Shown piece after piece: positions 1-33,547 of a stretch of DNA of 33,547 bases. The DNA lies in the NCBI GenBank assembly GCA_900321995.1, contig ONYG01000013.1, positions 1 to 33,547 of the forward strand, in the 5' to 3' direction. Below the pieces are notes generated by a model. It made no database searches. It was not told the DNA's origin and saw only the letters and a list, made by a program, of their open reading frames with translations. Both the position numbers and the translations under genes were made by a program. Each line of letters starts with the position of its first letter. Within the stretch, counting starts at the first letter, position 1. The stretch comes from an uncultured Methanobrevibacter sp. Lineage in GTDB: Archaea; Methanobacteriota; Methanobacteria; Methanobacteriales; Methanobacteriaceae.

Positions 1-1
1 A

Positions 2-1036
2 TCCACACAAAAATCATACGAGTTAAACCCTGACGGCACACTCACCATAGAAGGAATAGCCTCAACCACCAACAAGGACCTTCAAGGGGACATAGTCTTG
101 CCATCAGCTATTGACTCCATGAAAACACAACTACTTACAAGTAGCAAAAACCTTCATGGAGACCATAAGTACGACTTGTTTGATGGAATAATCGGCGCTA
201 TCAAGGAAGTAATGGATACCGATGAAAATGTATTGAAGATCAAGTCTGTAATCCGTTCCAAGTTTGCAGCCGAGATAAAGGAAATGTTGGACATTGGAAT
301 TAATCTTGGCCTAAGCATAGGGGGAAGGATTAAGGATTATAATACTATCCCTGATGGGTGGGAAATAAAGGACATTGACCTTTTAGAAATCAGTTTGACT
401 GGTATGCCCGCTAATTGGGATACATTTGGAACCATCACTGCCAGCAATGGTATAGTTGAATCTAAGTGTTTGAATGGTGCATGTCATGTTATACGAAAAA
501 ACTTAATGGATGATAAGATGTCAGAAGAACAAAAAATTGATGAAACTCAAAAGAATGTCACTGAAGGCACTGCAGATGTTTTCACTAAAGATGATGCAGT
601 CGACCTTTTCAATGAACTTATGAGTACAAAACAAGAAGAAATCGCTCGTGAAACCGTTACTCAAGTAAGCAAAGAATTAGAAGCTATCATCAAAGACCAG
701 TTTGACAAGTTAAAAGCTGAAACTGATGATGAATCTAAAAAACAAGAAAAAGACGAAGATGAGGATGAGGATGAAGAGAAATTAAAATCTCTCATTAACG
801 AATCAGTCAAGGAAACCATCGACAAGTCTGTTAAAGATGCAGTTAACAGTTCCATGGGCGAATTATTTAAAGATTTGAATCAAAGAAGAGATCCTAACTT
901 TAAAGTGGATGAAGTTAAAGAAAAAGATTTGGAAAAAAATAAGCCTGAAGAGACAGGCTTAACCAGTAAAGAAATTGCAAGACAAGTATTCGCTAACCAA
1001 TCTGCAGAAGACATTGTTCTCTCTTTACTCGGATAA
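2..1036 (+). CDS. Prohead maturation protease with scaffold-like C-terminus (5' partial)
   Basis: The frame is open from base 2 through the window edge, so the true start lies outside. The apparent TTG start at 98 is internal, because the upstream codons read YELNPDGTLTIEGIAS, the usual first strand of HK97-type (S78/U35) prohead proteases. Further family marks are HGDHKYD (about residues 52-58 of the partial protein, candidate catalytic His), GLSIGGRI (about 103-110, candidate catalytic Ser) and LLEISLTGMPAN. After about residue 165 the protein becomes a highly acidic/basic, coiled-coil-like segment rich in E, K and D, with an Asp/Glu run near 750-780. That segment looks like a delta/scaffold domain, so this is probably a protease-scaffold fusion that directs procapsid assembly and is then cleaved away. 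It directly precedes the capsid gene, the classical order. Confidence 0.9.
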   Translation, partial: STQKSYELNPDGTLTIEGIASTTNKDLQGDIVLPSAIDSMKTQLLTSSKNLHGDHKYDLFDGIIGAIKEVMDTDENVLKIKSVIRSKFAAEIKEMLDIGINLGLSIGGRIKDYNTIPDGWEIKDIDLLEISLTGMPANWDTFGTITASNGIVESKCLNGACHVIRKNLMDDKMSEEQKIDETQKNVTEGTADVFTKDDAVDLFNELMSTKQEEIARETVTQVSKELEAIIKDQFDKLKAETDDESKKQEKDEDEDEDEEKLKSLINESVKETIDKSVKDAVNSSMGELFKDLNQRRDPNFKVDEVKEKDLEKNKPEETGLTSKEIARQVFANQSAEDIVLSLLG

Positions 1037-1084
1037 AAAAAAGCTATTATGAATTATTAAAAATTTAATTATGAGGTAATAATT

Positions 1085-2119
1085 ATGTCTGCCATAGAAG
1101 AAATCAAAGCACAATTTGCTTCTCAAAACAAACAATTGGAAGCTTTATCAAAAGCTTACGACGACTTGAAAAAAGATATGATGACCACTGACAATGCACC
1201 ACAATCCAGTCAAATCGCATACAGTCCTGAACTTAAAAGCAAAGTGTTTGAAAAAGCACCATACTTCAGATTCCTAGAATCTAAAGGAAGAGTTGATGAC
1301 AGTTTCGGTTCAACATATGCAGGTTTCTACAAAGAAACAGATAACAGTGCAGCAAGCTGGATTGATGAGTCTGATGATATTCCTACTCAAACAGCTTCAA
1401 CTTACACTGAAGACCTTAGCAAAATGAAAACCTTAATTCACCCTATCGATGTTAGCTTGATGGCTCAAATGGGTAACAATGCCATTGATATCCTTGCAAG
1501 GGAAATCGATAAAGGTTTCATTAAAGTTACCAATACCTTAGATGACACTTTACTTCAAGGTACCGGTACTGCTGCAAGCAAGGATTTTAAAGGTTTCACT
1601 AAACAAGTGACCACTAACGTGGATACCATGGATGAGGGTGAAGCAATCAGCGAAGATGTGATTGATGACATGTTAACAAGCATCATCGATGGCAATGGAG
1701 GCGTAGTGGATGCTATTGTAACCACCAATGCTGTTGCTAAACAACTTAAAAAGATAGTTGCCCCTTACAGAAGATTCAATGACAAGATTGACATTGGTTT
1801 AGGCCATCGTGTAATCGCTTATGAAGCGCCTAACGGTTCTGAAATTCCTATCCTCATTGATTCTAACCTTAAGCAAATCAACAATAAGGATGTCATGTTA
1901 TTCGTTGACTCTTCCACTATTGAAGTCAAACGTTTGCTTGCACCTACCTTGATGACTAACTTGCCAACCAACAAATTAGGTACTAAAAATGCTGTCGTAT
2001 CCTTTGCTACTGCAAACAATATTGCAGAATTCCGTAACGGTATTATTAAAGGCATTGATACTGGATTAGAAATTGAGTCTCCATATAGCGTTAATGTCAC
2101 TGTTCCTTCTGGAGGATAA
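1085..2119 (+). CDS. Major capsid protein (HK97 fold)
   Basis: This 344-residue protein follows the prohead protease and forms the icosahedral shell. The N-terminal ~40 residues are a charged helical arm, typical of the delta or scaffold segment of HK97-type capsid proteins. The body has the family's look: an N-arm/E-loop region around residues 55-110 (FRFLESKGRV, SWIDESDDIP, TYTEDLSKMKTLIHPIDVSL), a long spine helix around residues 125-160 (NAIDILAREIDKGFIKV), and a late strand where these proteins carry IEVKR. The start is supported by GAGGT at 1072-1076, 8 bases ahead of ATG. A T-rich gap follows, which probably trims the transcript. Family membership is inferred from context and overall pattern. 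Confidence 0.88.
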   Translation: MSAIEEIKAQFASQNKQLEALSKAYDDLKKDMMTTDNAPQSSQIAYSPELKSKVFEKAPYFRFLESKGRVDDSFGSTYAGFYKETDNSAASWIDESDDIPTQTASTYTEDLSKMKTLIHPIDVSLMAQMGNNAIDILAREIDKGFIKVTNTLDDTLLQGTGTAASKDFKGFTKQVTTNVDTMDEGEAISEDVIDDMLTSIIDGNGGVVDAIVTTNAVAKQLKKIVAPYRRFNDKIDIGLGHRVIAYEAPNGSEIPILIDSNLKQINNKDVMLFVDSSTIEVKRLLAPTLMTNLPTNKLGTKNAVVSFATANNIAEFRNGIIKGIDTGLEIESPYSVNVTVPSGG

Positions 2120-2125
2120 AACTTC

Positions 2126-2190
2126 ATAAAATCATGGTTTTATTTTAAGCATTATATTCTTAAAAAAAACTATAATCCTTTTTTTTTATT
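2126..2190 (+). terminator. Weak hairpin plus T-run after the capsid gene
   Basis: The gap after the capsid gene holds a 6-bp inverted repeat (ATAAAA 2126-2131 / TTTTAT 2138-2143) and then nine T in a row (2179-2187). T-runs are the main signal of intrinsic termination in archaea, so partial termination here could raise capsid mRNA over downstream genes. The hairpin is weak. Confidence 0.4.
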
Positions 2191-2211
2191 TTAAGAGAGG
2201 TGAGTAATTAT

Positions 2212-2685
2212 ATGGACTCTGAAGAAACTTTAAGAGAAAACTTAAAGAAACGTTTAGAAGTAGAAATAGGAATGCCTCTCGACCCCAAAAGTGTAAAACA
2301 GATAGACCTGGAATTCAAAGATGATATGATCCTCACGAATTTCTTCCCTATAAATGAAATTAACACATTAAAAATAGGGGATATTTGTGTGCCTTGTTCA
2401 GATTATGTTGTCAGTGAAAGTGAAGGGATAATCTATTTGAAAGAAGAAATGGCTGGAAGATTATATCTTGAATATAAATATGCCTTGCCAGAAACTGAAT
2501 ATTCCGGATTGTTGAATATGATGATGGAATATGAAACGGATACCAATCCGTATACTGATGCAACCAGCATAAAAGAGGAAAATGTAACTGTTTCATATGA
2601 TTCCAGCACCACCAAAGGAGCACTTATACAATCACTCATAACAGATTTAAGAAATCGCTATAACTGTACAGTGAGGATGATATAA
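2212..2685 (+). CDS. Head-tail connector (gp6/gp15-like adaptor)
   Basis: This 157-residue protein is the first gene after the capsid gene. That place and size match the head-tail adaptor (SPP1 gp15 / HK97 gp6 type) that docks under the portal. It has a helical N-terminus, a beta-rich middle with DYVVSESEGIIYLKE (the usual way connectors describe a value plus 'what it evaluates to'), and a C-terminal helix ending in LITDLRNRYNC. ATG at 2212 was preferred over the in-frame GTG at 2200 because the ribosome-binding site GAGAGGTGA (2195-2203) overlaps that GTG and sits 8 bases before ATG. One base separates it from the next gene, so the two are probably co-translated. Function is inferred from position and size. 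Confidence 0.65.
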   Translation: MDSEETLRENLKKRLEVEIGMPLDPKSVKQIDLEFKDDMILTNFFPINEINTLKIGDICVPCSDYVVSESEGIIYLKEEMAGRLYLEYKYALPETEYSGLLNMMMEYETDTNPYTDATSIKEENVTVSYDSSTTKGALIQSLITDLRNRYNCTVRMI

Positions 2686-2686
2686 T

Positions 2687-3019
2687 ATGCCTCCTTTTTT
2701 CATCAATTCCCAAATGGAATTATACACTCACAATACTGAAGGATATGATGATTATGGACCAGTTTCAACATATGCTCTTCGTGAAACTGTGCCAATTGAT
2801 ATCCAACCTTACAATCCATCATCAAGCTTAAGAGAGTTCGGTAAAATATTGCAGGATACTTTCGTCGTGATAATGGATAAGGATACAGAAATCTATGATA
2901 CAGATAAGATAATTATAGATGGCACACGCTATGAGATAGTTGGATCTATAGAAAATTGGAACCATACACTCTTGGCCCATAAGAAAATGCTAATACAAAA
3001 ATATCGCAAAGGAGAGTGA
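2687..3019 (+). CDS. Head closure / neck protein (SPP1 gp16-like)
   Basis: This is a 110-residue, mostly beta protein, the size of phage head-closure (stopper) proteins that seal the portal channel after packaging. The segment DTDKIIIDGTRYEIVGSIENW is the characteristic late strand-turn of that family, with the 'D.I.idG..Y.Vvg...nw' pattern. It follows the connector gene after one base and precedes the gp10-like gene by six, the standard neck-cassette order. GAGG at 2673-2676 lies 10 bases before ATG. The alternative is another neck stopper of the same fold. Confidence 0.65.
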   Translation: MPPFFINSQMELYTHNTEGYDDYGPVSTYALRETVPIDIQPYNPSSSLREFGKILQDTFVVIMDKDTEIYDTDKIIIDGTRYEIVGSIENWNHTLLAHKKMLIQKYRKGE

Positions 3020-3025
3020 ATCTTC

Positions 3026-3385
3026 ATGTCTGACTTTAGTGTGAATATCAAATTTGATGAATCATATTTTAAGAAATTAGGCTTGAAGGAAGGATATGAA
3101 GAGGCTATTGATGTGGCCGTAGACCATACTCTTCATGATGCTGAAAACATAAGCCGTAGAGAAGCCCCTATTGATACAGGAAATCTTCGAAGAGGCATTT
3201 CCAAATATCATAAGGAAAAATGTGAAGGAGCAATAATCTCAAGAGCACATTATTGGGTTTATCTTCAATATGGAACCAGCAAAATGAATGCCAATCCTTT
3301 TGTGACCAGAACAGCCAATAAAGTAGGGCCTAGATTCACCAAATACATTCATGAAGAGTTTAAAAATAGAAACATTATTGACTAA
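3026..3385 (+). CDS. HK97 gp10-like neck / tail-completion protein
   Basis: This 119-residue protein has the clear signature of the HK97-gp10 family: APIDTGNLRRGIS around residues 46-58, then YWVYLQYGTSKMNANPFV around residues 76-93, then a helical tail. Family members act at the head-tail interface during tail joining. GGAGAG at 3012-3017 is spaced 8 bases from the ATG. It lies between the head-closure gene and a tail-terminator-like gene, as in many siphoviruses and myoviruses. Confidence 0.85.
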   Translation: MSDFSVNIKFDESYFKKLGLKEGYEEAIDVAVDHTLHDAENISRREAPIDTGNLRRGISKYHKEKCEGAIISRAHYWVYLQYGTSKMNANPFVTRTANKVGPRFTKYIHEEFKNRNIID

Positions 3386-3399
3386 GGAAAAAGATTATT

Positions 3400-4017
3400 A
3401 TGCATGTTCTAGAGAAAGCTTTTCTTGACTTGCTGCGAAATCATATCTCCATGATCCCTCCTGCAAAAATATTTGCAGGAAGCAAGTATTCACCACAGGA
3501 TAACTCCCCCTGCATCACACTAAACCTTGCTGATGAAAGCTTTATAAGGGACAGATATGTTGAGATAGACAATATCCAGCATATACAAAAAAGGTACAAT
3601 GCAGACCTATGGATTAACCTATGGTGCAATAGCGAAGAAGAAAGAACAGATATGATAAATGATACCACAAGACGTATCAATGAAGCTTTAGCAAACCATT
3701 ATACCACATGTTCTCACTTCAATAGGGATGATGATATTTGCATCAAGACAAGTAGGGTATGTGAATCGTTAAATTCACAAAACGGCAGGGCAAACAAAAA
3801 ACAATGCCCACAAATCCAACTTTACGAATCTTTTTTTACAAGAAATCATATTCCAAAACGAACCTTCTGTATAGACAGCATAACTAATCTTGACGAATTG
3901 GAACTTACACAACCATTACTTCGCACAATATTCAGATTAAACATGGATTACTTCACCTATTACCCAATAGGCGGAAGGGTCTTTGAAGACTATGCCATTG
4001 ATGAGGGATTATTATGA
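3400..4017 (+). CDS. Tail terminator / tail completion-like protein
   Basis: This 205-residue protein sits where the tail terminator belongs, between gp10-like and the sheath. The N-terminal half (residues 1-110) fits that alpha/beta family: a helix with LEKAFLDLLRNH, a strand giving PCITLNLADES, and then RYNADLWINLWCNSEEERTDMIN, the strand and helix typical of tail terminators. The C-terminal ~90 residues (from about residue 115) are extra compared with short terminators and include YYPIGGRVFEDY. It contains several cysteines. The role is inferred from context. It could instead be a neck protein specific to this virus group. Confidence 0.55.
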   Translation: MHVLEKAFLDLLRNHISMIPPAKIFAGSKYSPQDNSPCITLNLADESFIRDRYVEIDNIQHIQKRYNADLWINLWCNSEEERTDMINDTTRRINEALANHYTTCSHFNRDDDICIKTSRVCESLNSQNGRANKKQCPQIQLYESFFTRNHIPKRTFCIDSITNLDELELTQPLLRTIFRLNMDYFTYYPIGGRVFEDYAIDEGLL

Positions 4018-4259
4018 GTAAAAAAGAAACAAAGACAGAAAAACAATCTGCAAAATCTACTTCTAAAGAAAAGAAAATTCTTTATGAAGCCGTGCAGGAG
4101 CATCCTAAAGATAACTATATAATCATGGGAGCATTATCTCTTGCAGGTTTGCTAGATCAATACTGCCAAGAAGAAAAAATTTATGGCAGATTCAATATTG
4201 AACCAAGCATAAGCGATGACGAACTAGATAAAATTATTAAAAAATTTATAGGAGAATGA
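4014..4259 (+). CDS. Small conserved-position protein before the tail sheath
   Basis: This 81-residue protein starts in an ATGA overlap with the previous gene, so it is probably translationally coupled to it. The first 25 residues are Lys/Thr/Ser-rich and probably disordered. The rest is helical (NYIIMGALSLAGLLDQY, then DDELDKIIKKFIG). A small gene between tail terminator and sheath is common in myovirus-type prophages and may help sheath or neck assembly. I do not recognise a named family. Confidence 0.7.
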   Translation: MSKKETKTEKQSAKSTSKEKKILYEAVQEHPKDNYIIMGALSLAGLLDQYCQEEKIYGRFNIEPSISDDELDKIIKKFIGE

Positions 4260-4266
4260 TGATACT

Positions 4267-5388
4267 ATGCCAATCAGGGAAACCCCTAAAGTAAAATTCA
4301 TTGAAGGAGATTCCACCACCAATAAAATTGGAACTGGTGCACAAATACCTATATTTATTTGTGCAACAAAAAACAGCACTCCCCTTGCAGGAATAGGGAA
4401 ATTCACAAAATATTCTGAAACTCAAGCAGCAACAAACTTATCTACAGACCCTGGATTAATCACTGATGATACCAGCGAATTTGTATTAGGCGTGCTTAAG
4501 GACTTTTTCGATGAATCCTTAAAAATTAACTCAACAGATATTGGAGTTCCTTATATCTATTTCAAGGATATGGGAAACACTGCATTAACAGGTACCGAAG
4601 CTTGGACAAATGCAATGAAAGACGTTAAGGCAAAAAGAGATGCACAGGTAGAAGCATACATCTTCCAAAGCACTGACACTGTAGCCGCTATTAAAGGAAT
4701 CCTAGTGTCTGCATTAGAAAGAGTCAAAGCAGATAATGAAAAAGGAAATCCAAGAATTATCTATTACACTATTGAAGGTGACGATAAGACCAAATTAAAA
4801 CAGTTAACCAATGCTTCAACTGGAATCCAAGACAGCAGACTCGCACCTATCTTACCAGAGAAAATGGGTAAAATCCTAGCTAAAATATGCTGCACCCCAT
4901 ACTATGAGGAACCAGGATATACAGTTTTCCGTACCATTTCTCCAGGTACTTTAACCCAAAGGACAGATGAAGAGGAATTGGAATTGCAAAATGCAGGAAT
5001 CGTTTTTGCTCGTGACGAGATTACAAATTCAAGCATCTATCCGAAAATCAACCTTGCTGTAAGCAGTGCTTTTGCTGCTGATGAAAATAGCAGACCAAAC
5101 GATTCTTTGCTACATCATCGTAGAAACACTGACCAGTTAATCCGTGAAGCTGTAGATATTGTTTACCCTCAATTGAAACGCAATGAAACCCAAGTAAATC
5201 TTACTCAAGTGCAAGCAGACTTGGATGTGCTTGTCCGTGAAAAGATACGTGCAGGGTACATGAAAAACGGCACATTCATTGATGTTGTTGAGTCTGAAGA
5301 AGACCCATTCAAACTTGTAATTACTGGAAAAGCGTTACCTGTCAATGCTACAGAACTTATCGAGTTAACTGTTTATGTGGGAGAATAA
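4267..5388 (+). CDS. Contractile tail sheath protein
   Basis: This 373-residue protein forms the contractile outer tube of a myovirus tail. It has the sheath pattern: a beta-rich N-terminal part with GTGAQIPIFICATKN, a middle alpha/beta domain with NPRIIYYTIEG, and a C-terminal domain with the family's late features. These are VFRTISPGTLTQRTDEEELE (start of the conserved sheath core), a 'NAGIVFARDE' strand, RRNTDQLIREAVDIVYPQLK and the final LPVNATELIELTVYVGE strand, which donates to the neighbouring subunit in known sheaths. The tube gene follows 48 bases later. GGAG at 4251-4254 precedes ATG. This gene defines the virus as a myovirus morphotype. Confidence 0.85.
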   Translation: MPIRETPKVKFIEGDSTTNKIGTGAQIPIFICATKNSTPLAGIGKFTKYSETQAATNLSTDPGLITDDTSEFVLGVLKDFFDESLKINSTDIGVPYIYFKDMGNTALTGTEAWTNAMKDVKAKRDAQVEAYIFQSTDTVAAIKGILVSALERVKADNEKGNPRIIYYTIEGDDKTKLKQLTNASTGIQDSRLAPILPEKMGKILAKICCTPYYEEPGYTVFRTISPGTLTQRTDEEELELQNAGIVFARDEITNSSIYPKINLAVSSAFAADENSRPNDSLLHHRRNTDQLIREAVDIVYPQLKRNETQVNLTQVQADLDVLVREKIRAGYMKNGTFIDVVESEEDPFKLVITGKALPVNATELIELTVYVGE

Positions 5389-5436
5389 AAACAACTAAAA
5401 TTAGAAAAAACATAATTAAATGGAGTTGATTATAAT

Positions 5437-5838
5437 ATGCCAATTACAGTAGATCCAGATGATAATTCCCATGATATGGGATTGCTTAGACTTGGAGACG
5501 AACCTCTTGTAAGCAATGAATTTAGCTACACCATCGGTGGAGGAAACGAAGTTGGAACTGCAACTAATAGCAATAACCCTTTAAGATATAAAGGTGGAAA
5601 AAACGAATTTAGTTGGGATGCAAGCGATATTGCATACGAATACTATGATTTCCTTGTAGACGCAAAACTAAATAAACTCACTTTCCCAATCACTATCTTT
5701 AACTTTGGTCCTGATGGAGACTATAATCATAAAGGTACTTTGACTAGCGCTCGTATTGATGAAGTCAGCGTCAGTTGGGGAGATGAAGGTATGCAACTTG
5801 ATGTAAGTGGAATTGCATTAGGTTATGACTCAGCATAA
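5437..5838 (+). CDS. Tail tube protein
   Basis: This 133-residue, strongly beta-rich protein lies immediately after the sheath gene, the fixed place of the inner tail tube in contractile systems. The pattern NEFSYTIGGGNEVGTATN followed by NEFSWDASDIAYEYYDF resembles tube proteins of the Mu/XkdM type, with alternating strands and short turns. GGAG at 5420-5423 precedes the ATG. A T-rich stretch follows, suggesting that sheath and tube end a transcript block. Confidence comes from position and fold pattern rather than a specific motif. Confidence 0.78.
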   Translation: MPITVDPDDNSHDMGLLRLGDEPLVSNEFSYTIGGGNEVGTATNSNNPLRYKGGKNEFSWDASDIAYEYYDFLVDAKLNKLTFPITIFNFGPDGDYNHKGTLTSARIDEVSVSWGDEGMQLDVSGIALGYDSA

Positions 5839-5875
5839 AATTTTCATTTTATAAATTATTTTTTAGATTTATTAT

Positions 5876-5902
5876 CTTTTTTCCCTTTTTCTTTCTTTTT
5901 TT
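5876..5902 (+). terminator. T-rich terminator after the tail tube gene
   Basis: A pyrimidine-rich stretch with repeated T-runs (TTTTTT, TTTTT, TTTTTTT) lies between the tube gene and the tail chaperone gene, with no strong hairpin. Archaeal RNA polymerase terminates at such T-runs. Partial termination would set high sheath and tube levels over the chaperone and tape measure. Confidence 0.5.
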
Positions 5903-5930
5903 AATAAAAAAATTAAAGGGAGGTTTTATC

Positions 5931-6695
5931 ATGATGAAAGATGAATTAGGATTATCTGAACAAGAAAAGCAAATAATTGACAGACAACAATTGGAAACCA
6001 GATTTTTCGAAGAATGTAAAAGATTGCCCTATGAATATTTAGAGTCTGAAGAAAAGGATTTAGTGGATAAATGTTTAAATAGGGAACATCTTAACTCTAC
6101 AGAATTAACTGCACTAAAAGAATTGCTTGGACGTTACAGAAAGTTTTTAAGAAAATATGATAGTGTAGAGTTAGAAGAAAGTTTAGAGCAAAACTTAAAA
6201 ATTATTAAAACCTCTGATGAATTATTACGATTATTGAATGACCCAAACCGTTTCCGAATAGATATGAATTACACTATAGGGAACGAAACTTATTTATTGA
6301 AATTAAAAATTAAACAATTGCCAGATTCTGATTACATAAGCTTATTGGATACTCAAACTAGAGTCTTCCGTGAACTGAATGACACTGAAAAAAGAGTATA
6401 TGCTAAGGCTTCCACCAACCAGCAATTAAGTCCAGAAGAAGCTAAAATGCAAAAGCACATACAGGACAAAATCAACGAAAGGGCAGTTGATTATGAAAGC
6501 AATGCTCAAGACATTACTGAAATTCTCGCTAAAATTGTTGATTTTGTTGATGATCCAGATAAAACTTATACTGAAAAGTTATACTTCTGGCAACAGATAG
6601 ACCTTCCAGTGAGAATCTTGTTGTTTAATAGGATAAAATCAAAATTAAATATTAGCGATAAGACTGAAGAAGAACTTTTTCCACCTGTTAGATAG
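5931..6695 (+). CDS. Tail assembly chaperone, short (G) form
   Basis: This 254-residue, highly charged helical protein sits between the tail tube and the tape measure, the place of the gpG-type tail assembly chaperone that coats the tape measure during tail building. The segment MNYTIGNETYLLKLKIKQLPDSDYISLLD resembles the N-terminal domain of XkdN-like chaperones. The frame ends at TAG 6693-6695, just past the run CTT TTT C (6675-6681). Downstream, a start-less ORF in the +1 frame continues to 6900, described as the T extension. GGGAGG at 5918-5923 drives initiation at ATG 5931, with a second ATG following immediately. Confidence 0.8.
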   Translation: MMKDELGLSEQEKQIIDRQQLETRFFEECKRLPYEYLESEEKDLVDKCLNREHLNSTELTALKELLGRYRKFLRKYDSVELEESLEQNLKIIKTSDELLRLLNDPNRFRIDMNYTIGNETYLLKLKIKQLPDSDYISLLDTQTRVFRELNDTEKRVYAKASTNQQLSPEEAKMQKHIQDKINERAVDYESNAQDITEILAKIVDFVDDPDKTYTEKLYFWQQIDLPVRILLFNRIKSKLNISDKTEEELFPPVR

Positions 6696-6900
6696 TTTTA
6701 TAGGGGAAGTTTACTTCAGGGTAGCAAAACATTTTGGTATTGGAATACTTGAAGTTATGAATCGTTTTTTCTCTCATGACATTGAAATTATGTTGCTTAT
6801 GAGGAAATATGGTGAGGAAGTTAAGAGCGAACAAAAAAGAGCTAAGGAATTAAAGGAAGAGGCTCGTAAGAACAGATTGAAAGGAAGACATAGGAGATAG
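6649..6900 (+). CDS. T-frame extension of the tail assembly chaperone (made by frameshift)
   Basis: This open frame runs from just after a stop at 6646-6648 to TAG 6898-6900 and overlaps the chaperone gene by 47 bases. It has no usable start before ATG 6757, which has no ribosome-binding site. Read after a +1 slip at 6675-6681 it adds 72 residues: HLLDSFIGEVYFRVAKHFG, a hydrophobic helix with ILEVMNRFFSHD, LLMRKYGEEV, and a Lys/Arg-rich tail ending KGRHRR. The full GT-type protein would be about 322 residues. This G/GT arrangement is well known in bacterial tailed phages, where the T part binds tail tube subunits and G binds the tape measure. The tape measure gene starts 8 bases downstream, which fits that role. 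Confidence 0.7.
   Translation: MLAIRLKKNFFHLLDSFIGEVYFRVAKHFGIGILEVMNRFFSHDIEIMLLMRKYGEEVKSEQKRAKELKEEARKNRLKGRHRR
6675..6683 (+). promoter_or_regulatory. Candidate +1 ribosomal frameshift site
   Basis: The zero-frame codons here are GAA CTT TTT CCA. A +1 slip of either the Leu or the Phe tRNA re-pairs on TTT or TTC and leads into CAC CTG TTA, giving the same product (...EEELF-HLLDSF...). TTT to TTC would improve pairing for a GAA-anticodon tRNA-Phe. The zero frame stops 12 bases later, and the -1 frame stops at TAG 6689-6691, so only +1 (or -2) opens the long extension. Confidence 0.65.
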
Positions 6901-6908
6901 TGAAAAGC

Positions 6909-9900
6909 ATGGTTAATCTTGCAGACCAAGTAATGTTGACTATAGCAGCAAAGGATAATGCGTCAAATGTTGCTAAAAATATTGATGGCAGTTTTCAAGG
7001 AATGGCCAGTAACATATCAAAGGCAATGGGTAGCATCAGCAGTTCTATGATGAATTTCAGTTCTGTTTCTGATAATGCTCTCCAAAGCTTAACTGGCAAA
7101 TCTGCCTTGGACAATATTCTAGGTACTAGTTCTAAGGCAGAAACTAATAAGGTCTTAGTCAAGAATATGACTCAAACTGAAGAGGCATATGAGTCATTGT
7201 ATGATACAATTGACAAAACAACTGACAAAAGCTTAACTAGTATGCAAGAGCTCATACCTGCTATGAATGCTTTTAAAGCAGCTACTGGTGCAAGTGATAA
7301 GGAAATGGAAAATATCACTGATGGAATGGCTAACTTTGGTGCTGCAGTGCTTGCTCAAACAGGGAGTACTGAACTTGCACAGGGTGCTATGATGGACTTG
7401 AGCAAAGGTATCAAAGGTGCATTTGCAAGTCTTGACCAGTATGGGGTAAGTGAAGATGCATTAATGAGGACTAACTTATGGTCAGGTAAGGAAGATGATG
7501 TTGAAGGTTATATTGCTGCAGTTACTGAAGTTATTGGTTCTACTGATGCATTGATGGAAACTAATGAAGGACTTGACGCTCAAATAGGCAAAACTTTTTC
7601 ACGTGCAGGAAAAAAATTAGGAAATGAATTTCTACCTTCTATTAAGGACTTAAAGAAAGCCTTTATAGAATTGGATAATGAAACTGGAGGTGCGTTGGCA
7701 GGTTCAATTCTTGCTACAAGTGGAGCTATTGAAGTAATGAATCAAGGTTTATGGAATGTTTCCACTACTGTAAATGGTATTAAGGATTTGGCTGAAGGTT
7801 TCAGTGCTGTTAAGGATGCTGCTAGTGGTGCTGCAAGCATGATAAAAAATTTTGGAAAGGCATCTAAAACTATTGAAGGAGTTCAAATAGTTGGGGAAAC
7901 AACAAGTATTGCTGATGATTTATTCAAAGTGCAGGAAGTAAGTCCTGAAATTGCAGAGGCTGCAGCTCATGCTGGAGCAGGATTCGGATATGGTGCAGAA
8001 AGCACACTAGAAGAAATAGAAAAGTATGCTGGAAATGCAAAATCTACCGAAAAAGATGCAATTAAACTGCTTAATGAAGCATCAGAGGCTAATGAACATG
8101 TCAATGCAGAAAAATTAAAAGCTATTTCTAAATGGGAATCCATGATGGAAGAGGCCAAAACTGCTGCTGAAGGGGTAGATGTTGTAGATGATATGGGGGA
8201 CCTTGCAAAGAAAACTTCTAAAGTTTCTGAAGGAATTACTGATACAGTCGGTGCTGCAGAAGGAATAGGTGCAGCAAGTGCAGGAGCTGCAACAGCTTCA
8301 GCAGAAATTGAAGCAAGCAGTGGAATAATGGCAGGATTATCCGCTAGTTTTACAAGTATGATTGTTCCATTATTAAGTCTTGCTGCAGTAATTGCCATTA
8401 TGATTCCTATTGCAGTTGCCTTAGCAGCCGAAGCATTGCTAGGATTAAAAGCAATTCAAATGGTATTTGATGCATTAGATTTTGGAGACATTGATTTATC
8501 CAGTTCAATTAAAGGTATTAAACAATTGGCTGAAGGTATAGCATGGGTAGGCTTAGCAATGGGAGCACTATCTTTTGTTAACATAACTACTGGATTGGCC
8601 GCTATGACCAGTGGATTTCTTGGTATTACTGGCCCTTTAACAATTGCTAAAGATGCACTATCTGATGCTTATAAGATATTGCAAGAATTTGCAGTAGTGA
8701 AAATAGATCCCTCAATACCCAATAACTTAAAAAGTATTGGAGAAAGTCTCAAATCAGTTTCTGATGCCATGAATGCAATAACTAATGTAACTGTAGCCAC
8801 CGGCTTCAGCAATTTTATTGCATGGGCTTTCAAATTAGGAAGTGTAAGTGAAGCACTTGGACAAGCTAAAGATGATATTATTGACGCTTCTTCAAAACTC
8901 AATGAATTCAAAGATTTAACCCCTTTGGATAAGAGTGTTGCAGATAATATTCAGAATGTCTGTGATAGCCTTGCAAGTGTGGGCAATGCAATGGAAGCAT
9001 TAAGAAGCATGCGAGACGGAGTCAATTGGGATGGCTTCATGGGAAGCATCTTCAAGGGAGTGAATATAGAAACCGCTTTGAATTCTGTAAAGGATGATAT
9101 AATCAAAGCAAGTTCTGCATTAAAAGGATTCACTGGATTAAGTGATGTTCCAAAAGATGTAGGGACAAAAATCCAAAATGTAACAAATGCCTTAAAAAAT
9201 GTTACAGATGCATTCAACAGTCTCAGAAGCATTCGTGATGATGTCAACTGGGATGGAATGATGGGAGGTATTTTTGGAGGGTCTGACATTGCATCTGCAA
9301 TCACCAATGTAGGAAATCAAATCAGACAAGTCTCCACAAGATTAGCAAGCTTATCCACTATCGCATGGGTTGATGACAGCATATCAGAAAAAATCAACAA
9401 GCTTAATACTACTTTAGGAAACGTATCCAATGCAGTAACTTCAATGAAAAGCTTACCTAGCATGGAAGGATTTGATATGGGTGCAGTTAATGCAGCAGTT
9501 ACAAATGTTAGAAATGTAGCAACCCAATTAAGCACATTAAGCAACATTACTTTAGGTGGAGATAGCACTACTGTACTTGGTACAATGCAAACTGCTTTAG
9601 AAAGTTTAAAGGCCACATTATCTGCTGCAAGCGGATTCTCTGCTCCAGCTACAAGCATAGGTACACAAATAGTAACTGGAGTTAAATCAGGATTATCCCC
9701 TTTAAGTTCAACAGTGACTACTGCAGTAAGTTCTGCCACTGCAAGTGCAGCTAGTGCAGGTTGGACTGGAGGGGCTTATATAGGAACCTCAACTACAAAT
9801 GGATTCCGCTCTGCATTAAACTTGCATACTGTTATGAGCACTGAAATGGGATATGTTAAAACTGCTGTTGACAATGGAATAAGCGCTGCAAAAACAGCTG

Positions 9901-10325
9901 CTCAAAATGGTGCGAAGGAAATTGTAAGTGCGTTTCAATCAGGTATCAATGTTGGTTCTCCAGGGGACATTGCAAGAACAATGAGTGGAGAAATGAATTA
10001 CACTTTAGAAGCAATCAAAAACAGCTACTCTAATCTCCGTACAGCATCAAGTGCAGCAGCAAGAAACATTGTCAGTTCCTTCGGAAATCCAAGTCTAAAT
10101 ATTGGGCCAAACAGCAGTTTCACTAGTGGACAAATCGGGTCATTGCAAACATTGATGTCACAAGTGCCAAATATTTCTTCTGGAGGAAATGTGACAATAA
10201 TTATTGGAGAAGGAGCAGTGACAGTTGATGCACGTAATAAAACCGAAAGAGAAGCACAACAAATTCTTATCACAGCTTTGGAAAGTCTTGATACAATAAC
10301 AGATATTAAAGTTAATGGAGAATGA
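6909..10325 (+). CDS. Tail tape measure protein
   Basis: This 1138-residue protein is the longest in the window and follows the chaperone. It sets tail length and passes through the tube. The N-terminal 400 residues are Ala/Ser/Gly/Met-rich helices with TMP-type patterns (ADQVMLTIAAKDNASNVAKNI; MQELIPAMNAFKAATGAS). A hydrophobic stretch near residues 475-515 (IVPLLSLAAVIAIMIPIAVALAA) is a probable membrane segment, common in tape measures and possibly used during DNA entry. Residues ~605-885 hold about four degenerate ~74-residue repeats. The C-terminus is Ser/Ala/Gly-rich. ATG 6909 was chosen over GTG 6900, because AGGAGA at 6892-6897 is 11 bases from ATG but only 2 from GTG. Several long minus-strand ORFs here are shadows of the biased Ala/Ser codons. 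Confidence 0.9.
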   Translation: MVNLADQVMLTIAAKDNASNVAKNIDGSFQGMASNISKAMGSISSSMMNFSSVSDNALQSLTGKSALDNILGTSSKAETNKVLVKNMTQTEEAYESLYDTIDKTTDKSLTSMQELIPAMNAFKAATGASDKEMENITDGMANFGAAVLAQTGSTELAQGAMMDLSKGIKGAFASLDQYGVSEDALMRTNLWSGKEDDVEGYIAAVTEVIGSTDALMETNEGLDAQIGKTFSRAGKKLGNEFLPSIKDLKKAFIELDNETGGALAGSILATSGAIEVMNQGLWNVSTTVNGIKDLAEGFSAVKDAASGAASMIKNFGKASKTIEGVQIVGETTSIADDLFKVQEVSPEIAEAAAHAGAGFGYGAESTLEEIEKYAGNAKSTEKDAIKLLNEASEANEHVNAEKLKAISKWESMMEEAKTAAEGVDVVDDMGDLAKKTSKVSEGITDTVGAAEGIGAASAGAATASAEIEASSGIMAGLSASFTSMIVPLLSLAAVIAIMIPIAVALAAEALLGLKAIQMVFDALDFGDIDLSSSIKGIKQLAEGIAWVGLAMGALSFVNITTGLAAMTSGFLGITGPLTIAKDALSDAYKILQEFAVVKIDPSIPNNLKSIGESLKSVSDAMNAITNVTVATGFSNFIAWAFKLGSVSEALGQAKDDIIDASSKLNEFKDLTPLDKSVADNIQNVCDSLASVGNAMEALRSMRDGVNWDGFMGSIFKGVNIETALNSVKDDIIKASSALKGFTGLSDVPKDVGTKIQNVTNALKNVTDAFNSLRSIRDDVNWDGMMGGIFGGSDIASAITNVGNQIRQVSTRLASLSTIAWVDDSISEKINKLNTTLGNVSNAVTSMKSLPSMEGFDMGAVNAAVTNVRNVATQLSTLSNITLGGDSTTVLGTMQTALESLKATLSAASGFSAPATSIGTQIVTGVKSGLSPLSSTVTTAVSSATASAASAGWTGGAYIGTSTTNGFRSALNLHTVMSTEMGYVKTAVDNGISAAKTAAQNGAKEIVSAFQSGINVGSPGDIARTMSGEMNYTLEAIKNSYSNLRTASSAAARNIVSSFGNPSLNIGPNSSFTSGQIGSLQTLMSQVPNISSGGNVTIIIGEGAVTVDARNKTEREAQQILITALESLDTITDIKVNGE
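8720..9560 (+). repeat. Degenerate ~222-bp coding repeats in the tape measure gene
   Basis: About four tandem units of roughly 74 codons are visible. The clearest pair is 8955-9060 and 9177-9282, encoding MRDGVNWDGFMGSIFKGVN and IRDDVNWDGMMGGIFGGSD, each preceded by a N-A-L/M-x-x-(V/L) helix and followed by (V)xxDIIxASSxLxxF. A more diverged copy lies upstream (about 8723-8935) and another downstream (about 9390-9560). Gain or loss of a unit would change tail length in steps. Confidence 0.7.
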
Positions 10326-10330
10326 TCGCC

Positions 10331-10888
10331 ATGAGTATGTATAGTGATATTGTTGAAGGAGTAAGCGAAAACATAGAAATCATGGGATACCCATTCTATG
10401 CAGAAAACATCTCTTCGGAAGAAGCTTATAATCGCCGTGAATACAACCGAAACAGTATACTTGGTGGAACAGAATCAGTGACTAAGGGAAAATACATTCC
10501 TAGAAGTTACACGTTCACCACTACAATTTACCATCCTGCCGATAGGCCTGATGCCTATGAAAAAATATTCAAGGAGATGGTATCAAACCCTCAAGAGATC
10601 ATATCTGCATATATGGGAGGAAAATTTAAGGCTGAAATAATTATTCAAAAGAATGTGGAGGAATCTTCTCCAAATCATATGGTCTTGGATTTCAGTGTCA
10701 CTGAAATACCGGAACAAACTTCCAATATTCCCGGTGAGAAATTCACCGTTCCATCACCTAAAAAAGTTACAGTTAAGACTACAACAACCAATAAAAAATC
10801 AAGTTCTTCCACAAAGAAGTCCACTAGTAAAGATTCTTCCAAAAAAGCTAATTCTGTTGCTAAAAAGAACAAGTCAAAAACTAAATAA
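10331..10888 (+). CDS. Baseplate hub adaptor protein (XkdP-position, no LysM)
   Basis: This 185-residue protein lies between the tape measure and the hub, where contractile-tail prophages carry an XkdP / gp53-type adaptor linking tube and hub. Residues 1-125 form a compact beta-rich domain (IEIMGYPFYAENI; KGKYIPRSYTFTTTIYHPADRPDAYEKIFKEM). The last ~55 residues are Lys/Ser/Thr-rich and probably disordered. The LysM domain found at the C-terminus of bacterial homologues is not seen. ATG 10331 is preferred over ATG 10322, because GGAG at 10317-10320 is 10 bases away from 10331 but only 1 base from 10322. Confidence 0.6.
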   Translation: MSMYSDIVEGVSENIEIMGYPFYAENISSEEAYNRREYNRNSILGGTESVTKGKYIPRSYTFTTTIYHPADRPDAYEKIFKEMVSNPQEIISAYMGGKFKAEIIIQKNVEESSPNHMVLDFSVTEIPEQTSNIPGEKFTVPSPKKVTVKTTTTNKKSSSSTKKSTSKDSSKKANSVAKKNKSKTK

Positions 10889-10917
10889 AAGAACAATGAA
10901 AAGGATGATGTTTAGTT

Positions 10918-11856
10918 ATGGTTCAAGTGAAATTGTCACAATCTGGATTGGAAGTGTATAAGACAAAGGATTCCAATGAAGAAAAAGTAAGCGAAGATGA
11001 GGATAAGGAAGGTTTTGTGCTTCAAAATGGTCCTGCAACAGAAATAAACTATTATTCAGGTATGTTCTCTAACAGTTTTGAAGAGGATTATGAGGATATA
11101 AGCAGTAACGGTTCAGTAAGTTTTCCAAATGTTGATGATAAGGTCTTTTATAAGGGAAGAAGAGTTTGCCTTAAAAAAGCTTGGAAAGAAGAGAACAAAA
11201 ACATCACATGGGATAATCTGCAAAATGCATTATTAGGATTCATTACAGAACAGACTTACTCTCAAGACAAGGTAGACTTGAAAATCAGTGGAATGAGCAA
11301 GCTTTTGGAACAGGAACATAAGTTTGACTTTAAGAAAACTAAAAGGTCAGTGATTCTCAAGTCTATTGTTGATGCTGCAGGATTGAAATGCAAAATTAAT
11401 CTTAAAGGATTAAAGGATGATGTCATTGATTATACAAATATTTCCTCAAGTAGCACCTCAACTTCCTCTGGAGGTGAAGGAGAAGACATTGATGCTAAGG
11501 TAAAGGAAATAATAGGCTCTGAAACTGACGACTACCAAAAAATGGTTCTGATTCATGAGTGGCTAAGAAAAAATCTCACTTACACTCGCTACGAATGTAG
11601 TCGCAAATCCTCTGCAAGCGAATGTCTGAAAAGTTTACATTTAAACTGTGCAGATACAGGAAGGTTAACAAGGGCAATGATGTCAAGTGCAGGTTTAAAC
11701 GCACAAGTGGTTCATGGACCTAACCACTTTTGGACAGTAATCACAATAAATGGTAAGGAATATGCTAGCGATGCAACATCACATCAAAGAAGCATCAATC
11801 AAGTATGGAAAGGAATGAGTTATTATGCTAAATGTGGAGACAATCCAAGTTGTTAA
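10918..11856 (+). CDS. N-terminal half of baseplate hub fused to a transglutaminase-like lytic domain
   Basis: This 312-residue, two-part protein has residues ~1-170 resembling the first half of gpD/XkdQ-type hub proteins (SVSFPNVDDKVFYKGRRVCLKK; ILKSIVDAAGLKCKINL). After a Ser/Gly/Thr linker (175-190), residues ~195-312 are a transglutaminase-like cysteine peptidase domain. Its likely triad is Cys244 (LNCADTGRL), His270 (PNHFWTV) and Asp285 (ASDATS), and it ends with YYAKCGDNPSC. Such domains occur with pseudomurein-binding repeats in Methanobacteriales, so the likely job is local cutting of pseudomurein peptides at DNA injection. The stop TAA 11854-11856 is followed in the same frame by the other hub half. 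Confidence 0.75.
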   Translation: MVQVKLSQSGLEVYKTKDSNEEKVSEDEDKEGFVLQNGPATEINYYSGMFSNSFEEDYEDISSNGSVSFPNVDDKVFYKGRRVCLKKAWKEENKNITWDNLQNALLGFITEQTYSQDKVDLKISGMSKLLEQEHKFDFKKTKRSVILKSIVDAAGLKCKINLKGLKDDVIDYTNISSSSTSTSSGGEGEDIDAKVKEIIGSETDDYQKMVLIHEWLRKNLTYTRYECSRKSSASECLKSLHLNCADTGRLTRAMMSSAGLNAQVVHGPNHFWTVITINGKEYASDATSHQRSINQVWKGMSYYAKCGDNPSC

Positions 11857-11857
11857 A

Positions 11858-11874
11858 TGGAGTGTATTATTTTG
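11858..11874 (+). promoter_or_regulatory. Ribosome-binding site and TTG start of the second hub gene
   Basis: TGGAG (11858-11862) lies 9 bases before TTG 11872. The earlier in-frame ATG 11857, directly after the stop of the first hub gene, overlaps this site and has no site of its own. This makes TTG 11872 the likelier start and shows that the second half is made by re-initiation, not stop-codon readthrough. Confidence 0.6.
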
Positions 11875-12972
11875 TCAACTATTGTACTAGGCTGTGACAG
11901 TAACGGAGTAAATGACAAGGGATGCCGTGACACCGTTGCCAAGTTGCTAGAAAATGCGGGACATAAAGTCGAAAAACTAAGCATAGGGCCAGGCCTTTTT
12001 GCTAATGCTTCATACTCAAAATCAAGCAAAGGAAAGATAGGAATTTTTCTGATTGCTGCAGGAACATTCTCAATAGCAGACCTTTACTATGGTAATACCT
12101 ATTTCAAATATGCTTATTTTGGCATACGTGGGGATATTCCTTCACAAAAGGCAGGTAGGGAACCTGGTTTCAGCACACTGAAAATAGGTAAGGACCCTGA
12201 CTGTACAAGTGTTTGCAGTAAAATAGCAGGACTGACATTCAAGCAAATGAATGAAAAACTAAAAGATAGAGTTCATATTGTCGGAGGTTCTACACCTACT
12301 GAAATAGGAAATAATATCGTAAAGGCAATGGGAGGAAATGCCACTGATTCCTCTTCAAGTTCAGACTCTGCAAGCACCATTAAAGAAGCATTAAAAGAAG
12401 TATTGTCCGGATGGGATGGTGATGTGGAATGTTTCATACGTGATGACACAGTCCATATACAGAAAATCAGCGACCCATCAACAGCAAAATTATCCCTTAT
12501 AGAATCTAAAGACATTTTCTATGATTCAGTTAGCGTTACAGATGTAAATCCATCAACTGTCAATCATTTAGAAGTGGAATATAAGAACCAGATAATCACC
12601 ATAGAAGATGAGTCTCTAATAAAGCGTTTTGGAAAAATCAGCTCCACAATATCTGCAACAGATGCCAACACCCTTAAGGGGGCTCAAGCTTTTGCAAAAA
12701 CTGAATGGGCTAAAATACGCCGTGAAAATGGCCATGTATTGGAATGCAAGGTCCTTGGAAATACTAAATGGAAAATTGGCCAGTGGGTCCGTGTCTATCT
12801 CCCATCTTTTCATATTGATGATTACATGTACTTAAGCAAAGTATCTCAGGATGATTCTGACGGGGATTGGGTATGTAACCTTACTCTAGTGGATTATCCT
12901 CCAAGTCTTGGAGAGCCTGAAGATGAAGAGGAAAGCAATGATGATGAAACTTCTGTGGAGGAAAGCTCATGA
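11872..12972 (+). CDS. C-terminal half of baseplate hub with a methanobacterial-type N-terminal domain
   Basis: This is a 366-residue protein. Residues ~1-155 (STIVLGCDSNGVNDKGCRD, LLENAGHKVEKLSIGPG, KIGIFLIAAGTFSIADLYYG, then DRVHIVGGSTPTEIGNNI) form an alpha/beta domain that I associate from memory with tail and wall proteins of Methanobacteriales; its activity is unknown to me. A Ser-rich linker follows at 160-172. The rest matches the second half of gpD/XkdQ-type hub proteins (SVSVTDVNPSTVNHLEVEY; GKISSTISATDANTLKGAQ; LGNTKWKIGQWVRVYLP; DWVCNLTLVDYPP). It is in the same frame as the preceding hub gene, separated only by one stop codon and 15 bases. Together they rebuild one hub interrupted by two extra domains. 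An acidic tail closes the protein. Confidence 0.72.
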   Translation: MSTIVLGCDSNGVNDKGCRDTVAKLLENAGHKVEKLSIGPGLFANASYSKSSKGKIGIFLIAAGTFSIADLYYGNTYFKYAYFGIRGDIPSQKAGREPGFSTLKIGKDPDCTSVCSKIAGLTFKQMNEKLKDRVHIVGGSTPTEIGNNIVKAMGGNATDSSSSSDSASTIKEALKEVLSGWDGDVECFIRDDTVHIQKISDPSTAKLSLIESKDIFYDSVSVTDVNPSTVNHLEVEYKNQIITIEDESLIKRFGKISSTISATDANTLKGAQAFAKTEWAKIRRENGHVLECKVLGNTKWKIGQWVRVYLPSFHIDDYMYLSKVSQDDSDGDWVCNLTLVDYPPSLGEPEDEEESNDDETSVEESS

Positions 12973-13628
12973 AATCAGATAACATTACAGTAACCCAAGG
13001 ACGAATTAAACAGGCCTTCGATAATGGCCTTGGAAAAATCATAGAGAACACCACTCAAAATATTGTTAAAAAAGAAGTGGAAAACTGCAAAATAAGAACT
13101 GGAGTGGTGACTAAATTCTATCAGTACTGGGATAAGGCAGAAGTTAAAATAGACAATGAAAACAAAAAGGTCCTATGCAAAATATTGCATCGTTTCGGTG
13201 GGGAATTAATTGATTATTATGCTCCTAATGGGGATCTTGTTTTCGATTCTGTCAGAAAGGAAAATTGCATCATCCCCCATGGGGATTTGCATTGCCTGAT
13301 AATGAACATTCATGATGCAGATAGCAATGAGTATTTGCTGCTTGGATATTATTCAAATGAAGAGCTTATAGGGATAAATCCTGCAAGCCAAGGAAACTTC
13401 AAAATTGTAACCCGTGGAGGGACCAATCAGTTTTGGATCAAGTTTGGTTATGATGGCCTTGACCTAAGATTGCCTGGAAAGACCACAATAAATGCAGGGG
13501 ATATGGATTCAACAATGGAATCTGTAGATTATCCATTGACAAATGATGTTTACACTAAATCGGAAGTGATTGCTTTAATAAATGACCTTAGAAGGGAATT
13601 AAATCTAGATGTCATTGAGGAGGACTGA
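12969..13628 (+). CDS. Baseplate spike-like protein (gpV / OB-fold type)
   Basis: This 219-residue protein begins in an ATGA overlap with the hub gene, preceded by GTGGAGG. Residues ~40-100 look like the OB-fold of gpV-type spike bases (IRTGVVTKFYQYWDKAEVKI; VLCKILHRFGG). They are followed by a beta stretch with CIIPHGDLHCLIMNIHD and EYLLLGYYSN and a short Gly-rich turn. The C-terminus (NDVYTKSEVIALINDLRREL) is a small coiled coil like those in fibre proteins. It lies between hub and gp25-like wedge, the spike position in contractile systems. No metal-binding tip domain is obvious, so the tip may be another protein. Confidence 0.6.
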   Translation: MKSDNITVTQGRIKQAFDNGLGKIIENTTQNIVKKEVENCKIRTGVVTKFYQYWDKAEVKIDNENKKVLCKILHRFGGELIDYYAPNGDLVFDSVRKENCIIPHGDLHCLIMNIHDADSNEYLLLGYYSNEELIGINPASQGNFKIVTRGGTNQFWIKFGYDGLDLRLPGKTTINAGDMDSTMESVDYPLTNDVYTKSEVIALINDLRRELNLDVIEED

Positions 13629-13631
13629 TGT

Positions 13632-14066
13632 ATGAGCTTAACAGTAGATACTACAAGTGATGATTTCAGATTCTATAAAACATTGAACGAAGATGTTCAA
13701 CTGAAAGCAGATAGTTTCAATCGTTTTGATATTCAATTCGATAATTATGATTATGTTAATGTCACGGGAAATGAATCGCTTTATAATGCCATAATCATTG
13801 CAATTATGACAAGATTTCAAGAGCTTTCATCAAATCAATTATACGATGGATTTGGTTGCAGAGTTCATGAGCTAATTAAAGCAAATCAATCCCCAATGGT
13901 AATATACAAGATAGAGTTGTTCATCACTGAGGTTCTTGAAAATATGAGAAGAATAAAAGATGTTAACTGGATAACAGTCACTGAAGCGGAAGACGGAAAA
14001 TATAATGTGGAATTCAATGTTACAAGCATAAGCGATGATATGGTGAATGGAAGTGTACTATTATGA
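13632..14066 (+). CDS. Baseplate wedge protein (gp25 / W-like)
   Basis: This 144-residue protein has the family's conserved order: a helix with ESLYNAIIIAIMTRFQEL, then YDGFGCRVHELIKANQ (equivalent to the 'G..l..l' segment of gp25), then a helix KIELFITEVLENMRRIKDV ending in a strand NWITVTEAE. It is the inner wedge unit that triggers sheath contraction. It precedes the J-like gene with an ATGA overlap, the standard W-J pair. GGAGGA precedes ATG 13632. Confidence 0.75.
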   Translation: MSLTVDTTSDDFRFYKTLNEDVQLKADSFNRFDIQFDNYDYVNVTGNESLYNAIIIAIMTRFQELSSNQLYDGFGCRVHELIKANQSPMVIYKIELFITEVLENMRRIKDVNWITVTEAEDGKYNVEFNVTSISDDMVNGSVLL

Positions 14067-15214
14067 ATTATGCACAAAAATATTATGATGAAATATTTGA
14101 ACAGATGCTTAACGATTCCCTTGAAAAGGGATTGATAAGTCATGCAGAAGATTTCAAGGCATATATATCAAATAAAGAGGATATTAGCAACTATTATGTG
14201 ATGGACAAATCAGTCATAGCGGAAATGGTTGCACTAATCTACGAGGACATTACTCGAGTCTATGAATCTCATAAAGTGGAATATGCTGAAGGAAGTGACT
14301 TAGATGACATTGGAAGAATAGTGGGTATCGAAAGGCCGCCTGCAACATCTTCGGAAACTGAAGTGACTTTCACATTAAGTTCCCTAAGCGAAGAACTGGA
14401 GGACTTGACACTTCCGGAAGGAATAATAATCTCCACTGATGACAACATCCAGTATATAACACTTGACACTCTTTATTTCACCCTTGATAAATTAAGTTCT
14501 ACAGTGCAATGCAGAAGCATAGAGAAAGGAACAGACACCAAAGTCCTTGAAAATAAATTAACCCATATCATTTCTGACATTGATTATCCTTTAACATGCA
14601 CAAACAGTAATGCCTCAAGCGGAGGAGTTGAAGAGTACACTGATGATGAGTACAGATATTTCCTTATGAATTGGATTAAAATACTTCTTAAAGGCTCTGA
14701 AGAGGCTTATGAATATTACTTTGCTAAGTTTGAAGGTATTGATGGCTATAAGTTGGTCCCTAATTGGGATGGCTCTGGAACTATGAAAATCATACTTGAC
14801 CCTGGAACATCCTATCAGCTTAACAAGGCCTATGAAGAATTGCAATCAACAGTCACCCAAGCGACAGAGGATATTGTTATGTTTGCCCCTGTAGATAAAA
14901 ATATAGATATCTATGCAATAGTCAATGTTGACATAGATTTGATAAATCCTTATTCTGATATTGAAAAGGAAGAAATCAAGAACAGGATCATTACTGCAAT
15001 TAAGATATTTATTGATGGTGGATATAGGGCTGATGGAAAATACTACCCTGGACTAAACATAGGGGAAGATTTCATTCCACACAAATTGGCAGTGTTTGTC
15101 GATGAGGAAATTCCAGAGCTTAAGAATATAGAATTCAATTATCCTGAAACTTACATCAGCATTACAGATGAAGAGAAAGGAAAAACAAATACCATTAATA
15201 TTGAGATGATATAA
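14063..15214 (+). CDS. Baseplate J-like wedge protein
   Basis: This 383-residue protein matches the baseplate J (P2 gpJ / XkdT / T4 gp6) layout. The N-terminal helical part has HKVEYAEGSDLDDIGRIVGIERPPA, the family hallmark 'A.G..Ld.ia...gi.R'. A beta domain (LPEGIIISTDDNIQYIT) follows, then EEYTDDEYRYFLMNWIKILLKGSEEAYEYYFAKFEGID, the second hallmark. The C-terminus is an alpha/beta segment with IDIYAIVNVDIDL and IGEDFIPHKLAVFVDEEIPELKNI. It forms the wedge dimer ring around the hub and binds gp25-like proteins. It is coupled to the previous gene by an overlap. Confidence 0.85.
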   Translation: MNYAQKYYDEIFEQMLNDSLEKGLISHAEDFKAYISNKEDISNYYVMDKSVIAEMVALIYEDITRVYESHKVEYAEGSDLDDIGRIVGIERPPATSSETEVTFTLSSLSEELEDLTLPEGIIISTDDNIQYITLDTLYFTLDKLSSTVQCRSIEKGTDTKVLENKLTHIISDIDYPLTCTNSNASSGGVEEYTDDEYRYFLMNWIKILLKGSEEAYEYYFAKFEGIDGYKLVPNWDGSGTMKIILDPGTSYQLNKAYEELQSTVTQATEDIVMFAPVDKNIDIYAIVNVDIDLINPYSDIEKEEIKNRIITAIKIFIDGGYRADGKYYPGLNIGEDFIPHKLAVFVDEEIPELKNIEFNYPETYISITDEEKGKTNTINIEMI

Positions 15215-15215
15215 G

Positions 15216-17690
15216 ATGCCTAAAGATAGTCTAAAAAAATTATTATTAAAATTCCCGCACTTCCTTGATAAAAGAGCAGTCAGTAACTTTTATAAATCTC
15301 AATATGTTACTAACGAATCCTTTAAGGGTATTTACCAATCATTATTTAATGTGATAGAAAGTTTCCGGTTAGATAAAAGATTAGTCATCTGGAAAGTTCA
15401 AAGCGAACCTTATATTTACTCCATTAATTTTGTGGCAAGTTATCCTCATTTGAAAACAGTCAAATGTTATAAAAATGATAATCTCATATACATAGAAACA
15501 TATGGAGATAGTGAAAAAACAACTAACTTCATTTATTCATATAATTTTCCTCAAGAAAATAACAGTTTACAAGAAATCCTATCAGAATATGATGCTGAAA
15601 ATCAAGATGCAGTTACAATTCCAAATGATGCAAAAATCATTCCAGACGATAAGTTCAGAATAGAAATTGAAACATATGATGAACTGAAATTAGAAAAAGG
15701 ATTTCCAGAAAACGATACAGAAGAAGGAAACATTTATGATCATGATTATTCACTTGATGAAATCGGCGCATTGCACAACATTCCAAGAAGAACCTATATA
15801 GAGACAAGCGATTATGAAAACACAGAACCAAAATACAACAACCGTTTGTCTGAAGATGATTACCACTATATGAACCGTATCATAAATTATATTCTTCTTG
15901 TCAGAACAGTCCCATTGCCAGTGGCAGAAATATACAAACTCTATGGTATAGAAGCAGAAATGCTGAATCGTGAAAGGCTTCTAATCAAAATGTTTGATAT
16001 AGAAAAGCACCCTCACATAAAGGATAATGGGAAGCTATACGTCTCCTCATGGGATGCGGAAAAATGGGAACATAAGGATGGTTTCTGCAAAAGAAGTGAC
16101 AATAATAAGGTATTCTTTTTTGTAAGTGCTGATAACATTCAGCCTAAAATGTTCCATCCAGTAACATTCCACTTCAGTTTCCTAGACATATTTGCAGAGC
16201 CCATAACTGACGAGGAATTCCTAGTGGACATATCACTCACCACAACAGACACAAACCAGGAAACAGTCACAACAACATTAGAAACAGACCTAAAAGAATC
16301 TTCATTCAAATACAATGACCTATCCGATGAGATAGACCTATACACATTCAGTTTCACAGGAAAAGCACGGGACGGAACAGTTATAGGAATAATCTCAATA
16401 GACATCACGGTAAAAGGATGTAACGATGGGGACTTCTATGTAAGTGCAAATGGAAATGACAATAACGATGGAAAAACAAAGGAAACACCTTTCAAAACAA
16501 TAACTCAAGCAATAAGCAAAATAACATCTTCTCAAGACTTAATCATAGTGCGTGGAACGATAGAACTTGATAAGCTGAATACTATTTCATCCCCCTGCAC
16601 AATAATGGGATGTGCAAACGGAACAATACATTCAAGCTTCGACCATAACAAGTTCTTCAATGTATCAAAGGATAACACCATCAACTTGACAAATCTTAAC
16701 CTCACCCATAACTATGCGGAATCCTATTTCAAAACAGAAGATTACACAAATGAAAACGACACATTATCCAATGTGGAAACGGTAATAATTCATGGAGGAA
16801 CACCAAGCCTAACGATAAACACTCAAAAGGACAACTTCTATTATTACTATGACAATGTTCATATCACCGGAAGCTTTCTGAATCGTAAGGGAAATCCTAT
16901 AAAAAGCACAGATTTGGACCTATATGTTAATGATGTGAAATTAAAGACTATCACAACAGATGATAATGGATTGATTGACGAATGGCTGCATTATGAAGAG
17001 AATGATGTTTCAAAAAACCAAGAGTTAACATATAAAGCAAAGTTCATAGGCTCTGATGTCCACTATGAAACAGAATCATCAAAGAATATCATATTCTCCA
17101 AGGACACTACAGATTTAGGCAATTTAAGGTATGGGAAATTATTAAGGATAATCTCTCAAAACAATGAATCCGGAGAATTGCTTTACCTTTATGAAAGAAG
17201 AAATGACGGAGTAGAAAATAAGAAGAATGCAGTAGCCAATTCGAATGGAGAAGCAACATTCACTTATTTGCCAAGCTATGGCCAACAACTCATATTAATT
17301 TCTGAAAATGGATGGAACATTAGAGAGGAATTCCTAATTGACGTCCGTTTCTATATCACTGACTTGGAAACAGATTCTCTTGTTATAGATGTGAAAATTG
17401 AGGGAGATAAAGGCAACTTATGTGTATTTAAGAAACCATTATCCAGTTTTAAAAAGTTATCTGATTTGGAAGATGTCATAATTGACTTAACTATTGATGA
17501 TGATGGAAATTTCTATAAGGAATATTTCACTTCAAGTCACCAAGACCTATTGGAAGGCAATGAGATTTATCCAGATGATCTTGAAAAGTTAAGTAATGCA
17601 ATCACAAACGTTTACTTCTCAAATGAAGAAGGCCATGAAGGAGACTTATACTGCGAAAGAATCAACATTGAAATGGAGGAGGAACCATAA
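15216..17690 (+). CDS. Large baseplate/fibre protein with adhesin-like beta-helix and Ig-like domains
   Basis: This 824-residue protein follows J, where contractile tails encode gpI-like and fibre-base proteins. The N-terminal ~270 residues (FPHFLDKRAVSNFY; LDEIGALHNIPRRTY; VPLPVAEIYKLYGIE) probably attach it to the baseplate. Residues ~408-530 begin with YVSANGNDNNDGKTKETPFK, the DUF1565-type start of right-handed beta-helix domains, which are abundant in adhesin-like proteins of Methanobrevibacter. Residues ~545-620 (VHITGSFLNRKGNPIKSTDL, then YVNDVKLKTITTDDNG) look like the Ig-like repeats of those same proteins. The virus may use a host-type surface module for recognition. Codon choice inside ~16190-16850 is richer in C than on either side, suggesting module transfer. 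Confidence 0.7.
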   Translation: MPKDSLKKLLLKFPHFLDKRAVSNFYKSQYVTNESFKGIYQSLFNVIESFRLDKRLVIWKVQSEPYIYSINFVASYPHLKTVKCYKNDNLIYIETYGDSEKTTNFIYSYNFPQENNSLQEILSEYDAENQDAVTIPNDAKIIPDDKFRIEIETYDELKLEKGFPENDTEEGNIYDHDYSLDEIGALHNIPRRTYIETSDYENTEPKYNNRLSEDDYHYMNRIINYILLVRTVPLPVAEIYKLYGIEAEMLNRERLLIKMFDIEKHPHIKDNGKLYVSSWDAEKWEHKDGFCKRSDNNKVFFFVSADNIQPKMFHPVTFHFSFLDIFAEPITDEEFLVDISLTTTDTNQETVTTTLETDLKESSFKYNDLSDEIDLYTFSFTGKARDGTVIGIISIDITVKGCNDGDFYVSANGNDNNDGKTKETPFKTITQAISKITSSQDLIIVRGTIELDKLNTISSPCTIMGCANGTIHSSFDHNKFFNVSKDNTINLTNLNLTHNYAESYFKTEDYTNENDTLSNVETVIIHGGTPSLTINTQKDNFYYYYDNVHITGSFLNRKGNPIKSTDLDLYVNDVKLKTITTDDNGLIDEWLHYEENDVSKNQELTYKAKFIGSDVHYETESSKNIIFSKDTTDLGNLRYGKLLRIISQNNESGELLYLYERRNDGVENKKNAVANSNGEATFTYLPSYGQQLILISENGWNIREEFLIDVRFYITDLETDSLVIDVKIEGDKGNLCVFKKPLSSFKKLSDLEDVIIDLTIDDDGNFYKEYFTSSHQDLLEGNEIYPDDLEKLSNAITNVYFSNEEGHEGDLYCERINIEMEEEP

Positions 17691-17691
17691 A

Positions 17692-18048
17692 ATGCCTGAT
17701 GACAATAATGAATACTATGAAAATATGGATGACGAGGAGGACCAAACCTCTATTTCAGATGAAGAATTAAACAATATAAACTTCGACATATATTCTGGAG
17801 GTTGCAAATACTTCCTGAATGAGCCATATATGACGCCAAACAACTATGACATTGATTTCAATCCAAATAACATACCATCAAACATACAACTGGAAACCGC
17901 AGTAAACCTTCAGAAAAGACTTCAAAAGCTTATGCCATTGACGAAATACATACATCTGATGCTAAACTCCGAACAAACATCCTACACCAACCATATAAAC
18001 ATTACTACAAAAATGAAAATCAACAATAAAGAGGTGAAATTCATATGA
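17692..18048 (+). CDS. Small acidic structural-region protein
   Basis: This 118-residue protein has an acidic start (residues 1-40 rich in D, E and N) and a C-terminal half with LETAVNLQKRLQKLMPLTKYIHLML, probably helical. GGAGGAGG around 17676-17682 fixes ATG 17692 as start, although the frame is open further upstream inside the previous gene. It is coupled to the next gene by an ATGA overlap (18045-18048). I do not recognise a family. Its position among baseplate genes suggests a structural or chaperone role for the adjacent protein. Confidence 0.65.
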   Translation: MPDDNNEYYENMDDEEDQTSISDEELNNINFDIYSGGCKYFLNEPYMTPNNYDIDFNPNNIPSNIQLETAVNLQKRLQKLMPLTKYIHLMLNSEQTSYTNHINITTKMKINNKEVKFI

Positions 18049-18731
18049 ATTTTAACTTGACTGGTTCCTACACAATACAAATCCCAGTGCAAAACATGTT
18101 CCTCAATACGAGCATAAAAGTTAAAAGTCATAATATAATCACTGTTTTCGGAGAATCCTTCTTCCTAAACAGAGCAATCAATGATAATTTTGACCCCATA
18201 CAATACATTTGCCTTGGAAATGGAAAAAACAAGGCAAATAAGAATGACATCCAATTAGGCAATGAAACAATACGGAAAAAATGTGTTAAAAATGTTGATC
18301 TTGATAAGAAACAGATAATTCTCAATGCCAATTTCCCAGTAAAAGACATTTACGGAACCAGTGAAATAGGAGTTCACAATGGAAAAGTCCTAATCAGTCA
18401 TGACCTTTATGAAAAACTTGATGAAAATTTCCTTACTCCAACCATTGGGGATGTTACTGTAACATATGTGTTCCAATTCTCAACAGGAACCTATAAGACC
18501 GGCTGGAAAACTGCAACAAGCACTACAAGCACTTACTATGTTGCAGAGCCTAATACTGTAATAGGAGTTTCTGAAAACGAAGGGAATGCCTATCGCAGAG
18601 TAAACAGTAAAACGCTAGTCGATTCAACAAATGGTTCCTTTTGGTATGATTCTGATACCAGCAATTTGTATATCCATACAGTTGATGGAACTGATCCAAA
18701 CAATAAGGAAATAATTGTTCAACATAGGTAA
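18045..18731 (+). CDS. Predicted beta-rich tail/baseplate protein of unknown family
   Basis: This 228-residue protein, preceded by GAGGTGA, overlaps the upstream gene by four bases. It is dominated by short beta strands (YTIQIPVQNMFLNTSIKVK; DVTVTYVFQFSTGTYKTGW; NGSFWYDSDTSNLYIHTVDG). The last motif resembles a 'W.. d.. .LYI...dG' strand pair common in carbohydrate-binding and fibre domains. It has no signal peptide and no catalytic motif. It probably contributes to the baseplate rim or a fibre. No family was recognised. Confidence 0.65.
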   Translation: MNFNLTGSYTIQIPVQNMFLNTSIKVKSHNIITVFGESFFLNRAINDNFDPIQYICLGNGKNKANKNDIQLGNETIRKKCVKNVDLDKKQIILNANFPVKDIYGTSEIGVHNGKVLISHDLYEKLDENFLTPTIGDVTVTYVFQFSTGTYKTGWKTATSTTSTYYVAEPNTVIGVSENEGNAYRRVNSKTLVDSTNGSFWYDSDTSNLYIHTVDGTDPNNKEIIVQHR

Positions 18732-18741
18732 GGTGAAATAA

Positions 18742-21225
18742 ATGAGTGAGAAATGCAAACCTAAATATAAAAATCTAAACCTTATACAATCTTTCAGTGA
18801 ACAAAGGTACGCCACTGTCCAGCTAATGGAACAAGCTTGTCAAAATGATGAATGGTTAAGACAGGAAGTTGAAAAATTATCATATCTTTCTCCACCTGCC
18901 GTGAGAAAAAGATTTTCACCAGTTCTTGTAGATGAAAACCAAAGCTATGGCTACCAGTTCAGCGAAGGCACACATGATGAAAACGGCAACCTTCAAAATG
19001 ACACAGAATCTGAAGTGATTTTCAGTGAAAAGACAGACCCTGAAATAATAATTGACTTCAGTGACATGTCACTGATAGATGAGAATAAATCTGATTGCGC
19101 ATTTGAATCATATGAGGATACTGAAGGAATTAGTCATTATAGAGCCGTTGTCCCTATGGTTGAATCAAGCAATGTAAATCTTGATTGCGCTAACTTTAAG
19201 GAAGGAGACCAGATAAACAGTTTCTGGTATGTAGGTTATGACAAGGCCAAATCATATAGCATTCGCCCAGACTGGATAAAAGATTGGAAAGATATGGAAA
19301 TACCTGCAGTGGGAAGAGCCCAAACAATAAAGATTCCTAATGACATCACTGAAGGCTACCTTGAAAGTGTAGACCTGCAATTACAGAATAACGGTACCAC
19401 TTGGAGCAATTGGGGAAGCCCGTTATATGTGGAAATCTTCAAAATCAGCGAGAAGAAAGTGCAAAAAACAGTATGGGATAAGAAAACTAAAAAGAACAAA
19501 CCATATAGTCCAAAACAATATGAGACTATAGCTTTCCCAGATTCTAATCCTTACACTGCACTGGCTTGTGCGGAATACCAACCAAAAAGAACCACCCCAC
19601 ATTTCCAGAATTTCCTATTTGACAAGGCTGTAAAAGTCCATGGAGGAGAGCAATATGCCATTGTAATGTCTTCACCATTAAGCCATTACACCCATTGCCC
19701 TCGCATAGGGGGATGGGGAAGAAATTGTGCAAAATCTAAAGACCTTAATGGAGATGCATTCCTAACTGAAAACAATGGAAGAAAATGGACAAGATATGGT
19801 CGAAATGATTCCAATGTAAAATATAAGGAAGGAAGATACACCCCATCAGACTTTGCGTACCAATGCCACATCAGAGAGTATTCCCAAGGCAGAGATACTG
19901 AAGCGGATTATTACTTATATCTTAAGCCCATTCTAATAAATCCTGTAAAGGCAGTCCAGATAAGTGGAGAATATGATGGTGAAACAAATAAGACAAGCAA
20001 TGACATCTCATTAACTTTTGAAGGGTCCATTAATGGTCGTGAATGGTTCACACTTCGAAGCGGAGAATGGAAATATTTCACAGAGAACTATCCTATAACC
20101 ATATTCATCAGAGCTAAAATGTCAGTCACATCTTCAGGAAAGACAACACTCACCCCAACCATAGAAAATATGCATATAAACTTCAAAACAGATTCTCCAA
20201 AGGAAATGTATGTCCGCACACATTTCTTCAGCCCAAAATTAACACCTATGCTTGGAGCTAGCCTTTGGGGACGCATAAAAGCACCATTCTCATTATCTCC
20301 TGATGATGGAAACGTGACTTGCAATGTGGAAATAATTCAAGACAAGCTAATCACTGAACACTTCACAATCATAAGTGTTGAGGACTTGATAAATTATGAG
20401 TATCTTGAAATATTTGATTCAAGTAAAGTTAAGGACCAAACTGATGATAAGATTGTTGAGTATTTGGAAGATAATCCCTCAGTTATTAACAATCTTAAAA
20501 AAGAAAATATCTACATTAAACCAATAACTTTAGATGAGGAGGATCATCTATTAAGTTTTGCTCCTTCTGATGAAAGTTCCGCTCTTGGAGGATTGCCTTT
20601 AAGCCAAGGCCCTGCTTACCCTATACAAGAATGTATGGTGCAGCCAGACTGCAGCACTGCTAATGTGGTTAGCTATGGAGAATGGTATGATTTTCTTGTG
20701 GATTATGATGATAACATTTTCACATTAGATAAATCAGTACTTGACGATATGCCTACCGGTTCACTGCTTATAAGATACAATCCTGTTTTCATTGATAATC
20801 TGTCCTTGGAAGAAGTAAGCACAAGGATTGACACTGAAACTGGATTGATGGAAGAGGGACTAATACTTGATTACTTTAAGGAAACTATTGCTATAGATTC
20901 TGAAAATGTTGAAACCAGAAGAGTTAAATTAAGGGTTAGTCCAGTAGACCCTATAAGACAAGTGATATTGAATAAGGATACTGATGATGAAACTGAACTT
21001 TATGAGGATGTTGACTTTACAGTTGATTACACTAGCAAGGAATTAATATTTTCAATCTCTTCGATTGAAGGGGAATACTGTAGATTAAAGGAAAATGATT
21101 CATTGGAAATTATTTACACTCCCAACCTGGAGGACACAAGCATAGCTATTGGGTATTATGCACATAGGCTTAACAGTAATTATCAATGCAGAATCAAACC
21201 TAACTATTTCGAATATAAAGTATAA
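18742..21225 (+). CDS. Large baseplate-associated protein of unknown family
   Basis: This 827-residue protein starts with a short helical segment (residues 1-50), then long beta-rich regions. Residues ~205-240 (YLESVDLQLQNNGTTWSNWG) and ~320-345 (HGGEQYAIVMSSPLSHYTHC) read like a jelly-roll carbohydrate-binding type domain: a value 'sets off' a term and then 'YAIV', as seen in CBM-like phage tail proteins. The middle (~395-480) has EFTLR-type strands in SLTFEGSINGREWFTLRSGEW, and the C-terminal third has DVDFTVDYTSKELIFSIS strands. AGGTGA precedes ATG 18742. It could be a fibre platform or a discoidin/CBM-like receptor binder; I cannot assign it. Confidence 0.7.
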   Translation: MSEKCKPKYKNLNLIQSFSEQRYATVQLMEQACQNDEWLRQEVEKLSYLSPPAVRKRFSPVLVDENQSYGYQFSEGTHDENGNLQNDTESEVIFSEKTDPEIIIDFSDMSLIDENKSDCAFESYEDTEGISHYRAVVPMVESSNVNLDCANFKEGDQINSFWYVGYDKAKSYSIRPDWIKDWKDMEIPAVGRAQTIKIPNDITEGYLESVDLQLQNNGTTWSNWGSPLYVEIFKISEKKVQKTVWDKKTKKNKPYSPKQYETIAFPDSNPYTALACAEYQPKRTTPHFQNFLFDKAVKVHGGEQYAIVMSSPLSHYTHCPRIGGWGRNCAKSKDLNGDAFLTENNGRKWTRYGRNDSNVKYKEGRYTPSDFAYQCHIREYSQGRDTEADYYLYLKPILINPVKAVQISGEYDGETNKTSNDISLTFEGSINGREWFTLRSGEWKYFTENYPITIFIRAKMSVTSSGKTTLTPTIENMHINFKTDSPKEMYVRTHFFSPKLTPMLGASLWGRIKAPFSLSPDDGNVTCNVEIIQDKLITEHFTIISVEDLINYEYLEIFDSSKVKDQTDDKIVEYLEDNPSVINNLKKENIYIKPITLDEEDHLLSFAPSDESSALGGLPLSQGPAYPIQECMVQPDCSTANVVSYGEWYDFLVDYDDNIFTLDKSVLDDMPTGSLLIRYNPVFIDNLSLEEVSTRIDTETGLMEEGLILDYFKETIAIDSENVETRRVKLRVSPVDPIRQVILNKDTDDETELYEDVDFTVDYTSKELIFSISSIEGEYCRLKENDSLEIIYTPNLEDTSIAIGYYAHRLNSNYQCRIKPNYFEYKV

Positions 21226-21241
21226 AATGGAGCCTATTCTT

Positions 21242-21889
21242 ATGGTTGAATTTAAGACAAAAATCTATTATGAAAATACTGATGGAAACGATAATCCAAA
21301 TATAATTGGTGCTGAAGTGACTGTTTATTCGGCAGCTGGAGATAACATTGGGAGCATACAGGTTACCAGCAAAAAGGATTTTGATGATCTTGTTGCTAAA
21401 TTGGAAAATCTTGATGAAACTTATCTGCTGAAAACCAGTTTGGAAAGTGAAGTTAAAAAACTTGATATTAATGCAGCCACACTTGGCGGAAAATCTTCTA
21501 CTGATTTTGCATTGAATAGCCATACCCATGATGACCGTTACTTCACTGAAACGGAAATAAATAATAAGCTTAATTGGAAAAGTCTTGAAGGCCTTCCTAC
21601 AGGTGTAAAGCTGTATTATAATGAGTTATTTTGTATTTTAGAATTGAATGAATATGTTAAATCAGTTAGTGAACCTAATCAAAATTGGGTTAACTTGTCA
21701 ATCACAATACCAAACCAATATTTGCCTATGACTGACGCTTCAGGCAATGTTCATAATCAAAATGCCCAAATGGTTGTTTTTAAAGATAATGGCACATCCA
21801 TTTCTAGAGTGCAATATAAAAAATTCAATGGAAACATTAATAAGGACAAGATAACAGTCTCTGCAAGTGCTATTTGGAGGAGAAAATAA
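21242..21889 (+). CDS. Tail fibre protein with HTH-collar motif and tip domain
   Basis: This is a 215-residue protein. GGAG at 21229-21232 fixes ATG 21242, although the frame is open to 21149. The N-terminal ~75 residues form a small beta/coiled-coil attachment segment. Residues ~77-103 carry AATLGGKSSTDFALNSHTHD plus DRYFTE, the classic short phage tail-fibre repeat whose His-x-His side chains bind metal along trimeric fibres. Residues ~111-215 are a tip domain (GVKLYYNELFCILELNE ... WVNLSITIPNQYLP ... IWRRK) that recurs in the genes at 21889 and 24871. The stop overlaps the next start (TAATG). It is a likely receptor-binding fibre. Confidence 0.8.
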   Translation: MVEFKTKIYYENTDGNDNPNIIGAEVTVYSAAGDNIGSIQVTSKKDFDDLVAKLENLDETYLLKTSLESEVKKLDINAATLGGKSSTDFALNSHTHDDRYFTETEINNKLNWKSLEGLPTGVKLYYNELFCILELNEYVKSVSEPNQNWVNLSITIPNQYLPMTDASGNVHNQNAQMVVFKDNGTSISRVQYKKFNGNINKDKITVSASAIWRRK

Positions 21890-23301
21890 TGAGTATTGAA
21901 TTAATAAGGAAAATAAAGGATTTAGTCATTGGAGGAACTAACGATGAAGGATGGGTTTATGATAAAGCCACAACCGACAGTAAATTAGCCACTAAACCTA
22001 CTGCCACATTAGTGACTAATATAAGCAATAGCAGCACTGATAGTCAAGTGGCAAGTGCAAAAGCAATCAATACAAAATTAGATGGTAAAGCCGATTCTAC
22101 ACATAACCATGACTCCGAATATTATAAGCAAATTGAGATTGATGAGATGTTTAGTCAGATGCAGGAAGCACAAATTGATGGGGAGATTGACCTGTCTAAT
22201 TATGCTCTTAAAAGCCACAGTCATGGTAATATCAGTAATGCTGGAGCAATAGGAAGCACAGCTAATAAACCAATCATAACCACTACTAGCGGTAAACTTA
22301 CAACTGGAAGTTTTGAGGGTACTGCTACTAATATTAAGATGAATGGTACTCAAAGTGTAGGCAGTTTGAACACTTTTGCTCGTGGAGATCATGTACATCC
22401 AACAGATACCAGTAGAGCACCTGCAAGCCATACCCATACCAAAGCGAATATTACAGATTTTCCATCCACTATGACTCCTAGCAGCCATGCTCATGGGGAT
22501 ATCACTAACGATGGGAAATTAGGGTCTGCTGCGAACAAGCCATTAATAACAACTACCAATGGAAAAATTGCTGTTGGCAGTTTCGGAACAGGGGCTAACA
22601 CATTCTGTCAAGGAAACGACCCAAGACTTAGTGATGCACGTGCTCCAACTTCACATGCTCACGGTGGCATAACCAATGCAGGAGCCATAGGGTCTACTGC
22701 TAACTTGCCAATCATCACAGGAACAAATGGTGTATTGAAAGCTGGAAGTTTTGAGACAACAGCCACTAACATCAAGATGAATGGCACCCAATCGGCAGGA
22801 AGTTTGAACACTTTTGCCAGAGGGGATCATGTTCATCCTGTAGATACTAGCCGAGCACCAAACAATCATGCCTCAACTGCAACAACATATGGTGTTGCAT
22901 CATCATCTGCCTATGGTCATGTAAAGTTAGACTCATCACCGACTATGAATAGCTCTAATGTCGTAAGTAGTGGGGGGATGTATACTTTCTTAAAATGGAA
23001 AACGCTTAATTGGGGAGAGAGTGGAAATGTTTCTTGGGGTTTATCATTATATTATAATGATTCGTTTGTAGCTTTAAGCCTTGATACTGGTTCAGACTTC
23101 TCAAAATCTATTGGAAGCAGTTGGGTAACAATCGGGTATACAGTTCCTGAGGGTTATCGTCCTTCACACCACACAAGTGGCCATATTTACCCTAATTTAG
23201 AATTATATGTTGGTTCTGATGGTGCCATCAAAGTAAGAAAAATAAGTGGTGATGCAACAACAACCGCTGCAAAAGGATATGTTATTTATCCAAGATTTTA
23301 G
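21889..23301 (+). CDS. Repeat-built tail fibre with receptor-tip domain
   Basis: This 470-residue protein starts at ATG 21889, after TTTGGAGGAG in the previous gene's end. After an N-terminal coil it is made of collar repeats: SHTHTKANITDF, SSHAHGDI, TSHAHGGI, and two copies of a block with KMNGTQS(V/A)GSLNTFARGD then HVHPxDTSRAP. The C-terminal ~110 residues (LSLYYNDSFVALSLDTG ... WVTIGYTVPEGYRPSHH ... VGSDGAIKVRKISG) are the tip domain shared with two neighbours. His-x-His repeats suggest a metal-stabilised trimeric shaft. Similar repeats are frequent in fibres of gut bacteriophages, so modules may have crossed between archaeal and bacterial viruses. Confidence 0.8.
   Translation: MSIELIRKIKDLVIGGTNDEGWVYDKATTDSKLATKPTATLVTNISNSSTDSQVASAKAINTKLDGKADSTHNHDSEYYKQIEIDEMFSQMQEAQIDGEIDLSNYALKSHSHGNISNAGAIGSTANKPIITTTSGKLTTGSFEGTATNIKMNGTQSVGSLNTFARGDHVHPTDTSRAPASHTHTKANITDFPSTMTPSSHAHGDITNDGKLGSAANKPLITTTNGKIAVGSFGTGANTFCQGNDPRLSDARAPTSHAHGGITNAGAIGSTANLPIITGTNGVLKAGSFETTATNIKMNGTQSAGSLNTFARGDHVHPVDTSRAPNNHASTATTYGVASSSAYGHVKLDSSPTMNSSNVVSSGGMYTFLKWKTLNWGESGNVSWGLSLYYNDSFVALSLDTGSDFSKSIGSSWVTIGYTVPEGYRPSHHTSGHIYPNLELYVGSDGAIKVRKISGDATTTAAKGYVIYPRF
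22241..22860 (+). repeat. Internal direct repeats in the fibre gene
   Basis: Two diverged copies of a ~180-base block lie at about 22241-22410 and 22676-22860. Each encodes AGAIGSTAN(K/L)PIIT, then TATNIKMNGTQS, then GSLNTFARGDHVHP. The second half recurs in the gene at 24871 near 25052-25150 with few amino-acid changes. Such blocks are natural sites for recombination between fibre genes. Confidence 0.75.
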
Positions 23302-23354
23302 AAAACTAGATTTTTACTTTTCATTTATTTTATAAGTAGGGAGGTTGATTATGT

Positions 23355-23990
23355 GTGAACCTTGAATTTAATGTAAATAATCAGATAATTAAAAGAATAG
23401 ACTCTGAAAAAGTAATAAGCAAAAGTAGAAATATCTACACAGCTATTTTTAATTTCATTGACACTACAGAAAACTTATTCATTGATGAGAACATTTTCGT
23501 TATTTTCCAAGACAGTTGGGGAAAACGTAAAACTATTTTTCTAGGAAAGTATAATTCCGCCTTATCCTGCAATGTCCCAAATGATGTTCTTAAGGGAACC
23601 TATTTCAAAATCAGCATTTATGCAGGAGATCTTGTAACCACTAACATAGTGACAATACCTCTTATAGAATCCAATTACAGTACCTGTGACACTATTCAAG
23701 AGGAAGATTATTATAAGGACATTTTTGTTGAGATATTTAATCAATTAGACGCTAAAGTAGATAAAATAAAAATAAATGGAAATTATTTAGAAATTTACAA
23801 AGAAAATGTTCTTATAGAATCTATTTGGATGGATACAGTAAATGAAGAATTCGTAAGAGATTTAATAGATGATAAAGCAGAAAAGATTCATCAGCATATT
23901 ACTGATGATGTTTCCGATTTTGAAGAAAAAGTAGAAATAGATTTAGATGTTTTATTAGATGGTTTAACTGAAACAATAAGACAAATATAA
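23355..23990 (+). CDS. Fibre-attachment / upper baseplate protein (BppU-like N-terminus)
   Basis: This 211-residue protein starts at GTG 23355, with GGGAGG at 23338-23343. A competing ATG at 23351 gives only four codons. The N-terminal ~115 residues form a beta domain (LEFNVNNQIIKRID; VIFQDSWGKRKTIFLGKYN; VLKGTYFKISIYAGD) with the strand order of BppU-like upper-baseplate domains, which hold receptor-binding proteins on the tail. The C-terminal part (YYKDIFVEIFNQLDAKVDKI; then DKAEKIHQHITDDVSDF) is a coiled coil with a His-x-His-like turn. It sits in the middle of the fibre gene cluster and probably anchors the fibres encoded after it. Confidence 0.6.
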   Translation: MNLEFNVNNQIIKRIDSEKVISKSRNIYTAIFNFIDTTENLFIDENIFVIFQDSWGKRKTIFLGKYNSALSCNVPNDVLKGTYFKISIYAGDLVTTNIVTIPLIESNYSTCDTIQEEDYYKDIFVEIFNQLDAKVDKIKINGNYLEIYKENVLIESIWMDTVNEEFVRDLIDDKAEKIHQHITDDVSDFEEKVEIDLDVLLDGLTETIRQI

Positions 23991-24005
23991 AAAGGAGATT
24001 TGATT

Positions 24006-24854
24006 ATGGCAAATACTACTAAAGTGAATGCATTGGTAAATGCATTAAAAGACAAATTTGAAAACAAGGTAGCGAACAAGAAAACTGATATTACTGGAGA
24101 CTTCAGCACAGACACAGTATCATATCCTACTGTACAGGCAGTGAAAAGTTGGGTAACCAGCCAATTAAGTGGAAAAGCAAACACCTCACACACCCATACC
24201 ATAAGCAATGTTACAAATTTGCAAAGCACCCTTAACGGAAAGGCAAACGCTGCAGATTTGGCTACAGTTGCAACCACTGGAGATTATGATGACTTGACTA
24301 ACAAGCCAAGCATAGAGGATTTTGGAGGAGTGGTGACTGTTGAGGAACAGAGCACTGCAGACTCTGGCTATGCAAAAACTTATGTTGTAAAACAGAATGG
24401 CTCTCAAGTTGGATCCAAAATAAATATTCCTAAGGATTATCTTGTAAAGTCAGCTACTATGGGCACAGTCACCACTGCGAACAGTCCAGTCCAAGGATAT
24501 AAAGTGGGGGACAAATACTTGGACTTTGTAGTTAATGCAAAGGACAATAGCGGTACTGATGAGCATATCTACATCAATGTCAAAGACCTTGTAGACACTT
24601 ACACTGCAGACAATAGCACATTACAATTAAGCAGCAATCAGTTCAGCGTCAAGACTGGTGGAATAACTAAGAATCATCTTGCAACTGCAGTGCAGACAAG
24701 TCTTGGCTATGCAGACGCTTATAATTCAAGTGTGGCAAAAGGAATCACACAAGCAAACATCAACACTTGGAACAGCAAATCTGATTTAACAATCAGTGAT
24801 GTTGATTCTGAAATAGATGCCTATTTAGATGCAATTACTGATGCATTAGCATAA
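24006..24854 (+). CDS. Tail fibre shaft protein
   Basis: This is a 282-residue protein. AGGAG at 23993-23997 places the start at ATG 24006 rather than the in-frame TTG 24000. The N-terminus (YPTVQAVKSWVTSQLSGKAN, TSHTHT) is a fibre shaft with a His-x-His collar. The middle (TVEEQSTADSGYAKTYVVKQ, GSKINIPKDYLVKSATMGTV, GYKVGDKYLDFVVNAKD, HIYINVKDLVDTY) is a module I recognise from fibres of many gut bacteriophages of Firmicutes. The C-terminus, ending LDAITDALA, is a short helix that could trimerise or connect to the next protein. It carries no tip domain, so it may form an intermediate segment. Confidence 0.75.
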   Translation: MANTTKVNALVNALKDKFENKVANKKTDITGDFSTDTVSYPTVQAVKSWVTSQLSGKANTSHTHTISNVTNLQSTLNGKANAADLATVATTGDYDDLTNKPSIEDFGGVVTVEEQSTADSGYAKTYVVKQNGSQVGSKINIPKDYLVKSATMGTVTTANSPVQGYKVGDKYLDFVVNAKDNSGTDEHIYINVKDLVDTYTADNSTLQLSSNQFSVKTGGITKNHLATAVQTSLGYADAYNSSVAKGITQANINTWNSKSDLTISDVDSEIDAYLDAITDALA

Positions 24855-24870
24855 ATGGGAGGGGTAATTT

Positions 24871-27084
24871 ATGCCTAATTCCCATATCACTAATTTTGTT
24901 AATGCAGTGGTTAATAAGGCCAGTACTTTGATTAACTCTCATAACAATAGTGATGATGCACATAGCAGTTTATTCAGTGCAAAAGCGAATGCTGAACATT
25001 CTCACTCTTATAATGAGTTGAGTAATAAACCCACTATTCCTTCTGCCAATAGTACTGCAACTAACATTAAGATGGACGGCACCCAATCGGCAGGCAGTTT
25101 ATCCACCTTTGCAAAGGCAGACCATGTCCACCCGACTGACACAAGCAGGGCAGCAGCGACTCATAGCCACACAAAGTCAGAGATAACCGATTTTCCGACC
25201 AGCATGACCCCAAATAGCCATACACACGGCGACCTGACCAATGATGGTGTCATAAGCACCTCTGCAGTCGCAAAAGACACTGGCGATTATCCAATCGTGG
25301 CAGACAACAGCGACAGCAAAAAACTCAAACGAGGATACATTTACACAGGCTTCGTTTGGGATAACTACGCTCGCCCGAACATCGGAACTGCTGCACAAGC
25401 GACACAAACAGCAGTCAACCAAGCAATCGACACAGCGCTCGGAAACAAGGTTGACACCTCTGACTCAAGATTATCCGACGCACGTAACCCAAAAATAACC
25501 AAAATTCCAAGCAACAGCGACCTCAATAACTACACAACAGCAGGATTCTACTACAACGATTACAATGTAGACGCAGAAACCATAGCAAACAGGCCAAGTT
25601 ACGGCGTAAAAGCATTCTACCTACAGGTCGAAAAATGGGCGAATGATAACAACATCAAGCAAACCATTAGCAGTTATCACCATCAGCCTCCATCACCATT
25701 GATATACGTTCGTACAAAAAATGGGGCAAACACATGGAGTGACTGGCGACAAATAAGCACCTACAACGAGCCTAAATTCATAGATAATGAAACAACCCTC
25801 ACAAGCACAGGAAGTGGAACTGACACTTTAAGACTCGCCGACGGCTACTTCTTCCAAAACAAAAACAATAATTGGGCAATAATGGGTGAAATCAAGGTAA
25901 CAGGTCCTGCAGCAAGATTCGAGGTTCAGGTACCAACAAACACAGATGCAAATAACCTCATTGCCATTGGGAAAAACACAGGTGGAAACTACTCAACATG
26001 GTGGAGTACAAGCGCCTCAGCAGAGGACGGACATAATGACGCCAACGTCACATTCAACAACAACACATGGTATCCATTCAGCATGGTCAAACGTGACAAC
26101 ACCGTCACATTCAACTTCAACAACACAAAAAGCCATACCCAACTGCCGTCTTATATGAACGGACATACCTACCTTACTCCACAATTAAGGACATGGACAA
26201 CCAGCAATGTGAGCATAAGAAATCTTAAGATAATCCCACATATTACAGACTCACTGCAAGATGTGACCACCAATATCGACTTCAACGACTATAAGAAAGA
26301 AGGGAAATACCTTATTTGGTCTGCAAAGCAAACAGGAAACACTAATGCACCAGACACCCAAGGAGGGTTATTAGAAGTCAAAGCGATACCAAACGGCGTG
26401 AAACAGACATTATCACAATACTATGCTGAAAATCCAAAAATATTCTACAGGATATTCCACGCAACAGCAGGCTGGAGAGCGTGGAAGGAAGTGGTGACTT
26501 CAGACGACACACGATTGACAAATGCAAGAACACCAACATCTCACGCCTCAACAGCAACCACCTATGGAGCATCAAGCGCAAGCAACTATGGACACGCTAT
26601 GGCGAGCAGCACCAGTCCAAAAGCAAATGGTACAGCAGCAGTCGGCTCTGAAACTGCAAAATTCGCTCGTGGCGACCACGTACACCCACATAACTGCGTA
26701 AACAACCTCTCAAGTACAAGCACAACAGCGCCATTAGCAGCAAACCAAGGAAGGGTGCTGAAGAATAGTTTAGCTTGGACACAAGTCGCCCAACCAGTAA
26801 CTGGAATCACATTATACGCAAATGACTACCTATGCATGTGTGTAATTGATTATCCTTCTGCAAGCATAGTGGTAAATACTGGAAAGCTAGACGAAAATGC
26901 GAGTGCATTCCCAAGTGCATATCGCCCTCCGCAAAGGGTGGCAACTCCTAATACCTTTGGTAGTGATGCTAACTCTTATAGTGTTGATATTTTCGTTGAT
27001 ACTGATGGTTTTGTGAAGACTCGTTCTGTCCGTGCTTGGAGTTCCCTTAATGTTGGAGGAGTATTGATGTGGGGACGAATATAA
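24871..27084 (+). CDS. Large tail fibre with pyocin-knob-like domains and receptor tip
   Basis: This 737-residue protein has GGGAGGGG upstream of ATG 24871. It opens with collar repeats (AEHSHSYNELSNKP; the TATNIKMDGTQSAGS block; THSHTKSEITDF; NSHTHGDL). Two regions look like pyocin-knob domains: ~residues 215-290 (NYTTAGFYYNDYN ... TWSDWRQIS) and ~470-545 (DFNDYKKEGKYLIWSA ... GWRAWKEV). Between them is a beta-sandwich-like domain with NNNWAIMGEIKVTG. A second collar follows (ARGDHVHPHN), and the last ~110 residues are the tip domain shared with two other fibres (GITLYANDYLCMCV ... AYRPP ... VDTDGFVKTRS). Codons from about 25150 to 26800 are much richer in C/G than the ends, so the centre looks imported. 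Confidence 0.8.
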   Translation: MPNSHITNFVNAVVNKASTLINSHNNSDDAHSSLFSAKANAEHSHSYNELSNKPTIPSANSTATNIKMDGTQSAGSLSTFAKADHVHPTDTSRAAATHSHTKSEITDFPTSMTPNSHTHGDLTNDGVISTSAVAKDTGDYPIVADNSDSKKLKRGYIYTGFVWDNYARPNIGTAAQATQTAVNQAIDTALGNKVDTSDSRLSDARNPKITKIPSNSDLNNYTTAGFYYNDYNVDAETIANRPSYGVKAFYLQVEKWANDNNIKQTISSYHHQPPSPLIYVRTKNGANTWSDWRQISTYNEPKFIDNETTLTSTGSGTDTLRLADGYFFQNKNNNWAIMGEIKVTGPAARFEVQVPTNTDANNLIAIGKNTGGNYSTWWSTSASAEDGHNDANVTFNNNTWYPFSMVKRDNTVTFNFNNTKSHTQLPSYMNGHTYLTPQLRTWTTSNVSIRNLKIIPHITDSLQDVTTNIDFNDYKKEGKYLIWSAKQTGNTNAPDTQGGLLEVKAIPNGVKQTLSQYYAENPKIFYRIFHATAGWRAWKEVVTSDDTRLTNARTPTSHASTATTYGASSASNYGHAMASSTSPKANGTAAVGSETAKFARGDHVHPHNCVNNLSSTSTTAPLAANQGRVLKNSLAWTQVAQPVTGITLYANDYLCMCVIDYPSASIVVNTGKLDENASAFPSAYRPPQRVATPNTFGSDANSYSVDIFVDTDGFVKTRSVRAWSSLNVGGVLMWGRI

Positions 27085-27108
27085 AAATTTTTATAGGGTT
27101 ATTTTATT

Positions 27109-27267
27109 ATGTGTCCAGATAGTAATTGCAAAAAATGTGCTTTTCATAATAGTAACAATCCCCCTTATTATTGTGATTTTACTGATGAAAGCATAGTTAT
27201 CTGTAGTGTCAAAATGAAAAAGATGAAAGAACATAAAAAAGAAAAAATAAAGAGGTCCTTACGATGA
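27109..27267 (+). CDS. Small Cys-rich (zinc-ribbon-like) protein
   Basis: This 52-residue ORF has Cys at residues 2, 7, 10, 22 and 32 (MCPDSNCKKCAFH, then YYCDF, then ICSV), a possible zinc-binding knuckle, and a Lys/Arg-rich C-terminus (KMKKMKEHKKEKIKR). AGGG near 27094-27097 precedes ATG, and the stop overlaps the start of the endoisopeptidase gene as ATGA, which suggests coupling. No function was recognised; it might be a regulator or a partner of the lysis enzyme. Confidence 0.6.
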   Translation: MCPDSNCKKCAFHNSNNPPYYCDFTDESIVICSVKMKKMKEHKKEKIKRSLR

Positions 27268-28367
27268 AATTTAAAAAGAATCTCATAATCCAGGAAGCCA
27301 ATGAAATATTGGACTTCTGTAAAAAATATAAAAGATTGCCTAAAACATGCACGATTGGAAACAGCAACATTTCAATCTATAGCACAGCATACTTATTAAG
27401 CTTGCTGGTTCAAGACAACTTCAAGTCAGACAGCTATGATCTTGCCAGCCTTATCAAATACAATACTGATGAACATAATGACAAGATCAATGAAAAAGTA
27501 ATGAAACAGGATTACCTTGATATGACTAAGCGTTTTATCAATTATTCCAAAAACAATAAGAGAGTGCCGAGCACTATCCTTACGAAAACTAGCAAAACCA
27601 AGGTTAGCTTTGAACTGTTCACATTTTGCCTATGCAAAATCATAATGTTCTATAAGGAAAATAAGTACTTGCCTAACTATTGCACTTTTAATCCTTCAGA
27701 AATGACTAATGCTAAAACTTCAACAATAACCAGTAAAAAATCATCTTCCACATCTACATCAACCACCAAAAAAACAACAAACACTAACTCAAAATTGTTT
27801 GTATCATCACCCCACTACACTTCCTTTGGATGCAATGCTCTTGGCCAATGCACACCCTATTACTGTGGACCTCACAGCATACATCAAGCAATCCGAAAAT
27901 TCAACATCACAAAATACACTGAAAAACAGATTGCAGCATGGGCCGGAACAACCACCTCTGGAAGCAGCCATTCAGGAATCAACACTGCAATAGCGAAAAT
28001 AGCAAGCTTGACAGGCATCAAGCTAACTGTTCAATGGAAAAACTTCTCAGATATGGGAAGCACACAAGATGAAAGATTCAAGAATGTTGCAAAGATACTA
28101 TCCAATAAGAACAAGGCCATAATATGGCACATAGGTTACAGGAATGGAGGAAACACAACAACCGGAACAATCTTCGGCCATTATGAATGCATAGATAAGA
28201 TTAACATAGGAACAAAATATGTGCGTGCACTAAACAGCTTAGGAACTAAAAAGTCAGATGGATCATACACTGGAAAGTTACAGGACAGACCATATAAGAT
28301 CCAAAGCAATTTTGCAGCAACCACTCCTGGCAACCAAGCTGCATTATGTATAATAAGCAAAGGATGA
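27264..28367 (+). CDS. Pseudomurein endoisopeptidase (PeiW/PeiP-like endolysin)
   Basis: This 367-residue lytic enzyme cuts the peptide cross-links of pseudomurein and releases virions at the end of infection. Two N-terminal pseudomurein-binding repeats are visible: ~8-52 (EANEILDFCKKYKRLPKTC) and ~85-142 (MTKRFINYSKNNKRVPSTI, then MFYKENKYLPNYCTF). A Ser/Thr/Lys linker (150-177) leads to a papain-like C39/C71-type domain. The nucleophile is Cys201 in YYCGPHSIHQ, the His is His306 in GHYECIDK, and the third residue is likely Asp311 or Asn324 (RALNSLG). The order and motifs match the enzymes of psi-M-type viruses of Methanothermobacter and Methanobrevibacter proviruses. No signal peptide is present, so release needs the holin-like protein at 28579. 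Confidence 0.9.
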   Translation: MKFKKNLIIQEANEILDFCKKYKRLPKTCTIGNSNISIYSTAYLLSLLVQDNFKSDSYDLASLIKYNTDEHNDKINEKVMKQDYLDMTKRFINYSKNNKRVPSTILTKTSKTKVSFELFTFCLCKIIMFYKENKYLPNYCTFNPSEMTNAKTSTITSKKSSSTSTSTTKKTTNTNSKLFVSSPHYTSFGCNALGQCTPYYCGPHSIHQAIRKFNITKYTEKQIAAWAGTTTSGSSHSGINTAIAKIASLTGIKLTVQWKNFSDMGSTQDERFKNVAKILSNKNKAIIWHIGYRNGGNTTTGTIFGHYECIDKINIGTKYVRALNSLGTKKSDGSYTGKLQDRPYKIQSNFAATTPGNQAALCIISKG

Positions 28368-28378
28368 GATGATAAAAA

Positions 28379-28555
28379 ATGTGTAATTATATAAATTTTC
28401 TGCAGAAAATCAACAACTTACTATACAGTGTTTTTGGAGATGCGGATTTTGTAATCAATTTCCAAGTATTCATTAACACAAAAAGACATGAAAATGATGA
28501 AACCGACATATCTGAAATAATCGCTTCAGATGAAAATATGGAATACGTCCAATAA
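28379..28555 (+). CDS. Small acidic protein in the lysis cassette
   Basis: This 58-residue ORF (MCNYINFLQKINNLLYSVFG ... NDETDISEIIASDENMEYVQ) lies between the endolysin and the holin-like gene. The first ~30 residues are amphipathic or hydrophobic, and the end is acidic. The ribosome-binding site is weak (GGATGAGATGA upstream). It may be a lysis accessory protein, but it could also be spurious. Confidence 0.45.
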   Translation: MCNYINFLQKINNLLYSVFGDADFVINFQVFINTKRHENDETDISEIIASDENMEYVQ

Positions 28556-28578
28556 TCAAGATAGGAGGCTTAATAAAA

Positions 28579-28905
28579 ATGGAAAGTCTTAAGAACAAAT
28601 CAAGATTAATAACCGTAATTGTCACTATAGTGATTGCAGTGTTGACTTATGTTGCAACCATGCAACCGGAATCATTGGCAGCATACTTGCCACATGGTTA
28701 TGAAAGCCTTTCAGCTCTGATAATAGTTATAGCTGCAGCAATAGTTAACCAATATTCCGAAGAAAAACGTGTAGAGCGTGCAGAGGAATTAGCAGTAATG
28801 AAATCAACTAGAGTCTTAGGAGCTCCATTAGATGGTGGAGTAGTATTAAATGACGATTACATTTCAGATGATTCAGAAATTAGCTTTTCTGATGATGAAT
28901 GCTAA
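28579..28905 (+). CDS. Holin-like membrane protein
   Basis: This 108-residue protein has two predicted membrane helices, residues ~10-28 (LITVIVTIVIAVLTYVATM) and ~44-60 (LSALIIVIAAAIVNQY). A short N-terminal basic segment precedes them and a charged, acidic C-terminus (SDDSEISFSDDEC) follows. Size, two-helix layout and place next to the endolysin suggest a class II-type holin that opens the membrane for the enzyme. AGGAGG lies 12 bases before ATG 28579. Archaeal holins are poorly defined, so this rests on topology and context. Confidence 0.7.
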   Translation: MESLKNKSRLITVIVTIVIAVLTYVATMQPESLAAYLPHGYESLSALIIVIAAAIVNQYSEEKRVERAEELAVMKSTRVLGAPLDGGVVLNDDYISDDSEISFSDDEC

Positions 28906-28939
28906 AAAGGAAAGTGGAAAGGAGTAAAAGAATAAACTC

Positions 28940-28947
28940 TATATAAA
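28940..28947 (+). promoter_or_regulatory. Candidate archaeal TATA box upstream of the MuF-toxin gene
   Basis: TATATAAA with flanking A/T (CTCTATATAAAAAA) fits the archaeal box A. Transcription would begin about 25 bases downstream, near 28968, just ahead of the strong hairpin at 28976-29010. The MuF-type gene could therefore have its own promoter with the hairpin in its leader. Confidence 0.4.
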
Positions 28948-28975
28948 AAATTTAAATGAAAAAATAGATTTTTTG

Positions 28976-29020
28976 GGCCAACTTATGATTAACAATTTCA
29001 TAGGTTGGCCTTTTTTATTT
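28976..29020 (+). terminator. Strong hairpin followed by T-run
   Basis: A 13-bp stem, GGCCAACTTATGA (28976-28988) with TCATAGGTTGGCC (28998-29010), has one G-T wobble and a 9-base loop, and is followed by TTTTTTATTTT. This is the layout of a bacterial intrinsic terminator, unusual for an archaeal genome. It ends the late structural/lysis block and lies 12 bases ahead of the ribosome-binding site (29022-29028) of the next gene. Confidence 0.85.
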
Positions 29021-29034
29021 TAAGGAGACCCACT

Positions 29035-30849
29035 ATGATGGTTTCAGAGGAAAGAATCAGAACTAATCATATGTTGATGGATGAGCTGGACATGTGGGAG
29101 GAGTTCACTGTCAAGGCAATCAATGACGAATGGACACTAAGATACTATACTCTTCTGATGAACCTATTAAATAGTCAAGTTGATGAGGCTATCAAATGGC
29201 TGGATACTGAAGAAGCACAAGAATACTATTACGATGAAGCACAATACCAATACCAACTATTCAAAGCATTAGAAGACCAATGGGACGAAATCCTAGAAAA
29301 CAAGTATCCAAGTGTAGAAGCATTACTACAAGAAGTGTACAATAGAGGAAAAGCCAAAGGCTATGCCGACATGCGAGAACACATCCGATTCACAGACACA
29401 GACAAGAGGGCCTTACAATTTGTAAGAGATTATAATTTTGATTTAATACAAAATATTGATTATGATACTAGAAATCATATTAAAAACATTATCACATCTG
29501 CTGTGATAAGCGGTGAAAATCCAAGGAAAGTTTCACCAAAAATAAAAGACACACTAAACACACGACTAGAAGGATCCACATTCACACCCACACAAAGAGC
29601 AGTAATGATAGCTCGGACAGAAATCTCACGTACACAAAATACAGGAATCCTACAATCCTATGTAAACGAAGGATACACCGAAGTCAAAATACTAACCGCA
29701 GAAGACAGCAATGTCTGCTACACATGCCTAACCTATGCATACGAATTCAACAAGGATAGTCCAGTAATCTATGAGAATCATGGAGAAGAAAAAATCCATA
29801 ATATAATTGAATTAATTAAAGGAGGACGATTCCCCCCATTCCACCCCAACTGCAGATGCACCTATACAAGCGTATGGGAAACAAAGGGAGAACCACCTAA
29901 AGAGCAATCAGTTGTGAAATTAGTTAGCCAAACAGCTTATGATAAATTAAAAGAGTCTAAATATATCAAACAAATTCGCAAGAAAACATCAACTAGAGCA
30001 ACACCAGATGAAGTTGCTAAAAAATATAATATGGATTATTATGTTGATGATGATGGCAATAATATATTCTATGATAAAGAAAACAAAACAAAAATAGTTA
30101 TTGATAAATGGTACATTGAAAATAAATCTTTCAGAAATAATTTCATAGATTTCACTAATTCTGGCAAATCTCGTTATGATTTAGAAGAAATAATGATGAT
30201 TTATAATAATGCTCCAAAAATATATAAACAAGCTCCTAATGAAATTGTATTTATGAAACCGCCTAAAGGAAGAAATTATAAAAATACTCCTGGTGAAACA
30301 TTAGGTTTTGATTCAGATTTATTTTTGGTAAATAAAATAATGATTTACCCTCTTGCATTTAGAACGAATAGGTTGCATAGAGGTAATTTCGCTCAAACAT
30401 TATATCATGAAATGGGACATTGTATAAATAATAGGATGGTGAATATAAAGCAACTTCATGCATTAAGAAATATTGATCAATATTCTGAAGAGGAGTTAAG
30501 AAAAGTATTTAATGAAGGTCCACTATATATATTATCACAAGGAGAGAAATTTTCTATTTCTATAAGAGAGGATGAAGTATTCCAGAGGGAAAATCATCTT
30601 CCTATAGAACAATCTTCATGGTATGGGAATGAAAATGAATTTGAGAGTTTAGCTGAACTTTTGAGCATGTTTGCTTTTAATAATTTGGAAGATAAAACAA
30701 TGGCAATAATGCAAACTAGCTCTGGTGAAATGATTTCATTTGAGGAATGGAAAAAACGAAATCCTTACAAATTTAAGTGCATATCTGAAGAAATGGAAAA
30801 AATTGAAGAAATTGGACTTAATTTAAAATATTGGGGTTTGAGTTTATGA
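29035..30849 (+). CDS. MuF-type minor head protein fused to a C-terminal HExxH metallopeptidase domain (predicted polymorphic toxin)
   Basis: This is a 604-residue protein. Residues ~1-280 are a MuF / SPP1 gp7-type minor head protein: helical N-terminus, MIARTEISRTQNTG (191-204), a Cys pair VCYTC (227-231) and the hallmark FHPNCRC (269-275). After a linker (~285-325) the C-terminus changes to an unrelated domain with YHEMGHCINNR (HExxH, His458/Glu459/His462) and a likely third zinc ligand in NEFESLAELLSMF (Glu537 or Glu541), as in zincin peptidases. MuF proteins with variable C-terminal toxins are known from temperate phages. Here the gene lies after lysis genes rather than next to the portal, and a small ORF overlaps its stop. 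ATG 29035 has AAGGAGA at 29022-29028; the open frame upstream to TTG 29005 is not the start. Confidence 0.75.
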   Translation: MMVSEERIRTNHMLMDELDMWEEFTVKAINDEWTLRYYTLLMNLLNSQVDEAIKWLDTEEAQEYYYDEAQYQYQLFKALEDQWDEILENKYPSVEALLQEVYNRGKAKGYADMREHIRFTDTDKRALQFVRDYNFDLIQNIDYDTRNHIKNIITSAVISGENPRKVSPKIKDTLNTRLEGSTFTPTQRAVMIARTEISRTQNTGILQSYVNEGYTEVKILTAEDSNVCYTCLTYAYEFNKDSPVIYENHGEEKIHNIIELIKGGRFPPFHPNCRCTYTSVWETKGEPPKEQSVVKLVSQTAYDKLKESKYIKQIRKKTSTRATPDEVAKKYNMDYYVDDDGNNIFYDKENKTKIVIDKWYIENKSFRNNFIDFTNSGKSRYDLEEIMMIYNNAPKIYKQAPNEIVFMKPPKGRNYKNTPGETLGFDSDLFLVNKIMIYPLAFRTNRLHRGNFAQTLYHEMGHCINNRMVNIKQLHALRNIDQYSEEELRKVFNEGPLYILSQGEKFSISIREDEVFQRENHLPIEQSSWYGNENEFESLAELLSMFAFNNLEDKTMAIMQTSSGEMISFEEWKKRNPYKFKCISEEMEKIEEIGLNLKYWGLSL

Positions 30850-31145
30850 TAAGTGATAATCAGATAACAATTGAAGGGTTGTTAAAAAAATTTGATATAG
30901 ATTTGAATCTGCCTATTTTCATATTAACTCGTAAGGTCAATGATATTTATACTAAATGTAAGATAAAACATGATCTTGAGGGTTTTGATTATTATTATGA
31001 ACTAAAATCTAAAGATAAAAAACATACTGTTATTCTTACTCCTGAAGTTGAAGATGGTTACTTTTTTCAGTATGCTCAGCGTAGTAGAAGAGATCCCATT
31101 TGTGGGGTAAAATATGGATATTATGGAGGGATTAGTCACATATAG
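30846..31145 (+). CDS. Predicted immunity protein for the MuF-metallopeptidase
   Basis: This 99-residue protein starts in an ATGA overlap with the stop of the MuF-type gene, the arrangement expected of toxin and immunity. It is alpha/beta with aromatic-rich strands (ISDNQITIEGLLKKFDI; LEGFDYYYELKSKDKKHTVI; GYFFQYAQRSRRDPICGV) and no signal peptide, membrane segment or catalytic motif. It shares the A/T-rich composition of the toxin domain rather than that of the MuF domain. No family was recognised; the immunity role is inferred only from coupling and context. Confidence 0.5.
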   Translation: MISDNQITIEGLLKKFDIDLNLPIFILTRKVNDIYTKCKIKHDLEGFDYYYELKSKDKKHTVILTPEVEDGYFFQYAQRSRRDPICGVKYGYYGGISHI

Positions 31146-31160
31146 TTAATTCCAGTATGG

Positions 31161-31197
31161 GTTTTTAATATTCTTTTATTTTTTCTTTTTTTATTAG
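31161..31197 (+). terminator. T-rich terminator after the immunity-like gene
   Basis: Repeated T-runs (TTTTTATT, TTTTATTTTTTC, TTTTTTTATT) begin just after the stop at 31145. They fit archaeal T-run termination and isolate the accessory genes that follow. No stem of note was seen. Confidence 0.5.
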
Positions 31198-31254
31198 TTC
31201 TCAAATGCTCTTTGACAATATACTAATTTTTTCTATTTAATCTAAATCACCATC

Positions 31255-31326
31255 TTTATATATGGCCTAAACCATAATGATATATACTTGACACATATTA
31301 ATGTTACACATACACGACTTTATACA
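31255..31326 (+). promoter_or_regulatory. Candidate promoter region for the Ntn-hydrolase-like gene
   Basis: Two TATA-like elements occur: TTTATATA at 31255-31262 and TTTATACA at 31319-31326. The second would place the transcription start near 31347, about 20 bases before ATG 31367, and the first near 31283. A small palindrome, ATGG-CCTAAA-CCAT (31262-31275), sits just after the upstream box. The gene thus probably has its own promoter, separate from the late operon. Confidence 0.45.
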
Positions 31327-31366
31327 AACCGCATTTTTAATTTTTTTGTAGAATGGGTAGAATAAT

Positions 31367-32572
31367 ATGACATCTGAAATTTTGATTCTAACTCCAAGTG
31401 CAGTTGCTTTAGCGGCTGATAGTGCAGTAACTGTTGGTAATAAAAAAACATATAATGGTGTAAATAAATTATTTATGTTATCAAATAATCCACCTATGGG
31501 GATAATGACTTATAATCTTTCACATTTTTCAAATGTTCCTTTAGAAACTATTATTAAAGAATTTAGATTAGAAATCAAAGAGGAAGAATTAAACACTGTA
31601 GAAGAGTTTAAAGATAAATTTAAAGAATATTTAGAAAAATTAATTAAAGATTCTTTACATTCTTATTCTATTGAAGAGCAATTAGACGATTTTATTAAAC
31701 AGATTAAAATTGAATCACAACATATGGAATTTTCAATATTTGAATCTATTGTTAAAAATGTTATTAATAATGTAAATTTTGATGATTTAACTGATTATTC
31801 AGAGATAATTACAAATACTTTGAACATTAATGAAACTAAATTAAATGAATTGATTCCTAATGAAATTAATGGAAATCAAAGAAAAGACTTTTTAAAAGAT
31901 TTAAAAAAATTTTTTGTATATAACATATATATTGAACCTTTTACAGGTATTGTTATTGCAGGATTTAATAAAGATAGATTGTTTCCATCATACATTGAAT
32001 TCAATATCACTTATCTATTTGATGATAATTTCATTTTAAAAGAGATAAAACATTTGGATATAATAGGGAATTTGGTTCATGTAAGACCTCTTGCTCAAGA
32101 TGATGTAATAAATACATTTCTAACAAGTATTGATAAAGGCACTGAATTTAAATTAACAAAGTATGTTTATAAATTTTATGAGGATTATACTAACAATCTT
32201 AAAGAAGCTATAAATAGCAATTCTCATCTTGATTCTAATGAAAAAACCAAATTTTTAAATGAAATCTCAAAAATTGAGTCTGCAAATAAAAATTTAGGGC
32301 TTTTATTTGAAGAATTTATTAATCAACTAAAAGATGAGCATGCTAATCACTTATTGGATTCAATTTCAGCATTACCTAAAGAGGAGTTAAGTAATTTAGC
32401 GGAATCATTAATAAATATCACATCACTTAAACGAAAAATAGGATCAGATTTAGAAACTGTTGGTGGGCCAGTTGATGTTGCTATTATAACTAAAGGGGAT
32501 GGTTTCATTTGGACAAAGAGAAAACATTATTTTGATGGTAATTTAAATCCACACTTTTTTAAACGAGGTTGA
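31367..32572 (+). CDS. Proteasome beta-like Ntn-hydrolase candidate with large helical insertion
   Basis: This is a 401-residue protein. If the initiator Met is removed, the new N-terminus is Thr, and residues then fall as in the proteasome beta subunit: Thr1, Asp17 (in LAADSAVT) and Lys33 (in NKLFML). The stretch aligns without a gap to the archaeal beta subunit pattern (T1 ... A-x-x-D/E17 ... T21 ... K33-L-F). PMGIMTYNLSHFSNVPLET then resembles the next strand and helix. Residues ~80-345 are mostly charged helices, far longer than in proteasome subunits, and the end (TVGGPVDVAIITKGDGFIWT) returns to strands. It is not a propeptide-type proenzyme. It is monocistronic and outside the structural block, which suggests cargo, possibly host-modifying or defensive. 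The function is not established. Confidence 0.55.
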   Translation: MTSEILILTPSAVALAADSAVTVGNKKTYNGVNKLFMLSNNPPMGIMTYNLSHFSNVPLETIIKEFRLEIKEEELNTVEEFKDKFKEYLEKLIKDSLHSYSIEEQLDDFIKQIKIESQHMEFSIFESIVKNVINNVNFDDLTDYSEIITNTLNINETKLNELIPNEINGNQRKDFLKDLKKFFVYNIYIEPFTGIVIAGFNKDRLFPSYIEFNITYLFDDNFILKEIKHLDIIGNLVHVRPLAQDDVINTFLTSIDKGTEFKLTKYVYKFYEDYTNNLKEAINSNSHLDSNEKTKFLNEISKIESANKNLGLLFEEFINQLKDEHANHLLDSISALPKEELSNLAESLINITSLKRKIGSDLETVGGPVDVAIITKGDGFIWTKRKHYFDGNLNPHFFKRG

Positions 32573-32625
32573 TTCATAAAATTTATTAGTAAATTTAAAT
32601 AAATTATTTGTAAGGAGGAGTATTA

Positions 32626-32919
32626 ATGAAAAGACTATTATTTGCTCGAAACAATATTCTTGTTGAAGAGACTCCACAATTGCCCTTGAATCTTGGTGAA
32701 ATTCAAGCACAAAAAGATCTTAATCAGTTTAAAGAAAATCTAATCAATGCTTTTAATGATGATTCTTTTGTAGATGAAACCACTAGTGAATTAGGGAGTA
32801 TAAATAATAATGATTCTGATAACTGCGATGAATATTATGATTTTTTAGATGAGTTAGAAAAAATTCATGCTAAAGTTGATTCTGGCGACTTAAGTGATTT
32901 TACCGAGTTAAAATTATGA
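32626..32919 (+). CDS. Putative antitoxin partner of the RelE-type toxin
   Basis: This 97-residue protein, preceded by AAGGAGG (32612-32618), overlaps the toxin gene as ATGA. It has a short N-terminal part (LLFARNNILVEETPQLPLNL), a helical middle (AQKDLNQFKENLINAFNDDSF) and a very acidic Ser/Asn-rich C-terminus. Gene order and overlap fit an antitoxin, but I see no clear ribbon-helix-helix, AbrB or Xre DNA-binding motif. It could neutralise the toxin through the acidic tail only. A TATA-like AATTTAAATAAATT sits upstream near 32590-32605. Confidence 0.6.
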   Translation: MKRLLFARNNILVEETPQLPLNLGEIQAQKDLNQFKENLINAFNDDSFVDETTSELGSINNNDSDNCDEYYDFLDELEKIHAKVDSGDLSDFTELKL

Positions 32920-33230
32920 GTAATTATAAAGTACAAGTTGACAATTCTTGTCTAAATTTTCTTAAGGGTTTGGAAAAATATAATAATTCTCTTCATAGTC
33001 AAATTTGTGACACTATTAAAGAAATTTGTTCTAACCCATTTAAAAGCAAATATAAAAAATTGGAAGAAAGTGAAAGAGATTTTAGAGCTCGTTCAGGAAA
33101 TTATCGGATTGTATACTTTGTTAGTAATGGCACTGTTTTTATAACTAAAATTGGGCAGCGAAAAAATGTTTATAAAATGCCTCCTGGTTGCCCTAAATTA
33201 AGTAAGAAAAAATTAATGAGTCTTCATTAG
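32916..33230 (+). CDS. RelE/ParE-family toxin
   Basis: This 104-residue protein shows the family's compact core: N-terminal helices (SCLNFLKGLEKYNNSLHSQI), then YKKLEESERDFRARSGNYRIVYFV (residues 46-69, with basic residues Lys/Arg at 47-48, 54, 57, 59 and 64), then VFITKIGQRKNVYK (74-87). Most RelE relatives have IGHRxxVY; here the His is Gln81. It is likely an mRNA interferase or gyrase poison. The partner gene precedes it with a four-base overlap, completing a type II-like module that could stabilise the provirus. Confidence 0.8.
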   Translation: MSNYKVQVDNSCLNFLKGLEKYNNSLHSQICDTIKEICSNPFKSKYKKLEESERDFRARSGNYRIVYFVSNGTVFITKIGQRKNVYKMPPGCPKLSKKKLMSLH

Positions 33231-33265
33231 TTTTCTTTTTCTCTCCCTTAAATTTTTTTTATACT
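33231..33265 (+). terminator. T-rich terminator after the toxin gene
   Basis: Directly after the RelE-type stop are pyrimidine-rich runs (TTTTCTTTTTCTCTCCC, then TTTTTTTT at 33253-33260). No hairpin is evident. This fits an archaeal T-run terminator for the toxin-antitoxin pair. Confidence 0.45.
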
Positions 33266-33547
33266 ATTTTCTAATGTTAATTCTCTTTTGATTATTTTTG
33301 CTATTACTCCTTTAATTTTTTAGTAAGTTTTATATTTTTTGTTACCTTATATATTATATACTATTTTTAAAGTATGTGTTAAAGGAAGTGTTAACTGCAA
33401 ATAAACATTTTTCATGTGTTCTCCGATATGAATATATTTTCTAAACGTGTTTTTTCAGGGCAATATTTATTAATTAGGAAATTCTTAAATATTAATTAGA
33501 AATTTACTAAAAAGTGTAGAAATATTAAATGCTTTTGCTCATAAATA
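33266..33547. other. Non-coding right end of the window
   Basis: This stretch is A+T-rich with stops in all frames and no ORF of note. It has TATA-like sequence at 33346-33363 (TTATATATTATATACTAT), possibly a promoter for a gene beyond the window. ATTAATTAG occurs twice, at 33469-33477 and 33491-33499, each followed by (G)AAATT. Their 22-base spacing equals about two helical turns, which would fit a repressor operator or integrase arm sites. I cannot tell whether a provirus end lies here. Confidence 0.4.

What the first reader, a model, noticed from the sequence alone, without database searches (positions are those of the whole stretch)
31367..32572. Proteasome beta-like catalytic spacing (Thr1-Asp17-Lys33) in a virus cargo gene
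After Met removal the protein starts with Thr, and Asp and Lys then sit exactly at positions 17 and 33, with T21 and K33-L-F also matching the archaeal proteasome beta pattern in an ungapped alignment. This is the Ntn-hydrolase catalytic arrangement. Unlike true beta subunits there is no propeptide, and a ~265-residue charged helical insertion follows the first hairpins. The protein has its own promoter and sits in the accessory region. A virus-borne Ntn-hydrolase could be a host-takeover protease, a proteasome decoy or a defence effector. I know of no described function for such a gene in methanogen viruses.
Basis: partly seen in the sequence, partly recalled or inferred. Interest (0 to 1): 0.77.

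Follow-up and report, generated by a model that had tools for sequence, protein, structure and literature searches.

The report
Viral proteasome-like enzyme beside toxin-antitoxin genes
A virus of a methane-making archaeon carries a real relative of the proteasome's cutting subunit, a member of a family first described in 2021; this family travels on mobile elements with a small, previously unnoticed partner gene, and in this virus that partner appears to be joined to the antitoxin of a toxin-antitoxin pair.

Summary
ORF 31367-32572 has Thr2, Asp18 and Lys34; in 139 non-redundant homologues from bacteria, archaea and phages they are T/S 139, D 139 and K 139. A start codon lies directly before the Thr in 137 of 138. 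The model (pLDDT 91) matches 20S proteasome beta subunits and Anbu.

It is not a new family. It fits PMI-4, described in 2021 with phage and euryarchaeal members and no known function. The '265-residue insertion' is two helical inserts with core strands between them.

New here: PMI-4 genes are followed by an overlooked ~55-aa gene (67 of 114 loci against 35 of 835 control genes; pN/pS about 0.3). In the window and one other Methanobrevibacter locus the next ORF shares a 44-residue N-terminal module but has different antitoxin-like C-termini, each overlapping a different RelE/ParE-type toxin. A shorter proteasome homologue in the same archaeal family heads the same gene order.

Best reading: a mobile conflict cassette in which the N-terminal-Thr enzyme acts on its small partner, here gating a toxin. 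Active site, fold and partner gene are well supported; the toxin link is suggestive; the function is inferred.

The parts
31367..32572 (+). PMI-4-type proteasome homologue (N-terminal-Thr Ntn-hydrolase), 401 aa
   Evidence: (phrog_5990 full length, E 2.3e-83)
31370..31372 (+). Thr2 codon: predicted nucleophile after removal of the initiator Met
   Evidence: T 138/139, S 1/139; start codon directly before it in 137/138 homologues; aligns to mature Thr1 of T. acidophilum proteasome beta
31418..31420 (+). Asp18 codon (proteasome Asp17 equivalent)
   Evidence: 139/139
31466..31468 (+). Lys34 codon (proteasome Lys33 equivalent)
   Evidence: 139/139
31652..31942 (+). Helical insert 1 (residues 96-192), after H1/H2
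   Evidence: AF2 secondary structure; insert lengths across the family
32219..32374 (+). Helical insert 2 (about residues 285-336), between H3 and H4
32453..32482 (+). ETVGGPVDVA signature; aligns to the SGG-iDVAVI strand of proteasome beta
31172..31193 (+). T-rich stretch upstream, candidate terminator of the preceding transcription unit
   Evidence: sequence; inference
31255..31262 (+). TTTATATA, candidate archaeal TATA box for the cassette
   Evidence: 4 in the window against 3.85 expected, so weak
32612..32619 (+). AAGGAGGA ribosome-binding site of the next gene
   Evidence: sequence
32626..32919 (+). 97-aa ORF: PMI-4-linked N-terminal module (residues 1-44) plus antitoxin-like C-terminus (about residues 66-97)
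   Evidence: N-module 64% identical over 44 aa to the gene after PMI-4 in L028; C-terminus matches a G006 antitoxin-like ORF whose contig shows no PMI-4
32916..33230 (+). ParE/RelE-type toxin, 104 aa, overlapping the ORF above by 4 bp
   Evidence: PF05016 E 2.6e-4, 21.9 bits, just under the 23-bit cut-off; 74% identical to the toxin paired with the G006 antitoxin

Best explanation
The gene encodes a proteasome-like Ntn-hydrolase of the PMI-4 subfamily. Methionine aminopeptidase exposes Thr2 as nucleophile and alpha-amine base, and Lys34 and Asp18 complete the site (inferred from conservation and model). It is carried as a stand-alone, separately transcribed cargo cassette on viruses, satellites and plasmids and in bacterial defence-type neighbourhoods. 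The cassette normally has a second gene, a small helical protein encoded right at or over the stop codon of the hydrolase. I propose that this small protein is the cognate target, inhibitor or adaptor of the hydrolase, and that the pair works in conflict between mobile elements (superinfection exclusion, abortive infection or addiction). In this virus the partner position is taken by a protein whose N-terminal module is joined to an antitoxin-like C-terminus for a ParE-type toxin. The specific proposal is that the hydrolase cleaves or hands over the antitoxin through this module and so decides when the toxin is free. Well supported: active-site conservation, predicted fold, partner gene in bacteria, cargo position. 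Suggestive: the antitoxin fusion. Inferred: cleavage of the partner, toxin gating, antiviral role.
For: Active site: T/S 139, D 139 and K 139 of 139. Thr is at position 2, with the start codon directly before it in 137/138 and no upstream ATG in 126/138. Fold: pLDDT 91, pTM 0.87; best PDB hits are all 20S proteasome subunits or Anbu, probability up to 1.00, TM to target up to 0.64. A profile search of 177,635 PDB sequences puts archaeal proteasome beta first, with Thr1 on Thr2. Cargo: Streptococcus satellites and prophages near the right end; Providencia, E. coli and Stenotrophomonas phages beside Q or lysis genes; promoter-isolated in 34/45 viral loci against 107/287 control genes. Patchy: 9/5426 E. 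coli genomes by DNA search, 6/299 genomes of one bacterial family. Defence neighbours: 91 PADLOC families near PMI-4 against 23 in control stretches. Partner gene: 67/114 against 35/835 controls; pN<pS in 36/36 pairs, median ratio 0.32. Toxin link: shared N-module on two different antitoxin/toxin pairs, window and L028, and a third protease-antitoxin-toxin array headed by a shorter proteasome homologue, L012/L013.
Against: No biochemistry. No homologue has a tested defence role; none of the seven PMI-4 proteins scanned matches a PADLOC model convincingly, and phrog_5990 has no function. The window's 97-aa ORF is not significantly similar to the bacterial partner family by HMM (35/200 shuffles score as high; core-only model also not); only the motif G-x3-A-x3-L links them (chance about 0.02). 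No toxin was looked for systematically after the bacterial partner ORFs, and those inspected show none, so toxin gating may be a local archaeal variant. The 97-aa ORF could simply be the antitoxin of an independent toxin-antitoxin pair that landed in the same cargo slot. PADLOC counts are of families, not proteins, and come from only 15 loci.
Confidence: 0.4

Rival explanations
1. It is an ordinary viral accessory protease with no tie to the neighbouring toxin-antitoxin pair: a stand-alone PMI-4 hydrolase (with or without the small partner) that cuts host or rival-phage proteins, while the ParE-type pair next door is a separate addiction module.
For: Bacterial PMI-4 cassettes inspected have the small partner and no evident toxin. 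The same toxin and a similar antitoxin C-terminus occur in G006 with no PMI-4 seen on that contig. Phage cargo slots often collect unrelated genes.
Against: The N-terminal 44 residues of the window's ORF were found only beside PMI-4 (window and L028) and on two different antitoxin-like C-termini. A third proteasome homologue also heads a protease-antitoxin-toxin array.
Confidence: 0.3
2. It is a protein ligase or transpeptidase like archaeal connectase, joining the small partner or another peptide to a target, rather than a protease.
For: Connectase is a proteasome-like, propeptide-free, monomeric N-terminal-Thr enzyme of methanogens (PMC8665760). A small dedicated partner gene would suit a ligation substrate. 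PMI-4 inserts are predicted to hinder ring assembly (PMC8665760).
Against: Connectase's signature insert lies between S3 and S4; here K34 to P58 is exactly 25 residues in all 82 family members aligned, so there is no such insert.
Confidence: 0.12
3. It is a decoy or inhibitor that poisons the host's own proteasome by mimicking a beta subunit.
For: The host has its own proteasome genes (two PF00227 matches in G000), and the viral protein has a beta-like fold.
Against: Many hosts carrying PMI-4 are bacteria such as streptococci, E. coli and rhizobia, which lack a 20S proteasome (general knowledge), and the catalytic residues are kept in nearly every member, which a decoy would not need.
Confidence: 0.04
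4. PMI-4 is the protease arm of a bacterial ubiquitin-like conjugation pathway.
For: PMI-4 lies within a few kb of multi-ubiquitin-like, E1 (ThiF) and DUF6527 genes in five loci: L072, L096, L100 and two plasmids. In L100 all are co-directional.
Against: Of 70 PMI-4 genomes tested only 6 have Multi_ubiq at all. In one bacterial family 30/299 have Multi_ubiq and 6/299 PMI-4, but only the seed genome has both. Best seen as co-location in defence islands.
Confidence: 0.05

Closest known systems
PMI-4, proteasome homolog with multiple insertions 4 (Fuchs, Alva and Lupas 2021, PMC8665760)
   Same: Proteasome-like core with Thr/Asp/Lys; long insert after H1/H2 and another between H3 and H4; no propeptide; found in many bacterial phyla, Euryarchaeota and phages
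   Different: That paper reports no informative genomic context; here a small partner gene, cargo slots and an antitoxin fusion are added. The reference sequence HDY66466.1 was not available for direct comparison, and PMI-3 shares the same insert pattern
20S proteasome beta subunit (archaeal)
   Same: Fold, catalytic Thr/Lys/Asp, C-terminal GG-x-iDVAVI strand
   Different: No propeptide, two large inserts, no alpha subunit or AAA+ partner beside it, not recognised by Pfam's Proteasome model
Anbu and HslV
   Same: Proteasome-like subunits in bacteria; Anbu among the best structural hits
   Different: No HslU or other conserved large partner gene beside it; these inserts are not described for those families
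Connectase (archaeal protein ligase)
   Same: Propeptide-free N-terminal-Thr proteasome relative of methanogens with helical insertions
   Different: Insert sits at S3/S4 there, and after H2 and between H3 and H4 here; activity unknown here
RelE/ParE type II toxin-antitoxin modules
   Same: Overlapping antitoxin-like ORF and ParE-like toxin directly after PMI-4
   Different: The antitoxin-like protein carries an extra N-terminal module shared with another PMI-4-linked ORF, and a proteasome-like gene heads the array

Membership tests
Proteasome-like Ntn-hydrolases | Catalytic Thr/Ser1, Asp17, Lys33 equivalents conserved | tested here: met
   T/S 139, D 139, K 139 of 139
Proteasome-like Ntn-hydrolases | Ntn alpha-beta-beta-alpha sandwich like proteasome beta | tested here: met
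   AF2 pLDDT 91; Foldseek hits all proteasome/Anbu, probability up to 1.00, TM to target up to 0.64; a model, not a solved structure
Proteasome-like Ntn-hydrolases | Free N-terminal nucleophile | tested here: inconclusive
   Start codon directly before Thr in 137/138; Met removal itself not observed
Proteasome-like Ntn-hydrolases | Hydrolase or ligase activity | not testable with these tools
   Needs protein
Pfam PF00227 Proteasome | Score above curated cut-off | tested here: not met
   No PF00227 hit for the window protein up to E 1; 10 of 82 relatives match at E up to 0.1, best 2.4e-4
PMI-4 (Fuchs 2021) | Inserts after H1/H2 and between H3/H4, none between S3 and S4 | tested here: met
   PMI-3 shares this pattern
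PMI-4 (Fuchs 2021) | Broad bacterial, euryarchaeal and phage distribution | tested here: met
PMI-4 (Fuchs 2021) | Clusters with the published PMI-4 sequences | not testable with these tools
   Published alignment and HDY66466.1 not in the libraries at hand
Connectase | Two-helix insert between S3 and S4 | tested here: not met
   K34-P58 always 25 residues
Type II toxin-antitoxin (ParE/RelE) | Small toxin of the ParE family with overlapping upstream antitoxin | tested here: inconclusive
   PF05016 E 2.6e-4, 21.9 bits against cut-off 23; homologous pair in G006
Known anti-phage defence systems (PADLOC) | Match to a defence model | tested here: not met
   Best hits E 0.0061-0.17, chance level, in 7 PMI-4 proteins

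The most novel reading that the evidence does not exclude
A proteasome-family hydrolase that gates a toxin: PMI-4 enzymes come with a dedicated small partner protein, and in methanogen elements that partner module is fused to antitoxins, giving a three-gene protease-antitoxin-toxin conflict system carried by archaeal viruses and mobile elements.
Probability: 0.3. Interest if true: 0.85.

Novelty: new variant of a known kind. Interest (0 to 1): 0.62.

Why it matters
The 2021 survey that found PMI-4 had no clue to its function and reported no useful genomic context. A conserved small partner gene, present across bacteria and archaea, gives a concrete handle: it is the obvious candidate substrate, inhibitor or adaptor. 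If the archaeal fusions to antitoxins hold up, they would show proteasome relatives used as switches for toxins in virus-host conflict, in a group of viruses where few conflict genes are understood. Homologues also lie in prophages of E. coli, so the idea is directly testable in laboratory strains.

Tried and rejected
Single-sequence scan of viral contigs found nothing; only the alignment query did. Pfam, NCBIfam and PADLOC gave nothing useful for the single protein. phmmer with the single sequence found no PDB relative, while the profile did. AAA+ or HslU-type partner: no conserved partner among larger neighbours; the recurring neighbour families are mostly prophage-type genes. Ubiquitin-like pathway link: real in a few loci, rejected as general. 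Proteasome decoy: rejected because many hosts lack a 20S proteasome. Homology of the window's 97-aa ORF to the bacterial partner family: HMM test not significant, kept only as suggestive. Two papers on phage-borne defence were checked for proteasome-like proteins and the words do not occur.

Full report
WHAT IS THERE. The window is one whole contig of a draft genome (G000:C98) whose closest relatives by this gene include records titled Methanobrevibacter. It carries an SU10-type capsid protein, a tape measure, a baseplate J protein, a pseudomurein-binding/endopeptidase gene (27264-28367), a MuF-type head protein (29005-30849), the ORF, and a ParE-type toxin module (32626-33230). So it is a tailed virus or provirus with the ORF in the region after the lysis gene. 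The host has its own proteasome genes.

IS THE ACTIVE SITE REAL. Yes, as far as sequence can show. A 13-member alignment spanning archaea, streptococcal satellites and Gram-negative phages has T2, D18 and K34 invariant at 25-47% identity. In 139 non-redundant relatives Thr2 is 138 T and 1 S, Asp18 139/139, Lys34 139/139, and Gly199 is also invariant. The Thr codon directly follows a start codon in 137 of 138, and 126 of 138 have no other in-frame upstream ATG. This means a free N-terminal Thr after ordinary Met removal and no propeptide. The literal 1-17-33 numbering is partly luck, because the Thr-Lys distance varies from 32 to 41 in the family.

FOLD. AlphaFold2 with 82 relatives gives pLDDT 91 and pTM 0.87. 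Foldseek against the PDB returns 48 hits at E<=0.001, all proteasome subunits or Anbu, probability up to 1.00 and TM normalised to the target up to 0.64. Independently, a sequence profile ranks Thermoplasma proteasome beta first of 177,635 PDB sequences, with mature Thr1 on Thr2 and SGGMIDVAVITRKDGYV on VGGPIDVAVISKGDGFI. The strand order shows two inserts, after H1/H2 (about residues 96-192) and between H3 and H4 (about 285-336), around intact core strands.

NAME. Fuchs, Alva and Lupas (PMC8665760) described 22 proteasome homologue families. PMI-3 and PMI-4 have inserts at exactly these two sites. PMI-4 (501 sequences at 90% redundancy) is the one listed from many bacterial phyla, Euryarchaeota and phages. 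I assign the window protein to PMI-4 by architecture and distribution; the published sequences were not at hand, so PMI-3 is not strictly excluded. It also equals phrog_5990, 'unknown function'. The authors found no informative genomic context.

WHERE IT LIVES. In phage records it is the next-to-last gene of Streptococcus satellites, further from the end in another, and the last gene of a Streptococcus prophage after the lysin. In a Providencia phage it lies between a DNA methylase and the holin, in E. coli prophages between Q and a DNA methyltransferase on the opposite strand, and beside the lysis genes of a Stenotrophomonas phage on the opposite strand. These are classic cargo positions. In viral loci 34 of 45 copies are transcriptionally isolated (upstream neighbour on the other strand or at least 100 bp away) against 107 of 287 other genes. 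Carriage is sporadic: 9 of 5426 E. coli genomes by DNA similarity, 6 of 299 genomes of one bacterial family, 18 of 100 archaeal genomes when weaker homologues are included. In 15 bacterial genomes, genes near PMI-4 hit 91 PADLOC families (type I and IIG restriction, RmrA, an Ago nuclease) against 23 for control stretches of the same genomes, where motor-protein (MotA/MotB) and other generic-looking matches dominate. The counts are of families, the sample is small, and three of the 15 loci had been noticed before for their neighbours, so this is moderate support for defence-type neighbourhoods.

A SMALL PARTNER GENE. Right at the PMI-4 stop, often overlapping it, there is usually a 40-85-aa ORF. 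With a strict rule (ATG, Shine-Dalgarno, within 40 bp of the stop) 67 of 114 PMI-4 loci have it against 35 of 835 other genes. Forty of these align into one family reaching from Altarchaeum, Methanosarcinales and other archaea to many bacterial phyla and gamma-proteobacterial prophages. All 36 comparable pairs have pN<pS, median ratio 0.32. The consensus is a K-rich start, an S-x2-E-[FY]-x3-[FY][FL]-P-K segment and a helix with G-x3-A-x3-L. AlphaFold2 gives helices only, with moderate confidence (pLDDT 79.5, pTM 0.37). I found no description of this gene; the 2021 paper reports none.

THE WINDOW'S VERSION. Here the next ORF starts 53 bp downstream behind AAGGAGGA and is 97 aa long. Its first 44 residues are 64% identical to the ORF at the same 53-bp gap after the PMI-4 of another Methanobrevibacter element, L028, which also carries a recombinase-like gene two genes upstream (recombinase read from its sequence, not searched). 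Beyond that the two differ. The window's C-terminus matches an antitoxin-like ORF in G006, whose 4.9-kb contig shows no PMI-4, and its overlapping toxin is 74% identical to the G006 toxin. L028's C-terminus is a different antitoxin-like tail followed by a different RelE-like toxin (RelE-like from its sequence and a weak match to an annotated RelE toxin region in L026). A shorter proteasome homologue in G037 and G046 is also followed by overlapping antitoxin-like and ParE/RelE-like ORFs (the toxin ORFs match the window's at E 5e-4 and 2e-3). So three distinct protease-antitoxin-toxin arrangements exist in this archaeal family. The N-module contains G24-x3-A28-x3-L32-x2-FK like the bacterial partners (chance about 0.02), but HMM comparison is not significant. 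The identity of the N-module with the partner family is therefore suggestive only.

MECHANISM. Most likely (0.4): PMI-4 is an N-terminal-Thr hydrolase whose cognate small protein is its substrate, inhibitor or adaptor; the cassette serves conflict between mobile elements; in this virus the partner position is wired to an antitoxin, so the hydrolase can set toxin release. The inserts are at positions which the 2021 authors expected to hinder ring assembly, so a monomer or novel oligomer is likelier than a barrel (their inference). Steps shown or well supported: residues, predicted fold, Thr position, partner gene, cargo location. Steps inferred: cleavage, gating, antiviral benefit.

ALTERNATIVES. 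An unrelated toxin-antitoxin neighbour (0.3), a connectase-like ligase (0.12; its S3/S4 insert is absent), a host-proteasome decoy (0.04), and a ubiquitin-like pathway protease (0.05; close linkage in five loci but no genome-level co-occurrence).

VERDICT. Observation confirmed, Ntn-hydrolase reading supported, family already known, organisation new. The interest lies in the partner gene and the antitoxin link rather than in the proteasome similarity itself.

Noticed in passing
window 29005-30849 and 30831-31145: MuF-type protein whose first ~300 residues are about 76% identical to same-slot proteins in proviruses of G012 and G018 while the C-termini are unrelated (window HEMGH motif, G018 HELSH motif, G012 HNHP motif). 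It looks like a MuF polymorphic toxin with interchangeable, protease-like C-termini, and the overlapping 104-aa ORF may be its immunity gene.
   Followed up: partly
L202/L212 and L203/L213 (G012:C4, G018:C45): Related proviruses share head, tape-measure and lysis genes with the window (capsid up to 91% identical) and a second, head-module MuF gene, but carry no PMI-4 after the cargo MuF, so the slot is variable.
   Followed up: partly
L012 and L013 (G037, G046): A shorter proteasome homologue (283-287 aa) heads an overlapping three-gene array: hydrolase, 83-aa antitoxin-like ORF, 93-94-aa ParE/RelE-like toxin.
   Followed up: partly
L100 7451-11320, L072 10001-14161, L096, L218, L220: PMI-4 next to multi-ubiquitin-like, ThiF/E1 and DUF6527 genes; not general, and not seen in a word search of the 2006 survey of such operons.
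   Followed up: partly
L008 (G039:C2): Divergent PMI-4-like protein that keeps Thr, Asp and Lys but lacks the C-terminal VGGP-DVA signature and has no SD-preceded small ORF just downstream.
   Followed up: no
L005/L020 (G031:C88): A PMI-4 gene broken into two frames, possibly a pseudogene or an assembly error.
   Followed up: no
L111, L122, L151, L155 and similar prophage loci: Small partners of gamma-proteobacterial prophages end in a conserved aromatic tail (FSW, FNW, FFSR), which could be a docking tail.
   Followed up: no
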